A stretch of 64,000 bases of DNA from Clostridiales bacterium (GTDB lineage Bacteria > Bacillota > Clostridia > Lachnospirales > Lachnospiraceae): contig JAJQIK010000059.1 of the NCBI GenBank assembly GCA_021199255.1, positions 1 to 64,000 of the forward strand. Direction: 5' to 3'. Shown here one piece after another: positions 1 to 64,000 of the stretch. The translations under genes were made by a program, and so were the position numbers. Below the pieces are notes generated by a model. The model was not told where the DNA came from. It saw only the letters and a program-made list of their open reading frames with translations, and did not search any database. The first letter of the stretch is position 1. The number at the start of each line of letters is the position of its first letter.

Positions 1-658
1 CCTGTTCCATCCGCAGCGTATGTCGGCGCATATGATCCATCACACGCCCCGGCGTACCCACCACGATCTGCACGCCGCACTTCAAATTCTTAATCTGTTT
101 GACAATATCCTGCCCGCCATAGACTGGCAGCACCTTAATCCCATACATATATTTCGCGAACTTCCGCAGCTCCTCCGCAGCCTGCATGGCCAGCTCCCTG
201 GTAGGGCATAAAATAACCGCCTGTAGATTTTTATTCTCCGGATCCACCTTCTGTAAAATCGGGATGCCGAAAGCGGCGGTTTTGCCTGTTCCGGTCTGTG
301 CCTGCCCGATAATGTCCCGCCCCGTCATAAAGAGCGGGATTGCCTGTTCCTGAATCGGCGTCATATGCTCGAAGCCCAATTCCCTGATAGCGCGCAGGAT
401 ACGGCTGTCGATCTCCGCGTCCTCATATCTCATAGGCTGCTCTTCTTCCTGTGCCTTTCCCTTCTGTTCTTCCATACTTCTCTCATCGTTTAACATTTCT
501 TCTCTCATCGTTTTGTCTTCCCTCTCTGCCAAGCTTCTTTTCTGACAGCTCTGCTCCTTTTCCTGATACATTTTATCATATTTCTTCTGTGTCATAATTT
601 CTTTCCTGAAAAAGCGGTCGAACTCCTCGCCTTTTCCGTTTTTCCCTCTTCCTCTCAT
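1..658 (-). CDS. DEAD-box ATP-dependent RNA helicase (N-terminal part, runs off window)
   Basis: RNA helicase that unwinds RNA with ATP. The visible part holds the Q-motif region (GFEHMTPIQEQAIP), motif I (AQTGTGKT), motif Ia (PTRELAMQ), the GG motif (VYGGQD) and motif Ib (GTPGR). The DEAD box and helicase C domain lie beyond base 1. The frame is open upstream to an ATG at 658 with a GGAG ribosome site, which gives about 75 highly charged residues before the canonical start region (MRYEDAEID, ATG at 433). In-frame ATGs at 595, 496 and 475 also have purine-rich leaders, so the true start is uncertain. The architecture resembles CshA-type cold-shock and RNA-degradosome helicases. The gene lies downstream of the MecA-like gene on the same strand, with about 200 bases between them in which I see nothing else. 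Confidence 0.85.
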   Translation of the reverse strand, partial: MRGRGKNGKGEEFDRFFRKEIMTQKKYDKMYQEKEQSCQKRSLAEREDKTMREEMLNDERSMEEQKGKAQEEEQPMRYEDAEIDSRILRAIRELGFEHMTPIQEQAIPLFMTGRDIIGQAQTGTGKTAAFGIPILQKVDPENKNLQAVILCPTRELAMQAAEELRKFAKYMYGIKVLPVYGGQDIVKQIKNLKCGVQIVVGTPGRVMDHMRRHTLRMEQ

Positions 659-862
659 ACAAACTCCGTTTCTCTCCTTATTCTTCCCCGCCGCCTCCGG
701 CTCTTTTCTCCTTCTTATGTCTTTTGTCAGTCTGCTCCCAAATGTGTATTGGCATGAGAAGAGCTGCCACACCTTATCCGCTTCACCGGGCATGGCAGCA
801 TTCAGATACACCCTTCCTTTTATTCTTTCTTCGGCAAAAGCCCCAACCTATAACCGCCCCAA

Positions 863-1519
863 TCAGGCCAGATAGATTTTCCGCAGCTTACTCACCGCCC
901 TGTCCCTGATCAGACATTCCCCGTGCTCCTCCAAATATAACAGCCTATCCTCTGAAACGGCGATCAGGTTGCCAAATTCTACCGCCTGGGCGCTGATCTT
1001 ATTAAAGGTCTTATGGGACAGCCGGTTCTTCTCCAATACCAGATAATAAGCCTCTCCCTCTTTATACAGATGGCTTCTGACGGAATAACGGTTGGGAATA
1101 GAGGCCGTATACTGCATCGCCTGATGCAGGGACGCAAAAACAAACATTCTGCGGTTCTCCTCGTATTGCTGCCCCGTCTCCGGGCCGCCCTCCGTTCCGT
1201 CCTGACGGCTAAGCTCCATACTGACGTCCTGCAGCACTTCCTTCAGATGCTGCAGGATATCCTTAAAAGCCGCGGGGCTCTCATCGGTAAAGGTCACCAC
1301 CAGCCCCTTATCCTTCAAAGGAGTAATCTGCATGGCAATATTCCCGTTATTAATCTGATATCCCACCTCGTCATGGGCGCGTTCGATGACGTCGCGGAGA
1401 AATTCCTCGCCCTTCTCGTTGCGTTCAAAAATATCCGTCAGCGTAAGCCCATACTCCATCATATCCTCTTGCGTGATAATGCACTGAACCGTAGCGTCGT
1501 TAATTTTCTTATATTTCAT
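863..1519 (-). CDS. mecA: Adaptor protein MecA-like
   Basis: Adaptor of the MecA/YpbH family, which delivers substrates to the ClpC/ClpP protease. The first 90 residues (MKYKKINDATVQCII, then TQEDMMEYGLTLTDIF) match the family N-terminal substrate-binding domain, with the typical EEFLRDVIERAHDEVG helix. An acidic, glutamine-rich linker follows, and then a C-terminal alpha/beta domain (FVFASLHQAMQYTASI) of the ClpC-binding type. The length of 218 aa is normal for the family. I placed the start at 1519 because AGGATAAGGG lies just upstream and the family starts here; an ATG at 1555 would add 12 unsupported residues. A TATAAT-like -10 sits at 1626-1631 on this strand without a clear -35. Confidence 0.82.
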   Translation of the reverse strand: MKYKKINDATVQCIITQEDMMEYGLTLTDIFERNEKGEEFLRDVIERAHDEVGYQINNGNIAMQITPLKDKGLVVTFTDESPAAFKDILQHLKEVLQDVSMELSRQDGTEGGPETGQQYEENRRMFVFASLHQAMQYTASIPNRYSVRSHLYKEGEAYYLVLEKNRLSHKTFNKISAQAVEFGNLIAVSEDRLLYLEEHGECLIRDRAVSKLRKIYLA

Positions 1520-1708
1520 AGATACCCTTATCCTCTGTTTTCTTAGATTCGACATTCCGCCCCGGAGCTATTGCGCCCCGGCGGGATACCGTTTGGTTTC
1601 TCCTGCCCCTGCACAGACTGTTTTTATTATATTAACACAAAAATGCATAATAAGAAAGAATCTTATCGCGCACTTTCCATTTTCGGCATTTTACCCGTTT
1701 TCACCCTG

Positions 1709-1735
1709 TTAAGAAAATAAAATTTCAGCCGATAT
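1709..1735 (+). promoter_or_regulatory. Candidate sigma-28 (SigD-type) promoter
   Basis: GCCGATAT at 1728-1735 matches 7 of 8 bases of the flagellar sigma factor -10 element (GCCGATAA). TTAA or TAAG 14-15 bases upstream is a partial match to its TAAA -35. It points at the 75-aa gene starting at 1846. No sigma-A promoter is visible in the same interval on this strand. The rest of the 326-base gap 1520-1845 holds the mecA upstream region and nothing else that I can name. Confidence 0.4.
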
Positions 1736-1845
1736 TATTAATAGAACAAGAAGTTCGCCTGCACGCTGCGGCTTCAGGCCGGGACGTGCAAATCTGAATC
1801 CAAGGAGGGATTACCGCAGCATATGCATATGAAAGGAATTATAAA

Positions 1846-2073
1846 GTGGAAGCGGTTATGGCGATTCCCCCGTTGAGGAAGGTTTCTTCCGAAGACCAAA
1901 AACGCCAGTCCAGACAGAACACATCTCGGACTTTCAGCAAAGCTTTCTTTTCGGAAGTCTTAGAAGATGCGTGTGAAAAGGAACAGCTAAGAACGATTCA
2001 TATCCAGACCAGCGGATACACGAAGGATGCCCTTCCTTTTTACAATTTCGTAAATATCAGGGAATATTGTTAA
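1846..2073 (+). CDS. Small conserved-looking protein of unknown function
   Basis: A 75-aa soluble protein with no signal peptide or membrane segment. I do not recognise a named family. It starts with GTG at 1846 behind AAGGAATTATAAA, or with ATG at 1858 (MAIPPLRKVS) behind GGAAG; the choice is open. The middle is basic and polar (residues 15-30), followed by a helix with alternating charges. The tail IQTSGYTKDALPFYNFVNIR reads like a folded beta motif. It is monocistronic, ends in a bidirectional terminator, and is preceded by a sigma-28-like promoter. My inference is a link to the motility regulon, shared with the DUF6033-like gene at 11365. The function is unknown. Confidence 0.6.
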   Translation: MEAVMAIPPLRKVSSEDQKRQSRQNTSRTFSKAFFSEVLEDACEKEQLRTIHIQTSGYTKDALPFYNFVNIREYC

Positions 2074-2086
2074 CACAGGCAGTTGG

Positions 2087-2115
2087 AAAAGGGTGCGCCC
2101 CGCGCACCCCTTTTT
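2087..2115. terminator. Bidirectional intrinsic terminator
   Basis: AAAAGGGTGCG pairs with CGCACCCCTTTT around a short C-rich loop, giving a GC-rich stem flanked by A-run and T-run. It sits between the convergent 75-aa gene and trpA, so it can end transcription from both sides. Confidence 0.85.
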
Positions 2116-2915
2116 CATCCGTTCATCTCTTTCTTAAAAGTGCTCACATACTCCCTTGCAGCCTCCGGGCTGTAATGGTTCTCTTCCATCAGCGTGATAA
2201 AATGGGACCCCACAATACACCCGTCGATCATATCCTTCATGGGAAGCACATCCGCCGCCGTCCGAATCCCAAAGCCCATCATAACCGGAATCTTGCTGAC
2301 GCTCTTCACCCGCTGCAAATACTCCAGTACATTCTTATGGAAGTCCGCCGCCTGTCCGGTGACGCCCATGGAGGATACGCAGTATACGAAGCCTCTGGCC
2401 TTTTCCAGCAGCATCGGGATCCGATCCCCCGATACCGGGGTCACCAGTTGAATGAGGATCGGCGCGTTCTCAGCGCGGTCGATCACCTCCTGAAGCTGCT
2501 TCTGCTCTTCAAAAGGCAGATCCGGAATAATCAATCCGTCCACACCGACTCCGGCACATTTTTCCACAAACTCCTCTAACCCATAATGCAGTACCGTATT
2601 AAAATACATCATAAATACCAACGGCACCTGACAGCCGTCCGCCCGAATATGCTCTACCATCTCAAATACCTTCGGCAGATTGGTTCCCCGCTGGATCGAC
2701 TGATAAGAAGCCGCCTGGATCACCGGGCCGTCCGCCACCGGATCGGAAAAGGGAATCCCCAGCTCCACCACATCGATCCCCGCCTGTGCCTGCGCCTTAA
2801 CCAGCTCCGCGCAGCCCTGCATATCCGGCAGCCCCGCCGTCATATAAGTGATAAAGGCTTTCTCCTTTTTCTCTTTCACCCGCTGCAATCTCTCTTCGAT
2901 TCTGTTCATCATCAT
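2115..2915 (-). CDS. trpA: Tryptophan synthase alpha chain
   Basis: The alpha subunit cleaves indole-3-glycerol phosphate to indole and glyceraldehyde 3-phosphate and channels indole to TrpB. The TIM-barrel motifs are present: the catalytic Glu in VVELGIPFSDP, the catalytic Asp in the following SDPVADGP loop, and the phosphate-binding GFGI and IVGSH segments near the C-terminus. The length of about 266 aa is normal. Four in-frame ATGs crowd the 5' end. The AAAGG ribosome site is best spaced for the one at 2915. It is the last gene of the trp operon, 50 bases after trpB, and is followed by the terminator at 2087-2115. Confidence 0.96.
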   Translation of the reverse strand: MMMNRIEERLQRVKEKKEKAFITYMTAGLPDMQGCAELVKAQAQAGIDVVELGIPFSDPVADGPVIQAASYQSIQRGTNLPKVFEMVEHIRADGCQVPLVFMMYFNTVLHYGLEEFVEKCAGVGVDGLIIPDLPFEEQKQLQEVIDRAENAPILIQLVTPVSGDRIPMLLEKARGFVYCVSSMGVTGQAADFHKNVLEYLQRVKSVSKIPVMMGFGIRTAADVLPMKDMIDGCIVGSHFITLMEENHYSPEAAREYVSTFKKEMNG

Positions 2916-2966
2916 ACCCATGCCTTTCTCTCATACTTACCCTGCCGCCGCGGCAGAGGCTGTTCT

Positions 2967-4151
2967 CTAATTCAAATACCCGTTACCGCTGAAATAGGAT
3001 TCAATGGTATGCACATCCTTGTCCCCGCGTCCGGAAAGGCACAGGATAATCGCCTGGTCCCTGGTCATCGTCTCGGCCCTCTTAAAAGCATACGCAAGGG
3101 CATGGGCGCTCTCAATCGCCGGAATAATGCCCTCCAGCCTGCATAACTCCGCCAGAGCTTCCATAGCCTCATCATCTGTAATAGATACATACTTCGCCCT
3201 GCCGCTGTCACGCAGGTATGCATGTTCCGGCCCTACTCCCGGATAATCCAGCCCGGCGGAAATAGAATGTGCAAGCTGCACGTTGCCGTCCTCGTCCTGT
3301 AACAGATAGGAGCGCATACCGTGCAGGGTGCCCGGCTGACCCAGCGCCATGGCGGAAGCGTGCTTGCCAGTCTCGATTCCCATACCGGCGGCTTCCACGC
3401 CAATCAGCTCGACTCCCGGTTCGTCGATGAAATCGGCAAACATACCGATGGAGTTGGAACCGCCGCCTACACAGGCCATCACCACCTCCGGCAGCCTGCC
3501 CTCCTTCTCCCGGAACTGTCTCTTAGCCTCCACGCTGATACATTTCTGAAATTCCTTCACCATTCTGGGGTAAGGGTGGGGGCCTACCGCGGAACCGATG
3601 ACATAAAAGGTATCCTCCGCTTCCTTAGCCCAGGTACGGATTGCCTCATTGGTAGCGTCCTTTAAGGTATTGCTGCCGGACTGTACGCTCACCACCTCTG
3701 CGCCCAGCATTTCCATACGCATAACGTTCAGATGCTGTCTCTCAATATCCTCAGAACCCATGTAAACCTTACATTCCATATTAAAAAGCGCCGCGCCCGT
3801 GGCTGTGGCAACGCCATGCTGCCCCGCGCCGGTTTCCGCAATCACCTTGGTCTTCCCCATACGCTTCGCCAGCAGGATCTGCCCGATCACGTTATTGATC
3901 TTATGCGCGCCGGTATGATTCAAATCCTCCCGTTTCAGATAAATCTTCGTGCCATACTTTTCCGACAACCGCTCCGCCAGATACAGCGGCGTTTCTCTGC
4001 CCACATATTCTTTCAGGTAATAGTGATACTCTTCCCAGAATTTCGGATCGGCGATCGCCTCCTCAAATGCCTTTTCCAGCTCCGCCAGCGTATTCATCAA
4101 CGTCTCCGCCACATATTGTCCGCCGAACTCTCCATAATATTTACTGCTCAT
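2967..4151 (-). CDS. trpB: Tryptophan synthase beta chain
   Basis: PLP enzyme that condenses indole with serine to give tryptophan. The PLP lysine lies in [11 protein letters not shown], the glycine-rich PLP-phosphate loop is [12 protein letters not shown], and GRGDKDVHT is near the C-terminus. At 394 aa it is a TrpB1-type enzyme, the form that partners TrpA. It starts 4 bases after the trpF stop, with AAGG upstream, so the two are probably translationally coupled. Confidence 0.97.
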
Positions 4152-4155
4152 GCTT

Positions 4156-4857
4156 CTACCTTCCCTTTCCTTTTCTTGATCCGTTCACGCTCCGCACCTT
4201 CCGCACGAATGTCCTGATTTTCTCCCTGTCCTTGCCAACCCCTGGGGACGCGGCTTCCACGCCGCTGGACACGTCTACCACATCCGGCCTCACCCTGCGG
4301 ATCGCCTCCTGCACATTATCCGCCGTCAAACCGCCCGCCAGAAAAAAAGGCTTCTCATCACGGGGAATCTGACGCAGGATATCCCAGTCAAAGGTCTCGC
4401 CGCTGCCCGGAACCTTCCCGTCAAACAGATAGGCCTCCACCTTAGGACAGTGATGAAACTCTTCATACAGTGCCCGGTCTAATCCGTTAAAAGCCCGGAT
4501 CATCGGAATCCGTATCTGGGCAAAAGCCTCCCGGGACAGCGCTCCATGTACCTGAAGCAGATCGAAGCCCGCCTCCTGAATACGCTCCACCTGCTCCGGC
4601 GTAGGGGACACCGTAACGGCTGCCGCCCGCATCGGCGGTTCCCAAGCCCCCTCCGGCTGCCCGGCATCTTCCTGCGGCTTTCGGCCGTGCAGTACCGCCA
4701 AGAGCTCTTTCGCTCGATCTAACCCTATATTTCTCTTGCTTTTAGGGTAAAACACTACCATACCGGTATAGTTTACCCGTTCTTCCATGCACCACTGCGC
4801 CTCTTCCGGGGAGGTCAGTCCGCAAATTTTAATCTGAGGAATCTTCGCCTGTTCCAT
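4156..4857 (-). CDS. trpF: Phosphoribosylanthranilate isomerase
   Basis: Amadori isomerase converting N-(5'-phosphoribosyl)anthranilate to the carboxyphenylamino deoxyribulose phosphate. The catalytic Cys is in KICGLT near residue 12. The general-acid Asp lies in [12 protein letters not shown], and the phosphate-binding strands are [11 protein letters not shown] and DVSSGVE. At 233 aa it is longer than the usual 200-215 aa. The extra length is a Pro/Glu-rich insertion around residues 55-75 ([18 protein letters not shown]), probably a surface loop. It lies between trpC (70 bases upstream) and trpB. Confidence 0.95.
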
Positions 4858-4927
4858 GCCCTGTCCAACCCTTTCTGCGTTTTCCGGTCAGCTTTTCCGC
4901 TATCAGCCTGTTCTGCGCTCTCTCCGG

Positions 4928-5698
4928 TCAGCTTTTCCATTTGCCTGCCAGTTCTTCCAGATTCTCCGCTTCCATAAACACCGTGCCGATCAATAGAGCG
5001 TCTACGCCGGCCGCCTTCAGAAATTCCACGTCCTCGTCTCCCGCCACGCCGCTTTCAGAGACCAGAAGGGTTCCCTCCGGCACCATGGGCGCAAGCGCCT
5101 TTGTAGTATTCAAATCAATGGTAAAATCCTTCAAATTGCGGTTGTTCACGCCGATAATCCGGGCGTCAAGCCCCACCGCGCGCTTCATCTCTTCCTCGTT
5201 ATGCACCTCTACCAGCGCGTCCATTCCCAGCGCGTAGGCCAAATCGTAGAAAAGCTTCAGTTCTCTGTCGTTTAAGAGCGCGGCAATCAACAGAATACAG
5301 TCCGCCCCAATCACCTTCGCCTCAAAGATCTGATAGGGATCAATAATAAAATCCTTTCTGATCATCGGCAGCCCGGACATTCCCCGAATCTGCTTAAAAT
5401 AATCCACACTGCCCAGAAAATGATCCTCCTCCGTCAGACAGGATATGGCGTCCACCAGCATATTATACTGCTGAATCCGGTCTGTCAGTTCCAGTTTATT
5501 ATTCATCCTGCCATGGCTGGGAGAGGCTTTCTTAAATTCCCCTATGATGGAGAGACCCTCCTTCGCCAAAGCCCCATAGAAGCTGACGCTTTCCCGCTCG
5601 CACTCCGCCGCAAGCTGCTTCATCTGCTCCTCGGAGATTTCCGTCTTCTGCCGGAGCAGCCGTTTCTTCTTATCCGCTACGATTTCATCTAAAATCAT
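4928..5698 (-). CDS. trpC: Indole-3-glycerol phosphate synthase
   Basis: Closes the indole ring to form indole-3-glycerol phosphate. Family motifs are visible: MILDEIVADKKKRL at the start, the catalytic Lys in GEFKKASPS, Lys in IRKDFIIDPYQI, ALVEVHNEEE, GVNNRNLKDF, and SESGV followed by LLIGTVFM. The length of 256 aa is standard. The start has AAAGGGG upstream. Only 40 bases separate it from trpG, which is where trpD would normally be. Confidence 0.97.
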   Translation of the reverse strand: MILDEIVADKKKRLLRQKTEISEEQMKQLAAECERESVSFYGALAKEGLSIIGEFKKASPSHGRMNNKLELTDRIQQYNMLVDAISCLTEEDHFLGSVDYFKQIRGMSGLPMIRKDFIIDPYQIFEAKVIGADCILLIAALLNDRELKLFYDLAYALGMDALVEVHNEEEMKRAVGLDARIIGVNNRNLKDFTIDLNTTKALAPMVPEGTLLVSESGVAGDEDVEFLKAAGVDALLIGTVFMEAENLEELAGKWKS

Positions 5699-5738
5699 AA
5701 TTACCCCTTTCCGAGAACAGTTTCCGGGAGAGTTCCTT

Positions 5739-6308
5739 CTAAATCACTCCGTTTACAAAGTTCTCAATCAGTCTCTTTCCATGCTCCGTATAAATCGACT
5801 CCGGATGAAACTGTAAGCCGACGACAGGATATTCCTTATGCCGGATTGCCATAATCTCTCCGTCCTCTGTCTGCGCCATAATCTGTAAGCACTCCGGCAA
5901 ATTCTCCCTCTGCACGGCCAGAGAATGATACCGAGCCACCTTCATCGGCGTATCAATCCCCGTAAAAATACTGGTGCCGTCATGCTCGATCCTGCTCTGC
6001 TTGCCGTGGAAAATTTGCTTCGCGTAGGAAACCGTGCCGCCCAGGGCTTCCCCGATACACTGATGTCCCAGGCAGATACCCAGAATCGGCTTCGATCCCG
6101 TAAACCTTCTGACCACTTCCATACAGATGCCCGCTTCCCTGGGGCTTTTGGGACCCGGAGAAAGAACGATCTGACTGGGATTTATCGCCTCGATTTCCTC
6201 GATTGTGATTTTGTCATTCCGCACCACTTGGATATCGCTGGTAAAAGTACCGATATACTGATATAGATTATAAGTAAACGAGTCGTAATTATCAATGAGT
6301 AAAATCAT
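5739..6308 (-). CDS. trpG: Anthranilate synthase component II (glutamine amidotransferase)
   Basis: Class I glutaminase that supplies ammonia to TrpE. The catalytic Cys is in LGICLGHQCIGE, and the His-Glu pair is in GLQFHPESIYTEHG. The oxyanion motif LSPGPKSPREAG is intact. At 189 aa it is a free TrpG and not a TrpG-TrpD fusion. Its ATG overlaps the trpE stop (ATGA), so translation is coupled. The product could also serve p-aminobenzoate synthesis, as amphibolic TrpG proteins do elsewhere; the folate operon at 45-49 kb carries no pabA. Confidence 0.96.
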   Translation of the reverse strand: MILLIDNYDSFTYNLYQYIGTFTSDIQVVRNDKITIEEIEAINPSQIVLSPGPKSPREAGICMEVVRRFTGSKPILGICLGHQCIGEALGGTVSYAKQIFHGKQSRIEHDGTSIFTGIDTPMKVARYHSLAVQRENLPECLQIMAQTEDGEIMAIRHKEYPVVGLQFHPESIYTEHGKRLIENFVNGVI

Positions 6309-7723
6309 AGGTTTTCCTCCTCCACCAGGGTCTTCGCCAACGCCATCACCTTATTGCAGCACTCCTTGTATTCCATTTCCCCCACGGAATCCGCCACAAT
6401 TCCTGCGCCTGCCTGCAGATAGACCCTGCTGCCTTTTTTAATCATGGTTCTGATGGTAATGCAGAAATCCATGTTGCCGTTAAATCCAAGATAACCGGTG
6501 GCGCCGCCGTATAACCCCCTGCGCACTGTTTCCAGCTCGTCGATAATCTCCATGGCGCGAATCTTAGGCGCCCCGCTTAAGGTTCCCGCTGGCAGGAAAG
6601 AAGCCACCAGATCAAGGGGGTGCCGCTCGCCCTTCTTCTTTCCTTCCACAAGAGATACGATGTGCATCACATGGGAATAATTCTGTACATTCATAAACTG
6701 CGTCACCTTAACCGTGCCGAACTCCGCGATACGCCCCATGTCGTTTCTCGCAAGATCCACCAGCATCACATGCTCCGCGCGCTCTTTCTCGTCCTGAAGC
6801 AGCTCATCCCGCAGCAGTTGATCCTCTTCCTCGTCCTTTCCCCGTCTTCTGGTACCGGCGATAGGACAGGTAAACACCTTATTATCGGTCTGCTTCACAA
6901 CCATCTCCGGGCTGGAGCCTATCACCTCGAAATCGCCAAAATTAAAATAATACAGATAGGGGGAGGGATTTAATTCCCTCAGCTCTTTATATAATGTCAG
7001 TCCGTCATGGGCTGTCTCAATCGTCCATCTCTGGGAAAGCACCGTCTGGAAAATATGCCCTTCCCTGATGTAATGCTTGATTTGATCCACCTTTGCGCTA
7101 TACTCCTCCAGCGTATCCGTTTTATGAACGATCTTCCCGTCATGGACAAATACGGGTTTTTCCTCCTCAGGCTTCATATTATTTCTGACCCGCGCCACCA
7201 GCTCCTCCGCTTTTTTCTCGCCTGTAACCCTGCCCTCCGGAGTATCCTCCTCCAGAACTACGCCCGTCATGGTTTCCGCCCGGTGGTCGATAATGATAAA
7301 TTCCTTCGTGAGCATCAGTTGAATCGTCTCAATGCCGATTTCATCGGGATTGTCATCGGGAAGCTCCTCGCTGTAGCGCACAAAATCATATGCCAGGCAG
7401 CCTGCCAACCCGCCGATCATGGCAAGCTCCCCCTCATCCTTGACCACCTCAAACTCATCATAATACTGCTTGAGAAGCTCCAATGGATTTCCTTCCCGGA
7501 TCTCGCTTGTGCCGTCCCTTTTCGTAATCACCAGGCTCTGTCCTCTGGAAGAAATCACCTCCTCCGGGTCGATGCCGAAAAAGGAATATCGGTCGTAATC
7601 CTTGTCATAGCTCTCCAGCAGAAAACACTTTTTCCCTTCTCTGGCGATGCCTTCAAACATGGAAATTGCTTTTTCATTGACAAGGCTGACTGTCTTGCGG
7701 TACGCTCTTAATTTTCTTTTCAT
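6305..7723 (-). CDS. trpE: Anthranilate synthase component I
   Basis: Converts chorismate and ammonia to anthranilate. The feedback tryptophan site motif LLES is at residues near 35 (CFLLESYDKDYDRYSFFG), so allosteric inhibition is likely retained. The chorismate-binding domain has FEVIGSSPEMVV, CPIAGTRRRG, DLARNDMGRIA, LPAGTLSGAPKIRAME and QAGAGIVADS. The length of about 472 aa is normal. The start at 7723 follows GGAGGAAAAG; an ATG four codons upstream lacks a ribosome site. It is the first gene of the operon and is controlled by the T-box leader upstream. Confidence 0.97.
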   Translation of the reverse strand: MKRKLRAYRKTVSLVNEKAISMFEGIAREGKKCFLLESYDKDYDRYSFFGIDPEEVISSRGQSLVITKRDGTSEIREGNPLELLKQYYDEFEVVKDEGELAMIGGLAGCLAYDFVRYSEELPDDNPDEIGIETIQLMLTKEFIIIDHRAETMTGVVLEEDTPEGRVTGEKKAEELVARVRNNMKPEEEKPVFVHDGKIVHKTDTLEEYSAKVDQIKHYIREGHIFQTVLSQRWTIETAHDGLTLYKELRELNPSPYLYYFNFGDFEVIGSSPEMVVKQTDNKVFTCPIAGTRRRGKDEEEDQLLRDELLQDEKERAEHVMLVDLARNDMGRIAEFGTVKVTQFMNVQNYSHVMHIVSLVEGKKKGERHPLDLVASFLPAGTLSGAPKIRAMEIIDELETVRRGLYGGATGYLGFNGNMDFCITIRTMIKKGSRVYLQAGAGIVADSVGEMEYKECCNKVMALAKTLVEEENL

Positions 7724-7830
7724 CTTTTCCTCCATTCCGAAGCGTTTACTATTCTGACCTCAAGGGCTGTCTGCTTTCGCTCAGGAACAAACAGCCGTTG
7801 TCGGGAAACGCCCAGGGCTTCCCTTGAAAC

Positions 7831-8092
7831 AAAAAAAAACAGGCATCTTCCAATCGGAAAATACCCGCCACCAATTCAATCGTAGACTTATCACAGATAC
7901 GAGGCTTACGCCTGATATCGCTCTCTTTAACGCAGAGTTACGGCTCAGTCTACTAATGCCTGCGGCATATTCAACCTGCATCTCACAAACCCATTCCTGA
8001 AAGTGCTTCATACCGGCTTCCACCAACGCCGGCTCTCTGTGATGCCGCAGTTCTCAGTACTCTTTTTGCTCATTGATTTTCACTTTTTAACT
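7831..8092 (-). promoter_or_regulatory. T-box leader of the trp operon with intrinsic terminator
   Basis: The leader on this strand shows Stem I hallmarks: GAGTACTGAGAACTGCGG, then AGAGAG (8038-8033) followed by a GCCGGC...AGCCGG hairpin, with CTGCGGCAT pairing to ATGCCGCAG. The terminator is a 12-bp stem (7867-7856 with 7851-7840) followed by eight or nine T. The conserved T-box bulge is expected as TGGNACCGCG, but here reads TTGGTGGCGGG (7874-7864), as if ACCGC were missing. I could not fix the specifier codon by eye; Trp is expected from context. About 95 further leader bases up to trpE hold another hairpin (GGCTGTTTG with CAGACAGCC). A short open frame inside the leader is not a gene. Confidence 0.8.
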
Positions 8093-8098
8093 AGATAA

Positions 8099-8127
8099 AG
8101 CATAGCACAGACCAACCCGCGCGTCAA
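8099..8127 (-). promoter_or_regulatory. Sigma-A promoter of the trp operon
   Basis: TTGACG at 8127-8122, a 17-base spacer, and TATGCT at 8104-8099. Transcription would start about 8092, just before T-box Stem I. Confidence 0.75.
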
Positions 8128-8151
8128 CCCTTTTTTCCTGTGCTTTACGCC

Positions 8152-10029
8152 TTACGCTTTGGCACTCTTTGCGTCCGCGCTTTCGTTTCCGCTCCGCCCT
8201 GCAGCCGTTTCGCCCTCCAGATGTCGGATTTTTTCCGGCGGAAGCCACCTTTGCAGAATATCCGCCAGCCTTGCCAGTTCGATGGGCTTCGGCAGGAAAT
8301 CGTTCATGCCATTTTCCAGAAATTCCTCCTCCATTCCCTGTACCGCATTGGCGGACAGCGCCACAATCGGCAGTTGATCCGTATACTCGGCGCCAATGGC
8401 GCGGATAAGCCGAGCCGCCTCGATTCCGTCCATCTCCGGCATCATATGATCCATAAAGATCAGGTCATAGCGGATATTTTTGCGAATCATTTCTACACAG
8501 TCCCGTCCATTATCCACCAGATCCGGCGCAATGCCGAACTTCTTCAGCAGCCTCGAAGCGACCCGCAGATTGACCTTATTATCATCCACCACCAGAACCC
8601 TGGCGTCCGGAACGGTAAAGGCCACCGCAAAGGGCTTGGCCGGAGAGACTTTTCTGCCCTTTTTACTATACTCGCAGGGCGTCCCGTCGATCACCTTCTG
8701 CAAAATATCGAAGGTAAAGCAGCTTCCCTTGCCATATTCGCTCTCGACTTGTATCCTGCCGCCCATCCGTTCCACCAGTAATTTGGAAATGGAAAGACCC
8801 AGCCCGGTTCCCTCAATCCCTTTATTTTTCCTGGTATCCACCTGTTCAAAAGCGTCAAAAAGCCTGGATATATTTTCCGGCTTAATGCCAATGCCGGTGT
8901 CAATAATGCTGAAAACCAGCCGCCCCATCTCTTCCGTTTCCGGCTGCCATACCACCTTCAGGGTAATCGTTCCCTCATGGGTAAACTTCGTGGCGTTCCC
9001 CATAATATTAATCAGAATCTGTTTGACCCTGCCGATATCCCCATATAGCTTAGAGGGCACGCTGTCCTGTATCTGGGCGAGCAATCTAACCGGTTTATCC
9101 TTCACCCGCACCTCCATCATACTCATCACATCATGGATCATGGACGTAAAATAATATTCCTCGGAAATAATCGCCATCTTGCCGGATTCGATTTTGGAAA
9201 AATCCAGAATATCGTTGATAATGCTCAGCAGCCCTTCCCCGGAAGATTTGATGGTAGCGGCATATTCCTTTCCCTGATCCGACAGTTCTTCGTCCAGCAG
9301 CATATCGGTCATACCGCAGATGGCGTTCATAGGCGTCCTGATTTCATGGGACATATTGGCAAGGAAAGCGCTCTTCGCCTCGTTGGAAGCCTCCGCCGCG
9401 TGCATCAGCCGTTCCATTTCCTCCATATTGCGGCGGATCACCGCCGTATTGTCTATGGCAACCGCGGACAGCACGCCGCACCCCAGCAGATTACAGAGCA
9501 CATTAATCGACAGATTCATGCCCTGCAGGAAATAGCGCACTCCCGAATGTTCGATCTGGAACAACGGCGTATGGAACAGGGGCATTGCCTGCTCCAGCAG
9601 ATAAAACAGGCTGATCACAATAAAATGAATCGTGGGATGAAAATGAGCCCCTTTCTCATTCTGGCATTTTAAAATATAACTGGTCAGAAAGGTAAAGGGC
9701 ATAATAGCCAGACAGTAATGGGCAAACAACGTGTCGTCGCCCAGAAGATACACGGAGAGAAACGAGTAAATCAGCACTTCCGTTATAATAATATGATAAA
9801 CCAGCTTGATGCGGTTCCTTCTGGCATAAAAGAAAGCCGTCACATAGCAGAGCACACTGAGAATATTCAATCTGCTCAAAAACCGCTCCTGCGCAATCCA
9901 TAAAGTAATCCCCAACGTAATATGTATGACGCTCAGCATCACGGTACAAATCTGCAAAAACACATCATACTTCAGGATATAAATTTTCAAATTTCTCACA
10001 CGGTCACAAAGCGCTCTGAATCCGGCCAT
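8152..10029 (-). CDS. Membrane hybrid histidine kinase with one receiver
   Basis: Sensor kinase of 625 aa. Residues 20-195 hold about six hydrophobic segments with short loops and no large extracellular domain, so the signal is probably sensed in or near the membrane. A helical linker leads to the HisKA domain, with the phospho-acceptor His near residue 228 in ANMSHEIRTPMN. The HATPase domain follows (N box NIMGNATKF, G1 DTGIGI, F box FDAFEQVDT, G2 GTGLGLSI). A C-terminal receiver from about 485 has the DD pair in VLVVDDNKVN, the phospho-Asp in FMDHMMPEMDG, and Lys in PKPIE. No output domain or partner regulator is adjacent. The C-tail (about 25 aa) is polar and disordered-looking. The ligand is unknown. 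Confidence 0.88.
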   Translation of the reverse strand: MAGFRALCDRVRNLKIYILKYDVFLQICTVMLSVIHITLGITLWIAQERFLSRLNILSVLCYVTAFFYARRNRIKLVYHIIITEVLIYSFLSVYLLGDDTLFAHYCLAIMPFTFLTSYILKCQNEKGAHFHPTIHFIVISLFYLLEQAMPLFHTPLFQIEHSGVRYFLQGMNLSINVLCNLLGCGVLSAVAIDNTAVIRRNMEEMERLMHAAEASNEAKSAFLANMSHEIRTPMNAICGMTDMLLDEELSDQGKEYAATIKSSGEGLLSIINDILDFSKIESGKMAIISEEYYFTSMIHDVMSMMEVRVKDKPVRLLAQIQDSVPSKLYGDIGRVKQILINIMGNATKFTHEGTITLKVVWQPETEEMGRLVFSIIDTGIGIKPENISRLFDAFEQVDTRKNKGIEGTGLGLSISKLLVERMGGRIQVESEYGKGSCFTFDILQKVIDGTPCEYSKKGRKVSPAKPFAVAFTVPDARVLVVDDNKVNLRVASRLLKKFGIAPDLVDNGRDCVEMIRKNIRYDLIFMDHMMPEMDGIEAARLIRAIGAEYTDQLPIVALSANAVQGMEEEFLENGMNDFLPKPIELARLADILQRWLPPEKIRHLEGETAAGRSGNESADAKSAKA

Positions 10030-10147
10030 ATCTGTTCCTCACTGTCCATCGTAAGTCTATTGCATGGAAACCCATTATGACCATTCTACAATATTCTCCT
10101 GTAGAAACGCAAGCGATAATGACGACAGGCGCAGCCTCCGCAGGACT

Positions 10148-10582
10148 CTATATCACATAGCAATCCATTTTTTCATTTTCCCAATCCACCAAGTCCGCCA
10201 GCGTTACCCGATCCACCACATCGCTGACAGCCTGATTGAGCATCTGCCAGAGCTTCAGCGTGGCGCAGATGTCCTGCCGTTCACAGGCGTTCACCTCGTC
10301 CTCCAGGCACGCCACCGGCGCAAGGGAGCCCTCCGTCAGCCGCAGAATCATGCCTACCGTATACTGTCCCGGCTCCCTGGTCAGCCGATATCCGCCCTGG
10401 GGGCCTCTGATGCTCTTTACAAATCCGGCCTTATTTAACACCGAAATGATTTGTTCCAGATACTTGTCTGACAGCTCCTGTCTGGCCGCAATATCCTTAA
10501 TCCGAACCGGTTCCCCGGTATTGTGCTGCGCCAGGTCCAGCATCAGCCTGAGCGCGTATCTGCCTTTGGTTGAAATCTTCAT
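10148..10582 (-). CDS. Rrf2-family transcriptional regulator (IscR-like, three cysteines)
   Basis: DNA-binding repressor of 144 aa. The winged helix is typical: MKISTKGRYALRLMLDLA, then KDIAARQELSDKYLEQI, then SIRGPQGGYRL. Three Cys (ACLEDEVNACERQDICATL, spacing C-x7-C-x5-C) sit where IscR ligates a 2Fe-2S cluster, so Fe-S sensing is likely; cysteine metabolism control (CymR-like) is the alternative. It lies 62 bases downstream of nifU in the same orientation and is probably co-transcribed. In most clostridia the regulator comes first and nifS lies between. Here there is no nifS. Confidence 0.9.
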   Translation of the reverse strand: MKISTKGRYALRLMLDLAQHNTGEPVRIKDIAARQELSDKYLEQIISVLNKAGFVKSIRGPQGGYRLTREPGQYTVGMILRLTEGSLAPVACLEDEVNACERQDICATLKLWQMLNQAVSDVVDRVTLADLVDWENEKMDCYVI

Positions 10583-10644
10583 CCCTCTTCCGTTCTCCTT
10601 TTCCCGATTTACATGAAAGCTCCCTTTTTGTGCGATTGCTTTGC

Positions 10645-11082
10645 CTACAGGCTGTCGTACTCTGCAGATTCCTCAATATCCTCCACCGGCTCCTGTAACC
10701 CTTCGATGACAATCCCGTTTTTCCTGGCGTAATCCCACAAAGCGGCATGAATGGCCTCCTCCGCCAGAAGCGAACAGTGTACCTTGACCGGCGGCAGGCC
10801 GTCCAAGGCCTCCATTACCGCCTTATTAGTCACCTCCAGCGCCTCCTGCACTGTCTTACCCTTTACCAGTTCCGTGGCCATGGAGCTGGTGGCAATCGCT
10901 GCGCCGCAGCCAAAAGTTTTGAACTTCGCTTCCCGGATCACTCCCTGGTCGTCAATATCCAGATACATTCTCATGATATCGCCGCATTTCGCGTTGCCTA
11001 CCGTACCCACTCCGCTGGGTTCCTCTATCTCTCCCACATTTCTCGGATTACTGAAATGATCCATTACTTTATCACTATACAT
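10645..11082 (-). CDS. nifU: NifU/IscU-type Fe-S cluster scaffold
   Basis: Scaffold on which Fe-S clusters are assembled before transfer. The sequence opens with YSDKVMDHFSNPRNVGEI and has the three ligand Cys in NAKCGDIM, KTFGCGAAIATSS and KVHCSLLAEEAI. The Asp after the first Cys (CGD), needed for cluster release, is present. At 145 aa it has an acidic tail of about 15 residues beyond the IscU core. A strong ribosome site (GGGAGG) precedes the ATG. A cysteine desulfurase would be its partner but is not in this window. Confidence 0.95.
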   Translation of the reverse strand: MYSDKVMDHFSNPRNVGEIEEPSGVGTVGNAKCGDIMRMYLDIDDQGVIREAKFKTFGCGAAIATSSMATELVKGKTVQEALEVTNKAVMEALDGLPPVKVHCSLLAEEAIHAALWDYARKNGIVIEGLQEPVEDIEESAEYDSL

Positions 11083-11197
11083 CTTTTTCCTCCCTTTCTC
11101 CTGAATCCTCTACGCTGCACAGCCCTTTGCCGCCGCGTATCCTATTGCCCAAAGAAGCTCCTCTTTTCCTAGCTTGTAAATATGTTATATATGAATA

Positions 11198-11226
11198 TTT
11201 ATACTACGCTTTTTCTACTTTGTCAA
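11198..11226 (-). promoter_or_regulatory. Sigma-A promoter of nifU-rrf2
   Basis: TTGACA (11226-11221), a 17-base spacer and TATAAA (11203-11198): a near-consensus promoter. The AT-rich bases just downstream (around 11175-11197) would be the natural place for an Rrf2 operator, but I see no clean palindrome. Confidence 0.8.
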
Positions 11227-11264
11227 TGGCAGGAACAAATAGGGCGGTTTTTCCCCCTGCCTAT

Positions 11265-11291
11265 TAATAAAAAGGCGGAAAAGGACGATAT
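11265..11291 (+). promoter_or_regulatory. Candidate sigma-28 promoter of the DUF6033-like gene
   Basis: TAAT (11265-11268), 15 bases, then GACGATAT (11284-11291). Against the flagellar sigma consensus TAAA-N15-GCCGATAA this is 3 of 4 and 6 of 8. No sigma-A -35/-10 pair is visible in the same place on this strand. Confidence 0.35.
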
Positions 11292-11364
11292 AAATACCAG
11301 AAAGCGGTCTGGACAGTCCGCTGAAAGTAAACGGATTTACGAATCACGCTAAGGAGGGCGCATT

Positions 11365-12114
11365 ATGAGTAAAATAAACGGATACAGTGCATATCAGAAC
11401 AATTATTACAGCAATGCCGTACAAGCCAAAAAGAATCAGGAGAAAACCCGGAAATCCGATTTTTCCCAGAAGACGGCTGAAACCGGCAAAACAGAGAACA
11501 GCACCGTACAACTGAGCGACAAGGCCAAGGCGCTGCTGCAGGAATTAAAGAAGCAATACGGCAACATGGATTTTATTGTAGCAGACTACGATTCCGAGGA
11601 GGAGGCCGCTTCTTATCTGTCCCGCGGCACCAAGGAATACAGCGTGCTGATCGATCCTGAAGAGTTAGAGCGCATGGCGGAGGACGAAGAGGTAAAGAAC
11701 CAGAATCTCGCCCTGCTTGACGAGGCCGTAAGCAAGCTGGACGATCTGAAGGGACAGCTTGAAGAATCCGAGAACGGCGACCAGGTCGTGCAGATGGGCG
11801 TAGTGATCGGTCAGGACGGGGAGGTATCGTTCTTTGCTGAATTAGAGAAGGTCAGCGAACGCCAGAGGGATTTCATAGAACAGATTCGGGCGGAGAAAAA
11901 GGAAAATGCCGAAGAGCAGGAGCAGGAAGCCGAAGAGAGTCAGGCGTCCGCCCAGAAGCCGGATTCCTACAGCTTCGAAAAGAGCAAACGCACTACCGTC
12001 TACGCCAGCTCCACCGAGGAGCTCTTAGAGCAGATCGCGGCCGTCGACTGGGACGCCGTCAAAGAAGAGACCACTACCGCCATGCCGGGCGGACGCTTTG
12101 ATTGCAGCATCTAA
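11365..12114 (+). CDS. DUF6033-like protein, function unknown
   Basis: A 249-aa soluble, highly charged protein. The N-terminus (MSKINGYSAYQNNYYSNAVQ) is Tyr/Asn-rich and lacks a signal peptide. Residues 45-70 carry VQLSDKAKALLQELKKQYG, followed by a short alpha/beta core (MDFIVADYDSEEEAASYLSRG, YSVLIDPEELERMAEDE). A Glu/Gln-rich coiled-coil-like stretch (about 165-205) precedes a C-terminal tail. I believe this is the DUF6033 family of Lachnospiraceae, by memory of its layout and not by a search. The VQLSDKAK segment reminds me of flagellar and anti-sigma small proteins. It is monocistronic, has AAGGAGG before the ATG and a strong terminator, and its promoter looks sigma-28-like. The role is unknown. 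Confidence 0.75.
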   Translation: MSKINGYSAYQNNYYSNAVQAKKNQEKTRKSDFSQKTAETGKTENSTVQLSDKAKALLQELKKQYGNMDFIVADYDSEEEAASYLSRGTKEYSVLIDPEELERMAEDEEVKNQNLALLDEAVSKLDDLKGQLEESENGDQVVQMGVVIGQDGEVSFFAELEKVSERQRDFIEQIRAEKKENAEEQEQEAEESQASAQKPDSYSFEKSKRTTVYASSTEELLEQIAAVDWDAVKEETTTAMPGGRFDCSI

Positions 12115-12161
12115 GCCGGTAGTCCGTATACCGCGCCCTGATGATTACTGACAGAAGCATG

Positions 12162-12200
12162 AAAAGCGCAGGAGCCAAAACCGCTTTCCTGCGCTTTTTT
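12162..12200. terminator. Intrinsic terminator
   Basis: AAAAGCGCAGGA pairs with TCCTGCGCTTTT (loop of 13) and continues in T. It lies between the DUF6033-like gene and the convergent response regulator and can serve both. Confidence 0.88.
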
Positions 12201-12223
12201 ATATGCGCCCTGCGGCGCGCGTT

Positions 12224-12982
12224 TTATAACAAGCCCTTTCTTTTCTCAAAGAAATCGTTCACCGCCTGAACAATCTGCGCCGGTTCCATGGTTTTCAGCA
12301 GATATCCCTCCGGCTTCAGCGCCATGACCTTCATAACGCTTTCCTTATCTCCTTTACTGGTCAGGAAAATAACCGGTATATCCGCAAACTCATGCTCACT
12401 GCGAATCATCTCCAGCACCTGTTTGCCGTCCACCACCGGCATCTCGTAATCCAACAGCACCAGATCCGGCCGGTTCATGGCCAGATATTTAATCGCCATC
12501 GCCCCGGAATTAGCCAGGATAACCTGATATTGTTCCTCCAGCCACCCTTTTACATTGCGAAGCATGGCGCCGGAGTCGTCTACCACCAGAATTTTTTTCT
12601 TATTCCGGCTCCCATACTTTTTCTCATAATTCATAATAGCCTCCGCCGCCTCGCCCACGTTCACGGGACGCAGAAACTCCTGACGAATCAGATGCCTGGG
12701 GATCATTTTCGTCACGCCTTGGATTTCTTCGGGATCTCCGATGACAAAAATCGGAATATCCTCTTCCGCCGCTTTATCCTTAAGATAATTCAACGCCTGC
12801 TGCTGCTCTCCCAGCTTCTCATCCGTATACAGGATCAGGATACTGACCGGTTCCTCATTTCTGCTGATCAGATCGATATCCGCTTTCACAATGACAACCT
12901 TATAATCAGCCTGTTCAAACCTTTCCTTTAAGGACACCACCAAATAGCTTGATACCTCTGAAACGATCATAATATTCTGCAT
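12224..12982 (-). CDS. Response regulator with two receiver-like domains, no output domain
   Basis: About 252 aa. The N-terminal half (residues 1-115 from MQNIMIVSE) has the receiver fold pattern but lacks the acidic DD pair, so it is probably a degenerate receiver. The second half is a full receiver (ILVVDDSGAMLRN, phospho-Asp in VLLDYEMPVVDG, Thr in IFLTSKGD, Lys in GYLLKTM). There is no DNA-binding or enzymatic output. It is the last gene of the hybrid-kinase operon and overlaps the kinase end if the upstream ATG at 13015 is used; I prefer 12982 because a GGGGG ribosome site precedes it. A phosphorelay intermediate or protein-interaction output is likely. Confidence 0.82.
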   Translation of the reverse strand: MQNIMIVSEVSSYLVVSLKERFEQADYKVVIVKADIDLISRNEEPVSILILYTDEKLGEQQQALNYLKDKAAEEDIPIFVIGDPEEIQGVTKMIPRHLIRQEFLRPVNVGEAAEAIMNYEKKYGSRNKKKILVVDDSGAMLRNVKGWLEEQYQVILANSGAMAIKYLAMNRPDLVLLDYEMPVVDGKQVLEMIRSEHEFADIPVIFLTSKGDKESVMKVMALKPEGYLLKTMEPAQIVQAVNDFFEKRKGLL

Positions 12983-12999
12983 TCGTTTTACCCCCATTT

Positions 13000-15942
13000 C
13001 TATCTTATTATCCATTTTTCCAGTACCGCCAGCAGCTTGGGAAGCTCGATTGGCTTGGCCACATGGTCGTTCATTCCCGCTACCGACGCTTTCTGGATAT
13101 CATCTGAAAACGCGTCCGCGCTCATGGCGACGATCGGAAGCGTCTTGAAATCCTCCCGGGCAAAGGAGCGGATCTGTCTGGCAGCCTCATAGCCGTCCAT
13201 GACGGGCATCTGAATGTCCATAAACACCATATCATAGTAATACGGCGGCTTGCCGCGCAGTATATCCACCGCCTGTTGTCCATCCCGCGCCGTTTCCACC
13301 CCGATGCCAATATGACTCAGCAATTCCTCGGCAATCTCGATATTCAGGTCATTGTCGTCCACTACCAGAACCTTCTTTCCACTATAATCCAACTGCTCAA
13401 GTCGGTCAAGCTCCGAGTCCGGCATCTCCTCCTGCGGCGCTATGACAGATTTCAGTACGTAGACCAGACGGGATTTAAACAGCGGCTTGGCTATAAAAGC
13501 ATCTACACCCGCTTCCCTTGCCTCCTGCTCAATGGAAGACCAGTCATAGGCGGAAAGAATAATAATCGGAACGTCGCCGCCCAGTCTCCTGCGAATCTCC
13601 CTGGCAGTTTCCACACCGCATTTGCCGGGCATCTTCCAGTCCAGAATCACAACGGCGTACTCGTCGGCCTTTTCACGGGCCTCCTGCAGCCTTTCAAGCG
13701 CCGCGTCCCCGCTTAAGACGCCGTCGGCGTACATGCCGATACCGTTTAAGATTTCACAGGTGCTCTCACAGGCGTCCTGCTCGTCATCCGCCACCAGCAC
13801 GCGCAGCTCTCTCAGGCACTCCACATGCTCTTCTTCCACATTCTGAAGCTTTAGATATACCATAACCGTAAAGCGGGAGCCTTCTCCCGGCGTACTCTCA
13901 ATCTGGATATCCCCGTTCATCATGCGGACAATATTTCTGGCGATGGACATCCCCAGCCCCGTTCCCTCAATCCTGCGATTGTCCACATTCTCCGCCCGTG
14001 CAAAGGGCTCGAAAATCTTCTCCAAAAACTCCTTCTGCATACCGATTCCGGTATCCTCGAAAACAAATTCATAGCACCCGCTTCCCTGAATATGGGAAGG
14101 CCTTTCATTAATGCTGAAGGTAATGGCGCCGCCCTCCGGTGTGAACTTCACGGCGTTGCCCATGATATTTACAAAAACCTGCTGCAGCCGCAGCGGATCC
14201 CCAATCACATCTTCATGCACAATGTTGGCGACGCTGACCTTAAGCTGCTGCTTTTTCTCCTGCATCTGCGGGTGAATAATAGCCAGCAGGCTTTCCACCG
14301 CCTGGGATATTTGAAATTCCTCCACTGCCAGCGTCACTCTTCCGCTCTCGATCTTGGACATATCCAGCACATCATTGATCAGCGCCAGCAGATGACGGCT
14401 GGAAAGCGTGATTTTATTCAGGCAATCCGTCAGACGTTCTTTATCGTCGATGTTCATCGCAGCCACCGCTGTCATACCCATAATGGCATTCATCGGGGTA
14501 CGGATGTCATGGGACATATGGGAGAGGAAGTCGCTCTTGGCGTGGTTTGCCTCCTCCGCCGCCTCAAAGGCGTCCTTTAAGGCGATTCTGTTCCGAAGCT
14601 CCTCTTCCTTCAGCGCTGTCACATCCTGAATCGCCAGCAAAATATGCTTCGGGACATTATGCTCCCGCCTCATGCATAAAATGGACATATTTTCCCAGCG
14701 CTGGGTCTCTCTCTGTATCCGGTACTCATACTGTAAATAAGGAATATTCTGCTTCAGATGTTCCCGGATATAGTCCTTCGTAAGCACAAGGGACATATCC
14801 ACCCCTTCCTCTTCCCGGATATACCGCGGGCCAAAATAATCCACCAGATCTGTATATCTTCCCTCCGGCGGCAGCCCTTCCTCGATATTTTTCAAATATC
14901 CATAGGTATCCTTCTCCAGATCTACAATCACAAAACGGTCGAACAACTGCGTGGCGCCGCTGACAATCTGGGACATTTCCTGCTTTTCCAGTACCAGCTC
15001 CCTTTTCTGCTTCCATCTTGCCAGAAGCAGACATATAATATAGAGCACAAAGGCGGCGATCAGTTGTATTTCCAGTTCTACGCCCGCGGCGTTGGCCTCC
15101 TTGATCATGCTGTTGGTAACGGCGGAAGGAAAGGTCTGTATCAGCATCAGGTCACTGTCGGCAATCCCCGTCAGATAAGCGTTCCCCGTTCCCTGGGTAC
15201 CCGCGTACTGATAGCCATAGGAGCCATGCTCCGCAAAGGTCTGGCGAATCTGCTCATACTGCTCCTCGGACACCTTCATCGTATCCGGAAAAGTCACCAG
15301 CATATTCTCAGGCACGGTATCGGCGCCGCAGCTATAAACTACCGTGCCGTCACTTGTGCACATATAATTCTTAGCCTGGGTCCCGAAAAATTCCGTGGAG
15401 AGGATTTCATTCATTCTGTCCTCCCGGTAAATTCCATTGAGCACGCCGATAATCCTCCCCTGATAATACACGGGCGCGTAAAAGGTCATCAGCGTTTCAT
15501 TGGTAATTCTGGACTGGAAGGTCACGGCAGAACCGCTGTTACCCTTCATTCCTTCTATGTAATATTCCCGGTCTGACGCGTCCGACGTTTCTCCCGCGCC
15601 ATTGATATTCAGACCGTTCCGAGTCGTGTATTCCACATAGTCAAAAGAGGAACTATCCTGCATTTCCTGTAATTTTTCCAGCTTTACATCCGCCGATTCC
15701 AGGGAATCCCCATACAGATACGCCATGGTCACAATGCTGTCCGACGCGGCTGCCAGCATATCCTCGATCCGTCCGGCCACCTGCAGCGCAGCGTCCTCAA
15801 TATAATCCGCATTCTGCTGAACAATACGCTCGTTATTCACTTTGGTAAAATGAAAGAAAACAATCACAATAAACAGGCACACCACGCCTGCCAGAACCAT
15901 TTCCCTTATCCTCTGACGCTGCTCCTGATTCCCCGTCTGCAT
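13000..15942 (-). CDS. Hybrid histidine kinase with extracellular Cache-like sensor and two receivers
   Basis: A 980-aa membrane kinase. TM1 is near residues 16-32 and TM2 near 292-308. The 260 residues between form an extracytoplasmic double-Cache-like domain (REYYIEGMKG and YYQGRIIGVLNG are typical). A PAS-like stretch (330-445) precedes HisKA (His near 478 in SHMSHDIRTPMN) and HATPase (NIMGNAVKF, DTGIGM, GTGLGMSI). Two receivers follow: one with ILDWKMPGKCG, the last with FMDIQMPVMDGYEAA. It lies 26 bases after the 1181-aa kinase and just before the double-receiver protein, so the three form one operon. Cache domains usually bind small metabolites; the ligand here is unknown. Confidence 0.88.
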   Translation of the reverse strand: MQTGNQEQRQRIREMVLAGVVCLFIVIVFFHFTKVNNERIVQQNADYIEDAALQVAGRIEDMLAAASDSIVTMAYLYGDSLESADVKLEKLQEMQDSSSFDYVEYTTRNGLNINGAGETSDASDREYYIEGMKGNSGSAVTFQSRITNETLMTFYAPVYYQGRIIGVLNGIYREDRMNEILSTEFFGTQAKNYMCTSDGTVVYSCGADTVPENMLVTFPDTMKVSEEQYEQIRQTFAEHGSYGYQYAGTQGTGNAYLTGIADSDLMLIQTFPSAVTNSMIKEANAAGVELEIQLIAAFVLYIICLLLARWKQKRELVLEKQEMSQIVSGATQLFDRFVIVDLEKDTYGYLKNIEEGLPPEGRYTDLVDYFGPRYIREEEGVDMSLVLTKDYIREHLKQNIPYLQYEYRIQRETQRWENMSILCMRREHNVPKHILLAIQDVTALKEEELRNRIALKDAFEAAEEANHAKSDFLSHMSHDIRTPMNAIMGMTAVAAMNIDDKERLTDCLNKITLSSRHLLALINDVLDMSKIESGRVTLAVEEFQISQAVESLLAIIHPQMQEKKQQLKVSVANIVHEDVIGDPLRLQQVFVNIMGNAVKFTPEGGAITFSINERPSHIQGSGCYEFVFEDTGIGMQKEFLEKIFEPFARAENVDNRRIEGTGLGMSIARNIVRMMNGDIQIESTPGEGSRFTVMVYLKLQNVEEEHVECLRELRVLVADDEQDACESTCEILNGIGMYADGVLSGDAALERLQEAREKADEYAVVILDWKMPGKCGVETAREIRRRLGGDVPIIILSAYDWSSIEQEAREAGVDAFIAKPLFKSRLVYVLKSVIAPQEEMPDSELDRLEQLDYSGKKVLVVDDNDLNIEIAEELLSHIGIGVETARDGQQAVDILRGKPPYYYDMVFMDIQMPVMDGYEAARQIRSFAREDFKTLPIVAMSADAFSDDIQKASVAGMNDHVAKPIELPKLLAVLEKWIIR

Positions 15943-15968
15943 GCTCTATTCCTCACCTTCCCATACCT

Positions 15969-18900
15969 CTATGCCAGCCATTTCGTCAGACAGTTCAACA
16001 GTTGCTCCACATCCAGCGGTTTCGTAAGATGCTCATTCATTCCCACCTCCCTGCTCTTGCGGATATCCTCCGCAAACGCGTTGGCGGTCATGGCCACAAT
16101 GGGAACCGAGGCGGCATCGGCACGGGAAAGCTGCCGGATTGCAGCGGCGGCTTCATATCCGTTCATAACAGGCATCTGAATATCCATAAAAATCATATCA
16201 TAATAATTCTCGCCCATCTTCTCAAACCGCTCCAAGGCCTCTCTGCCATTCCCGGCACATTCCACGGCCACGCCGGTCTGCCCGATAATCTCCTCGGCGA
16301 TCTCTCTGTTTAATTCATTATCCTCCACTAAGAGAATCCGTTTTCCCTGCGGTATCTTAGTGTGAAGCACTTCCTTCTCCTGCTCCCCGGAATCGCTGCC
16401 GCTCTCCGCAAGCTGCTCAAACAGCCAGACCAGTCTGGACTTAAACAACGGTTTGGATAAGAAGCCGTTGATTCCTGCGCGGCGCGCCTCCTCTTCCACA
16501 CTGCTCCAGTCGTAAGCGGACAGGATAATAATCGGAACCTCCAAACCAACTCTTTGCCGAATCCTCCGGGCAGTCTCAATACCGTCCATGCCCGGCATTT
16601 TCCAGTCTAAAATCACGGCAAAATAATCCTCACGCGCCTGATGCCGTTCCCACACCCGTTCCACAGCATTCTCCCCGCCCAGAACATATTCGCCCTTCAT
16701 GCCTATATGCTCCAGCGTCAGACAGGTGGTCTCTCCCGCCGTCTGATCATCATCTACCACCAAAACCGAAAGATCCGCAAGCTTTTCGGTATTGAGCGCC
16801 TTGGTATACGGCAGCCGGAAGGTCAGCATAACGACAAACTGCGTTCCTTTACCAATCCTGCTCTCTACCGTAATATCGCCGTTCATCCTGCGGGCAATAT
16901 TTCTGGCAATGGTCATGCCAAGACCGGTTCCCTCAATCTTGCTGACTCTCGAATCCTCCGCCCGGCTGAAGGGTTCAAACAGCTTCTCCTGAAACTCTTT
17001 GCTCATGCCGATTCCATCGTCCCGGAACACAAATTCATAACAGCCGTACCCATACGCGTTAGAGAATTTCTCGTTAATCTCCACCTCGATATTTCCGCCC
17101 TGCCCGGTATACTTTACCGCGTTACTCAGGATATTCATAAAAATCTGCTGTATCCTCACGGCGTCGCCAATGACCTTCTCATGCTCCACACTGACGATGC
17201 GCACAATCAGCCTCTGCCGCTTTTCCTCCACGGAAGGACGGATCATTGTCACCATATTTTCAATCAGGTCGGGCAGATTGATTTCTTCCTCCGCCAGATC
17301 TATCTTCCCGGATTCTATTTTACTCATATCCAGCACTTCATTGATCAGCGACAGAAGATGCCTGCTGGAAACGGTAATCTTACCTAAACAGTCCGCCACC
17401 CGTTCCCGGTCGTCCAGATACCGCCCCGCAATCGCGGTCATGCCAATAATCGCGTTCATGGGCGTCCTGATGTCATGGCTCATTCTTGACATAAATTCGC
17501 TTTTGGCGGCGTTGGCATGGTTCGCGGCCTCGCAGGCCTCCTTTAGCGCCTGCTGCTCCTGCTCTTCCCTCAGCTTGCTTTCTGTCACGTCCTGCGCCAC
17601 ATACAACGCCCGTTTCGGCCTTCCGTCGACTGCCGTCTCCGCCAGCACTATCGTGGCGCGAATCCAGGCTCTCCGATTATTCTCGTCCGGCATCATACGG
17701 TATTCAAAAGCAGACAGCGGATGTTCCCTGCCAAGCGTTTCCAGCAGGTTCTGGTTCGCGGTATGCGCCAGATACTCTTCCCTGTCATCCGGATGCACAA
17801 AGTTCTGCGCATACAGCAAAAAAGCCTGGGTACTGTTCCTCTCGTCTCCCAGAGCGCTGCCGACCTCCGCTTTCTGCGTCACCGGCCTGAAGGAGTCATG
17901 CTCCAAATCCATATAGTAGGTGGCAAAAAACATACTGCTCAGACTGTTGATAATCAATATCTTTTCCATGGAGTCCCTGTACGCATGTTCCTCCGCCAGC
18001 TTCTCCGACGTAATATCGCGCCCCAGGATATTCACCACGGTTTTATTGCCCTGCCGAATATACAACACGTGCTCCTCTACCCACAGCAAGGAAGCTCCCT
18101 TAAGCCGGTACTGGAACAGCTCTTCCTTATAATCCTGCACGGTTTCCGCTTTTTGCCGTAAATTCTCCAGCAAAAACATTTCCCGGAAACGCTCCTTGTC
18201 CGCCTCCGCGACCGATTCAGCCAACGCCTTCAGAATATAATAATTATAATCGCCCTCCAGCCGTCTGCCTGAACTGCTCTCTCTAAGATAAATCCTCTCG
18301 CATTTTCCGCTTTCCAGATCCACCGTATTTAAAATACTGTACCGAGACTTAATAATAGCGGCCATTCTCCTGTCGTTGCGGGTGCGCTGCATCTCCTTTT
18401 TGGTTCGTTCATCCACATCCTGAAAGGCAAGAATGGCGTATCCTCCCTGCTTGCGGTTGGTCTTAAAATAAGCGGATACCAGGACATAACGCCACTCGCC
18501 ATGAAGCAGCGCCCGGCATGTAAAGGTCCTCTTCTCTTCCTTGTCCCGCCACGCCTGACGCATGGCGTCAAGAGAAAAACGAAGCATATACTCCTGCCGA
18601 TCCTCCACTGCCACATAGTCGATGGCTTTGCCCGCAAAAACATGATCCCAGAGAAAAATATCCGTCCGCGCGTTCTTTTTGATCTTTTCCGTAGCCTTTA
18701 CGATGTGCACGCCGCCGCTTTGCAAATCCACCATATAAATGGCGAAATTTAACTCTCCCAGAGAGCTGATAATTTCCTGATTGCGGATATTGATCTCCTC
18801 TCTGTCCAGGCCGCTTGTAAAGGTGTCGTGAACGTCCTTTAAGTAAATCATGACTATCTGGTTTTCATCCGTATATGCATAATAATCGGGAATAATCTCC

Positions 18901-19514
18901 AGCGTATGCCATTTGAACCGGTCGCCGTCCCTGCGGCGGTAAATACAGTTCAAATTCTGGGCGCCGTTTTTCAGTTCCTCTTTCAGCCTGTCTATCTGAA
19001 TAAAACGCCGATACCGTTCTATATCTTCTTCGTAAATAGTTCCTTTCTCTACAACGCGCTCAAGCCAACGACTTAAAGAACCGGACTGGCCGTCCGCCTC
19101 CCGCATATCCTCCTCATCCACCTTGATCATCTCAAAGCTGTCCGTGCTTAAATTGCCGCGCAGCACCTTATGATAAATGCGGTTTGTCCCCTCCGTATAA
19201 GAAGTAACCGCAATCATAAACGCGGGAATCGTATCCTCCCACAGAATCCTCGTGGCGGCAATTTCCACCGCCTTGCCGAAAGGATCGTTATAATTAACAG
19301 AACGCGCTTCCTGCCGATCCCCTATATGGAGCAGAGGGCAATTAGCGCAGTTACTCTTCCACAGTTCATGGCAGACCATTCCCTTCTCAATATCAGGGGC
19401 TACCTCCTGCACACGCCTGTTATAATACAGAATCTGGTGATTGTCCTCCCGTATAACATAAACTCCTGTTTTTTGAAGCGCATTCAGCATTATTTCATAT
19501 TCTTTCGTTCTCAC
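15969..19514 (-). CDS. Cytoplasmic multi-PAS hybrid histidine kinase with two receivers
   Basis: An 1181-aa kinase without membrane segments. PAS or PAS-like modules occupy roughly residues 5-105, 110-235, 245-370, 385-505 and 515-645. HisKA follows (His at 680 in RMSHDIRTPMN), then HATPase (NILSNAVKY, DDGIGM, GTGLGMTI) and two receivers (ILDWKMPGMDG, then FMDIQMPVMNG) from about 925 and 1060. The first PAS holds a Cys cluster, C48-x7-C56-x2-C59 (CHELWKSNCANCP), which I have seen in PAS domains of other Firmicutes sensors; metal or redox sensing is possible. The start is GTG with GGAG upstream. It is the first gene of the operon, behind a structured leader RNA. Confidence 0.88.
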   Translation of the reverse strand: MRTKEYEIMLNALQKTGVYVIREDNHQILYYNRRVQEVAPDIEKGMVCHELWKSNCANCPLLHIGDRQEARSVNYNDPFGKAVEIAATRILWEDTIPAFMIAVTSYTEGTNRIYHKVLRGNLSTDSFEMIKVDEEDMREADGQSGSLSRWLERVVEKGTIYEEDIERYRRFIQIDRLKEELKNGAQNLNCIYRRRDGDRFKWHTLEIIPDYYAYTDENQIVMIYLKDVHDTFTSGLDREEINIRNQEIISSLGELNFAIYMVDLQSGGVHIVKATEKIKKNARTDIFLWDHVFAGKAIDYVAVEDRQEYMLRFSLDAMRQAWRDKEEKRTFTCRALLHGEWRYVLVSAYFKTNRKQGGYAILAFQDVDERTKKEMQRTRNDRRMAAIIKSRYSILNTVDLESGKCERIYLRESSSGRRLEGDYNYYILKALAESVAEADKERFREMFLLENLRQKAETVQDYKEELFQYRLKGASLLWVEEHVLYIRQGNKTVVNILGRDITSEKLAEEHAYRDSMEKILIINSLSSMFFATYYMDLEHDSFRPVTQKAEVGSALGDERNSTQAFLLYAQNFVHPDDREEYLAHTANQNLLETLGREHPLSAFEYRMMPDENNRRAWIRATIVLAETAVDGRPKRALYVAQDVTESKLREEQEQQALKEACEAANHANAAKSEFMSRMSHDIRTPMNAIIGMTAIAGRYLDDRERVADCLGKITVSSRHLLSLINEVLDMSKIESGKIDLAEEEINLPDLIENMVTMIRPSVEEKRQRLIVRIVSVEHEKVIGDAVRIQQIFMNILSNAVKYTGQGGNIEVEINEKFSNAYGYGCYEFVFRDDGIGMSKEFQEKLFEPFSRAEDSRVSKIEGTGLGMTIARNIARRMNGDITVESRIGKGTQFVVMLTFRLPYTKALNTEKLADLSVLVVDDDQTAGETTCLTLEHIGMKGEYVLGGENAVERVWERHQAREDYFAVILDWKMPGMDGIETARRIRQRVGLEVPIIILSAYDWSSVEEEARRAGINGFLSKPLFKSRLVWLFEQLAESGSDSGEQEKEVLHTKIPQGKRILLVEDNELNREIAEEIIGQTGVAVECAGNGREALERFEKMGENYYDMIFMDIQMPVMNGYEAAAAIRQLSRADAASVPIVAMTANAFAEDIRKSREVGMNEHLTKPLDVEQLLNCLTKWLA

Positions 19515-19588
19515 ACTCTTTTCTCCACGCTGACTCTGTTTTTCTTTTACGCCGCATCTGCCCGGCAGGCTTCCTATTCCTCTACTCC

Positions 19589-19705
19589 GCCGTGCATCAT
19601 TCGAGCGCCTTCGGCTCTCTCATTCACGGGCTTCGCCCTATGAGAGTGTGGACAGCCAATTCCGTCTGCAAGCTGCAGGATTGACTCCCCGCACTCTCGC
19701 ACGGC
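19589..19705 (-). ncRNA. Structured 5' leader RNA of the hybrid-kinase operon (class not recognised)
   Basis: Read on this strand, a 7-bp closing helix GCCGTGC (19705-19699) with GCACGGC (19595-19589) encloses three hairpins. P2 (19698-19642) has the outer stem GAGAGTG/CACTCTC, then GTCAAT/ATTGGC, then CTGCA/TGCAG. P3 is GGGC-GAA-GCCC (19638-19628). P4 is GAG.GCC-GAA-GGC.CTC (19619-19603). P3 and P4 share a GAA loop. The element begins about 11 bases after the predicted transcription start and ends about 75 bases before the GTG of the kinase. I do not recognise it as a described riboswitch. The interval 19515-19800 holds this RNA, the promoter and nothing else. Confidence 0.6.
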
Positions 19706-19722
19706 TCATTGCTTACGCGTAC

Positions 19723-19751
19723 ATTATAACATTATCGAGATGTCTGTACAA
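19723..19751 (-). promoter_or_regulatory. Sigma-A promoter of the hybrid-kinase operon
   Basis: TTGTAC (19751-19746), a 17-base spacer and TATAAT (19728-19723). The start of transcription would be near 19716, directly before the structured RNA. Confidence 0.78.
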
Positions 19752-19800
19752 GGAATAACGCGCGGCTTTCTTCGCCAGAGAGGGGGCTTTCGAGGCAGTT

Positions 19801-20967
19801 CTAATACCATCTGGTCATGGGCAGTTCGTTATTCACGTCGTTGGTAAACAGAATCTGATGCAGATCAATAATGCCGTTCATAAAGGTCGCCGCGCAGGCG
19901 CATAAGTATAATTCCCACATACGGGCAAATTTTTCGTCAAACATGGCGACTACCTCGTCGCGGTGCTTTTGGAAATTATCGTTCCAGTGAAGAAGCGTTT
20001 TGTTATAATGCCGACGCCAGCTTTCCACGTCCAGCGTATAGAAACGCATATCGGCCGCAATATTGATAATCTCCCGCAGGCTTGGAATGACCCCGCCGGG
20101 GAAAATATATTTTTTGATCCAGGCGTCTCCCGGATATTCCCGCAGCGCGCTGATATAATGCAGCAGGAAAATACCGCCGGGCTTCAAGGCCTCCTTCACA
20201 CATTTCATAAATTCCTCATAATTCTGCCGTCCCACATGCTCGATCATTCCGACGCTGACTATCCGGTCAAACTGTTGTCCAAGCGTTGACAAATCGCGGT
20301 AATCCAGCAGTTCCACCCTGAGATAAGCTTCCAGATGCTCCTCTCGGATTCTGCGCTCAAATTCCTTCTTCTGTTCTTCGCTGAGCGTAATGCCCACACC
20401 GTGAACCTTATACCGCTTAGCGGCCTGAATCAGCAGAAAGCCCCAGCCGCAGCCGATATCGCACAGGCTCATTCCCTCCTCCAAATGCAATTTTTCCAGT
20501 GTTCTGTCCACTTTATTGCACTGCGCTTCATAAAGAGTGTCCGTATCTTTTTTAAAGTATCCGCAGGAATAGCTCAGGGAAGAATCCAGCCATAGCTTAT
20601 AAAAATCATTTCCGATATCGTAATGAGAAGAAACTTCCTTTTTCTGATTCTTTTTGGAACCGGAGGTAAAAATCAGCTTTTTCAGTTTTTTCTGATCCGT
20701 GGAGAATTTACCCATCTGGCCGAGGAACAGATTAAGGACTTGATACAGGCTGCCCTCGATCTCAATATCGCCGTTCATATATGCCTCGCCGAGCACAATA
20801 GAGGTACTGGTCAATAATTCATTAACCGGCGGAATCCTGTGAAATTTAACGGAAAAGGCAGGCTCGCCCTCTCCGATCAGATACTTCTTATCATTCACGG
20901 CAATTTCAAACGGATGGGCATCAAATCTGCCCATAAACTTAATAAACTCTTCTTCTAATAATCCCAT
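19801..20967 (-). CDS. cfa: Cyclopropane-fatty-acyl-phospholipid synthase-type SAM methyltransferase
   Basis: Adds a methylene from S-adenosylmethionine to unsaturated acyl chains of membrane phospholipids. The SAM site is LCDIGCGWGFLLIQAAKRY. Family motifs SSHYDIGNDFYKLWLDSSLSYSC (split around residue 125-145), MIEHVGRQNYEEF, and KYIFPGGVIPS are present. The length of about 388 aa is normal for Cfa. I prefer the ATG at 20967 (AAGGAAG upstream) over one at 21003. A plausible promoter (TTGCTT-N17-TAGAAT) lies in the 21004-21359 interval on this strand. The gene stands alone. Confidence 0.93.
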   Translation of the reverse strand: MGLLEEEFIKFMGRFDAHPFEIAVNDKKYLIGEGEPAFSVKFHRIPPVNELLTSTSIVLGEAYMNGDIEIEGSLYQVLNLFLGQMGKFSTDQKKLKKLIFTSGSKKNQKKEVSSHYDIGNDFYKLWLDSSLSYSCGYFKKDTDTLYEAQCNKVDRTLEKLHLEEGMSLCDIGCGWGFLLIQAAKRYKVHGVGITLSEEQKKEFERRIREEHLEAYLRVELLDYRDLSTLGQQFDRIVSVGMIEHVGRQNYEEFMKCVKEALKPGGIFLLHYISALREYPGDAWIKKYIFPGGVIPSLREIINIAADMRFYTLDVESWRRHYNKTLLHWNDNFQKHRDEVVAMFDEKFARMWELYLCACAATFMNGIIDLHQILFTNDVNNELPMTRWY

Positions 20968-21255
20968 ATCTTCTTCCTTTCCGGCTATGACGGCTTTCTC
21001 CATGTCTCATAAGCCCTACCTTATTTAGTATATCCGGCCCGCTCTCTTCCTATTACCGTATCCTTGCAGCTAATAGGGCGATTCAGCCTGCCGGCTTTCG
21101 TGCGCAACTGGGTGCGCACCAGTTTACGCCTATATTCTAAATCCGAAAACTGGAAAAAGCAACGGATTTTTCTCTCCAAAATTTATTCCTTCCATCAATA
21201 ACTTTTAGTAAAAATTCCAAAAAAATCTATATATGTCAAAAATTAATTGTAAAAT

Positions 21256-21284
21256 TTGTGCAATTGTGATTTTTATGTTATAAT
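21256..21284 (+). promoter_or_regulatory. Sigma-A promoter of the chemoreceptor gene
   Basis: TTGTGC (21256-21261), a 17-base spacer and TATAAT (21279-21284). It is an ordinary vegetative promoter and not the sigma-28 type usual for chemoreceptors. Confidence 0.72.
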
Positions 21285-21359
21285 GCAGTTATCTATTAAA
21301 AGCAGGACAGATCATCTCAGGGACAATTTCCGATATGATCTTCCAGAAGGGGGATAATA

Positions 21360-23087
21360 TTGAAAAAAAGTATTGGAGGTAAGGTAATTGGCATTTTAGT
21401 GCTTGCAGGAGCGATACTGCTTCTGACTGTCATTGCGAATGTCATGGCGCTGAGCAGCATCGACGCCAACAACAACAAATTGAATGTCTATCTTGAGATG
21501 GAGAGCGAGAATACCGCAGCGTCTACCGCTTTCCAGCAAATGCAGCTCTATGCCAATTTATCCTATTTTAAGGTCGGCACCGATGAGTTTGAAACCATGA
21601 AAACCAAGCTGCAAACAGCCATCGATGATGTGACCGCAGCCATGGATAATATGCAGAACCTCTGCGCTTACACAGGCAACGAAGAGGTGTCCGCTTCCTT
21701 TGCGGAATGGTATTCCGCCATGGCGGAATACACAGACTATTGCCGGGGTATTCTGGAAGCCGTGCAGAATGAAGAATTTGACAGCGCGAAGGAAATGATT
21801 GACAACAACGTCACCTATAAAACGCCTGTACAGGACGCGGAGGACGCCTTTGACCTTCTCGTCCTGGAGCATCAGCAGAAGCTGGAAAACAGGACAAGCA
21901 TCAAAATACAGGGCACTTACGTTTTTAACGTCATATTAGCGGTAGTCAGCGTGATTCTGCTGGTACTCGCATCTGTTTTCGTCGTAGTCAATATTGCGCG
22001 GCCTGCGAGACAGTCCGGCAGAATCCTTCAGGATATTATGGAAAAAGTCGAGCATGACGAAGGCGACCTGACGGAGCGTATCCCCGTAAAGACCCATGAT
22101 GAAATCGGCCAGCTTGCCACGGGCATTAACGGCTTTATGGAGCAGCTGCAGGGCGTAATGCGCCGACTGAAAAACGAAGCGGAATTAATGATGGAATCGG
22201 TAGAAAAGGTAGTAGGGCAAATCGATTTTTCCAACGAAAACGCTACCGACGTGTCCGCCGCAATGGAACAAATGTCCGCAAGTATGGAGGAGATTTCCGC
22301 CACTCTGGGACAACTGGCAGATGGCAGTTCCGATATTCTGGTCAAGGTGCAGTCCATGACCGCCCAGGTAAACGACGGCGCGCAGTTGGTGACAGACATC
22401 AGAAACCGCGCTTCAGAATGTCGCCAGAGTACCGCAAAGAGCCAGACGGCGGCCAGCGAGATTATTGTCAGTATGCGTGGCGATCTTGAATCCGCGGTAC
22501 AGGAAAGCAAGAGTGTAGAACAAATCAAAGATCTGACGGCAGAAATATTAAGCATCAGCAGCCAGACGAATTTGCTGGCGCTGAACGCATCTATTGAAGC
22601 GGCCAGGGCTGGCGAAGCAGGCAAAGGCTTTGCGGTGGTTGCGGACGAAATACGTATGCTGGCGGACAGCAGCCGGGATACGGCCAATAATATTCAGAGT
22701 ATCAGCCAGCAGGTAACCGACGCGGTAGGACAGCTTGCCGGAAACGCGGAGGGCATTTTGAAGTTTATTGATGAAAAGGTCATGGGCGACTACGACGACT
22801 TTGTAAAGGTCGCGGAGCAATACGCGCAGGATGCGGACAGCGTAAATAATATCCTGAACCTGTTTTCCGATAATACCAACGAAATTAACGACACCATGCA
22901 GTCTATGAATATCGGTATCAGCGATATTTCTACTGCAGTAGACGAAAGTGCGAAGGGCGTCGTCAATGTGGCGGAAAATACCGTTACTCTGGTAAAAGCG
23001 ATTTCTGAAATCCAGAAGGAAACCAATAACAATCAGGAAATCGCATTCAAATTAAGCGGGGAAGTCAATCGTTTTAAAAACGTGTAA
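21360..23087 (+). CDS. Methyl-accepting chemotaxis protein (TTG start)
   Basis: A 575-aa transmembrane chemoreceptor. TM1 is at about residues 8-30 and TM2 at about 188-212. The 155 extracellular residues between them are helical, of four-helix-bundle type. HAMP follows (about 212-265, [18 protein letters not shown]). The signalling tip is conserved ([20 protein letters not shown], then [12 protein letters not shown]). No C-terminal CheR/CheB pentapeptide is seen. The start codon is TTG, set by the strong AGAAGGGGG ribosome site 7-8 bases upstream; the next ATG is well inside TM1. The ligand is unknown. The gene is isolated from other chemotaxis genes and ends before a terminator hairpin. Confidence 0.95.
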
Positions 23088-23167
23088 AAGACTGATTCGA
23101 CAGGCTCTATCCGCTTATTACATACCAGAAAATCCTGCTGATAAGATTTTCTGCCCGGAAAAAGGAA

Positions 23168-23200
23168 AGCCGATAGTACACTTAGTTACTATCGGCTCAG
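23168..23200. terminator. Hairpin terminator between convergent genes
   Basis: AGCCGATAGTA (23168-23178) pairs perfectly with TACTATCGGCT (23187-23197) around an 8-base loop. The T-run is weak on the + strand (TATATATAG) and short on the - strand (TTTCC), so efficiency is uncertain. It separates the chemoreceptor gene from ppdK. Confidence 0.6.
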
Positions 23201-23202
23201 AC

Positions 23203-23330
23203 TTATATATAGACTTTTACCACAATATCTTTAAATCTGTCAGCTTTTGTACACTCTGGACGTTCAGCCATAAATGCCCTTACATCCTCTCTTGACACCG
23301 TTAAGGTACAAAAGTAAATATCTTGTTGCC
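23203..23330 (-). other. Short AT-richer open stretch downstream of ppdK, possible gene remnant
   Basis: Just after the ppdK stop a frame reads FCTLTVSREDVRAFMAERPEC, then about 17 more residues to a TAA at 23203. The part from the internal ATG (MAERPECTKADRF...) has natural-looking codons, but its base composition is more AT-rich than the neighbours. It has no ribosome site of its own and continues into a frame antisense to nothing but overlapping ppdK. I cannot name a family. It may be chance or the tail of a lost gene. Confidence 0.2.
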
Positions 23331-25957
23331 TAATTCCTCTTTTCCGCAATCGCTGCCTGTGCTGCTGCCAGTCTCGCGATCGGCACACGGAACGGCGAAC
23401 AGGATACATAAGTAAGTCCTATCTTATGGCAAAATTCAACAGATGAAGGATCTCCGCCGTGCTCACCGCAAATACCCAGCTTAATATCCGGTCTGGTTGC
23501 GCGCCCTTTCTCTGCAGCCATCTGTACTAACTGACCCACGCCGTTCTGATCCAGTCTCGCAAAGGGATCGGATTCATAAATCTTATTCTTATAATAATCG
23601 CCTAAGAACTTACCGGCGTCGTCTCTGGAGAAGCCGAAAGTCATCTGGGTCAGGTCGTTGGTTCCAAAGGAGAAGAACTCCGCTTCCTCCGCAATCTCAT
23701 TAGCCAGCAAAGCCGCTCTCGGAATCTCGATCATGGTTCCTATATGATAACAAATATCGGAACCTTTTTCCTTCTTCACCTGTTCCGCTACCTCCACTAC
23801 GATATCTTTTACAAATTTCAATTCCTTCTTTTCGCCCACCAGCGGAATCATGATCTCAGGAACAATATCATAGCCTTTCTCGTTCTTGACTTCAATGGCC
23901 GCTTCCATCACAGCCCTTGTCTGCATTTTAGCGATTTCGGGATAAGTAACCGCCAGACGGCAGCCGCGATGGCCCATCATCGGATTGAACTCATGCAGGG
24001 AATCACAGATCTCCTGTACCTCTTCCGCTGTCATCATCATTTCTACTGCCAGATCGTCGATATCATCTTTCTCAGTAGGTACAAACTCATGCAGCGGCGG
24101 ATCTAAGAAGCGGATCGTAACCGGTTTCCCTTCCATCACCTCATAAAGTGCCTTAAAATCTCCCTTCTGGAACGGAATCAGCGCATTTAAAGCCTTTTCT
24201 CTCTGCTCCACGGTTCTCGCCAGAATCATCTGACGAATTTTCGGAATCCTGTCAGGTTCGAAGAACATATGCTCTGTACGGCAAAGTCCGATGCCCTCCG
24301 CGCCATATTTAACGGCGTTGGCAGCGTCCGCGGGCGTATCCGCGTTGGTACGAACCTGTAATCTGCGATACTGGTCAGCCCAATCCATAATACGGCCAAA
24401 ATTACCGCTCACAGTAGCGTCCACCGTCCTGATATCGCCTTTATAAATCTTGCCGGTAGAGCCGTCCAGAGAAATATAATCTCCCTCGTGGAATACTTCT
24501 CCGCCCAACTCAAACACTTTATCCTCTTCATTGATCGCAATCTCACCGCAGCCGGATACACAGGCCGTACCCATGCCGCGCGCAACTACGGCCGCGTGGG
24601 ACGTCATACCGCCGCGGACGGTAAGGATTCCTTCCGCCGCATGCATTCCCTCGATATCCTCCGGGGAGGTCTCCAAGCGGACTAACACTACTCTCTCACC
24701 TTTTTCGTGGGCAGCCTTGGCCTCCTCCGCAGTAAAATATACCTTGCCTGCCGCTGCGCCGGGAGAGGCGGGAAGCGCCTGGCCAATAACCTGCCCCGCT
24801 CTTAACGCCTCTGCATCAAAGGTGGGATGCAGCAGTTGATCCAGGGATTTGGCTTCGATACGAAGCACCGCCTCTTCCGGCGTGATTTTACCCTCGTCTA
24901 CCAGATCACAGGCAATCTGTAATGCCGCAGGTGCGGTTCTCTTACCGTTACGGGTCTGCAAAAAGAATAATTTGCCTTCCTCAATAGTAAACTCCATATC
25001 CTGCATATCACGGTAATGGTCTTCCAATCTATTGGCAATCTCCATAAACTGTCTGTAACATTCGGGCAAATCCTCTTCCAGTTTCGTAATCGGCTGGGGC
25101 GTACGAATACCCGCTACCACATCTTCCCCCTGCGCGTTAATCAGATACTCGCCATAAATCCCCCTGGCGCCGGTAGAAGGATTCCTGGTAAATGCAACGC
25201 CGGTTCCCGAAGTATCCCCCATATTGCCAAATACCATGGCCTGCACATTGACGGCGGTTCCCCAGTCTCCGGGAATATCGTTCATACGGCGATATACAAT
25301 GGCTCTCTCATTATCCCAGGAGCGGAAAACTGCTTTCACAGCCTCCATAAGCTGTACCCTGGGATCCTGGGGGAAATCTTCGCCTTTATTTTCCTTATAA
25401 ATATTCTTAAATCTGACAATAATATCTTTTAAATCATCAGCGGTCAGTTCCGTATCAAATTTAACGCCCTTGGATTCCTTAATCTCGTCCAATATCCTCT
25501 CAAAATATGATTTGGGAATCTCCATAACAACATCTGAAAACATCTGAATAAATCTGCGGTAGGAATCATATGCGAATCTCGGATTTCCTGTCTTCTCTGC
25601 AAAGCCTTCCACTGCCACGTCCGTCAGTCCAAGATTCAGAATGGTGTCCATCATTCCCGGCATGGAAGCCCGTGCGCCGGAGCGAACCGATACCAAAAGC
25701 GGATTTTTCGTATCGCCGAATTTCTTGCCCTGCTTCTCCTCCAGATTCGCCAGCGCAGTAAATATCTGGCTCTGAATTTCTCCGGAAATCTGTCTTCCAT
25801 TATTGTAATAATCGGTGCAGGCCTCCGTGGTCACAGTAAAGCCCTGTGGAATCGGCAGCCCCAGATTCGTCATCTCTGCCAGATTCGCTCCCTTTCCACC
25901 AAGGAGGTTCCGCATGTCGGCATTGCCCTCTTCAAATAAGTATACCCATTTTGACAT
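23330..25957 (-). CDS. ppdK: Pyruvate, phosphate dikinase
   Basis: Reversibly converts pyruvate, ATP and phosphate to phosphoenolpyruvate, AMP and PPi in central carbon metabolism. Domain order: ATP-grasp nucleotide domain (LLGGKGANLAEMTNLGLPIPQGF, then SVRSGARASMPGMMDT), a swivelling domain with the phospho-His in GGMTSHAAVVARGMG, and the PEP/pyruvate TIM barrel (GLCRTEHMF, GHRGCRLAVT, SFGTNDLTQMTFGFSRDD, and the catalytic Cys in GICGEHGGD). The length of about 875 aa is standard. The start MSKWVYLFEEG at 25957 has AAGGG upstream; 11 further in-frame residues are not needed. A palindromic leader hairpin lies upstream. Confidence 0.97.
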   Translation of the reverse strand: MSKWVYLFEEGNADMRNLLGGKGANLAEMTNLGLPIPQGFTVTTEACTDYYNNGRQISGEIQSQIFTALANLEEKQGKKFGDTKNPLLVSVRSGARASMPGMMDTILNLGLTDVAVEGFAEKTGNPRFAYDSYRRFIQMFSDVVMEIPKSYFERILDEIKESKGVKFDTELTADDLKDIIVRFKNIYKENKGEDFPQDPRVQLMEAVKAVFRSWDNERAIVYRRMNDIPGDWGTAVNVQAMVFGNMGDTSGTGVAFTRNPSTGARGIYGEYLINAQGEDVVAGIRTPQPITKLEEDLPECYRQFMEIANRLEDHYRDMQDMEFTIEEGKLFFLQTRNGKRTAPAALQIACDLVDEGKITPEEAVLRIEAKSLDQLLHPTFDAEALRAGQVIGQALPASPGAAAGKVYFTAEEAKAAHEKGERVVLVRLETSPEDIEGMHAAEGILTVRGGMTSHAAVVARGMGTACVSGCGEIAINEEDKVFELGGEVFHEGDYISLDGSTGKIYKGDIRTVDATVSGNFGRIMDWADQYRRLQVRTNADTPADAANAVKYGAEGIGLCRTEHMFFEPDRIPKIRQMILARTVEQREKALNALIPFQKGDFKALYEVMEGKPVTIRFLDPPLHEFVPTEKDDIDDLAVEMMMTAEEVQEICDSLHEFNPMMGHRGCRLAVTYPEIAKMQTRAVMEAAIEVKNEKGYDIVPEIMIPLVGEKKELKFVKDIVVEVAEQVKKEKGSDICYHIGTMIEIPRAALLANEIAEEAEFFSFGTNDLTQMTFGFSRDDAGKFLGDYYKNKIYESDPFARLDQNGVGQLVQMAAEKGRATRPDIKLGICGEHGGDPSSVEFCHKIGLTYVSCSPFRVPIARLAAAQAAIAEKRN

Positions 25958-26026
25958 AGTTTCCCTTTTTCCTTCCTTTCCACTCTTCATCCATGCCTGG
26001 ATCTTGTTTCATAAGCAACACATAAA

Positions 26027-26052
26027 ATGCCATAATTGGTACTTTATGGCAT
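26027..26052 (-). promoter_or_regulatory. Perfect inverted repeat in the ppdK leader
   Basis: ATGCCATAA and TTATGGCAT are exact inverted repeats with an 8-base loop, about 70 bases before the ppdK start. On this strand the stem is followed by TTTTATGT, so it may be an attenuator, the terminator of the upstream phosphodiesterase gene, or an operator. Confidence 0.45.
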
Positions 26053-26173
26053 CTCATCTGCACAACCTTGTGCTTTTTAATATTTTATCATATCTTTGAA
26101 ATTTTAGCACTGATTTTTTGAGAGAATTTACTAAAAAACATATGAGATTTCAATTTTTTTTAGCAATTTTTCC

Positions 26174-27010
26174 TTATTTTGTTCCTATCGGACAAAAACT
26201 GTCAAAAATAAAGACGTCAAACTTTCCCCGCATGGCTTCTAAATCCTGCTGATTCTGGATCGTCCACGCCGCCGCCGGACGGCGGTAAAGCCTGTGGCAG
26301 AGTCTTCTCCCCGGTTCCTTATAGAACTTATGATTGTAAGCGATAAAATCAGGCTTGGTCAGAAAGTTAAGCAGCAGATGCGCCATAAAAAAATACATGA
26401 TATTGGTGTATCCCCCGTCTTTGCGGAAGTTGGAGGACAACTGCCCCCTGACCACCCCATTGTGATGTATGCGGAACCACCACAATACCATAGGATTAAA
26501 GGATTCGATACAATAAGATCCCTCATAAGCGCGAAGCAGCCTGTCAATATATCTACAGGAGGACACATCCACAGACTCCGATTTAATCTCCACAATCAAC
26601 GGCACCCGGCCTTTCACCAGGGCAAGCATATCCACAAAGCGGGGAATCCTCTCCTGCGAATCACAGAGTGTAAAACGCTGCAATTCCTCATAGGTATATT
26701 CCTCCAGCCTGCCATCTACGCCACAGATGCGGTTCAGCTTAAAATCATGAAAAATCACCGGTATTCCGTCTCTTGTTACATGAACGTCCACCTCCATGCC
26801 AAAGCCGGCCTCTACTGCCCTGCGAAACGCCTCCATGGAATTTTCCGGCGCGCTCCCCGTATTATCGTAAAGGCCTCTGTGGGCAAAATACACCTTATTA
26901 AACAGCCCCATATTCGGACGGTGAAATACCCGCGGCATAATTGCCAGCATATACAAAGCCATTAAGCCCACCGCAATCATCATCACACTACATAAAATAT
27001 TCCATATCAT
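26174..27010 (-). CDS. Membrane-anchored glycerophosphodiester phosphodiesterase
   Basis: Hydrolyses glycerophosphodiesters to glycerol 3-phosphate and alcohol. An N-terminal transmembrane helix (residues 3-25, ILCSVMMIAVGLMALYML) precedes the GDPD barrel. The motifs are FAHRGLYDNTGSAPENS (catalytic His and Arg), EVDVHVTRDGIPVIFHD (metal-binding Glu/Asp and second His) and LIVEIKSE (metal Glu). The barrel end (YRRPAAAWTIQNQQDLE) is typical. About 278 aa. The ATG at 27010 is preferred; a GTG 13 codons upstream has no better ribosome site. Its promoter region is shared with the divergent MFS gene. Confidence 0.92.
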   Translation of the reverse strand: MIWNILCSVMMIAVGLMALYMLAIMPRVFHRPNMGLFNKVYFAHRGLYDNTGSAPENSMEAFRRAVEAGFGMEVDVHVTRDGIPVIFHDFKLNRICGVDGRLEEYTYEELQRFTLCDSQERIPRFVDMLALVKGRVPLIVEIKSESVDVSSCRYIDRLLRAYEGSYCIESFNPMVLWWFRIHHNGVVRGQLSSNFRKDGGYTNIMYFFMAHLLLNFLTKPDFIAYNHKFYKEPGRRLCHRLYRRPAAAWTIQNQQDLEAMRGKFDVFIFDSFCPIGTK

Positions 27011-27137
27011 AATTAATCCGCGTCCTTCATCATAATCTTCTATCCCCACGAAACGGGAAACAGATTATGTCGATTTAACCGGTTAGTTTGCACTATCCGT
27101 TTATTTCTATTCCGATTATAGTACGCTTTGAGAAAAC

Positions 27138-27166
27138 TTGCAACGATAGGAAAACTATTGTATAAT
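27138..27166 (+). promoter_or_regulatory. Sigma-A promoter of the MFS gene
   Basis: TTGCAA (27138-27143), a 17-base spacer holding GATAG-N5-CTATT, and TATAAT (27161-27166). The transcript would have a leader of about 220 bases. Confidence 0.8.
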
Positions 27167-27215
27167 GGAAAAGCCTAAGGGCAAACCATGAACTCTTGAG
27201 CATTTGAGGTAGCAT

Positions 27216-27311
27216 ATGGGCTGGAGAAGGATTACCGTTCAACTAAAAAAAGGTTATAACATTCCGGTTTATGGGGATAGTGCGCCTTTTTTCAGGAAAT
27301 CTCATGTCTGA
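27216..27311 (+). CDS. Possible 31-aa leader peptide of the MFS gene
   Basis: ATG at 27216 follows GAGG with 6-base spacing and opens MGWRRITVQLKKGYNIPVY, ending at TGA 27309. It lies in the long leader of the MFS gene, 32 bases before the ribosome-site-sequestering hairpin, which is where regulatory leader peptides of drug-inducible genes sit. A three-residue mini-frame (ATG AAC TCT TGA) is found at 27188. Coding is plausible but unproven. Confidence 0.35.
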   Translation: MGWRRITVQLKKGYNIPVYGDSAPFFRKSHV

Positions 27312-27342
27312 TTCAGCTTGGAAAAATAAAAATTGATGCATT

Positions 27343-27394
27343 ATCTCCTTACAGCGAACGAATTATTTGTTAATTAATGTAAGGAGATTTTTTT
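27343..27394 (+). promoter_or_regulatory. Leader hairpin that sequesters the MFS ribosome site, followed by T7
   Basis: ATCTCCTTACA (27343-27353) pairs with TGTAAGGAGAT (27378-27388), a perfect 11-bp stem that buries the AAGGAG ribosome site of the MFS gene. Seven T follow, then the ATG at 27395. The same hairpin could stop translation or act as an intrinsic terminator. GGAGA at 27223-27227 could pair with TCTCC in the left arm and release the site. Confidence 0.65.
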
Positions 27395-28483
27395 ATGTTA
27401 AAAGTAAAGGAACAATTATCAAAATTATATTTGTACACATTATTTGGAAACCTCTCGCTTTCAGGCGCCTGGGTAGCGATACTTGCCGCAAGAGGTTTCA
27501 GCCTTGTAGAAATAGGAATTGCGGAAACAATATTTCATATCACAAGTATTCTGTTCGAAATTCCATCTGGCGCATTGGCAGATGTGCTTGGAAGAAAAAG
27601 AATGTTATTGGTAAGCGCCGCCATGCGGGTAATCGGAGATATAGCCATGATATTGTCATGGAATTTCCCAGTTGTTTGTATATCGCTCATGTTCTATGCA
27701 TTAAGCTATAATTTCGCTTCAGGAACGGACGACGCGCTGGCATATGATTCCCTTAAAATGGCAGGCGAGGAAGTTCGGTTTGAAAAGTATAATTCCAACC
27801 AAATGATACTCTACAGGTTGTGCAACGGAATTTCAACTTTATGTGCAGGAATCGCTTTCATCGTTGGATATAAAATTGCTTATGGAACAGGCGCCATTAC
27901 AGGAATGATTCAAATCATTATTGTTCTTTCACTCAATGAAATCAAGGGTGCTGACAGGCGTGCCGACCATGGCGCAGCGATTGAAATTATAAATTGTTTC
28001 CAAAAAAGCTTCCACTTTTTATATATCGAGAAACAGATAGCCGCATATATGATATACAACTCTTTTGTTGGCGCTGTCGATATATTACTTCTATTCTTTC
28101 TGGAGGCGAAATTAACAGCATGCGGCCTGCCCAAATGGGCTCTGGGTTCGGCGCTTCTATTTATGCAGATGGGCGGAGTAATCGGGGCTAAGCTTATTCT
28201 CAGATTAAAAAAATGGAGTTATCGGAAGATTGCTGTTGCCATGGGTATATTGGTTATATCAGGCTTTATGATGGAACATACTGGAATTTCTCTGATTATG
28301 ACGCTTGGCGGCTTCCTGTCAGCTTTTGGAGACGACGCCCTGCAAATTCGAACCAATGCCAAAATACAGAGTATGGCGCCGTCTGAACAAAGAGCAACCA
28401 TTACCTCAGTGGAATCCTTTTTGTTTTCTCTTATAATGATAGTTCTTTCTCCCGTAACCGGTTTTGTATTTTCGGCCTGGTAG
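27395..28483 (+). CDS. MFS transporter, C-terminally short
   Basis: Membrane transporter of 362 aa with about 11 hydrophobic segments. The loop 2-3 signature GALADVLGRKRMLL is intact, and the N-terminal half shows the usual layout of drug-efflux-like MFS proteins of Firmicutes. The protein stops at GFVFSAW-TAG, where relatives usually have another helix, so the last segment may be missing. The gene is clearly more AT-rich than the flanking genes, which suggests recent acquisition. It is led by a promoter, a long leader and an SD-sequestering hairpin, an arrangement common for inducible resistance genes. The substrate is unknown. The ABC-F gene follows 175 bases later with its own promoter. 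Confidence 0.82.
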   Translation: MLKVKEQLSKLYLYTLFGNLSLSGAWVAILAARGFSLVEIGIAETIFHITSILFEIPSGALADVLGRKRMLLVSAAMRVIGDIAMILSWNFPVVCISLMFYALSYNFASGTDDALAYDSLKMAGEEVRFEKYNSNQMILYRLCNGISTLCAGIAFIVGYKIAYGTGAITGMIQIIIVLSLNEIKGADRRADHGAAIEIINCFQKSFHFLYIEKQIAAYMIYNSFVGAVDILLLFFLEAKLTACGLPKWALGSALLFMQMGGVIGAKLILRLKKWSYRKIAVAMGILVISGFMMEHTGISLIMTLGGFLSAFGDDALQIRTNAKIQSMAPSEQRATITSVESFLFSLIMIVLSPVTGFVFSAW

Positions 28484-28579
28484 GTTAATTAGCCTGTTTC
28501 ATCAACAGAAATAAAACTTTGGAAAACATATCTGTGCCGGCGGTCTGTACCACTCATACAACGCGAACCTCTTTTTTCA

Positions 28580-28607
28580 TTGAAAAATTTCGCTTTTTAT
28601 GTATAAT
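28580..28607 (+). promoter_or_regulatory. Sigma-A promoter of the ABC-F gene
   Basis: TTGAAA (28580-28585), a 16-base spacer and TATAAT (28602-28607), about 50 bases before the start codon. Confidence 0.75.
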
Positions 28608-28658
28608 GGTAAAGGTAACTGAAACTCGTGAAAACATAGAAAAACAGAGGGTTAGAGC

Positions 28659-30299
28659 ATGATACAGGCTAATAACGTAACCTACAGGGTAGGAAAAAAG
28701 GCTTTATTTGAGGATGTGAATATCAAATTTACGGAAGGGAACTGCTATGGCTTGATCGGCGCCAACGGCGCCGGCAAATCTACTTTTCTTAAGATTCTTT
28801 CCGGCGCACTGGAAACCACCAGCGGCGACATAACCATCACCCCCGGGCAGCGTCTCTCCGTGTTGGAACAGGATCACTTTAAATATGACGCCTATTCCGT
28901 AATGGATACCGTTATCATGGGGAACCAGCGTCTCTATCAAATCATGAAGGAAAAAGACGCTATTTATGCGAAAGAAGATTTCTCCGATGAAGACGGAATC
29001 CGCGCCAGCGAACTGGAAGCGGAATTTGCTGAAATGGACGGCTGGGACGCGGAATCCGGCGCCGCCATGCTGTTAAACGGCTTAGGCATCGATACTTCTC
29101 TTCATTATAGTATGATGGGCGATTTAAACGGTAGTGAGAAGGTAAAGGTACTGCTCGCCAAAGCCTTGTTCGGCAACCCGGATATTCTCCTTCTGGACGA
29201 GCCTACCAACCATTTGGACTTAGACGCCATCGCATGGCTTGAGGACTTTCTCATCGACTTTGACAATACCGTTATTGTCGTCTCCCATGACCGTTACTTT
29301 TTAAACAAGGTCTGCACTCATATCGCGGATATCGATTACGGCAAGATTCAGCTCTTTGCAGGCAACTACGATTTCTGGTACGAATCCAGCCAGTTGATTA
29401 TCAAGCAGCGCAAGGAAGCGAATAAGAAGAAAGAGGAACAGATCAAGGAACTGCAGGAATTTATCTCCCGCTTCTCCGCCAATGCAAGCAAGTCCAAGCA
29501 GGCTACCTCCAGGAAACGGGCCCTGGAAAAAATCGAACTGGACGATATTCGCCCTTCCAGCAGGAAATATCCCTATATCGACTTCAGGCCGGAACGGGAA
29601 ATCGGCAACGAGGTGCTGACCGTAGAGGGAATCAGCAAAACCGTAAACGGGGAAAAGATTTTGGACAATATTTCCTTTATTGTAGGGCATGACGATAAGA
29701 TTGCTTTTGTGGGCGGCAATGAGCTTGCCAAAACTACCCTGTTTAAAATCCTGACCGGTGAAATCGAGCCGGATGAGGGCAGCTATAAATGGGGCGTTAC
29801 TACTTCTCAGGCTTATTTCCCGAAGGATAACACCGCCGAATTTGATAACGACTACACAATTACCGAATGGCTGATGGGCTTTTCTCCCGTCAAAGATGTG
29901 ACCTACGTCCGCGGTTTCCTAGGACGTATGCTGTTTGCCGGTGAAGACGGTGTGAAGAAGGTGAAAATCCTCTCCGGCGGCGAGAAGGTAAGATGCCTTC
30001 TTTCCAAAATGATGATCAGCGGCGCTAACTGCCTGCTCTTTGACGAGCCGACTAATCATCTGGATATGGAATCCATTACAGCTTTAAATGAAGGGATGAA
30101 GAAATTCAAGGGCGTGGAGCTGTTCTCCTGCCACGACCATCAGGTGGTGCAGACCACAGCCAACCGTATTATGGAAATCCTGCCAAACGGCAGTCTGATC
30201 GATAAAATTACCACCTACGACGAATATCTTGCAAATGATGAAATGGCCCGGAAACGGACTGTTTATACCAGCACGGCAAAGGAAGAGGACGAGGATTAA
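28659..30299 (+). CDS. ABC-F family ATPase (YbiT-like)
   Basis: Soluble protein of 546 aa with two ATP-binding domains and no membrane domain, of the ribosome-associated ABC-F group. NBD1 has Walker A GANGAGKST, signature LNGSEKVKVLLA in place of LSGGQ, Walker B ILLLDEPTNHLD and VVSHDRYF. The charged interdomain linker (about 240-300) follows. NBD2 has Walker A changed to GGNELAKTT, signature LSGGEKVRCLLS, Walker B LLFDEPTNHLD and SCHDHQ. The layout fits the YbiT-like subgroup, thought to act on translating ribosomes. I cannot decide between a housekeeping role and antibiotic protection; nearness to an inducible-looking efflux gene is only circumstantial. Confidence 0.9.
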   Translation: MIQANNVTYRVGKKALFEDVNIKFTEGNCYGLIGANGAGKSTFLKILSGALETTSGDITITPGQRLSVLEQDHFKYDAYSVMDTVIMGNQRLYQIMKEKDAIYAKEDFSDEDGIRASELEAEFAEMDGWDAESGAAMLLNGLGIDTSLHYSMMGDLNGSEKVKVLLAKALFGNPDILLLDEPTNHLDLDAIAWLEDFLIDFDNTVIVVSHDRYFLNKVCTHIADIDYGKIQLFAGNYDFWYESSQLIIKQRKEANKKKEEQIKELQEFISRFSANASKSKQATSRKRALEKIELDDIRPSSRKYPYIDFRPEREIGNEVLTVEGISKTVNGEKILDNISFIVGHDDKIAFVGGNELAKTTLFKILTGEIEPDEGSYKWGVTTSQAYFPKDNTAEFDNDYTITEWLMGFSPVKDVTYVRGFLGRMLFAGEDGVKKVKILSGGEKVRCLLSKMMISGANCLLFDEPTNHLDMESITALNEGMKKFKGVELFSCHDHQVVQTTANRIMEILPNGSLIDKITTYDEYLANDEMARKRTVYTSTAKEEDED

Positions 30300-30339
30300 C
30301 TCCTCTCTTCTTTTTGCCCAGGAAAGGGAAGGCGGCAGC

Positions 30340-31254
30340 ATGAATCAGGTAGACTTACACACTCATACCAACAAATCAGACGGCAGTTACGCTCCCGTAG
30401 AATTAGTGGATTATGCCATTCAAAAGGGGCTTACCGCTGTCGCCATCACCGACCACGACACCACAGAAGGCCTGGACGAGGCGCTCGCCTACGCCGCCCT
30501 GCTTCGCCGACAGGGAAACCCATCGGTGGAGGTGATTCCGGGGATCGAATTTTCTACTGAATACGAGGGAAAAGACGTGCATATGCTGGGATTATATCTC
30601 TCCTACGACGCCCCTTCCTTTCAGAAGCAGTTAGACGTCTTCGTCGCCTCCCGTATCAACCGTAATATCCAAATGTGCGCCAGGCTACAGGAAGCCGGTA
30701 TTGACATCACCTATGAAAAGCTGCTGGCGGAAAATCCGGGTTCTGTCATCACCAGGGCGCATTACGCCTCCTATCTGCAAAAGCACGGTTACGTCAAAAG
30801 CAGGCCGGAGGCTTTTCAGCGATACGTAGGCGACCATACCCGATATTTTGTCCCCAGGGAAAAGGTGACGCCCGCCCAGGCGGTACGGCTCATCCTGGAA
30901 GCCGGAGGCGTTCCGATTCTGGCACACCCTCCTCTCTATCACATGGGAAGCGAAAGGCTGGACGCATTAGTCGCCTCTTTAGCAAAGGTCGGATTAATGG
31001 GGATTGAAGCCATTTACAGCACTTATACGAATCAAGATGAACGGGATATGCGCAGGCTGGCCGACAAATACGGGCTTCTCTTAAGCGGCGGCTCTGATTT
31101 CCATGGCGACAATAAACCGGGACTGGATCTGGCTGTGGGATATGGCAGGCTGTTTGTACCCGAGACAATACTGGATGCGATTAAGGCAGCGCGCTCTGCC
31201 CTGCCGCCCCATTCCGCTTCGAATGGGAACGATATAAGCGAAAGGACTGACTGA
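30340..31254 (+). CDS. PHP-domain phosphoesterase (YciV/RNase AM-like)
   Basis: Metal-dependent phosphoesterase of 304 aa. The PHP motifs are in order: DLHTHTNKSDG (metal His pair and Asp), AITDHDTTEGL, IPGIEFSTEYEG (Glu), VHMLGLYL, VPILAHPPLYH (His) and GGSDFHGDNKPG (Asp-His). This set matches bacterial 3',5'-nucleoside bisphosphate phosphatase / 5'-3' RNase AM proteins, which act on pAp and on RNA 5' ends. The start is the ATG at 30340 with GGAAGGCGGC upstream; longer frames upstream overlap the ABC-F gene. It is followed 4 bases later by a HAD gene, so the two are probably an operon. Confidence 0.88.
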   Translation: MNQVDLHTHTNKSDGSYAPVELVDYAIQKGLTAVAITDHDTTEGLDEALAYAALLRRQGNPSVEVIPGIEFSTEYEGKDVHMLGLYLSYDAPSFQKQLDVFVASRINRNIQMCARLQEAGIDITYEKLLAENPGSVITRAHYASYLQKHGYVKSRPEAFQRYVGDHTRYFVPREKVTPAQAVRLILEAGGVPILAHPPLYHMGSERLDALVASLAKVGLMGIEAIYSTYTNQDERDMRRLADKYGLLLSGGSDFHGDNKPGLDLAVGYGRLFVPETILDAIKAARSALPPHSASNGNDISERTD

Positions 31255-31258
31255 TAAC

Positions 31259-32068
31259 ATGAAGCTATTATTTACCGACTTAGACGGAACGCTCCTCAAC
31301 AACGACAGCAAGGTTTCTCCGGGCACCCGGGCTTTTCTGGACGAATTTCTGGCCGCCGGCAATAAGCTGATCCTGTCCTCCGGCCGCCCGCTGCTCAGCG
31401 TCCTTGAAGTAAAGAACGACGCAGGGCTTCTTCAAAAGGGAATTTTCCTGATCTGCAACAATGGCACCCAGATTTATGACTGCGATCAGGAGCGCTCTAT
31501 TGTAGAAAAAAGGCTTCCCCGCCCTTATGTCTCTTACTTACAGCAGCAGGCTCAGAAACACCATCTGCATATCCAGGCTTATCGAGATGATGCGGTGATT
31601 TCTCCCGCTGATGATAAAGAAATCAAATACTACCGCAGACGGATTCATCTTCCCTTGATCGTTTCCCCCTGCCTGACAGATGGGCTGGTAAACGATCCCC
31701 TTAAAATGCTTGCCATCAGCTTAGACGACCATGAGAAGCTGGAAGCCTTTCGCCGAAGTATTGCCGATTGGGCGGAAAACAAAATACAAATGATCTACTC
31801 CAACGATATGTATCTGGAACTGTTCGACTGGGATTCCGGTAAAGGCAGCGCGGTACGCTTTGTCTGCGACCATCTGGGCGTACCCCTCTCCGACGCCTAT
31901 GCCGCCGGAGATGCGGATAACGATATTTCCATGCTGGAAGCTGCCGGTACGGGCATCGCCATGGCAAACGCTACAGATCGGGTAAAGCGAGCCGCAGACG
32001 TCGTTACGGCGCTGGATAACGACAGGGACGGACTTGCCGATATAATGAAAAGGCTGCTCGCATCATAA
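31259..32068 (+). CDS. HAD-superfamily Cof-type phosphatase
   Basis: A 269-aa member of the Cof/YbiV class IIB HAD hydrolases. Motif I is FTDLDGTLLNND (nucleophile and acid Asp), motif II is ILSSGRP, the motif III Lys lies in GSAVRFVCDHLGV, and motif IV is AAGDADNDISML. The alpha/beta cap lies between about 85 and 190. These enzymes dephosphorylate sugar phosphates, flavin mononucleotide or PLP; the substrate cannot be told from sequence. It is coupled to the PHP gene and ends 4 bases before the convergent small acidic gene. Confidence 0.9.
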   Translation: MKLLFTDLDGTLLNNDSKVSPGTRAFLDEFLAAGNKLILSSGRPLLSVLEVKNDAGLLQKGIFLICNNGTQIYDCDQERSIVEKRLPRPYVSYLQQQAQKHHLHIQAYRDDAVISPADDKEIKYYRRRIHLPLIVSPCLTDGLVNDPLKMLAISLDDHEKLEAFRRSIADWAENKIQMIYSNDMYLELFDWDSGKGSAVRFVCDHLGVPLSDAYAAGDADNDISMLEAAGTGIAMANATDRVKRAADVVTALDNDRDGLADIMKRLLAS

Positions 32069-32072
32069 TGCG

Positions 32073-32330
32073 TCAGCCCTCCACAATCAGATATCTCCCG
32101 TCTCCAACGGCAAATACTTCTTCCGCCTCCAGTATCTCCTCCTGACTGGCGCCTTCCGTATCAATGCCCTCTTCCTCAAAAAATTCCCATACCTCCTTGA
32201 CCGAATTGACAACCACCGCCATACATTCTTCCAAAAACTCCTCCGCCTCCTTAGGATTCTCCGCTACCGGCTCCGGATAGAGCTGCATCTGGTGATCCAG
32301 AAAACACTGTAATACCTTTTCATCAAACAT
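32073..32330 (-). CDS. Small acidic protein, function unknown
   Basis: 85 aa, very acidic, mainly helical (FDEKVLQCFLDHQMQLYPEP, then EEAEEFLEECMAVVVNS), ending with a short beta-like AVGDGRYLIVEG. No signal or membrane segment. I have seen similar small proteins in Lachnospiraceae genomes, sometimes labelled glyoxalase without support, but I cannot assign a function. It starts at ATG 32330 behind GGAG and lies 90 bases downstream of maf in the same direction, possibly as the last gene of the ppx-ppk-maf group. Confidence 0.75.
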   Translation of the reverse strand: MFDEKVLQCFLDHQMQLYPEPVAENPKEAEEFLEECMAVVVNSVKEVWEFFEEEGIDTEGASQEEILEAEEVFAVGDGRYLIVEG

Positions 32331-32420
32331 GAACGTCGCTTCTCCTTTCTATTGCCATACACTTAGGCGTTTGTAACGATATCATGCAGGGGCGGGATAT
32401 GGCGCGGGTATCCGCCGCCC

Positions 32421-33008
32421 TTACACCAGCCCCCGCTTTTTTAATTCCTGATATACCCTGCTCACGGGCAGACCCACCACATTATTATAGTCGCCGCAAA
32501 TCCCCTGTATGTATGCAGCGCCAAGTCCCTGAATCGCATAGGCTCCCGCCTTATCCATGGGTTCCCCGCTGTCGACATAGCGACAGATCTCTTCCTCCGT
32601 CATGGGATACATGGTCACGTCTGTACTCTCGCTGAAGGTCGCATACATCGCGGACAGTCCCTTATATTTCCATGCAAGGGTGACGCCCGTATATACCTGA
32701 TGGCCGCCGCCCTGCAACTGCCGCAGCATCCTTACCGCGTCCTCGCGCCCTGCAGGCTTTCCCAGAATTTCTCCCCAGCAGGACACAACCGTATCCGCGC
32801 CGATGACCGCGAAATCCTCCTTGCCCTGCTCCGTCAGTCTGGCGCACACATCCACCGCTTTCTGATAAGATAATCGTTCTACAACTTCATCTGGTTTCGT
32901 CTCGGTTATGTTCTCTTCCACCATGCTTGGCATGGTTTTAAAAGAGAGCCCCACCTGCTTTAGCAGCTCCTTTCTTCTGGGAGATGCCGACGCCAAATAT
33001 ATTTTCAT
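32421..33008 (-). CDS. maf: Maf-like nucleoside triphosphate pyrophosphatase
   Basis: House-cleaning pyrophosphatase of the Maf/YhdE family (dTTP, UTP and modified nucleotides). It starts IYLASASPRRKELLKQVG, then has the family segment SYQKAVDVCA with catalytic Lys, VIGADTVV with the base Asp, KPAGREDAVRML, the GGGHQVYTGV loop and AGAYAIQGLGAAYI near the end. The 195 aa are standard. It lies 18 bases downstream of ppk, likely in the same transcript. Confidence 0.95.
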   Translation of the reverse strand: MKIYLASASPRRKELLKQVGLSFKTMPSMVEENITETKPDEVVERLSYQKAVDVCARLTEQGKEDFAVIGADTVVSCWGEILGKPAGREDAVRMLRQLQGGGHQVYTGVTLAWKYKGLSAMYATFSESTDVTMYPMTEEEICRYVDSGEPMDKAGAYAIQGLGAAYIQGICGDYNNVVGLPVSRVYQELKKRGLV

Positions 33009-33026
33009 ATCCTAATCCTCATTTCT

Positions 33027-35153
33027 TCATTCGTGATGCATTTTGGGGATAAACACTCTCTTACCGCCAATATCTGCCTCCGCCCTGGCAGCCGCCTTTG
33101 CCTCCTGACAAAAGGCAAGCTGGGCATTGTAAATTTCTTTGCCCCTTTTATCCACCTTCTCATAACTGCCGTCCGGCTGCAAAACGGAGGCCTTCACCGT
33201 ATCTCTAAGCTGACAGTCTAAGATATGCCGCAGCTTCTCCTGCAACGCGGGCTTTTCCACCGGAAATAAGATTTCCACACGGCGGTCCAGATTACGGGGC
33301 ATCCAGTCCGCGCTGGAGCAGTAATACTCCGGCTTGCCGTCGTTCTCGAAATAAAAGATTCTGGCATGTTCCAAATAATTGCCCACAATCGAGCGCACGG
33401 AAATATTCTCGCTGACTCCGGGGATACCTACCCGCAGGCAGCAGATTCCCCGGACGATCAATTCAATTTTCACTCCCGCTGCGCTTGCTTCATACAACGC
33501 CATGATAATACTCTTATCGCACAAGGAATTCATCTTGGCAATAATGTGTGCCGGCCTGCCCTGCAGGGCATGTTCCTTCTCCCGGCCTATCAGGCTTAAG
33601 AATCTATCCTTTAACCAGAGTGGCGCCAGGGAAAGACGGTTCCAGCTTCTTGGCTCCGAATAGCCTGACAGCATATTAAAGACTGCCGTGGCATCTTCTC
33701 CGATCACCTCGGAACAGGTAAACAGTCCAATATCGGTATAAAGCTTTGCCGTAGAATCATTATAATTGCCGGTTCCCAGATGTACATATCTGCGGATTCC
33801 GTTTTCTTCTTTTCTTACTACAAGTGTAATCTTGCTATGGGTCTTTAACCCTACTAACCCATAGATTACATGGCAGCCCGCCTTTTCCAGCTTCTTCGCC
33901 CAAACGATATTGTTTTCCTCATCAAACCGGGCTTTCAGCTCCACCAGCACGGAAACCTGCTTGCCGTTTTCCGCCGCCTGCTCCAAAGCGGCGATAATGG
34001 GGGAATTGCCGCTGACGCGGTACAGGGTCTGCTTGATCGCCAGCACGTCAGGATCCTTGGCGGCCTGCCGGATAAAACGCACTACCGGCTCAAAGCTCTG
34101 ATAAGGATGGTGCATGAGAATATCTCCCTCCCTGATCTTCTCAAAGACATCTGCCTCCTCCGGCAGCTCCGGCACCGTTTGGGGTTTCAGATAGCCGTGC
34201 TCCTTTAAGTGATCGAAGCCCTCCAGCCCATACATCTTAATCAGGAATGTCAGATCAAGAGGACCGTTGATCGGATAAATGTCCTCCTTCTGAATGGCCA
34301 GTTCCTCCCGCAGCAGCTTTAAAAGCCGGGTATCGATCCCTTCCTCTGTTTCCAGTCGGATAATCTGCCCCCACTGACGTTTTTTCAACTGTTTCTCAAT
34401 CTCCTGCAGCAGATCTTCCGCCTCTTCCTCCTCAATGGTCAGATCCGCATTGCGCATGATACGGAAGGGGTGCGTGCAGACGATATCATAATTCAAAAAG
34501 AGCTTATGGATATTGCGCTCAATAACCTCCTCCAGAAGTATGACCCTGGTCTCGTCCTCACATGGAATAGATACGATACGGGGCAATACGCTGGGCACCT
34601 GAACCGTGGCAAATTCCAATTCGCCTTCGCCGTTTTTCTTGGTCACCAGCGCTCCCAGATTCAGAGATTTATTCCGTATCAGCGGAAACGGCCTGGAGGA
34701 ATCCACCGCCATAGGCGTTAACACCGGATAGACATGATCCATAAAATAACGATCCACATAAGCGCCGTCCTCTTTATCCAAATCCTCATGATGTCTGATA
34801 ATATGCAGTCCCTGATCCAGAAGCTGGGGCGTCAGGGAACGGTTATAGGTATTATATTGCTGTTCCACCAGCTTATGAGTCTCCTCATTAACCCGCGCAA
34901 GCTGCTCCTGCGCCGTCATTCCCGCAATATCCCTTTTCTTATAACCGGCATTTACCATATCCTTCAGAGAAGCCACCCTGACCATAAAAAACTCGTCCAG
35001 ATTGGACGCCGTAATACTTAAAAATTTCAGTCGTTCCAATAAAGGAATCTGTTTGTCCTTAGCTTCATTCAGCACCCGCTTGTTAAACAGCAGCCAGCTA
35101 AGCTCCCTGTTGGTATAATATTCATTTTGGGAAAAATCAATTGTGTTTGCCAT
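33027..35153 (-). CDS. ppk: Polyphosphate kinase 1
   Basis: Makes polyphosphate from ATP. The N and head domains carry YYTNRELSWLLFNKRVLNEA and PLLERLKFLSI. The catalytic domains carry ALEQAAENGKQVSVLVELKARFDEE, the phospho-His region VIYGLVGLKTHSKI, YVHLGTGNYND, and the second PLD-like block LIVRGICCLRVG with SADWMPRNLDRRVE near the end. At 708 aa it is full length. It lies 38 bases after the ppx gene. Together they set cellular polyphosphate. Confidence 0.96.
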   Translation of the reverse strand: MANTIDFSQNEYYTNRELSWLLFNKRVLNEAKDKQIPLLERLKFLSITASNLDEFFMVRVASLKDMVNAGYKKRDIAGMTAQEQLARVNEETHKLVEQQYNTYNRSLTPQLLDQGLHIIRHHEDLDKEDGAYVDRYFMDHVYPVLTPMAVDSSRPFPLIRNKSLNLGALVTKKNGEGELEFATVQVPSVLPRIVSIPCEDETRVILLEEVIERNIHKLFLNYDIVCTHPFRIMRNADLTIEEEEAEDLLQEIEKQLKKRQWGQIIRLETEEGIDTRLLKLLREELAIQKEDIYPINGPLDLTFLIKMYGLEGFDHLKEHGYLKPQTVPELPEEADVFEKIREGDILMHHPYQSFEPVVRFIRQAAKDPDVLAIKQTLYRVSGNSPIIAALEQAAENGKQVSVLVELKARFDEENNIVWAKKLEKAGCHVIYGLVGLKTHSKITLVVRKEENGIRRYVHLGTGNYNDSTAKLYTDIGLFTCSEVIGEDATAVFNMLSGYSEPRSWNRLSLAPLWLKDRFLSLIGREKEHALQGRPAHIIAKMNSLCDKSIIMALYEASAAGVKIELIVRGICCLRVGIPGVSENISVRSIVGNYLEHARIFYFENDGKPEYYCSSADWMPRNLDRRVEILFPVEKPALQEKLRHILDCQLRDTVKASVLQPDGSYEKVDKRGKEIYNAQLAFCQEAKAAARAEADIGGKRVFIPKMHHE

Positions 35154-35191
35154 AGCCCCTATGGCCTCCTTCTATTCTGGCTTTATTCCTG

Positions 35192-36721
35192 TTATCTGCG
35201 CTGCCGGATCACCGGCTTCACGCTGTATACTTCCTCGAAGAACTCCGCGCGCTTCGTAAATAATCCTTTTTCCAGCGTAATATCTACGGAGGAATCCACC
35301 GTAATAATCAGTTGCTCGTCTTTCAGGGTCGTCCTGACATCTTTAAATTTCTGCTTATGGCTTCTGTCCAGCCCGTTGGCAAGCTTTAAAATAGCCGTCA
35401 GCTTGGCGGTCGTCAGGTATGCCTCTTTGTCGATGGAGCCGTTCCTGCTCATCACGTCATAATAGTCAAAATCCATGTGATTGTACTTTACCACGTTGGC
35501 CACGATCTCCCGTTCCACATGGGACAATCCGATAATCTCCGTGGACATGATAATATGGTACGAACATTCCCCCAGATTCACCAGGCTGATATATTTGCCG
35601 CAGTCATGCAGCAGCGTCGCGATCCGCAGCAGCAGCCGCTCTCTTTTGGAAAGGCCGTGCACCTTCCTCATGCTGTCGTAGATCGTCAGCGCTATCTTCT
35701 CCAAAGTCTCGCTTCTGCGCCTGCTTCCCATATAGCGCTTGCTGATATTCCGGGCGCAGGCGATAATATCCTGCTCGAAATCATGATCTTCCCTGATCAT
35801 TTTATTCTTTTCCCCATATTCATATGCCATACCGTCGCACAGGCTGACTCCCGGCGCCCAGATCAGCTTCGCATCCATCATCTGCGCAATCCGATTGATT
35901 AACATCCCCGAAATACACAGAAGCGGCACATTTTCCTCCGGCATCCCCAGCCGCTTCGCCACCTCCTGCATGGGAATCTCGCGAACTCTCTGTAAAAAGC
36001 GCCCCATGGCGGAGGCTTCGATGCTTTCCTGCTCAAGCCCCGCTACATTCTTGCCCACCACAGCGGAAATGTAATCGTCCACCACGATAATATTTTCTAT
36101 TTCCCGATCCTTCAGATACAGCTTCTTAAACACCGCCAGTTGGGAACTGATCATTTCATCCAGAATCGTCTCATATTGGCCGGGGCGAATATTCAGCCTG
36201 CCGATCTGATCCTGCAAGCGAAGCACGCCCAGTCTCATATTCTGGGTGGTTACCAGCGTATCCTGGTCAAAAAGCGATAGCTGTATGCTGCCGCCGCCGA
36301 TATCCACGATGGCGGTGCCCTTTTCAATAATCCTTTGAAAAGCGTCGACTCTGGAGGCAATAGATTTATAATCCAGGAAACGCTGTTCCGAGTTGCTGAG
36401 CACCTCGATTCTGATTCCTGTCCGCTGCGCGATCTGATCCAGGACAATCATCGTGTTCTCCGTCTCACGGATTGCGCTGGTTCCATAGGCCTTATAATCA
36501 TCCGCCCGGTAGCTCTTCATAATCTCTACATAATCCCTGAGCACGCTGCACAGCTCGTCTACCCTGCCGTAGCTGATTTTCCCTGTGGCAAAGGTATCCG
36601 TACCCAGATCAATACGATGCCGGATATGGTCGATCTCCTTAATGCCGCCCTTGGAGGATATCTCAAAGATCTTCATGGCAAGCTCATAAGAACCCACATC
36701 TATCGCCGCAAACGTTTTCAT
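35192..36721 (-). CDS. ppx: Ppx/GppA-family exopolyphosphatase with C-terminal HD domain
   Basis: Degrades polyphosphate or pppGpp. The actin-like N-terminal module has AAIDVGSYELAMKIFE (phosphate 1), YGTSAIRETEN, EVLSNSEQRFLDYKS, and AIVDIGGGSIQLSLF (phosphate 2). The C-terminal third is an HD domain (ATLLHDCGKYISL, VANVVKYNHMDFD) as in larger Ppx enzymes. The first glycine-rich loop DVGSYE departs from the usual DIGTNS, so substrate handling could differ. I place the start at 36721; an ATG 3 codons earlier overlaps the DUF815 stop (ATGA). About 509 aa. Confidence 0.9.
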   Translation of the reverse strand: MKTFAAIDVGSYELAMKIFEISSKGGIKEIDHIRHRIDLGTDTFATGKISYGRVDELCSVLRDYVEIMKSYRADDYKAYGTSAIRETENTMIVLDQIAQRTGIRIEVLSNSEQRFLDYKSIASRVDAFQRIIEKGTAIVDIGGGSIQLSLFDQDTLVTTQNMRLGVLRLQDQIGRLNIRPGQYETILDEMISSQLAVFKKLYLKDREIENIIVVDDYISAVVGKNVAGLEQESIEASAMGRFLQRVREIPMQEVAKRLGMPEENVPLLCISGMLINRIAQMMDAKLIWAPGVSLCDGMAYEYGEKNKMIREDHDFEQDIIACARNISKRYMGSRRRSETLEKIALTIYDSMRKVHGLSKRERLLLRIATLLHDCGKYISLVNLGECSYHIIMSTEIIGLSHVEREIVANVVKYNHMDFDYYDVMSRNGSIDKEAYLTTAKLTAILKLANGLDRSHKQKFKDVRTTLKDEQLIITVDSSVDITLEKGLFTKRAEFFEEVYSVKPVIRQRR

Positions 36722-36726
36722 TCCAC

Positions 36727-38010
36727 TCATCCCTTTCCAAGAAGATAATCAATAAACTGCTGTGCCGTCCTGCCGGACAGCCCTCCATGGGCAAGCTCCC
36801 ATTTATTGGCCTCCAGATACAATTCCTCCTCCGGCATCTCAATGCCGCAGCGTTCCGCCAGCGTCCTGACAATCTGCTGGAACTGCTTTTTATCCGGCGC
36901 GCAGAAGAAAATCGAAACGCCAAAACGATAGACCAGGGACAGCTTCTCCTGCACCGTATCTCCCGCGTGCATATCCTCCGCTCTGCGGTCTTCCTTATCG
37001 CTGTAGTTCTCCCGTACCAGATGTCTTCTGTTGGAGGTCGCGTAGATCAGCACATTTTCCGGTTTTTTCTCCAGGCCTCCCTCAATCACCGCCTTCAAAT
37101 ACTTATACTCTATCTCGAAGTCCTCGAAGCTTAAATCGTCCATATAGATGATAAACTTATAATTTCGGTTCTTTATCTGGGAAATCACATCGCTTAAATC
37201 CTGAAACTGATGCTTATAGATTTCAATAATACGCAGTCCCCTGTCATAATATTCATTGGCGATCGCTTTTACACTGGAAGATTTACCGGTTCCCGCGTCT
37301 CCGAACAGCAGACAGTTATTCGCTCTTCTGCCTGCCACAAAAGCTTCCGTATTGTCGACCAGCTTCTTCTTGGGAATCTCATAGCCCACCAGATCGTCCA
37401 GATATACATGGGCAATATTCTGAATGGGCACAATCCTTGCCCCTGTATCCTCATGCACCACGCGGAACGCTTTATGTAAACCAAATTTCCCGACTCCATA
37501 CTCCTGATAGAACTCTGTCAGAGTGTCCTTCATCGCCTGGGCATTTTCATTGGCCATAAACTGCTCCGACAGATGGCAGATGCGGTCGCGGATTCGTTTG
37601 TTATATACCTTACTGTCCTGAGAAGGGCTTTCGTAGGATAAAATCGTATAAAACTCCGGAGCCCTTAAAATTTCCACCATCTCAGTAAAATCATACTCGT
37701 AGAATTCCCTGAAAATAGTAATATCATGCAGCACCAGTCCGTTGATGCTGCCCTCCACGGCTCCCCTGATCTCACACGCCATACTGTAGCTGTTCTCGTT
37801 ATTCACTAACAGATTCGTCAGATAGCAATGCCACAGATTCCCGTAAAAGCCATGATCCGCAGCCATTTCCAGCAGACCGTGCATACAATCGTACAAAAGC
37901 GGCCTTGCGCCGCTGTCGCCGGAACGGTAATGCTCCATCAGCCAGACCATATCCTTCAATATCTTTCCATCCGCAAAATCCTTATAAACAATCAGTTCTT
38001 CTTCTCTCAT
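36727..38010 (-). CDS. DUF815 AAA+ ATPase
   Basis: A 427-aa cytosolic protein. The N-terminal 170 residues are helical and unassigned. The AAA+ module follows: Walker A CLLFGDAGTGKSSSVKA, Walker B FIIYMDDLSFEDFE, sensor LIYATSNRRHLV, and an arginine-finger-like DRRAED segment, typical of DUF815 ATPases. The substrate is unknown in the family. It overlaps or abuts the ppx start and is 60 bases after pheA, so it is probably co-transcribed with the polyphosphate genes. A functional link to polyphosphate is inferred from position only. Confidence 0.9.
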   Translation of the reverse strand: MREEELIVYKDFADGKILKDMVWLMEHYRSGDSGARPLLYDCMHGLLEMAADHGFYGNLWHCYLTNLLVNNENSYSMACEIRGAVEGSINGLVLHDITIFREFYEYDFTEMVEILRAPEFYTILSYESPSQDSKVYNKRIRDRICHLSEQFMANENAQAMKDTLTEFYQEYGVGKFGLHKAFRVVHEDTGARIVPIQNIAHVYLDDLVGYEIPKKKLVDNTEAFVAGRRANNCLLFGDAGTGKSSSVKAIANEYYDRGLRIIEIYKHQFQDLSDVISQIKNRNYKFIIYMDDLSFEDFEIEYKYLKAVIEGGLEKKPENVLIYATSNRRHLVRENYSDKEDRRAEDMHAGDTVQEKLSLVYRFGVSIFFCAPDKKQFQQIVRTLAERCGIEMPEEELYLEANKWELAHGGLSGRTAQQFIDYLLGKG

Positions 38011-38069
38011 GACCTTCTAATCTCCATTCCGGAGCGTTAGCCTGTTCCCATTCAGCCTGGCTCACTTAT

Positions 38070-39197
38070 TTAGTAATTTCCCAGAATCTTCATGCTGCGC
38101 GCCTCGTCCCGCAGCCCGCGCAGCGCGTTTTTTACCGCGGCATCCGCCAGATTTCCTTCGAAATCAATGAAGAAACGGTATTCCCAATTCCGTTCTTCAA
38201 TGGGGCGGCTCTCTATCTTCGTCATGTTCAGGTTATTATAAATAAAATGAGATAACATATGATATAAAGACCCGCTTTCATGGGATACCTCCAGGCAAAT
38301 GCTTACCTTTTTCGCATCTTTTAAAAAGATCTTCTGGTTGGTGACAATAATGAAGCGGGTGGAGTTTGTCTCCGACTGGTTAATCCCCCGCTCCAAAATC
38401 TCAAGCCCATATATTTGAGCCGCCGCCTCGCTGGCAATCGCCACCTGACTTGCGTCTCCATCTTCGCTGACCTTGCGGGCCGCAAAAGCGTTATTCTGGA
38501 TACTGATCTGACGCCAGGCGTCATGTTCATTCAGATAACGGGCGCTCTGCATCAACGACTGGGGATGGGAATATACTGTTCTGATCTGCTCAAAATCCGT
38601 GCCCGGCAGCCCCATCAGACAGTGTTCAATCCTGATAATCTGCTCCCCCACAATATAATTCTCAAATTCCACCAGCAGATCATAAATCTCATTTACAATA
38701 CCGGCGGTGGAATTTTCAATGGGCAGTACCGCGAAATCTGCGCTGCCCTCTTCAATCGCGCACATGGCGTCCCGGAAGGTATCTACGTGGAAACAATTCA
38801 CCTGTTCCCCGAAATATTTCATCATCGCCATCTGGGAATAAGCGCCCTCCGCCCCTTGAAACACCACGCGGGCCTTCTCCGCCTCCAGCCTGTCCACGGC
38901 GATAAACGGCAGCCTGCCGATACTCCCCGCTTCCGCCAGCTTATTATACTGCAGCTTGCGGCTCATGGACATGATTTGCTCGAACAATTCCTGAATCCCA
39001 TGGGCGTTGAACTCATTATGGGTCAGCGCTTTGACCCTGCGCAGCTTTTCTTCCTCTCTGGTCTTATCGAATACCTTCTTTCCCGTCTCTATTTTATAAT
39101 CGGCTACCTGCGCGCAGATTTCCATTCTCTCTTCATAAAGCTTCACAATCTGCTCGTCAATTCCGTCCAGTTGATTGCGTAAATCCAACAACTCCAT
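38070..39197 (-). CDS. pheA: Bifunctional chorismate mutase / prephenate dehydratase
   Basis: Converts chorismate through prephenate to phenylpyruvate for phenylalanine synthesis. Residues 1-90 form an AroQ chorismate mutase (LDLRNQLDGIDEQIVKLYEER, KTREEEKL). The dehydratase follows (VVFQGAEGAYSQMAMMKYFG, VLPIENSTAGIVNEIYDLL, catalytic Thr in ETNSTRFIIVTNQ). The ACT domain is C-terminal, with the phenylalanine-binding motifs SGSLYHMLSHF (a GALV-like region) and ESRPI. The length of 375 aa is standard. It shares chorismate with the trp operon at 2-8 kb. It is probably feedback-inhibited by Phe through the ACT domain. Confidence 0.96.
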   Translation of the reverse strand: MELLDLRNQLDGIDEQIVKLYEERMEICAQVADYKIETGKKVFDKTREEEKLRRVKALTHNEFNAHGIQELFEQIMSMSRKLQYNKLAEAGSIGRLPFIAVDRLEAEKARVVFQGAEGAYSQMAMMKYFGEQVNCFHVDTFRDAMCAIEEGSADFAVLPIENSTAGIVNEIYDLLVEFENYIVGEQIIRIEHCLMGLPGTDFEQIRTVYSHPQSLMQSARYLNEHDAWRQISIQNNAFAARKVSEDGDASQVAIASEAAAQIYGLEILERGINQSETNSTRFIIVTNQKIFLKDAKKVSICLEVSHESGSLYHMLSHFIYNNLNMTKIESRPIEERNWEYRFFIDFEGNLADAAVKNALRGLRDEARSMKILGNY

Positions 39198-39319
39198 GCC
39201 CTGCTCTTCCTTTCCCGCCTGCTTTGCAGGCTTTCCGCTCCCGGCCTGCCCCGTATCTTCCCGTAAGGCTCCGGCACAGCCGACTTTAGCCGTTCATTAT
39301 ATCTTACCCCAAATTTTCC

Positions 39320-39348
39320 TTGATAGCAAGCCGGATTGTCGATATAAT
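39320..39348 (+). promoter_or_regulatory. Sigma-A promoter of the DUF5050-like gene
   Basis: TTGATA (39320-39325), a 17-base spacer and TATAAT (39343-39348), about 95 bases before the start codon. Confidence 0.75.
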
Positions 39349-39442
39349 AAGGTAGCTGATAACAGTTGAACCCTGATTGGAGACCGGTTGTCCCAGGCGG
39401 CAGCCCATTGTCCCTGATGGCAGAATAGAAATGAGGTTTGAA

Positions 39443-40477
39443 ATGACAACCAGACAGAAAAACATTTTAATTTTATCTATAACAGGCGTTATAATTATAT
39501 TACTGCTATTGCTTGTAATCTTCAGTGGGCGGATTCCGCTGAACGACGAAAATACCACAGGCAATACGCCGGGCAATCTCAATAACGGCGGATATTTCTG
39601 CGAAGCCGACGGGCGGGTGTACTTCGCCAATGCCTATGACCAATACGCGCTGTATTCCATGAATCCGGATGAGACAGACTTAAAGAAGCTGAACGACAAC
39701 TCCGTCTCCTACATCAACGCGGGCGGCGATTACCTGTACTATGCCATGTCCACCAATTCCAGCGGTTCCGGGCTGGGCTACGTCCGCCAGACCTCCGGTA
39801 TCTACCGCAGCAAATTAAACGGCAGCAGCGCCCTCTGCCTGGACAGATGCCATATTGTCACCATGCAGCTTTGCGGCAACTATTTATACTATGAGAAATA
39901 CGACAATACAGACGCCGTCTCCCTGGACAAAATTAAAATCAATAAGAAGGAAAAACAGACCCTTGCGGCGGAACGAATCAATCCCAACTGTTATGTGAAT
40001 GGTATTATTTATTATAACGGCACAGAAGAAGACCATTATCTTCACGTACTGGACACCGCTACCGATACCTCCCAGGTATTGTGGGAGGGCGATCTCTGGA
40101 ATCCGATCTATCAGGATGGCTATCTATATTATATGGACGTAGCCAATCATTACCGGCTGTGCCGATACTCCCTGAGCGACGATGTCATCGAAATCCTGAC
40201 CAACGACCGGATTGATCTGTTTAATGTATACGACAACTACATCTACTATCAGGTCAGCTCCAAGGACGCCCCCGCCCTGAAAAGAATGTTAATCGACGGC
40301 AGCTCCCAGGAAACGGTATGCGAGGGAGTGTTCCAAAACATCAACGTTACTTCCCAGTATGTGTATTTTAACGCTTTCAATGAGGAAACCCCGGTTTATA
40401 AGACCAGCACCTACGGTCCCGTCAACGTAACCACCTTCGACGCCGGTATGCAGGCTGCGTTGGACAATCTGGATTAA
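39443..40477 (+). CDS. Membrane-anchored beta-propeller-like protein (DUF5050 type)
   Basis: 344 aa. The cytoplasmic N-terminus is TTRQKN, then a signal anchor (residues 7-28, ILILSITGVIIILLLLLVIF). The extracellular part is a series of about six repeats in which a Tyr-Tyr pair follows a Gly turn: GGYFCEADGRVYFAN, GDYLYYAMST, GNYLYYEKY, NGIIYYNG, DGYLYYMD, DNYIYYQVSS, SQYVYFNAF. This is the DUF5050/TolB-like propeller pattern, often found in envelope or surface-sensor proteins of Clostridia. I chose ATG 39443 because GAGG stands 7 bases upstream. It overlaps the stop of the convergent gene by 4 bases. The function is unknown. Confidence 0.82.
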   Translation: MTTRQKNILILSITGVIIILLLLLVIFSGRIPLNDENTTGNTPGNLNNGGYFCEADGRVYFANAYDQYALYSMNPDETDLKKLNDNSVSYINAGGDYLYYAMSTNSSGSGLGYVRQTSGIYRSKLNGSSALCLDRCHIVTMQLCGNYLYYEKYDNTDAVSLDKIKINKKEKQTLAAERINPNCYVNGIIYYNGTEEDHYLHVLDTATDTSQVLWEGDLWNPIYQDGYLYYMDVANHYRLCRYSLSDDVIEILTNDRIDLFNVYDNYIYYQVSSKDAPALKRMLIDGSSQETVCEGVFQNINVTSQYVYFNAFNEETPVYKTSTYGPVNVTTFDAGMQAALDNLD

Positions 40478-41919
40478 TTTCCCTCCGCCAGTCTGACACA
40501 TTCATACGCTCCGTTATAGCAGCCCCCGCGATTCAGCCTGTCGATGGTATCTATCATATGCCCGGTTATCTCCTGATCCCCGATAAGACTCTCTAAGGCT
40601 CTGAGGATATCCTGCTCACTCTCAAATTCCGGCGTTCCGTCGCCGAGCTCTGCCGTGTGGATTGCCCCGTAGACCTCGTGACCGCCGATATGCTTAATCA
40701 TCAGCTTGGGAATCGGATAGTAAGCAAGCTCCGACGGCTTGGTGACGAGAAGGTCGCAGACCGGTATCAGAAGGTTCGTAGCATAAACAGCCTCGAAGAT
40801 ATTCCTGTTGCAAACGCAGTAAATTCCGTCAATATAGGCGGTCTTCATATCCACTGTAAGTCTTTCAAGCCTGGAAAATTCGTCAAAGTATGTGACAGCA
40901 CCGCCTGCAAACTCCGGGAGCTTCCTCGATACGGTATCGTATACCCCCTTATGGTCGCCAAAGTTGATGAACAGGGCGACTTTTTTCTCCCTGACATAAG
41001 GCATCAGACAGCGTATCATATTGACGAACAGATCGACGCCTGCCCCCGCACCGCCGACGGTCATGAGGATGCGGTAAGGCTCGTTGTCCTTCAGCCTTTT
41101 TCTCCGCGCTTCATTGTCTGCTTCAAGCCCCGCAACCATTTCATGATCGACATAATGCCCCACCATCTTAAGCTCTTCTTCCTTCATTCCGTTAAGCTTT
41201 TTCTTATCGAAGCCGTTAAGGGTCTTATAACCGTAATAGGCAAAGTTCGTCTGTACCGTGTGAATGGCGCCCTCGGAGAGATGCAGCCCCATAGCCCAGT
41301 TGTCAGGGATTGCGTTCACGACATTTGTCATGCCGGAATGGACTGCGCTTTGGGAGCACCAGACATGGGTAGCAATAAACGGAATATCCTTGTCGATGTT
41401 TTTGAAGATTGGAACCAACAGCTCCGCGTTTTTCTGGTCGCCGATATTATAGGTGATTTTTTTGAAGCCCTCGCAGTTCATCGGCTCCCAGATCAGCCTG
41501 TCAAAGAGGGCGCACTTCTGACTGACGCGGGACGCAAGAGAATACAAGTCGTTCTGGTACCTGATAACCTTCGAGCCGGTTGCATCAAAGGAGGCGAGGT
41601 CAAGCCAAAGCGGGGCAAAGCCCAATGCCCTTGCACAGGAAGCCATAGCGATAGCGATTCTGTAATGCCCGAAGCCCATGCGGATATTTCCGATGATGAT
41701 TGGCTTCTCCGGCATCTTGACATTCTCCTCGCCAAAGACTATGTTGCTTACGCCGATTTTTGACAGAGCAGGAATATCCTCAAACGCAATTTTGTAATCG
41801 CTGCCGGAGTCATCCCCAAATTTTTTTATAAACTTTCTTTTCTGCTTTTCAGCCTTTTTCACCTTACTTGCAGGCATTACGTTGCCGAAAATAACCGAGC
41901 TTCTATCTCTAACATTCAT
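40474..41919 (-). CDS. GT-B-like protein (MurG-type fold) in an alpha-galactoside operon
   Basis: 481 aa. After a basic N-terminus the first Rossmann-like half has the glycine motif IIGNIRMGFGHYRIAIAMASCAR, as in MurG and diacylglycerol glycosyltransferases. The second half has ILMTVGGAGAGVDLF and the nucleotide-sugar-site-like LLVTKPSELAYYPIPKLMI with GGHEVYGA. There is no membrane segment. I do not know a characterised member. The start at 41919 has GAGGG upstream; the frame is open to 41988 inside the GH36 gene. It is the last gene of the three-gene operon and overlaps the GH36 end by 11 bases. A glycosyltransferase or phosphorylase-like role is inferred only. Confidence 0.72.
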   Translation of the reverse strand: MNVRDRSSVIFGNVMPASKVKKAEKQKRKFIKKFGDDSGSDYKIAFEDIPALSKIGVSNIVFGEENVKMPEKPIIIGNIRMGFGHYRIAIAMASCARALGFAPLWLDLASFDATGSKVIRYQNDLYSLASRVSQKCALFDRLIWEPMNCEGFKKITYNIGDQKNAELLVPIFKNIDKDIPFIATHVWCSQSAVHSGMTNVVNAIPDNWAMGLHLSEGAIHTVQTNFAYYGYKTLNGFDKKKLNGMKEEELKMVGHYVDHEMVAGLEADNEARRKRLKDNEPYRILMTVGGAGAGVDLFVNMIRCLMPYVREKKVALFINFGDHKGVYDTVSRKLPEFAGGAVTYFDEFSRLERLTVDMKTAYIDGIYCVCNRNIFEAVYATNLLIPVCDLLVTKPSELAYYPIPKLMIKHIGGHEVYGAIHTAELGDGTPEFESEQDILRALESLIGDQEITGHMIDTIDRLNRGGCYNGAYECVRLAEGN

Positions 41920-43483
41920 ATAGGATCCCTCTTTTTGCGTTATACTTAAGATTATGCTTCTCTCCGTCAAGCCTGTAGGAAATCTCAATGCAGTCTCCCG
42001 CCCTGCGGTATTCTTTGTCGGTGGCGGATCTCAGCTTTAAAGCCTTTTCAAAGAGACTCCGTTTCTCCTTGTCGTACTCAGAGACATTATCGGAGGTCAT
42101 CATCACACTTCCGAAAAGTGCGTTTATCGTGATGAGGGCTTCCTTCTGCCTGTCCGACAGATCGTTGTTCTCGTCCCTCAGGATAAACACATCGGGATCG
42201 GAACCAAAAAGCCTTTTGTCGAAAAGCGAACGATAGATTGTGTTCTGAATGGTTGTCTTAGTCGAGATTCGTTCTCTGTGCATGAATCTCATATACCACT
42301 CGTCGTCGAATTTTAAAGACACATCCGGTCCCACTCTGAGATAATCAAAGCTGTCCGCGCTGTTCATGATCATTCCTCCGCAGCCGAGAATTATCTTGTC
42401 GGGAAGAATACTTCTTATGTGCGAATATGCCCCGGCGGCAATCTGCGCTCTGGTTTTCGTCTCGATTTTTCCCGGATTGGCTGCATACAGGAAGTCGAGT
42501 TTGAAGAAATCAAAGCCCATGTCCGAGTAAAAGCTGAGGCAGTCGTCTACATAGCGCATAGCTTCTTCGTTTTCCGAATTAAGCCCGTAAAAGCCGCTCC
42601 AATTATTGCCCGATCGATCGTCAAAAAACCATTCGGGATGAGTCTTATACACGACGCTTTCGCTCTCCGCGGCAAAGGGCGCAAGCCAGATTCCGGCTTT
42701 CAGACCCTTTTCGTGGATTTTTTCAACGATATCGGAAAGCCCGTTGGGAAACTTTTCCGGGTCGATAGACAGCCAATCGCCGACTGCCGTTTCATATCCG
42801 TCGTCAATCTGGAACAGTTCAAAGGGCTCCCCTACGGCAGACAGATTCTCAAGAATCTTTTGCTCGTCGATATCCTCATAATAGTTGTACCACGAGGTAT
42901 AGCCGAGAATATTGGGAACCGGCTTTTCTGCGAACTCCGAAAAGAAGTAATCTTTGTCGGTTGTAAAATCGAACAGGCAGATACTGCCTTTAAGCTTAAG
43001 CCCTGAAACGTCGCTTTCAAGAATGATTCTCTTATTCCTGACATCGTGGTTGATGATGAGATAGGCGTTCCTATAATTGAACGAGCCTATAAAAATGTTA
43101 TCCGCATAGCTTATGTCATAGCCGTGCAGGACGCCATGCTTATAATCCTTGAACCTGCTGTCTCCATAGCCGTCAAACGCAAATCTGTCAACCAAAAACC
43201 TGGGAAGTCTCCTGATATCCTTAAGGCTTTCCCCGGCAAGAAACTCCTTCGTATCCGTCCATGACTGATAGCCGTTAACAAATATAGGCTCTTTCTTCCT
43301 GTAGGTATACGGTATTGAGATTGTCGCGGAAAGAATGGTGAGCGAAGACTTTGCCGTAACCGTAAAAGTGTTTCTCTGGCCATAGCTGCAGGCAATATCC
43401 ACCAAGCCATCGCTGCCGCTGACCGTGTGCCGTTCGCCATTTACCGAATAGGTAAGTTCAAGCTTCGTAATCCCTTCCATCAC
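41909..43483 (-). CDS. GH36-type alpha-galactosidase, cytoplasmic
   Basis: Hydrolyses alpha-galactosides such as melibiose or raffinose-type sugars. 524 aa, shorter than the 700-aa GH36 enzymes, with no signal peptide. The N-terminal beta-sandwich carries FVNGYQSWTDTKEF. The TIM barrel has LGYTSWYNYYEDID, FQIDDGYETAVGDW, GIWLAPFAAES, the nucleophile Asp in FDFFKLDFLYA, ILGCGG, and the acid/base Asp in YLRVGPDVSLKF. Its ATG overlaps the symporter stop by 4 bases (ATGA). The neighbouring symporter suggests intracellular cleavage of imported galactosides. The exact linkage preference is not readable. Confidence 0.9.
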   Translation of the reverse strand: MMEGITKLELTYSVNGERHTVSGSDGLVDIACSYGQRNTFTVTAKSSLTILSATISIPYTYRKKEPIFVNGYQSWTDTKEFLAGESLKDIRRLPRFLVDRFAFDGYGDSRFKDYKHGVLHGYDISYADNIFIGSFNYRNAYLIINHDVRNKRIILESDVSGLKLKGSICLFDFTTDKDYFFSEFAEKPVPNILGYTSWYNYYEDIDEQKILENLSAVGEPFELFQIDDGYETAVGDWLSIDPEKFPNGLSDIVEKIHEKGLKAGIWLAPFAAESESVVYKTHPEWFFDDRSGNNWSGFYGLNSENEEAMRYVDDCLSFYSDMGFDFFKLDFLYAANPGKIETKTRAQIAAGAYSHIRSILPDKIILGCGGMIMNSADSFDYLRVGPDVSLKFDDEWYMRFMHRERISTKTTIQNTIYRSLFDKRLFGSDPDVFILRDENNDLSDRQKEALITINALFGSVMMTSDNVSEYDKEKRSLFEKALKLRSATDKEYRRAGDCIEISYRLDGEKHNLKYNAKRGILYEC

Positions 43484-44895
43484 TCAGCGCTCCTTTCAGC
43501 GAGCTGTTTTTGACCCTCCGCGATTTCTGCGCGGACGCTCTTTTCGTTATAAAGAAGAAGCGCGCCGGCGCCCAAAAGGCAGAAGACAAGCGAGATCGCG
43601 AGGGTTATTCTGTAACCGGCGCCGGTGCTGACGACCTCGCCGGCATCGTTAGTATACTGGCCGATCGTCGCGACCGAGGTGAATATAAGCATTGCAACGC
43701 TCTGTCCCAGCTTGAAAGCAAAGGTTCTTGAAGCAAAAAACATTCCGTCGTGGTTTTCCTTCGTCTTATATTCGTCCGCCTCCGCAATATCCGCAACAAT
43801 CGCCTGCGGCACTACCCCTAAAATCGACATCGGGATTCCAACCAGAACGGCGATGATTACTCCGAAGATTCCATTCGGAAGCAGGGTCTGCCTGCCCGCA
43901 AAAGTAGTGATAAAGAAGGCGAACGCAAAGAGCAGAAAGCCTGCAATGACTATCTTCTTTTTCCCAATCTTTTGGGTAATCTTGTTGACCGGTATATACA
44001 GCGCAAAGGTCACAAAGGTCATCAGGATAAAGAGAAGCATATAGTTGTCCGTCTTCAACAGATTCTCAACGTAGTAGATGAAGCCGGTGTTGAAGATGGT
44101 GATGCCTACCCAATAGAGAAGATCCGATAGGACGAACACCCTGAACGCTCCGTTTCTGAAGGTCTTGCCGAGAGACTTGAAGGCGTTCTCGCTGACGACG
44201 GGCGCGCTGTCACGGGTATATTCCCTCTCGTCGATCAAAAATGCAGGAACCCACATACAAATCAGCGCGATCAAAGCCATAACGCCCAAGACGATTCTCG
44301 CGGAAACTATGATATCCAGTCCTGCAGCCGATGAAACAGCCTGCCAAATCATCTTGCCGGAAAAGGCGATTCCGGTACCCAGGATATAGGTAATCGAAAT
44401 AAATGTGGATATGTTCATCCTGTCAACAGGGTGCTTGCCTAAAACCGGAATCAGCGCATTATAAGGCGTACAGTAAGCCGTCATGCAAAGATAGAATAAA
44501 AGCAGCGTTACAACAAGCCAGACTGTATTGATCCACGAAATTCCGTTTATCGGACAGCAGAAAATCAGTACGGTCACAAGCGCAAACGGGAACGCCGCAA
44601 TTCTTAAAAACGGAATCCTCTTGCCGAGCTTACTTGTGCAGTTATCGCTGGCAGAAGCGATCAGCGGGTCGGTGATTGCGTCGAACACTCTGCCGCTGGC
44701 GGTTATCAGCCCGATCACCGTAAGTCCGACAAATACAACGCCCTGCGTGATAAAGAGATGGCTTTGCATAACCGTATCGGTCGCATCAGGCAGATAGAAG
44801 TTGACGAGAAGATTTGTGATGATTCCCGAAAGAATCGACCATCCAAGCTGTCCCAAAGCGAAATAGACCATGATTTTCCTGGATACACGTTTCAT
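43480..44895 (-). CDS. GPH-family (MelB-like) sugar:cation symporter
   Basis: A 471-aa transporter with 12 predicted membrane segments. The GPH signature is present: LITASGRVFDAITDPLIASASD (N-terminal cation/sugar Asp region), GKRIPFLRIAAFPFAL, and QAIVADIAEADEYKTKENHDGMFFA in the second half. This family imports melibiose, lactose, raffinose or glucuronides with Na+ or H+. It leads the operon with the GH36 gene. A TATAAT at 44936-44931 on this strand is preceded by a poor -35, which suggests an activator. The upstream 174 bases (44896-45069) hold nothing else that I can name. Confidence 0.92.
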   Translation of the reverse strand: MKRVSRKIMVYFALGQLGWSILSGIITNLLVNFYLPDATDTVMQSHLFITQGVVFVGLTVIGLITASGRVFDAITDPLIASASDNCTSKLGKRIPFLRIAAFPFALVTVLIFCCPINGISWINTVWLVVTLLLFYLCMTAYCTPYNALIPVLGKHPVDRMNISTFISITYILGTGIAFSGKMIWQAVSSAAGLDIIVSARIVLGVMALIALICMWVPAFLIDEREYTRDSAPVVSENAFKSLGKTFRNGAFRVFVLSDLLYWVGITIFNTGFIYYVENLLKTDNYMLLFILMTFVTFALYIPVNKITQKIGKKKIVIAGFLLFAFAFFITTFAGRQTLLPNGIFGVIIAVLVGIPMSILGVVPQAIVADIAEADEYKTKENHDGMFFASRTFAFKLGQSVAMLIFTSVATIGQYTNDAGEVVSTGAGYRITLAISLVFCLLGAGALLLYNEKSVRAEIAEGQKQLAERSAE

Positions 44896-45069
44896 ATCGT
44901 TTCCTCCGTAATGATTATTTTCACGCCCGCATTATACACGCAGGCACTTGCTTTCTGTTTCTTTCCATTTAAGATTGCCCATCTTTTCTTCTTTCTACTC
45001 ATAATCATGATTCTGTCCATTGAATCGTCTGACGCTCATCAAAAAAAAACATACTGCATCCTGCCGGTC

Positions 45070-45930
45070 TTATACGAGTATGTGCGCTTCCCCCTGTCGC
45101 TGCACCTCCTGATAAAGCTGCAGCACGGACTGACGCAGCACCGGGTGGAACGCATAGGGCGCAATCTGGGCAAGGGGAGCCAGCACAAAATCCCGATGGT
45201 GCATATCCTCATGGGGAATCTTTAACGCTTCCGTATACAGGACGCAGTCTTCATACAGAAGAATATCCAGATCCAAAGTCCTGGCTCCCCAGCGCACCTT
45301 GCGCTCCCTGCCGTTTTCCCGTTCTATCTCATGAATCCGTTCCAGTAACTGTTCGGGCGTATAGAGCGTATCGATGGCGATCGCGCCGTTTAAGTAATTC
45401 TCCTGCTCCACTCCGCCGTAGGGCGTCGTCAGCATCCAGTCCGAGACTTTCAGCACACGGCACTTTTCATCCCGGCGCAGGGTCTCTACCGCCCTGTTCA
45501 GATACTCCTCCCGATTGCCCAGATTGGAGCCGCAGGACAGATAGGCCTTCTTCCACCCCCTCACCAGCCTCACGGACACAGACTCAAAAGGCAGCGGAAT
45601 AGGCGCCTCCGGTTTGCGCACCTCCAGGGTGATACGCCGGATATAAGGAAATTCCAACAGCGCCGCCTCCGCGGTCTTCTGTGCCGCAGTCTCAATCAGC
45701 TTATAAGTATGCTCTGTCAGAAAGCGCTGGAAAAACAGGCATACCTCCCCATAATTGGTAGAAAGCTCCAAAGCGTCCATTGTTCCCGCTTGTCTGAGAT
45801 CCGTCTCCAGGACGGCGTTAATATAAAAATTCTGTCCCTTTTCATTTTCTTCGGCATATACGCCATGATAAGCATATATTCGAAGATTCTCTATCCGAAT
45901 CTGATCTATCTCATTCATTTCCATCTCCAT
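45070..45930 (-). CDS. folK: Bifunctional dihydroneopterin aldolase / HPPK (FolB-FolK fusion)
   Basis: Two successive folate steps in one chain of about 286 aa. FolB is at residues 1-120 (IRIENLRIYAYHGVYAEENEKGQNF, catalytic Tyr/Lys region, LTEHTYKLIETAAQKTAEAAL). HPPK is at about 125-286 (KKAYLSCGSNLGNREEYLNRAV, WMLTTPYGGVEQENYLNGAIAI, the signature WGARTLDLDILLYED, and PHEDMHHRDFVLAPLAQIAP). The start at 45930 follows AGGG; the frame is open upstream into folP but would be non-conserved. It is the last gene of the folate operon. Confidence 0.94.
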   Translation of the reverse strand: MEMEMNEIDQIRIENLRIYAYHGVYAEENEKGQNFYINAVLETDLRQAGTMDALELSTNYGEVCLFFQRFLTEHTYKLIETAAQKTAEAALLEFPYIRRITLEVRKPEAPIPLPFESVSVRLVRGWKKAYLSCGSNLGNREEYLNRAVETLRRDEKCRVLKVSDWMLTTPYGGVEQENYLNGAIAIDTLYTPEQLLERIHEIERENGRERKVRWGARTLDLDILLYEDCVLYTEALKIPHEDMHHRDFVLAPLAQIAPYAFHPVLRQSVLQLYQEVQRQGEAHILV

Positions 45931-45982
45931 GTCAGTGTTCCCTGCCTTTCCACAGGCTGTGGGATATCTCACGGCTGCCTTG

Positions 45983-46798
45983 TTATCCCCTATATCCGTC
46001 CCGGATTGCTTCCGCCATACGAATCGCCCGCACATTCTCTTTCACATCATGTACTCTCACAAACATAGCGCCTTTCTGTACCGCATACACCGTTGTGACC
46101 AGCGTCCCCTCCAGCCGCTCAGAAGCCGGCAGATCCAGCGTAAGCCCGATCACAGATTTCCGGCTGCATCCCAATAACAGCGGATAGCCCAGAGAATGAA
46201 GCATTTCCATTCGGTCTATCATTTCCAGATTGTGCTCTCTGGTCTTGCCGAAGCCTATGCCCGGGTCCAGAATAATCTTATCATTTTCGATTCCCGCCTT
46301 ATTTGCGATAACAATTGTTTCTTTTAAATCCTCCAATACGTCCGTCATATAGCTATTATAATCCGGCTCCTTCCGGTTATGCATCAGACAGCAGGGCAGC
46401 CCTGCCCCGGCTATGATGTCCGCCAGAAGAGGATCGTATTTCAATCCCCAAATATCATTGATCAGATCGGCTCCGGCTTCTATCCCCGCCTGAGCCACCC
46501 TGCCCTTATAGGTGTCCAAAGAGATTGGAATGTCAAATCTTGATTTAATATTTTCAATCACCGGAATTACCCGCTCTGCTTCCTCCTCCTCCGACAACAA
46601 CGTATAGCCCGGTCTGGTGGATTCTCCCCCCACATCCACAATATCCATGCCTTCCGCTATCATTTCCTCCACATGATACAAAGCCTTGTCCAGAGTATTA
46701 AACTGACCGCCGTCCGAAAAAGAATCAGGCGTTACGTTTAAAATTCCCATGACATAGGTATGCCCCTGAACCGCAAATTCCTTCTGTCCAATTCTCAT
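45983..46798 (-). CDS. folP: Dihydropteroate synthase
   Basis: Joins p-aminobenzoate to the pterin pyrophosphate; the target of sulfonamides. Motifs: MGILNVTPDSFSDGGQF, DIVDVGGESTRPGYT, PISLDTYKGRVA, ADLINDIWGLKYDP, CLMHNRKEPDY, ILDPGIGFGKTREHN, LLGCSRKSVIG, and VRVHDVKENV at the C-terminus. The length of about 271 aa is normal. The ATG at 46798 has GAGGG with 6-base spacing. It follows the HD-domain gene by 78 bases. Confidence 0.97.
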   Translation of the reverse strand: MRIGQKEFAVQGHTYVMGILNVTPDSFSDGGQFNTLDKALYHVEEMIAEGMDIVDVGGESTRPGYTLLSEEEEAERVIPVIENIKSRFDIPISLDTYKGRVAQAGIEAGADLINDIWGLKYDPLLADIIAGAGLPCCLMHNRKEPDYNSYMTDVLEDLKETIVIANKAGIENDKIILDPGIGFGKTREHNLEMIDRMEMLHSLGYPLLLGCSRKSVIGLTLDLPASERLEGTLVTTVYAVQKGAMFVRVHDVKENVRAIRMAEAIRDGYRG

Positions 46799-46876
46799 AG
46801 TTTCCCTCATTTCTGCGCTGCCCTTTGCGCATCAAGCAATGTTTGTGCAGGCAACGCGCAGTCACAAACCTGCCGC

Positions 46877-47359
46877 CTACCAGATCAGGCCCTGATTTTT
46901 CTTTCTGCCGTTCCAATGGCACTCCTCCGCCACAGGACAGGCATAGCAGGCTCTGCTGGCCTTGTCGGCACGGTATAAGAGCCCGTTTAAATTCCGTTCT
47001 TCCCTGACGTCTGCGTTTCTATGATTCCTGATCGCCCGAATAATAACATCCGCTTCCGTATCGTCGAACCCACATTCCGCCAGTATCCGGGGCGCCAGCT
47101 CGGCGCTGGCAAGCTCATGGGGCGTCCCGTCCTCATACTGCCGGAAGCGTCCGATATCATGTAAGAGCGCCGCCCCATAGACAAGCTCCTTCTGTAGTCC
47201 ATAGGCCTCTTCCAGATTAAGCAGCATGCCAATCCTCGCCACATCCAATAGGTGCCCTATGTTATGACGGCAGAAGCGACGATTCGCTTCTGCCCGCTCA
47301 TTCTTCTCCACATAAGCTTTAAATAAATCATGATTTAATATTCTATCAATACATTCCAT
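46877..47359 (-). CDS. HD-domain phosphohydrolase inside the folate operon
   Basis: 160 aa, soluble. The HD metal motif is complete: first His in FCRHNIGHLLDVARIG, HD pair in GAALLHDIGRFRQYEDG, second His region TPHELASAELAP, and the last His/Asp region IRAIRNHRNADV. A C-terminal Cys cluster CYACPVAEECHW (three Cys) may bind metal. It lies between folE and folP, co-directional with spacings of 19 and 78 bases. Known HD proteins hydrolyse phosphoesters, and one (archaeal MptB) acts on a dihydroneopterin cyclic phosphate. Pterin phosphate removal is therefore a reasonable guess here, not a demonstrated function. Confidence 0.85.
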   Translation of the reverse strand: MECIDRILNHDLFKAYVEKNERAEANRRFCRHNIGHLLDVARIGMLLNLEEAYGLQKELVYGAALLHDIGRFRQYEDGTPHELASAELAPRILAECGFDDTEADVIIRAIRNHRNADVREERNLNGLLYRADKASRACYACPVAEECHWNGRKKNQGLIW

Positions 47360-47378
47360 GACTCCACGCTTTCCCGGA

Positions 47379-47945
47379 TTATCGTCCCTGCCCCTTCAGC
47401 ATTTCAAAGAAATACTGCTGTAGCTGAGGCTGGTCAGTAAAGCACCCCCTGGTCGCCATGGTCACAGTCTGGCTGCCCGGCTTCTCTACGCCGCGCATGG
47501 TCATGCACATATGCTCCGCTTCCGCCATTACCATAACCCCCTGAGGCTTTAAGTGCTCCATCACCGCCTCCGCGATCTGAGCCGTCATCTGTTCCTGTAT
47601 CTGAGGCCTTCTCGCATAGACCTCCACCGTCCGCGCCAGCTTACTCAGCCCTACTACCTTCCCGTCCGGCAGGTAAGCGATATGCACTTTGCCGTAGAAG
47701 GGCATCAAATGGTGTTCACAGATAGAATAAAAGGTGATATCTTTGACCAACACAATCTCGTTGCTCTCCACCGTAAAGGTTTTCGACAGATGTACCGCCG
47801 CATCCTCATCCATTCCTTTATAAATCTCTTCATACATACGGGCAATCCGGCTGGGCGTCTCTCTGAGCCCTTCCCTGTTTACATCCTCACCGATGCCCTC
47901 AAGCAGCAGCGTAACTGCCTGCTCAACCTTCTTCAAGTCTACCAT
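47379..47945 (-). CDS. folE: GTP cyclohydrolase I (type IA)
   Basis: First step of folate synthesis, GTP to dihydroneopterin triphosphate. 188 aa. The zinc-ligand Cys/His are in [20 protein letters not shown] and in the later [36 protein letters not shown] and VTMATRGCF are typical. It overlaps the folC end by 23 bases with its own AGGAGAG ribosome site, so it is tightly coupled in the operon. Confidence 0.97.
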
Positions 47946-49254
47946 GAGAATCTCTCCTGATCGTATCTCTATGTTCTACCACATCTATCAATTCTCCCAG
48001 ATAAGAGAGAGAACCGAAAGCAATAATCACCGTATCCTGATCCAGCCCGGCTAACAGATAGGCGATCTCTACCGCCTCCTGCACACTGTCGGCAACGGTC
48101 ACACTGTCATGATACTCCCTGACCGTCTGCGCCAGGTCATAGGCGTGCAGGGCGCGCTCTCCGGCAGGGGGCGTCACCGTAATAATATGCTCCGCCAGCC
48201 CGCAGGTATTACGGATTATTTTTTCATATTCCTTATCCCTCAACACTCCCATTATATAAATGATTCGCCTGTTTGTAAAATAAAACCTGATGCTTTGCGC
48301 TAATTTGATGGAAGCGTCCTCGTTATGGGCGCCGTCGGCTATAAAAAGGGGCTTCTTGCCGATTACCTCGAATCTTCCCCGCCACTTCGTCTCCGCCAGC
48401 CCCCTGCGCAGCTTATCTTCAGGAACCGGATATCCCAGCCTTCCCAGCGCCATAATCGTCTCCACTGCCGTCACGGCGTTTTCAATTTGGAATTGCCCCA
48501 GCATCGTGATCTCCAGATTCTTATACCTATCGTAACTGAAACGCTGTTTCGTTACGCCGTATTTCACATTCTTAGCCCTGCCCGCATCTGCGGTAAAAAA
48601 CTTCGCCTTCCGCAGAAGCGCCGCCTGCCGCAGCACCTTCATGACCTCCGGGGACTGTTTGGAGGATATTACATAACATCCGTCTTTTATAATGCCCGAC
48701 TTGGCGATCGCTATCTGCTGCTGGGAATCTCCCAAAATTCCCATATGATCCATGCTAATCGATGTAAAAACAGCCGCTATGGTAGTCGTCACCACATTGG
48801 TAGCGTCCAGGGCTCCTCCAAGCCCCGTTTCCAGTACCACAAGATCACACCGTTTATCCAGAAAAAATAAAAACGCGACCGCCGTTTCTATTTCAAAAAG
48901 CGTAGGGTGGGGAAATCCCTCTTTTGCCATGGCTTCCGCCGCCTTTTGCGCCTGTTCCAAATATTTACACAGCCCTGTCTGCGTAATCATTCTGCCGCCT
49001 ATCTGAAACCGCTCCCGATAATCGCGTATCACAGGCGAAAGATATCTGCCCACTTGATATCCCGCCGTCTGTAAGACGGTGGAGACATAGGCCAGCACCG
49101 AGCCCTTGCCGTTGGTGCCCGCAATATGCACGAATTTCAGTTGATCCTGAGGATTGCCAAGGCGCGCGCACAGTTCCCGCACAGTTTCCAGCCCCATGAC
49201 GCTGCCATACTGCTGCAGCTCCTCCACATATTCCATGGCCTCTCTGTAATTCAT
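47923..49254 (-). CDS. folC: Folylpolyglutamate synthase / dihydrofolate synthase
   Basis: Adds glutamate to dihydropteroate and folates with ATP. 443 aa. P-loop [20 protein letters not shown], the omega-loop region [55 protein letters not shown] and [15 protein letters not shown] are all present. It is the first gene of the folate operon. The start at 49254 has GGGGGGAG upstream. I saw no tetrahydrofolate riboswitch in the 84 bases to the divergent gene. Confidence 0.96.
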
Positions 49255-49338
49255 ATACCCACTCCCCCCCTGCACTGAGAACTTGTTTTTCCGCTACGGC
49301 AGCGCATAAAATTTCTGCAATCTGTTAATCCTTATCCT

Positions 49339-49752
49339 ATGAGAAAATTTATTCACAACTTCATGCACTGTGGGCTGTTGGGCTGGCTTCTGGAAATCGG
49401 CTTTACCGCCTTCCACTCATTCCGTAAACGGGATTTCCGGCTTTCCGGCGCTACCTCCTTATGGATGTTCCCGATTTACGGGCTTGCCGCCTTTCTTGCG
49501 CCCGTCAGCCGCGCAATGCGAAACTGTAACCTGATATGCCGCGGCCTGGTCTATACCGGTATCATCTTTGCCGGAGAATTTGTAACCGGCAAATGGCTGA
49601 GCAGACGGGAGCTGTGTCCCTGGGACTATGGACGCTCCAAGTGGAATCTGTCAAATGTGATCCGGCTGGATTATGCCCCCTGTTGGTTTGCCGCCGGCCT
49701 CCTGTTCGAACACCTGCTGCGGGAAAACGACGAATCCCTCCGTCCGGACTGA
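49339..49752 (+). CDS. Putative ABC-transporter type IV / CmpB-like small membrane protein
   Basis: 137 aa with three to four membrane segments (around 10-25, 42-58, 68-85, 112-128). The family signature is the CPWDYGRSKWNLSNVIRLDYAPCWFAAG segment (seen in two parts: CPWDYGRSKWN and IRLDYAPCWF), typical of the CmpB-like family PF06541. These proteins are common in Firmicutes and have no established function. There is no clear ribosome site before the ATG at 49339, and the promoter is not evident in the short divergent gap with folC. Confidence 0.75.
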   Translation: MRKFIHNFMHCGLLGWLLEIGFTAFHSFRKRDFRLSGATSLWMFPIYGLAAFLAPVSRAMRNCNLICRGLVYTGIIFAGEFVTGKWLSRRELCPWDYGRSKWNLSNVIRLDYAPCWFAAGLLFEHLLRENDESLRPD

Positions 49753-49810
49753 AGCTCTGCCCCGCCCTGCCGGAAAAACGCTGCCCCGACGCCCTTAACA
49801 ACAGATGCCC

Positions 49811-50305
49811 CTATGGTTCTTCCAAATCGTCCGCGCCGATATTCAGCGTATTCAGCGTGCGGCGTTTCCTGCGGGCTTCCTCGGAGGTTTGCAGAATATA
49901 ATTCTTGACCTCTCTGGCATGCCTGATATGCTCCAGATAAAGCTGGGGATGGGTATTGTCGCCGGTATAGCACGCCACGGTGCCCAGACCGAAAATGCGC
50001 TCCACTAAGCTGATTTTCAATTCCACATCCTGCACTTTATATAAATAACAGTCGTTTTCAACTGTATTGAGCAACCCCGTGTCAATGGTAATCACCTGCT
50101 CGTTAACGGTATACTTTGTAAAGGTAAAGGGCAGGCCAAAGAACAGCCAGCGCTTTCTTTCCACATATTCCCCGCGCCCTTCCTCCGTCTGCTGCAGGGC
50201 TTCCTTTCCCGCTTCGTCCCCCACGCCTTTCCTCTGCGTATCCGCACATTGCCCTTGACTTTCCCTTGTCTGTTCCTGTACTTCTCTGTTTCCTTCTTCC
50301 ATCAT
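49811..50305 (-). CDS. Bacterial PH-domain protein (bPH_2/YdbS type)
   Basis: 164 aa, soluble. An acidic, Gln-rich N-terminal tail (1-45) precedes a bacterial pleckstrin-homology-like domain at about 60-140 (TKYTVNEQVITIDTGLLN, LYKVQDVELKISLVERIFGLG, TVACYTGDNTHPQLYLEHI). The C-terminal helix is basic (EEARRKRRTLNTLN). Unlike most YdbS proteins it has no membrane helices, so it may act as a cytosolic adaptor. A good GGGAGG ribosome site precedes the ATG. The function is unknown. Confidence 0.75.
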   Translation of the reverse strand: MMEEGNREVQEQTRESQGQCADTQRKGVGDEAGKEALQQTEEGRGEYVERKRWLFFGLPFTFTKYTVNEQVITIDTGLLNTVENDCYLYKVQDVELKISLVERIFGLGTVACYTGDNTHPQLYLEHIRHAREVKNYILQTSEEARRKRRTLNTLNIGADDLEEP

Positions 50306-50467
50306 AGAATCCTCCCTTGCAATCCTCTCAGGCAGAATCTGCCGCGTCCGGTTTCCATTTTCCTGCCCTCTGTATGCCGTTCACCTTCTATCCACTATAA
50401 CATACCCCTCTTTTTTCCACAATGCGAAGAGCCAAAAAAACTACCCGGAAAACTCTCCGGCGCTGTC

Positions 50468-50496
50468 TTGAAACCCCTCCCTCTTTGTGATATGAT
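50468..50496 (+). promoter_or_regulatory. Sigma-A promoter of the nitroreductase (and possibly pyrBI)
   Basis: TTGAAA (50468-50473), a 17-base spacer and TATGAT (50491-50496), about 55 bases before the start codon at 50550. Confidence 0.75.
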
Positions 50497-50549
50497 ATAC
50501 AAAATGTAGTTGGGGAACTGATAAGAGATACAGAATAGGAGGTATTTTC

Positions 50550-51092
50550 ATGACAGCACAAGATTGTATTCTGGGACGCAGAAGTATCCGCAGGTTTAAA
50601 GCAGACCCCGTATCCCATGAACTGTTGGAACGGATCGTTGAAACCGCGTCTTACGCGCCCAGTTGGAAGCATACACAGATCACACGCTATATTGCCGTTG
50701 AGGGCGCTTTAAAGGAACAAATTGCCAGGGAAGCCACCTCGATCTATCCCGGCAACGGCAATATCATCGCCAACGCCCCTGTCCTGATCGCAGTGACGAT
50801 CGTCAAGAACCGCAGCGGTTTCGAGCGCGACGGTTCCTTCAGCACTCCCAAGGGCGACCGCTGGCAGATGTACGATGCGGGAATCGCATCTCAGACCTTC
50901 TGCCTGGCAGCGTATGAACAGGGACTGGGCACTGTGATTCTGGGACTCTTTGACCAGGACAAAATCGAAAAGATGCTGCAGCTTCCGGAAGACCGGGAAT
51001 TAGCCGCATTGATTCCCATCGGTTATCCCGATGAAACACCCGTCGCTCCCAGACGGAAATCTGTAGGGGATTTATTAACCTACCAATCATGA
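50550..51092 (+). CDS. Nitroreductase-family FMN oxidoreductase
   Basis: 180 aa. The FMN-site motif [22 protein letters not shown] is at the N-terminus, YAPSWKHTQ at about 40, and [15 protein letters not shown] and [23 protein letters not shown] at the C-terminus. These flavoenzymes reduce nitro compounds, quinones or flavins with NAD(P)H; the substrate is unknown. Its stop is only 7 bases before the hairpin that precedes pyrB, and no separate pyrB promoter is visible, so it may be co-transcribed with pyrBI. Confidence 0.92.
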
Positions 51093-51099
51093 TAATAGA

Positions 51100-51131
51100 A
51101 ATAGAAGAGATTTTGTCTCTTCTATTTTTTT
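51100..51131 (+). terminator. Intrinsic terminator or attenuator before pyrB
   Basis: AATAGAAGAGA (51100-51110), loop TTTTG, TCTCTTCTATT (51116-51126), followed by T to 51131. The pyrB ribosome site (GAAAGGAG) begins directly after the T-run. It is placed so that it can either end the nitroreductase transcript or attenuate pyrBI. Confidence 0.8.
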
Positions 51132-51150
51132 GAAAGGAGTCTGTAAGCTT

Positions 51151-52068
51151 ATGCGACACTTAATGAATCCTCTTGATTTTACCGTAGAGGAACTGGATCG
51201 GCTCTTCGATCTGGCCAACGATATTGAACAAAACCGTGATAAATATGCCCACGCGTGCGAGGGTAAAAAGCTGGCCACCTGCTTTTATGAGCCAAGCACC
51301 CGTACCCGGCTCAGCTTCGAGGCCGCCATGCTGAATTTAGGCGGGCAGGTCTTAGGCTTCTCCGACGCCGGCTCTTCTTCCGCCGCCAAAGGGGAAAGCG
51401 TATCCGACACAATCCGCATTATCTCCTGCTACGCGGATATCTGCGCCATGCGCCATCCCAAGGAGGGCGCTCCCATGGTGGCTGCCGGCTGTTCCCACAT
51501 TCCGGTGATTAACGCGGGGGACGGCGGGCACCAGCACCCCACCCAGACCCTGACAGACCTGCTGACAATCCGTTCCCTGAAGGGTCGTCTGGGAGATTTT
51601 ACAATCGGCCTTTGCGGCGACCTGAAGTTCGGCAGGACAGTCCATTCTCTTATCAACGCCCTGATCCGCTATCCCAATATTCATTTTATCTTTATCTCTC
51701 CGCCGGAGCTGCGGGTACCGGATTATATCACCGATATGCTCACGGAACGGGGCATTTCCTTTGAAGAGGTGATCCGGCTGGAGGATTGTATGCCTCAGTT
51801 GGATTTACTGTACATGACCAGAGTACAGAAGGAGCGCTTCTTTAATGAAGAGGACTATGTACGTCTGAAGGATTTCTATATTTTGAACAAAGCAAAACTG
51901 GAATCGGCCAAAACGGATATGCTGATTCTGCACCCCCTGCCCCGGGTCAATGAGATTTCCGTAGAGGTAGACGACGACCCTCGGGCTGTTTATTTCCAGC
52001 AGGCGCAATACGGCGTCTATGTGAGGATGGCTCTGATCCTTACCCTTCTGGAAATCGACGTAAAATAA
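51151..52068 (+). CDS. pyrB: Aspartate carbamoyltransferase catalytic chain
   Basis: First committed step of pyrimidine synthesis. About 305 aa. The carbamoyl-phosphate motif [17 protein letters not shown], the 80s loop [51 protein letters not shown] and [10 protein letters not shown] are intact. The ATG at 51151 has GAAAGGAG upstream; a TTG at 51130 is unlikely because it lies in the terminator T-run. pyrI follows 33 bases later, so the enzyme is the allosteric two-subunit type. Confidence 0.97.
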
Positions 52069-52101
52069 CAAGCGCTCTCTGATCAGAAAGGACATGATAC
52101 T

Positions 52102-52548
52102 ATGCTAAACGTAGGAAAAATTGAAGAAGGCTTCGTCTTAGATCATATCGAAGCCGGTAAAAGTCTCTCTATCTATCACCACTTACAGTTGGATAAGCTG
52201 GACTGTACTGTCGCCATCATTAAGAATGCCCGCAGCAACAAGATGGGGAAAAAAGACATTCTGAAAGTAGAATGTGACATCAATACCTTAGATCTGGATA
52301 TTCTGGCATTTATCGATCATAATATCACCGTCAATGTCATCAAAGACGGGGAAATCGTAGATAAAAAGGAACTGGTGCTTCCCAAAGAAATCCGAAACGT
52401 AATCAAATGCAGGAATCCCCGCTGTATTACCTCCATCGAGCAGGAGCTTCCGCACATCTTTGTGCTGGCGGACGAGGCAAAGGAAATCTACCGCTGCAAA
52501 TATTGTGAGGAAAAGGCAAGCCAGTCAGCCGTTTCCTGGAAAGCATAG
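52102..52548 (+). CDS. pyrI: Aspartate carbamoyltransferase regulatory chain
   Basis: Binds the nucleotide effectors ATP and CTP and zinc. 148 aa. The allosteric domain has GFVLDHIEAGKSLSIYHHL and SNKMGKKDILKVE. The zinc ligands are four Cys in KCRNPRCITSIE and IYRCKYCEEK. The family length is normal. The stop lies inside the left arm of the shared terminator with the convergent HD-GYP gene. Confidence 0.97.
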   Translation: MLNVGKIEEGFVLDHIEAGKSLSIYHHLQLDKLDCTVAIIKNARSNKMGKKDILKVECDINTLDLDILAFIDHNITVNVIKDGEIVDKKELVLPKEIRNVIKCRNPRCITSIEQELPHIFVLADEAKEIYRCKYCEEKASQSAVSWKA

Positions 52549-52581
52549 GAAAGAAGCCCGGCTTCCTTCCTATGCTTCTTT
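52541..52581. terminator. Bidirectional terminator shared by pyrI and the HD-GYP gene
   Basis: AAGCATAGGAA (52541-52551) pairs with TTCCTATGCTT (52567-52577), with a further inner GAAGCC/GGCTTC pairing and T-rich ends. Both stop codons fall inside it. Confidence 0.82.
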
Positions 52582-53646
52582 TCGGTTTTCCCGGGCAACC
52601 GCTTCGAACTCAGCCCTTGCCATGGCCAGACATTCTATCAGCTTGGGGGAAAATACCCCGCACTCGCCTTTGACCATCATCCGATACGCCTCGTCTGTAG
52701 TATACGCGCTCTTATAACATCTTTCACTGACCAGCGCGTCATAGACGTCGGCTACCGAGACAATCTGCGCAGATATGGGAATCTCTTCTCCCTTCAGCCC
52801 ATCCGGATACCCCCGTCCGTCATACCGTTCATGATGGTGGCGGCAGATCTCATAGCTTACTTTTCCGTAATCTCCCTTTTGAATATCCGCTATCATATTG
52901 ATAATTTCACAGCCTCTGGTCGTATGGGACTTCATGATTTCAAATTCCTCTTCCGTCAATCGTCCCGGCTTTAAAAGAATAGCGTCGGAGATGGCGATCT
53001 TACCCACATCATGCAGCGCTGACGCGGAGGTGATCACACTGATGGCGTGATCGTCCAAATGATATTCCGGATAAGTCCTTGCCACATGTTTCGCTATAAT
53101 ATTCGTAAAGGTCTTAACGCGTTTTACATGGTCGCCGGATTCCAGGTTGCGGAACTCCACCACGTTGCTCATCGTATCGATGATGCGGTCATTCATGTTC
53201 TGTAATTCTTCCGCCTGCTTGCGCAGCACCTTCGTCTGCAATTCTACCATCTCTTCCAGATGGCGCTTATTATAGTAAAGTTCGATTACATTCCTGGTAC
53301 GCTGCTTCACTATAAAAGCGTCAAAAGGCTTGCGGATAATATCGCTGACTCCCATCTGGTAGGCTTTTCGTTCCATCTGGGTTGTGGCCTCGCCGGTAAT
53401 CAGCAGAACCGGAATACTGTTGAGCCATTTCTGCTTCTTCATCTCTTCCAGCACCGCCATACCGTCCATAACCGGCATTACCACATCCAAAAGCACCACT
53501 GATATTTCGTCCTGCTTCGCGGCGATGATACTGACCGCTTCTCTGCCGTCCGCCGCCTGGAGCGTATTACATTCCCGGAACATCTCACATAAGATCTCCC
53601 GGTTAATATCTACATCATCTACTATTAATATTGTCGGTTTTTTCAT
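52570..53646 (-). CDS. Response regulator with HD-GYP domain (c-di-GMP phosphodiesterase type)
   Basis: 358 aa. Receiver at residues 1-120 (ILIVDDVDINREIL, phospho-Asp in VVLLDVVMPVMDG, Thr in LLITGEAT, Lys in RKPFDAF), a coiled linker (130-165), and an HD-GYP domain (SGDHVKRV, ASALHDVGKIAI, LKPGRLTEEEFEIMKSHT, and the signature HHERYDGRGYPDGL). HD-GYP enzymes cleave cyclic di-GMP when metal-loaded; the residues needed are present. The start at 53646 has GAGGG upstream. It is transcribed from its own promoter with a short upstream frame. The partner kinase is not adjacent; the orphan hybrid kinases at 8-19 kb are candidates. Confidence 0.93.
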   Translation of the reverse strand: MKKPTILIVDDVDINREILCEMFRECNTLQAADGREAVSIIAAKQDEISVVLLDVVMPVMDGMAVLEEMKKQKWLNSIPVLLITGEATTQMERKAYQMGVSDIIRKPFDAFIVKQRTRNVIELYYNKRHLEEMVELQTKVLRKQAEELQNMNDRIIDTMSNVVEFRNLESGDHVKRVKTFTNIIAKHVARTYPEYHLDDHAISVITSASALHDVGKIAISDAILLKPGRLTEEEFEIMKSHTTRGCEIINMIADIQKGDYGKVSYEICRHHHERYDGRGYPDGLKGEEIPISAQIVSVADVYDALVSERCYKSAYTTDEAYRMMVKGECGVFSPKLIECLAMARAEFEAVARENRKEA

Positions 53647-53685
53647 GTTTTCCCTCATTCTGCACTATTATCACGGCATCTCATA

Positions 53686-53763
53686 CTAATTGGCAAACAG
53701 TACGATTCTCTCACCTTTCTTTTTAATCGTAACGCTGTTGACGACAGTTCTGCCTGCTGCCAT
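53686..53763 (-). CDS. Possible 25-aa small protein upstream of the HD-GYP gene
   Basis: ATG at 53763 has GGAG with 6-base spacing and opens MAAGRTVVNSVTIKKKGER, then ends IVLFAN at a TAG (53688-53686). It is basic in the middle, lies in the leader of the HD-GYP transcript 40 bases before that start, and follows a good promoter. ATG 53775 and GTG 53799 extend the same frame. It is a real small protein, a leader peptide, or chance. Confidence 0.35.
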   Translation of the reverse strand: MAAGRTVVNSVTIKKKGERIVLFAN

Positions 53764-53799
53764 AATAATCTCCATTTTTCGGATACTTTTTTCCTCCAC

Positions 53800-53829
53800 A
53801 TTATACTCTACTTGCCAGTCCACCGTCAA
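53800..53829 (-). promoter_or_regulatory. Sigma-A promoter of the HD-GYP transcript
   Basis: TTGACG (53829-53824), an 18-base spacer and TATAAT (53805-53800). The remainder of the gap 53647-54032 holds the small frame above and the grcA promoter region. Confidence 0.68.
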
Positions 53830-53948
53830 TCCGACAGATTAGGCTGCTGCCATGACAGGATACCCTGCAATCATATCATAAAAAGCCGACGCTTTCCTCC
53901 TGTAAATATTTTGTTTCAAAATAAATACAATAATATTGCGAAAAACAC

Positions 53949-53998
53949 TGGACATTTCATGATGGAATGTTATAATAATTATAACAGTAATGATTACT
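53949..53998 (+). promoter_or_regulatory. grcA promoter with perfect PerR box
   Basis: TGGACA (53949-53954), a 16-base spacer and TATAAT (53971-53976). TTATAATAATTATAA at 53970-53984 is an exact match to the 7-1-7 PerR box of Bacillus (TTATAATNATTATAA) and covers the -10. A near-perfect palindrome ACATTTCATGATGGAATGT fills the -35 to -10 spacer (53952-53970), and AGTAATGATTACT (53986-53998) follows. A repressor bound here would block RNA polymerase. Confidence 0.75.
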
Positions 53999-54032
53999 AT
54001 TATTAAATAAACAAAATATAGGAGGTGTTCTT

Positions 54033-54272
54033 ATGACACAAAACGCACAGGTAAACAACTTAGTAAATCTTTTAGACGGCTATGCAGCCAAGGGCGGGCA
54101 CCACTTAAACGTCAATGTTTTAAACAGAGATACGCTCTTAGACGCCCAGAAGCATCCTGAGAATTATCCTCAGTTGACAATCCGTGTATCCGGCTACGCC
54201 GTAAACTTTATTAAACTGACGCCAGAACAGCAGGCGGACGTTATCAGCCGTACCTTCCACGAAAGCGTATAA
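54033..54272 (+). CDS. grcA: Stand-alone glycyl-radical domain protein (GrcA/YfiD-like)
   Basis: 79 aa. Residues 25-79 are the C-terminal radical domain of pyruvate formate-lyase: [34 protein letters not shown] with the radical Gly in SGYA, and [18 protein letters not shown] at the end. The first 20 residues replace the rest of the enzyme. Such proteins (YfiD in E. coli, 127 aa) dock onto oxygen-cleaved pyruvate formate-lyase and restore activity after activation by PflA. This one is a minimal version. AGGAGGTG precedes the ATG. The promoter carries a PerR box, so peroxide or oxygen induction is inferred. No pfl gene is in the window. Confidence 0.9.
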
Positions 54273-54337
54273 CGCCTGATCAGGCGCGCCGCTTAAGCGT
54301 ACCCTCAGAGAAATGCCAGTGCGCATCCGCACAGAGA

Positions 54338-54376
54338 AAAAGGACCGCGGGATATTTCCCGCGATCCTTTCTTTTC
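54338..54376 (+). terminator. Intrinsic terminator of grcA
   Basis: AAAGGACCGCGGGA pairs with TCCCGCGATCCTTT around TATT, followed by a T-rich CTTTTCTTT. It may also serve pnp from the other side. Confidence 0.85.
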
Positions 54377-54416
54377 TTTGCTCCGCTATCTGAGGCGGAT
54401 TTTGTTGGCAGGGAGC

Positions 54417-56507
54417 TTACACCTGCGCAACATCCTTCATGGAAAAGCTGATTCTTCCCATCTTATCTTTCCCCAGGCAGACTACCGTTACTTTGTCGCC
54501 CAGCGTCAGAACATCTTCTACGCGATTAATTCTCTCTTTCGCAATCTTGGAGATATGAACCATGCCCTCTTTGCCCGGCGCAAACTCAATGAAAGCGCCG
54601 AACTCCTTGATGCTGACCACAGTACCCTGGAAGATCTGGCCCTCCTCAAAGTCTGTGACGATGGTTTTCACCATTTCCACCGCCTTGTCCATCATCTCTC
54701 TGTCCGTACCGCACACAGATACCTGTCCGTCGTCCGTAATATCAATTTTCACGCCCGTCCGTGCAATAATCTCATTGATGGTCTTGCCTCTCTGTCCTAC
54801 CACATCGCCGATCTTCTCCGGGTCAATTTGCAGGGAAATAATCTTAGGCGCATACTTGCCTACCTCTTTACGGGGCGCTGCGATGGCGGGTACCATACAG
54901 TTAGCCATAATATATTCCCTTGCCTCGCGGCATCTTGCGATCGCGCCTTCCACAATCGGTCTTGTCAGGCCATGAATCTTAATATCCATCTGAATGGCGG
55001 TAATACCGTCATGGGTTCCCGTCACCTTAAAATCCATATCGCCAAAGAAATCTTCCAAGCCCTGAATATCTGTCAGCAATACGAAATCCTCATCTGTATC
55101 TCCGGTTACCAGGCCGCAGGAAATACCTGCCACCATTTTTTTGATCGGCACGCCAGCCGCCATCAGGGACATACAGGAAGCGCAGGTAGACGCCATAGAA
55201 GTAGAACCGTTGGATTCAAAGGTCTCCGATACGGTACGGATCGCATAAGGAAACTCTTCCTCGCTGGGCAGTACCGGAAGGAGCGCCCTCTCAGCCAGCG
55301 CGCCGTGTCCGATCTCTCTTCGTCCCGGTCCACGGCTGACCTTCGTCTCTCCTACAGAGTAGGAAGGGAAATTATAATGATGCATATATCTCTTGCTGGT
55401 AATATTCTCATCTAATCCGTCTACTCTCTGAGACTCGGATAAAGGCGCAAGGGTACATACATTACAGATCTGTGTCTGTCCTCTGGTAAACATCGCGGAA
55501 CCATGTACTCTGGGAATAATGTCAACCTCTGCGGCCAGCGGTCTGATCTGATCCAGTGCGCGGCCGTCCGGACGCTTATGATCCTTTAAGATCATCTTGC
55601 GCACCGTCTTCTTCTGATACTGATAAACAGCCTCGCCCAGCACCGCCAGATACTCTTCCCTGTCAGCGAACGCTCCTTCCAGCTTAGCGGTTATATTTTT
55701 GATATTCTCCTCCCGCACCTGCTTCTCATCTGTAAAGACCGCCGTCTCCATCTCCTCAGGCGTTACGATCTTCTTCATATCCTCGAACATCTGCGCCGGT
55801 ATCGCGCAGCTCTCATAGGTATGCTTCGGTTTGCCGACTTCAGCCACGATCTGGTTGATGAACTCTATAATCGTCTGGTTTATTTCATGCGCCTTGTAAA
55901 TCGCTTCAATCACTTTAGGCTCCGGCACTTCATTAGCGCCCGCCTCAATCATGATAACCTTCTGGGCTGTGGAAGCGACCGTCATTTTCAGATCTCCCTT
56001 ATCCCACTGTTCCTGGGACGGATTCACGATCAACTCACCGTCGATCATACCCATCTGGGTCATAGCGCAGGGACCGTCAAAGGGAATATCGGAAATACAG
56101 GTTGCAATCGCCGTGCCCAGCATGGCTACCAGCTCGGGACGGCACGCCGGATCTACGCTCATAACCATATTATTTAAGGTCACGTCATTGCGGTAATCCT
56201 TGGGGAACAATGGTCTCATAGGCCTATCAATCACACGGCTTGTAAGCACCGCATTTTCAGACGCCTTGCCCTCTCTCTTGTTAAAGCCGCCCGGAATCTT
56301 TCCTACCGAATATAATTTTTCTTCATACTCTACGCTGCAGGGGAAGAAATCAATCCCGTCCCTGGGCTTGTCAGACGCTGTAGCCGTAGACAATACGGTA
56401 GTTTCACCATATTGCATAAACGCACAGCCGTTAGCCTGTTTGCCTACTCTGCCGATGTCCACGCGAAGGGTACGTCCGGCCAGCTCCATTGTGTAAGTCT
56501 TGTACAT
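54417..56507 (-). CDS. pnp: Polynucleotide phosphorylase
   Basis: 3'-5' exoribonuclease that uses phosphate, part of RNA decay. 696 aa. Two RNase PH domains (GETTVLSTATASDKPRDGIDF; second half with FPYAIRTVSETFESNGSTSMAS and GLVTGDTDEDFVLLTDIQG), then KH (DVVGQRGKTINEIIARTGVKI) and S1 (GQIFQGTVVSIKEFGAFIEF, KEGMVHISKI). The start at 56507 has AAGGAGAG upstream. It lies downstream of rpsO, as in most bacteria, with a long hairpin in between that may be its autoregulatory site. Confidence 0.97.
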   Translation of the reverse strand: MYKTYTMELAGRTLRVDIGRVGKQANGCAFMQYGETTVLSTATASDKPRDGIDFFPCSVEYEEKLYSVGKIPGGFNKREGKASENAVLTSRVIDRPMRPLFPKDYRNDVTLNNMVMSVDPACRPELVAMLGTAIATCISDIPFDGPCAMTQMGMIDGELIVNPSQEQWDKGDLKMTVASTAQKVIMIEAGANEVPEPKVIEAIYKAHEINQTIIEFINQIVAEVGKPKHTYESCAIPAQMFEDMKKIVTPEEMETAVFTDEKQVREENIKNITAKLEGAFADREEYLAVLGEAVYQYQKKTVRKMILKDHKRPDGRALDQIRPLAAEVDIIPRVHGSAMFTRGQTQICNVCTLAPLSESQRVDGLDENITSKRYMHHYNFPSYSVGETKVSRGPGRREIGHGALAERALLPVLPSEEEFPYAIRTVSETFESNGSTSMASTCASCMSLMAAGVPIKKMVAGISCGLVTGDTDEDFVLLTDIQGLEDFFGDMDFKVTGTHDGITAIQMDIKIHGLTRPIVEGAIARCREAREYIMANCMVPAIAAPRKEVGKYAPKIISLQIDPEKIGDVVGQRGKTINEIIARTGVKIDITDDGQVSVCGTDREMMDKAVEMVKTIVTDFEEGQIFQGTVVSIKEFGAFIEFAPGKEGMVHISKIAKERINRVEDVLTLGDKVTVVCLGKDKMGRISFSMKDVAQV

Positions 56508-56578
56508 AATCTTCTCTCCTTTTCCTTCCGTTTCCTTCTGCTGTCTGTGACAGAACAAAAGGAAAACATTATTTATGG

Positions 56579-56680
56579 CATCATAATTTATTATGATGTG
56601 TTGAAGGCAGAAGACGCCGAAACTACAAATATATACACAGTCCGGCTGTATCCATATTTGTGGTCTCGGATGCCTCTTCT
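56579..56680 (-). promoter_or_regulatory. Long hairpin and palindrome in the pnp leader
   Basis: On this strand AGAAGAGGCATCCGAGACC (from 56680) pairs with a matching arm that ends GCGTCTTCT (56609), via ACAAATAT/ATATTTGT, giving an imperfect stem of about 24 bp. It is followed by the perfect 9-bp hairpin CATCATAAT/ATTATGATG (56598-56579) next to the pnp ribosome site. Long duplexes at this place are RNase III sites for PNPase autocontrol in E. coli; the analogy is inference. Confidence 0.5.
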
Positions 56681-56777
56681 ACCTGTCACAACCTGTTTTA
56701 CGATTTTCGCGGCGTCCATGCAGACCCGGAACTCCGCCCAAACAGACGGAGATTTTCCCAGCCAAAGCATGACCGCG

Positions 56778-56821
56778 AAAAAAGGCGGGTAAGGTTAATA
56801 CAGCCCAGCCTTACGTCCGCC
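56778..56821 (-). terminator. Terminator after rpsO
   Basis: On this strand GGCGGACGTAAGG pairs with CCTTACCCGCC and is followed by six T. Some transcripts must read through if pnp lacks its own promoter. A further weak hairpin (TTCGCGG with CCGCGAA, 56783-56715) follows. Confidence 0.75.
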
Positions 56822-56834
56822 AATGGTTTTGAAC

Positions 56835-57101
56835 CTATTTTCTTAATCCTAATCTCTCGATTAATGCACGATATCTCTCGATATCCTTATCCTTCAGATA
56901 TGCAAGCAGACCACGCCGCTGACCAACCATTTTCAGAAGGCCTCTTCTGGAATGATGATCCTTAGGGTTGTTCTTCAAATGCTCGGTGAGCTCCTGGATT
57001 CTTGCCGTCAGGACTGCCACCTGCACCTCAGGTGAACCGGTATCACCGGGTGTTCTTGCATATTCGTTGATAATTGCCGTTTTCTTTTCCTTAGAAATCA
57101 T
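56835..57101 (-). CDS. rpsO: 30S ribosomal protein S15
   Basis: 88 aa, the standard length. It starts [24 protein letters not shown] and contains [39 protein letters not shown] and [21 protein letters not shown], split by short connections; these are the rRNA helix 20-22 binding residues (HHSRRGL). The longer frame upstream (to 57227) is the leader and is not coding. Confidence 0.98.
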
Positions 57102-57217
57102 TGTCTTCTCCTTTCTCTGCGGACAGCCTTCCTGATTGCCGCCCTGAAACCGCCGGATACCAGGAACGGGTTGGAGACCTCCCTGCTCTGGGTATCGGCT
57201 AAAACTCATACTCTGAC

Positions 57218-57246
57218 ATTCTATCATATGGGAAGTTCTTTTTCAA
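57218..57246 (-). promoter_or_regulatory. Sigma-A promoter of rpsO
   Basis: TTGAAA (57246-57241), a 17-base spacer and TAGAAT (57223-57218). The leader to rpsO is about 110 bases and could hold an S15 autoregulatory structure, which I did not resolve. Confidence 0.75.
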
Positions 57247-57315
57247 GCATTTATAGGGATTTATGCGGCAAATATTTTCAATCCTTCCGCAAAATCATTT
57301 TTTTAGCGGATATGA

Positions 57316-57345
57316 TTGACAAAGCGCTTTTTTTACGGATATATT
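57316..57345 (+). promoter_or_regulatory. Promoter of the cytidylate-kinase-like gene
   Basis: TTGACA (57316-57321), an 18-base spacer and TATATT (57340-57345). Two similar T7-(A)GCGGATAT-like copies at 57298 and 57328 overlap it. Confidence 0.55.
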
Positions 57346-57459
57346 ACAGATAAGAATACTGTTTTAGCGGCGTGTCTGCGTTGGCGACGCCAGCCCAGAG
57401 CCGGAAACAGGTTGCGCAATGACTGAAATGGCCAGAGTAGGAAAGGAGACGTGATCGTT

Positions 57460-58107
57460 ATGAAAAACTATGTTATCACAATCGCCAGAGGATACGGCAG
57501 CGGCGGCAGCCACATTGCCAAGAGGCTGTCGAAGGACTTGAATATTCCCTGCTATGACGAGGAAATTCTTCAGATGGCCGCCGATTTAAGCGGCATCAAC
57601 GAACGCTTTTTTTATGAAGCCAACGAAAGGATTCATAAGGGCGCCATCACTATTAATTCCTCCAAGGGTGTCTATAACGGTACGCTCTATCACGTAGATG
57701 ATAAGGAATTCTTATCCGATGAAAATTTATTTAATTATCAGGCCGCCGTTATCAAGAATCTTGCGATGGACGGCAGTACCTCCTGCATTATTGTGGGAAA
57801 GGCCGCCAACTATGTCCTGCGCAGCCTGAAAAATGTTGTCAAAGTCAATATTCAGGCACCTATGGAGCACTGCGTATTCAACATTATGGACAGACTGCAG
57901 AAGGACGAAGCTTCCGCGAAAGATATGATCAAAAAAATGAATAAATACCGGAGCGATTACTACAAATACTATACCGGAAGGAAATGGCTTGATCCGGCGG
58001 AATACGACCTATCCATCAATACCGGCGCACTAGGGGAGGATTACGCCGCAAAGCTGATCCTGCAGCTTGTCAGGGACAAAGGCTTCCTGGACGATTCCTC
58101 CCATTAA
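57460..58107 (+). CDS. Cytidylate-kinase-like protein
   Basis: 215 aa, member of the cytidylate-kinase-like family (PF13189 type) common in Clostridia. The N-terminus is VITIARGYGSGGSHIAKRL, a P-loop-like glycine motif, followed by NIPCYDEEILQMAAD, and later VGKAANYVL and the lid-like KDMIKKMNKYRSDYYKYYTGRKW. The true substrate is not established for this group. The start is ATG at 57460, 12 bases after AAAGGAG; a GTG at 57451 is too near the site. It overlaps the stop of the convergent NlpC gene by 4 bases. Confidence 0.88.
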   Translation: MKNYVITIARGYGSGGSHIAKRLSKDLNIPCYDEEILQMAADLSGINERFFYEANERIHKGAITINSSKGVYNGTLYHVDDKEFLSDENLFNYQAAVIKNLAMDGSTSCIIVGKAANYVLRSLKNVVKVNIQAPMEHCVFNIMDRLQKDEASAKDMIKKMNKYRSDYYKYYTGRKWLDPAEYDLSINTGALGEDYAAKLILQLVRDKGFLDDSSH

Positions 58108-59336
58108 TCATAAAGCACCCTGACCGCCTTGACCGGCGTTCTGTAGGACACATTGGAAATGCGGATGCCGGTCTTAGGGCTGCTGGCGTGGATCACCTGT
58201 CCGCCGCCGATATAAATCGCCACATGGTTAATGGTTTTTCCATTGCCATAAAAGATCAGATCTCCCGGCTGGGCTTCCGATACCGTAATGACAGTACCGC
58301 TGTTCGCCTGCGCCCTGGAAGAATGGGGCAGGCTGACGCCGTATTTCTTAAAAATACTCATAACGAATCCGGAACAGTCGGCTCCGTTGGTCAGGCTGGT
58401 ACCGCCCCAGACATAGGGATTGCCCAGAAATTCCTTCGCATACTGACACAAATCTACGCGCACATCGGATACGCCCTGCCCATACAGCAGCTCCGTCATG
58501 GTAATCGCCGTGCCCAGCTTGGAGCTTATCTCCACATATTCCGCAGAAACATATACTTCCTCGTCGTCCAGGCCGACCTTGACCCAGTCCCCCTCTACTT
58601 CTATCACCTCCAGTTCCTCTCCGTTGGGAACCATGGTAATGACTTCCGAATCCGTATTGGCTTCCGCCCTGACCTTCAGGCTGTCCGTGGTAACCACCGC
58701 CATAGTAGCTGCCAGCTCCTGAGCCCGGCGTTTTGCCTGAATACCGGTCAACAGATATTCCCGGCTCACATAGCCTTCTACTTCGCCGGATTGGATATGT
58801 GCCCAAAATTCATCTGAATCAATGACCTCGCAGGCCGCGTTCTTGGGAAGCTTGCCAACCAGTTTCCCATCCTCCGCCGCCACAGCGCGGACATTGAGAT
58901 TACCGCTCTCCACATTGGCGATTCCCAGGTTGGTGTATCCCCAGTTGGCGTTTTTAGCCTTTTCATAAGCTTCCGCGTATTCCTGTTCAGTCTTCGTACA
59001 TTCCAGGATTTCACCGGAACCGACAGCCGCGCTGCTTAGAATATCGCTAAGCGTATCGCCGCCCGATTCCTCTGCGCCCCCATTCCCGATCAGGGCGGAG
59101 CCCGCAGACATCTCGTCTAACAGTGTCTGCAGCGTATTTTCCGAAACAGCCTGCGCTTCCTCCCCGTCATCGTCCGAAGATGACGTTTCCGTGATTTCCG
59201 TGTTATTTGCCGGACTACTATCCGCCGTCTGCTCCACTGCCGCAGCCAGATTTGACAGCGGCGCGGCCTTTACCGTAAAGGCTGCCGTAAGCAGCAGACA
59301 TCCCGCCAATAAACACAAGATTTCCCGTCTCTTCAT
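58104..59336 (-). CDS. Secreted SH3-NlpC/P60 cell-wall peptidase
   Basis: 410 aa. Signal peptide residues 1-24 (KRREILCLLAGCLLLTAAF, then VKA-AP as likely cleavage). A low-complexity Ser/Glu linker (30-110) and a short helical stretch follow. Two SH3b domains come next (SGNLNVRAVAAEDGKLVGKL and DSLKVRAEANTDSEVITMV). The C-terminal NlpC/P60 domain has the catalytic Cys in TNGADCSGFVMSIF, His in NHVAIYIGGG and the third polar residue in VIHASSP. It cuts peptidoglycan stem peptides outside the cell. I chose the ATG at 59336 because AGAGG precedes it and the signal peptide starts there. Confidence 0.94.
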   Translation of the reverse strand: MKRREILCLLAGCLLLTAAFTVKAAPLSNLAAAVEQTADSSPANNTEITETSSSDDDGEEAQAVSENTLQTLLDEMSAGSALIGNGGAEESGGDTLSDILSSAAVGSGEILECTKTEQEYAEAYEKAKNANWGYTNLGIANVESGNLNVRAVAAEDGKLVGKLPKNAACEVIDSDEFWAHIQSGEVEGYVSREYLLTGIQAKRRAQELAATMAVVTTDSLKVRAEANTDSEVITMVPNGEELEVIEVEGDWVKVGLDDEEVYVSAEYVEISSKLGTAITMTELLYGQGVSDVRVDLCQYAKEFLGNPYVWGGTSLTNGADCSGFVMSIFKKYGVSLPHSSRAQANSGTVITVSEAQPGDLIFYGNGKTINHVAIYIGGGQVIHASSPKTGIRISNVSYRTPVKAVRVLYD

Positions 59337-59503
59337 GATTTCTATTCCTCTCTTGTAGTTTTCTTTACAAGTTTGTAATATTTCCGTAACATTTACGAAG
59401 GACATTATAACAAGTTCCCTCCGCCCTGTCAATCCAATCCGCTTTTTTCCTATCATTACCACAAATCTGACAAAAGACGGAAGCTGCTTTGCAAATGCCT
59501 TAA

Positions 59504-59533
59504 AAAAAGAGATATCCGCCGATATCTCTTTTT
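59504..59533 (-). terminator. Intrinsic terminator after the Na/Pi cotransporter gene
   Basis: AAAAAGAGATAT and ATATCTCTTTTT form a perfect 12-bp stem with a 6-base loop. It is symmetric, but only the - strand gene ends here; the + side faces the divergent start region of the NlpC gene. Confidence 0.85.
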
Positions 59534-59547
59534 AATAACACATGATA

Positions 59548-61182
59548 TTAATCCTGTTCGCCATAGGTATTGGCAAACGCTATATTTGTAGCGTGATCCC
59601 CCACTCGTTCCAGGCCGGATACGATCTCGGAGAACAGAGCGCCTGCCTCCGGGGAACATTCGTTGCGGGCAAGTCTTTCTATGTGCTTCTGCTGCAGCTC
59701 CTTCTCCTTCTCGTCGATGGCTTCCTCCAAATGCCTGATATCCTCCATGTGATCCTCCGTGCTTTTCACGAACATTTCAAAGGAAAACCGCAGAATGGTA
59801 TTGACCATATCCGACATCTCCCCCAGCTCTCTCTGGGCTTCTTTGGAAAAGCCAACCCCGGTCTCAATTCTCCGGACAGCCGAATCCGCGATATTCTCCG
59901 CATGGTCGCCGATTCGTTCAATATCGTTCACCACATGGAACAGGGCGCCGATGCTCTTCAAATCCTCGATAGGCAGATTCGTCTGATTGATTTTCACCAG
60001 ATAATTGGTAATCGCATGGCTCAGGAAGTCGATATTCTTCTCTACCTCATAGACATCGTCGATTTCCTCCTTGTCCAGCGTAATCAACGCATTCAGGGCG
60101 CGGTTTAAGTTCTCATAGGCAAGCTGCGCCATACGGTCTAATTCCTTGATTACTTCCACTACCGCTGTGGCCGGATTGAGCACCACCTTGTCGCCGATAT
60201 ATTTCAACTGATAGCTGTCCCGGTAGCCCACCTTCTTATCATCGCCGGGTACCACCAGATAGGTCAGCTTAACGATTCCCTTAATAAAGGGCATCATGAT
60301 AATGACCTGGAAAATCTTAATGGACATATGCGCATAAGCCACAACGCGTCCCGGATTGTTGCCGGCTATGGCGGTAAGCGCCGCCACAACCTGATCCACC
60401 CCAACCAAAAAGATCAGATATACAATCACCGTACCGATTACGTTAAAAATCAAATGAATCGCCGCCGCCCTCTTGGCGTCCTTTTTCCCATTCAGGGAAG
60501 CCAGTACCGCCGAGGTACAGGCGCCGATATTACAGCCTAAAATAATGAACATACAGATATCCATGCCCATCAGATTCTGATTGGCCAGCAGCACCATGAT
60601 ACTGACCGTAACGGAAGAACTCTGTATCACCGCCGTCAGCACAGTGCCCAGAAGTACCGCCAGAACCGGCGATTGCAGGGAAGCGAACATATGTAACACC
60701 GCAGCGGAATCCTTCATGCCCGACATGGCGCTGGACATGGTGCTCAGACCCATAAATAATACGCCGAAGCCTATAATAACCTCTCCGATCCGGGCAACCA
60801 TCTGCTTTTTACAAAACATCACCAACAGCACGCCCACCAGCAGAATAACCGGAGCCGCCTTTTCCAGCTTAAAGGAAACGAGGAGCGCCGTTACCGTAGT
60901 TCCTATATTCGCGCCGAAGATAACGCCCGCCGCCTGGGTCAGGTTCATCAGCCCGGAATTGACAAAGCTGACTACCATAACGGTGCATGCCGAGGAAGAC
61001 TGAATTGCAGCCGTGAAAAATATTCCTACCAAAATACCCGTAAAACGATTGGTTGTCAACCGTTCCAGGATTCCTCTCAGCTTCGCGCCGGCAACCTTCT
61101 CAATACTGTCGCTCATGATGCGCATGCCATACAGGAACAGTCCCAGGCCGCCGGCCATGGAAAGAATGATTGATAGATTCAT
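59548..61182 (-). CDS. Na/Pi cotransporter family protein with PhoU-like domain
   Basis: 544 aa. Two Na/Pi repeats with the QSSS motifs: FFTAAIQSSSACTVMVVSF and VLTAVIQSSSVTVSIMVLL, each beside a glycine-rich helix (GANIGTTVTALLVSF, GCNIGACTSAVLAS). About eight membrane segments in the first 315 residues. The C-terminal 210 residues are a cytoplasmic PhoU-like helical domain (HVVNDIERIGDHAENIA, VSGLERVGDHATNIA). It takes up phosphate, or perhaps exports it, coupled to Na+. The start at 61182 has AAGG upstream. No pst or pho genes are adjacent. Confidence 0.93.
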   Translation of the reverse strand: MNLSIILSMAGGLGLFLYGMRIMSDSIEKVAGAKLRGILERLTTNRFTGILVGIFFTAAIQSSSACTVMVVSFVNSGLMNLTQAAGVIFGANIGTTVTALLVSFKLEKAAPVILLVGVLLVMFCKKQMVARIGEVIIGFGVLFMGLSTMSSAMSGMKDSAAVLHMFASLQSPVLAVLLGTVLTAVIQSSSVTVSIMVLLANQNLMGMDICMFIILGCNIGACTSAVLASLNGKKDAKRAAAIHLIFNVIGTVIVYLIFLVGVDQVVAALTAIAGNNPGRVVAYAHMSIKIFQVIIMMPFIKGIVKLTYLVVPGDDKKVGYRDSYQLKYIGDKVVLNPATAVVEVIKELDRMAQLAYENLNRALNALITLDKEEIDDVYEVEKNIDFLSHAITNYLVKINQTNLPIEDLKSIGALFHVVNDIERIGDHAENIADSAVRRIETGVGFSKEAQRELGEMSDMVNTILRFSFEMFVKSTEDHMEDIRHLEEAIDEKEKELQQKHIERLARNECSPEAGALFSEIVSGLERVGDHATNIAFANTYGEQD

Positions 61183-61270
61183 CTTAGCCTTATTTCCTTC
61201 CTTTGTACTTATTCCCTCAAAAACACCACACAAGTCTATTCTAATGTAAATAATTTGTACTTACAAGCCC

Positions 61271-62203
61271 TTATCTGAAAAATTCGTCAAGATTCGTAAA
61301 GGTTCTTCCGGCGTCAAGATCCTCCCGCATCTGCGCCTGCAAAGCCTCCAGCCCGTCAAATTTCATCTCCGGCCTGCGGAACGCCAGCAGCCGCAGGGTA
61401 ATCTCCCTGCCGTATAGATCTCCCTCAAAATCGTACAGATAGGTTTCCGCTCCCACAAGACGCCGGTCGCTCACAGTGGGTTTACAGCCTATATTCGTAA
61501 TGCCGCGGTATACCCGCTCTCCCAGCAGTACCTGCGAATAGTAGACGCCTCTGGGCGGCAGAAGCTTATCCTGATCCGGCAGCAGATTCGCCGTGGGCAT
61601 TCCCATCCTGCGCCCCAGCTCCCTGCCGTGCTCCACTCTGCCGCTGATACTGTAGGGTGTGCCCAGCATCTTAGCGGCCGCTTCCATTCTGCCTGCCCGA
61701 ACCGCTTCCCTGATTCTGGTGGAGCTTACCTCCCGGCCGTCCATTTTGACCTTATCAATCAGCTCGACCTGATAATGGTAAGTGTCCGCGTATTGCTGCA
61801 GCAGACGGTAATTGCCCATGCCCCGCCGTCCGAAGGACAGGTCGCTTCCCGCGCAAATATAAGCCGTCCGCATCTGTTCTGCCAGATACCGTTCCACGAA
61901 ATCCACCGGTTCCGTGGCCGCCGTGTCCCGATTGAGCGGAAACTCAATTAACACATCGACCCCCATCTGCTCAAAGATTTCCCGTTTCTCCCTCCGGGTG
62001 GTCAGCTCCTTCTCTTCCCCGCCGAAAAAGGCGGACGCCGACCCGTCAAAGGTAAAAACCGTGGCCAGCCGCCCTTCCGCTTTCTGCTGGATAATCTTGT
62101 GAATCAGCTTCTGATGTCCCAGATGAATCCCGTCAAATTTGCCGATGGCAACCGCGCTGGCGCTTTCCAGCCGAAATTCCGTTGTATTTTCTATCAGATA
62201 CAT
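61271..62203 (-). CDS. ribF: Bifunctional riboflavin kinase / FMN adenylyltransferase
   Basis: Makes FMN and FAD. 310 aa. The adenylyltransferase domain has AVAIGKFDGIHLGHQKLI (HxGH-like), FTFDGSASAF and GSDLSFGRRGMGNY, then SSTRIREAVRAGRME. The kinase domain has SISGRVEHGRELGRRMGMPTAN and LLPPRGVYYSQV, with GITNIGCKPT following. The ATG at 62203 has AAGGG upstream; the longer frame reaches into the truB end. No FMN riboswitch is seen. It lies 33 bases after truB, as usual in Firmicutes. Confidence 0.96.
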   Translation of the reverse strand: MYLIENTTEFRLESASAVAIGKFDGIHLGHQKLIHKIIQQKAEGRLATVFTFDGSASAFFGGEEKELTTRREKREIFEQMGVDVLIEFPLNRDTAATEPVDFVERYLAEQMRTAYICAGSDLSFGRRGMGNYRLLQQYADTYHYQVELIDKVKMDGREVSSTRIREAVRAGRMEAAAKMLGTPYSISGRVEHGRELGRRMGMPTANLLPDQDKLLPPRGVYYSQVLLGERVYRGITNIGCKPTVSDRRLVGAETYLYDFEGDLYGREITLRLLAFRRPEMKFDGLEALQAQMREDLDAGRTFTNLDEFFR

Positions 62204-62236
62204 AAACTGCCCTTCTTCGCCTGCAAAATTCTGCAA

Positions 62237-63181
62237 TCATTGGTATTGGGGAAATATTTTCACCGGCTTAAACCGGTTTTCCCGCCCGCAATAGCTGTAA
62301 ATACCATAAAACCTTCCGTCCTGGTCATACACCCGAACCTGTCCGCCGTCCCCGTATATCTCCGCGCCGCCCTGATGGGCTTCCTGTCTTTCTCCCGCAA
62401 GCTGCTTTAAGCCGAAGCAGTTTCCGTTTCTGACCAGCTTTACCCCGCTCTCAGCCACCGTTACCCCCTGCATATGCGGGAACGCGGCGTCGGGCGGTAT
62501 AATAACACTTGCTATTTTATCCTCATGCGCCAATCGCTCCAATTCTTCCAGCGTCAGAGCTTCCTCTACCCGGAAGCGTCCGACCCTGCTGCGGACAAGG
62601 GACTGCATGGCGCCGCCGCAGGAGAGCTTACCGCCGATATCATGGCACAAGGTTCTGATATAAGTGCCCTTAGAGCATACGACGCGAAACTCCACCACGG
62701 GCAATTCCAGCCGCAGAATCTCGATTTCCCGGATTTCTACGGGTCTTGGCTTACGCTCCACTTCTTTTCCCTCTCTGGCAAGCTCATAAAGCTTCCTGCC
62801 GTTCACCTTTAAGGCTGAGTACATAGGAGGAATCTGCCCATAGGCTCCCACAAAATCCATCACAGCCCTGCTCACCTGCTCCTTCGTCAACGCGGCAAGC
62901 TGTTCCGGGGAAGCCTGCGATAACACCTGTCCTGATAAATCCTGGGTATCTGTGACCACGCCCAACCGCAGACAGGCAATATATTCCTTATCCCAATCCG
63001 CCAGCATATCGCATAATTTAGTGCCCGAACCCAAACATACAGGAAGCACTCCCACCGCATCCGGATCAAGCGTTCCTGTATGTCCGATTTTCTTCTGTTT
63101 ACAGATTCCCCGAAGCCTGGCTACCACGTCATGGGAGGTATAGCCCGCTTCCTTATATACATTAATCATTCCGTGATACAT
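62237..63181 (-). CDS. truB: tRNA pseudouridine(55) synthase
   Basis: Makes pseudouridine 55 in the T-loop of tRNAs. About 314 aa. GMINVYKEAGYTSHDVV, the catalytic Asp in HTGTLDPDAVGVLP, QIPPMYSALKVNGRKLYELAREG and YIRTLCHDIGGKL are present; a PUA-like tail follows. The start at 63181 (AGGAG with 6-base spacing) is better than 63226. It lies between nrnA and ribF in a conserved order. Confidence 0.96.
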   Translation of the reverse strand: MYHGMINVYKEAGYTSHDVVARLRGICKQKKIGHTGTLDPDAVGVLPVCLGSGTKLCDMLADWDKEYIACLRLGVVTDTQDLSGQVLSQASPEQLAALTKEQVSRAVMDFVGAYGQIPPMYSALKVNGRKLYELAREGKEVERKPRPVEIREIEILRLELPVVEFRVVCSKGTYIRTLCHDIGGKLSCGGAMQSLVRSRVGRFRVEEALTLEELERLAHEDKIASVIIPPDAAFPHMQGVTVAESGVKLVRNGNCFGLKQLAGERQEAHQGGAEIYGDGGQVRVYDQDGRFYGIYSYCGRENRFKPVKIFPQYQ

Positions 63182-63262
63182 AAGCCGCTCCTGTTGTTCC
63201 TGTCTCTGCGCATCTTTGTTTCCCATATCCTGACGCCGCAGGGAACCGGGATTCGCGTCTCT

Positions 63263-64000
63263 TTATCCTTCGTCCTTCTGCAGCTTCAGTTGCTCTTCGA
63301 CCTCCAGGGACAGATTATTGATATTGTCGTGGTAGGTGCCGTTCATCGTACAGCCTGCCGCTCTCACATGCCCGCCGCCGCCGAATTTCACGGCCACCGC
63401 AGCCACATCTACCTTTCCCTTGGAACGCATACTGACTTTATATTCCAGCGTTCCCGTTTCATACATAAAAAGCGCACATTCCACACCGTTTACGCTTAAA
63501 AGCTGGTTTACAATGCCGTCTAAATCCCCTGGCTCTACCTGATAAAAAGCCATCATACGGCGGCTGACCACGCTGACAATGCATCTGTCGTCCAAAAAGC
63601 GCATGCTTTCCAAGACCGCCCTGCCCATAATCTGGGTCTGCACATAGGTCTTTTCATAAAAGGTCTTCTCAATCAGCTCCGAAAAATCAAAGCCATAGGA
63701 AATCAGCTCCGCCGCTATCTGCAAAGTGCGGGGCGACGTATTGGAATATTTAAATACGCCGGTGTCGTGAATCAGGCCGATATAGACCGCCATGGCTATC
63801 TCCCTGTCAATCCGGGCAGGATCCAGCAGCTCATAGAGCAGTTCCGCCGTGGAGCTTCTCTGGGGTTCAATCACATTGATGTCCCCGCAGCCGGTATTAC
63901 TGATATGATGGTCAATGTTGATCTTTTTACGCGCCCTCTCATAAATCGGCAGCGCGCCTCCTAATCGTTCATCATTACTGTCCAGCGCAAAATACGCGTC
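63263..64000 (-). CDS. nrnA: DHH/DHHA1 bifunctional oligoribonuclease / pAp phosphatase NrnA (5' end outside window)
   Basis: Degrades 2-5-mer RNA (nanoRNA) and pAp. The visible 245 residues start inside the DHH domain: DAYFALDSNDERLGG, then the metal motif NIDHHISNTGCG and AVYIGLIHDTGVFKYSNTSP. The DHHA1 domain ends with VDVAAVAVKFGGGGHVRAAG, the RNA-binding glycine motif. Reading continues beyond base 64000, so the N-terminal part is missing here; the ATG at 63874 is internal. It is 80 bases upstream of truB. Confidence 0.95.
   Translation of the reverse strand, partial: DAYFALDSNDERLGGALPIYERARKKINIDHHISNTGCGDINVIEPQRSSTAELLYELLDPARIDREIAMAVYIGLIHDTGVFKYSNTSPRTLQIAAELISYGFDFSELIEKTFYEKTYVQTQIMGRAVLESMRFLDDRCIVSVVSRRMMAFYQVEPGDLDGIVNQLLSVNGVECALFMYETGTLEYKVSMRSKGKVDVAAVAVKFGGGGHVRAAGCTMNGTYHDNINNLSLEVEEQLKLQKDEG

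Follow-up and report, generated by a model that had tools for sequence, protein, structure and literature searches.

On sensing peroxide, the gut anaerobe from which this DNA derives probably produces a further copy of the part of its pyruvate formate-lyase (PFL) that bears the radical and is sensitive to oxygen, as judged from the promoter of one small gene, grcA3, and from its counterparts in related genomes. This gene lies in the window examined here, a stretch of 64,000 nucleotides (G000:C61:1-64000) from a draft genome of 3.08 Mb with 99.28% completeness. In the explanation that best accounts for the data, it is likely that both grcA3 and a perR-rubrerythrin (perR-rbr) operon elsewhere in the source genome are controlled by the peroxide sensor PerR through one and the same sequence, CAGTAATGATTACTA. 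How gut anaerobes sustain glycyl-radical fermentation after oxygen is an open practical question. The grcA3 locus contains the following features:

52570-53658, minus strand: response-regulator gene, a neighbour (NCBIfam matches all below cut-offs)
53910-53931, plus strand: AT-rich upstream element, a diverged copy (alignment with the promoters of relatives)
53949-53954, plus strand: -35 element TGGACA (promoter scan)
53954-53968, plus strand: imperfect palindrome ATTTCATGATGGAAT, unconserved (mean identity 0.47 across 14 relatives)
53970-53984, plus strand: 15-mer TTATAATAATTATAA, overlapping the -10 element and unconserved (sequence and alignment of relatives)
53971-53976, plus strand: -10 element TATAAT with TG just before it (promoter scan)
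53985-53999, plus strand: proposed PerR operator CAGTAATGATTACTA, with the palindromic core AGTAATGATTACT at 53986-53998 (copy at perR-rbr, and conservation)
54020-54025, plus strand: ribosome-binding site AGGAGG (read from the sequence)
54033-54272, plus strand: grcA3, encoding a stand-alone glycyl-radical protein of 79 aa with the motif RVSGYAV (Pfam, NCBIfam, and alignment to PFL and PDB)
54346-54363, plus strand: terminator-like hairpin 3' of grcA3 (sequence scan)
54417-56558, minus strand: neighbouring gene, which we take to be pnp-like by its sequence

The 79-aa product had been called GrcA-like in an earlier, sequence-only reading of this DNA, and that identification was borne out by matches to Pfam Gly_radical (6.9e-24) and NCBIfam GrcA3 (NF038360; 159.8 bits against a cut-off of 158), together with an alignment to PDB 6owr, named Autonomous glycyl radical cofactor, over its residues 67-126. 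The same reading took TGGACA/TATAAT, which has a 16-bp spacer and 11 of 12 consensus bases, to be the only promoter of the gene; the promoter scan returned three further plus-strand matches upstream, all weaker, with TGGACA/TATAAT both the top-scoring and the closest. At the AT-rich element, approximately 20 bp 5' of the -35, several relatives carry TGTAT-N3-ATAAAATACA. Searched for in exact form in 60 genomes of the genus, this sequence was absent from the source genome and gave one match each in 10 genomes (two matches for a backwards control), at least six of the 10 being at stand-alone grcA3 promoters.

What is conserved in this promoter is the perfect 6-1-6 palindrome AGTAATGATTACT at 53986-53998, directly 3' of the 15-mer that overlaps the -10. 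When GrcA3 genes were sought by protein family, regardless of any box, in the 60 genus genomes (37 + 23), a stand-alone grcA3, outside the pfl operon, was found in 15. All 15 promoters of these genes contain AGTAATNATTACT, 13 of them exactly and two with one mismatch, and mean identity to the window across 14 relatives is 0.97 at the palindrome, in an alignment anchored on AGTAATNATTACT, which favours 53986-53998 itself. The source genome has CAGTAATGATTACTA in exact form at two places only, 53985-53999 and C73:107775-107789, the latter being 20 bp 5' of the perR-rubrerythrin operon:

C73:107809-108192: perR, a Fur-family gene, followed by the rubrerythrin gene (homology)

Among the 60 genus genomes, the exact 16-mer AGTAATNATTACTATT occurs at 24 distinct places in 21 genomes (backwards control, 2), and all 24 lie before either perR-rbr (11) or a stand-alone grcA3 (13). 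Every one of the 30 perR promoters examined, from 46 matches, carries the box with no more than two mismatches (15 exact, 12 with one mismatch, and three with two). With up to two mismatches allowed, the source genome yields eight box matches versus 18 for the backwards control, which leaves the strong matches as the informative ones. That this box also governs the pfl operon was considered and is unsupported: the box was absent, at up to two mismatches, from all 73 loci with a grcA3 copy within a pfl operon (taken from 80 named and 28 genus loci; some named records are the same genomes as those under our G handles, and the counts overlap), and only one of 43 pflB promoters, a figure that includes repeat fetches of the same places, has it at two mismatches, with none at fewer. 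Of the 15 genomes in which a stand-alone grcA3 carries the box, three gave no perR at E <= 1e-40 (G008, G024 and G070, which are 67, 68 and 87% complete, respectively). Since the box is shared with perR-rbr and conserved at stand-alone grcA3 genes, the comparative data make a PerR link of the window gene well supported, through a box other than the one first named, and it is very likely that PerR acts through the palindrome at 53985-53999, its predicted operator.

The protein that this operator would control corresponds to one domain of a divided enzyme. The Gly_radical profile has four matches in the source genome, namely the two GrcA3 genes, the PFL core, and a 741-aa frame that encodes an anaerobic ribonucleotide reductase (its longest open reading frame in the locus scores 878.7 bits, the cut-off being 657). 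The PFL core matches only the first half of the profile and ends before the domain, and neither the profile matches nor the PFL alignment revealed a fused full-length PFL in this genome. Residues 4-669 of the core align to E. coli PFL 10-681 and GrcA3 aligns to 682-758; judged by this alignment, the two together make one PFL. Across 112 loci (repeats included) the core stops 0-8 residues from the end of the homologous stretch, and fused frames of 748-789 aa are present in some genera of the family. The gene order at C63 is PFL core, an open reading frame of 67 aa, GrcA3 (80 aa) and a PflA-like gene. Both GrcA3 copies of the source genome score above the NCBIfam GrcA3 cut-off, and the pfl-operon copy is without the box. 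The small open reading frame of this operon is located as follows:

L070:7892-8095 (G000:C63), minus strand: small open reading frame of 67 aa between the PFL core and grcA3

It was matched in 73 of 73 operon loci and had no match in NCBIfam or PDB. A GCTDCSRTPLACSVPTL motif close to its end is conserved, and the 32 columns at its N-terminus can be aligned with the GrcA3 N-terminus (hhalign probability 93).

The first reading supposed that a GrcA-type spare part repairs PFL; the radical-domain gene is present as it stated, but a full-length PFL as its partner was not found in the genome. Because no fused PFL was found there, the PFL is probably a split enzyme for which GrcA3 serves as the regular radical subunit; of its two gene copies, one belongs to the pfl operon and the other, in the window, is linked to PerR. 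In one study, an E. coli PFL core cut at residue 695 is described as correctly folded and able to function in catalysis, and truncated YfiD activates it partially; the cut is also reported to weaken YfiD binding and activation and to prevent YfiD rescue (PMC8683613). These core-cut results make a natural split with a co-evolved subunit plausible; the weakened binding and activation and the lost rescue count against a subunit-exchange role of GrcA3.

With regard to mechanism, the core of the box starts 9 bp after the -10 and would lie over the likely transcription start, a position suited to repression. Metal-bound PerR dimers would occupy CAGTAATGATTACTA at 53985-53999 and, covering the start of transcription, would keep RNA polymerase out; peroxide would oxidise PerR, PerR would leave the operator, and rubrerythrin and extra GrcA3 would be produced together. 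This joint induction is proposed by analogy with Clostridioides difficile, whose PerR is reported to keep the rbr operon repressed until peroxide releases it (PMC8546684, PMC11980386). PflA would then give the new GrcA3 its glycyl radical, and the new GrcA3 would take the place of the oxygen-cleaved radical subunit; under this proposal the subunit is replaced and the PFL core therefore need not be remade. Oxygen is described as cleaving PFL at the glycine, the lost part being replaced by stand-alone radical proteins (PMC12288474, PMC8683613); where the enzyme is split, a simple exchange of the damaged subunit could suffice. On balance we favour this replacement role for the extra GrcA3, with less assurance than PerR control itself. 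The best-surviving alternative accepts PerR control and regards the second GrcA3 as extra subunit dosage only, with no repair role. It agrees with the 93% identity of the two paralogues over 76 residues, nothing obvious in the sequence setting one apart from the other; however, the operator of the extra grcA3 is one that peroxide defence genes also carry and that is not seen at the pfl operon, and a role in dosage alone appears unlikely.

PerR might instead bind TTATAATAATTATAA at 53970-53984, either by itself or in addition to the conserved box next to it, and it was on this Bacillus-type 15-mer that the first reading placed PerR. Its direct observations on the 15-mer are accurate: the 15-mer is an exact match, the sole one in the window, to TTATAATNATTATAA, the Bacillus-type PerR consensus as quoted in that reading, and it lies inside a promoter and covers the -10, TATAAT at 53971-53976 falling within 53970-53984. 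With up to two mismatches, TTATAATNATTATAA has three matches in the window (mean of 0.24 in 100 shuffles, one of which also gave three); the whole genome has three exact matches, one of them within a coding frame, and 93 sites with up to two mismatches compared to 55 for the backwards control. The reading had made conservation in orthologous promoters its own test, and there the aligned 15-mers of all 14 relatives carry 2-7 mismatches. The version in G069, whose stand-alone protein is 97% identical, has only two and speaks for a site here, but the other 13 promoters have 3-7, and the 14 relatives share with the window a mean identity of 0.67 over this 15-mer (0.56 for the right half) versus 0.97 for the conserved box. 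Arms with at least six of seven positions paired are centred at 53992 in 14 of 15 sequences and at 53977, the centre of the 15-mer, in one of 15. In addition, the organism's own perR promoter does not contain TTATAATAATTATAA, and the -10 accounts for part of the match. Two flanking palindromes had also been reported, of which AGTAATGATTACT at 53986-53998 is perfect and ATTTCATGATGGAAT at 53954-53968 has one mispaired position. The case for a special status of TTATAATAATTATAA is weak, and given the mismatches in the relatives it is unlikely to be the main site for PerR; we rejected it as such, unconserved as it is in 14 orthologous promoters of the genus, and give PerR binding at this 15-mer, in either form, a low probability. 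What comparative genomics supports is the broader claim of PerR control of grcA3, exerted via the downstream palindrome at 53985-53999 and not via the box originally named.

The proposed regulator has as its closest PDB structure 2fe3 (Peroxide operon regulator, 3.5e-24), which we take to be B. subtilis PerR. In the alignment to 2fe3 it keeps the residues corresponding to H37, D85, H91, H93 and D104, presumably the regulatory metal ligands, as well as C96, C99, C136 and C139, presumably the structural cysteines; its scores are below the NCBIfam PerR cut-offs, with 102.3 bits against 180 for the best model matched, TransRegPerRClab. A Fur-family paralogue at G000:C87:56288-56692 (L006, L022) has PerR-like ligands by eye. 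Boxes of the 7-1-7 type are alike across the Fur family, and another Fur-family protein, such as this C87 paralogue or an iron or zinc sensor, might bind AGTAATNATTACT instead of PerR. Three Fur-family proteins are encoded in the source genome in all, the second with similar ligands, which lends this alternative some substance; against it, the box stands at the promoter of perR itself in 30 of 30 loci examined and before rubrerythrins in other genera, the C87 paralogue is rare (five of 60 genus genomes), and the third protein (C73:99991) has only a partial match to the Fur profile (46.5 bits). The C87 paralogue was rejected as owner of the box on the grounds of this rarity and of the form found upstream of its relatives, namely TTAGAATNATTCTAA palindromes in the three of its four relatives that were read (L245-L247), with an extended form in the source genome. 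Binding by another Fur-family protein is about as improbable as binding at the 15-mer, and PerR remains the preferred occupant of the conserved box.

The box extends beyond the genus. In a sample of the family Lachnospiraceae with approximately one genome per genus (299 genomes), the exact 16-mer AGTAATNATTACTATT was present in 61 genomes, compared to 10 matches in 10 genomes for the backwards control. Thirty loci, from 30 of these 61 genomes, were examined, and 23 sites lie before perR or rubrerythrin, two before grcA3, two before a flavin reductase with a rubredoxin-like domain, one before an Fe-hydrogenase that also has such a domain, one before a DUF5688 gene, and one in a coding frame. 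This distribution, in the genus and the family alike, is what should be expected of a PerR operator in an anaerobe. That the palindrome at 53986-53998 is a start-site or mRNA feature and not an operator is extremely improbable, for although it lies at or just past the likely start inferred from the -10, the same sequence stands before unrelated genes of one regulon kind in many genera, and a 6-bp arm around a single base is not a usual hairpin. The locus L241:2653-3589 also speaks for PerR control: its stand-alone grcA3 carries an exact PerR-type box and has a rubrerythrin gene after it. Genes directly behind an exact PerR-type box encode an Fe-only hydrogenase carrying a rubredoxin-like domain at its C-terminus (L276:3-1481) and a DUF5688 protein (L252:540-1490, minus strand).

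Stand-alone grcA3 genes fall into a second class as well. Among 122 genomes with any GrcA3 match, the 21 from other genera that have two were examined. The PerR box is present with at most one mismatch at 11 of 20 stand-alone copies and with at most two at 12, where L342, L347 and L359 are counted as stand-alone, having no core or small open reading frame upstream, and L326, with only about 100 bases upstream and PflA downstream, is left out of both classes; none of the 21 operon copies has the box with at most one mismatch and one has it with two. Four of the remaining stand-alone copies have an exact GTAAC-N4-GTTAC, a sequence that we take to resemble HcpR-type sites, and a CRP-like gene lies upstream (tblastn) of two of these four and of two further copies, while L324 and L338 have neither GTAAC-N4-GTTAC nor a CRP-like gene upstream. 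A set of named records, the best 80 of 584 loci, includes 28 stand-alone copies, of which 11 have the PerR box with at most one mismatch, one with two, one with three (L228), and 15 are without it, L211 being placed among the latter with a two-mismatch match that runs into the start codon. In all 15 copies without the box, GTAAC-N4-GTTAC occurs exactly in the 200 bp before the gene, a sequence found at none of the other 13 named stand-alone copies and none of the 73 operon copies. Thirteen of these 15 are preceded by a CRP/FNR-type gene of the same orientation, at a distance of 118-339 bp in 12 (L164, L169, L180, L183, L207, L210, L211, L215, L216, L219, L224 and L225) and at 895 bp, behind another frame, in L218; L214, one of the two without such a gene, starts near a contig end. 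Four of the CRP/FNR-type proteins were confirmed by Pfam. With the PerR box marking one class and GTAAC-N4-GTTAC with a CRP/FNR-type gene marking the other, the GrcA3 subunit seems to be served by two different stress circuits. For the PerR explanation itself, the copies that lack its box in these two surveys are evidence against.

More tentatively, it is possible that many Lachnospiraceae have an obligate multi-part PFL in which the radical module is a separate, disposable subunit, supplied by a pfl-operon copy and by a stress copy wired either to PerR and peroxide or to a dedicated CRP/FNR-type regulator; the third, small operon protein, with an N-terminus similar to the radical domain, may act as a placeholder for the module within the core. 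If the proposal for the source genome is true, a single switch in this lineage would both sense peroxide and replace the radical subunit, the grcA3 promoter and just one other in the genome would carry an exact PerR box, and the split PFL would make repair a subunit exchange, offering a natural test system for spare-part chemistry.

Comparison with known systems places these results in context. E. coli yfiD is controlled by FNR/ArcA, whereas PerR is the regulator proposed for the window grcA3. The radical domain is common to E. coli YfiD/GrcA and GrcA3 (PDB 6owr 67-126, PFL 682-758); YfiD serves a full-length PFL, whereas no fused PFL was found in the source genome. YfiD is reported to rescue oxygen-cleaved PFL and to have an extra, disordered N-terminal region (PMC8683613). 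The name of the NCBIfam family GrcA3 (NF038360) gives a cofactor and does not mention a split-PFL operon or a PerR operator. PDB 38la and 38lb (Formate acetyltransferase) are the best matches of the PFL core and have no match to GrcA3 even at E <= 10; these structures may show PFL cores to which no radical domain is fused, perhaps those of split PFLs. Because the GrcA3 family has been named and 38la and 38lb match the core only, the split enzyme may be known to others. In a literature search with most subscription papers outside its scope, no paper was found on a split PFL, a stand-alone glycyl radical subunit or GrcA3, and the titles and abstract starts among the matches listed contained no PerR-GrcA link. 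In C. difficile, PerR represses a rubrerythrin operon until peroxide releases it, and the PerR regulon is termed rather restricted (PMC8546684, PMC11980386); three C. difficile PerR papers searched for formate and pyruvate formate gave no match. The source genome would be alike in having a rubrerythrin operon under PerR, but the regulon proposed for it would also take in a PFL subunit.
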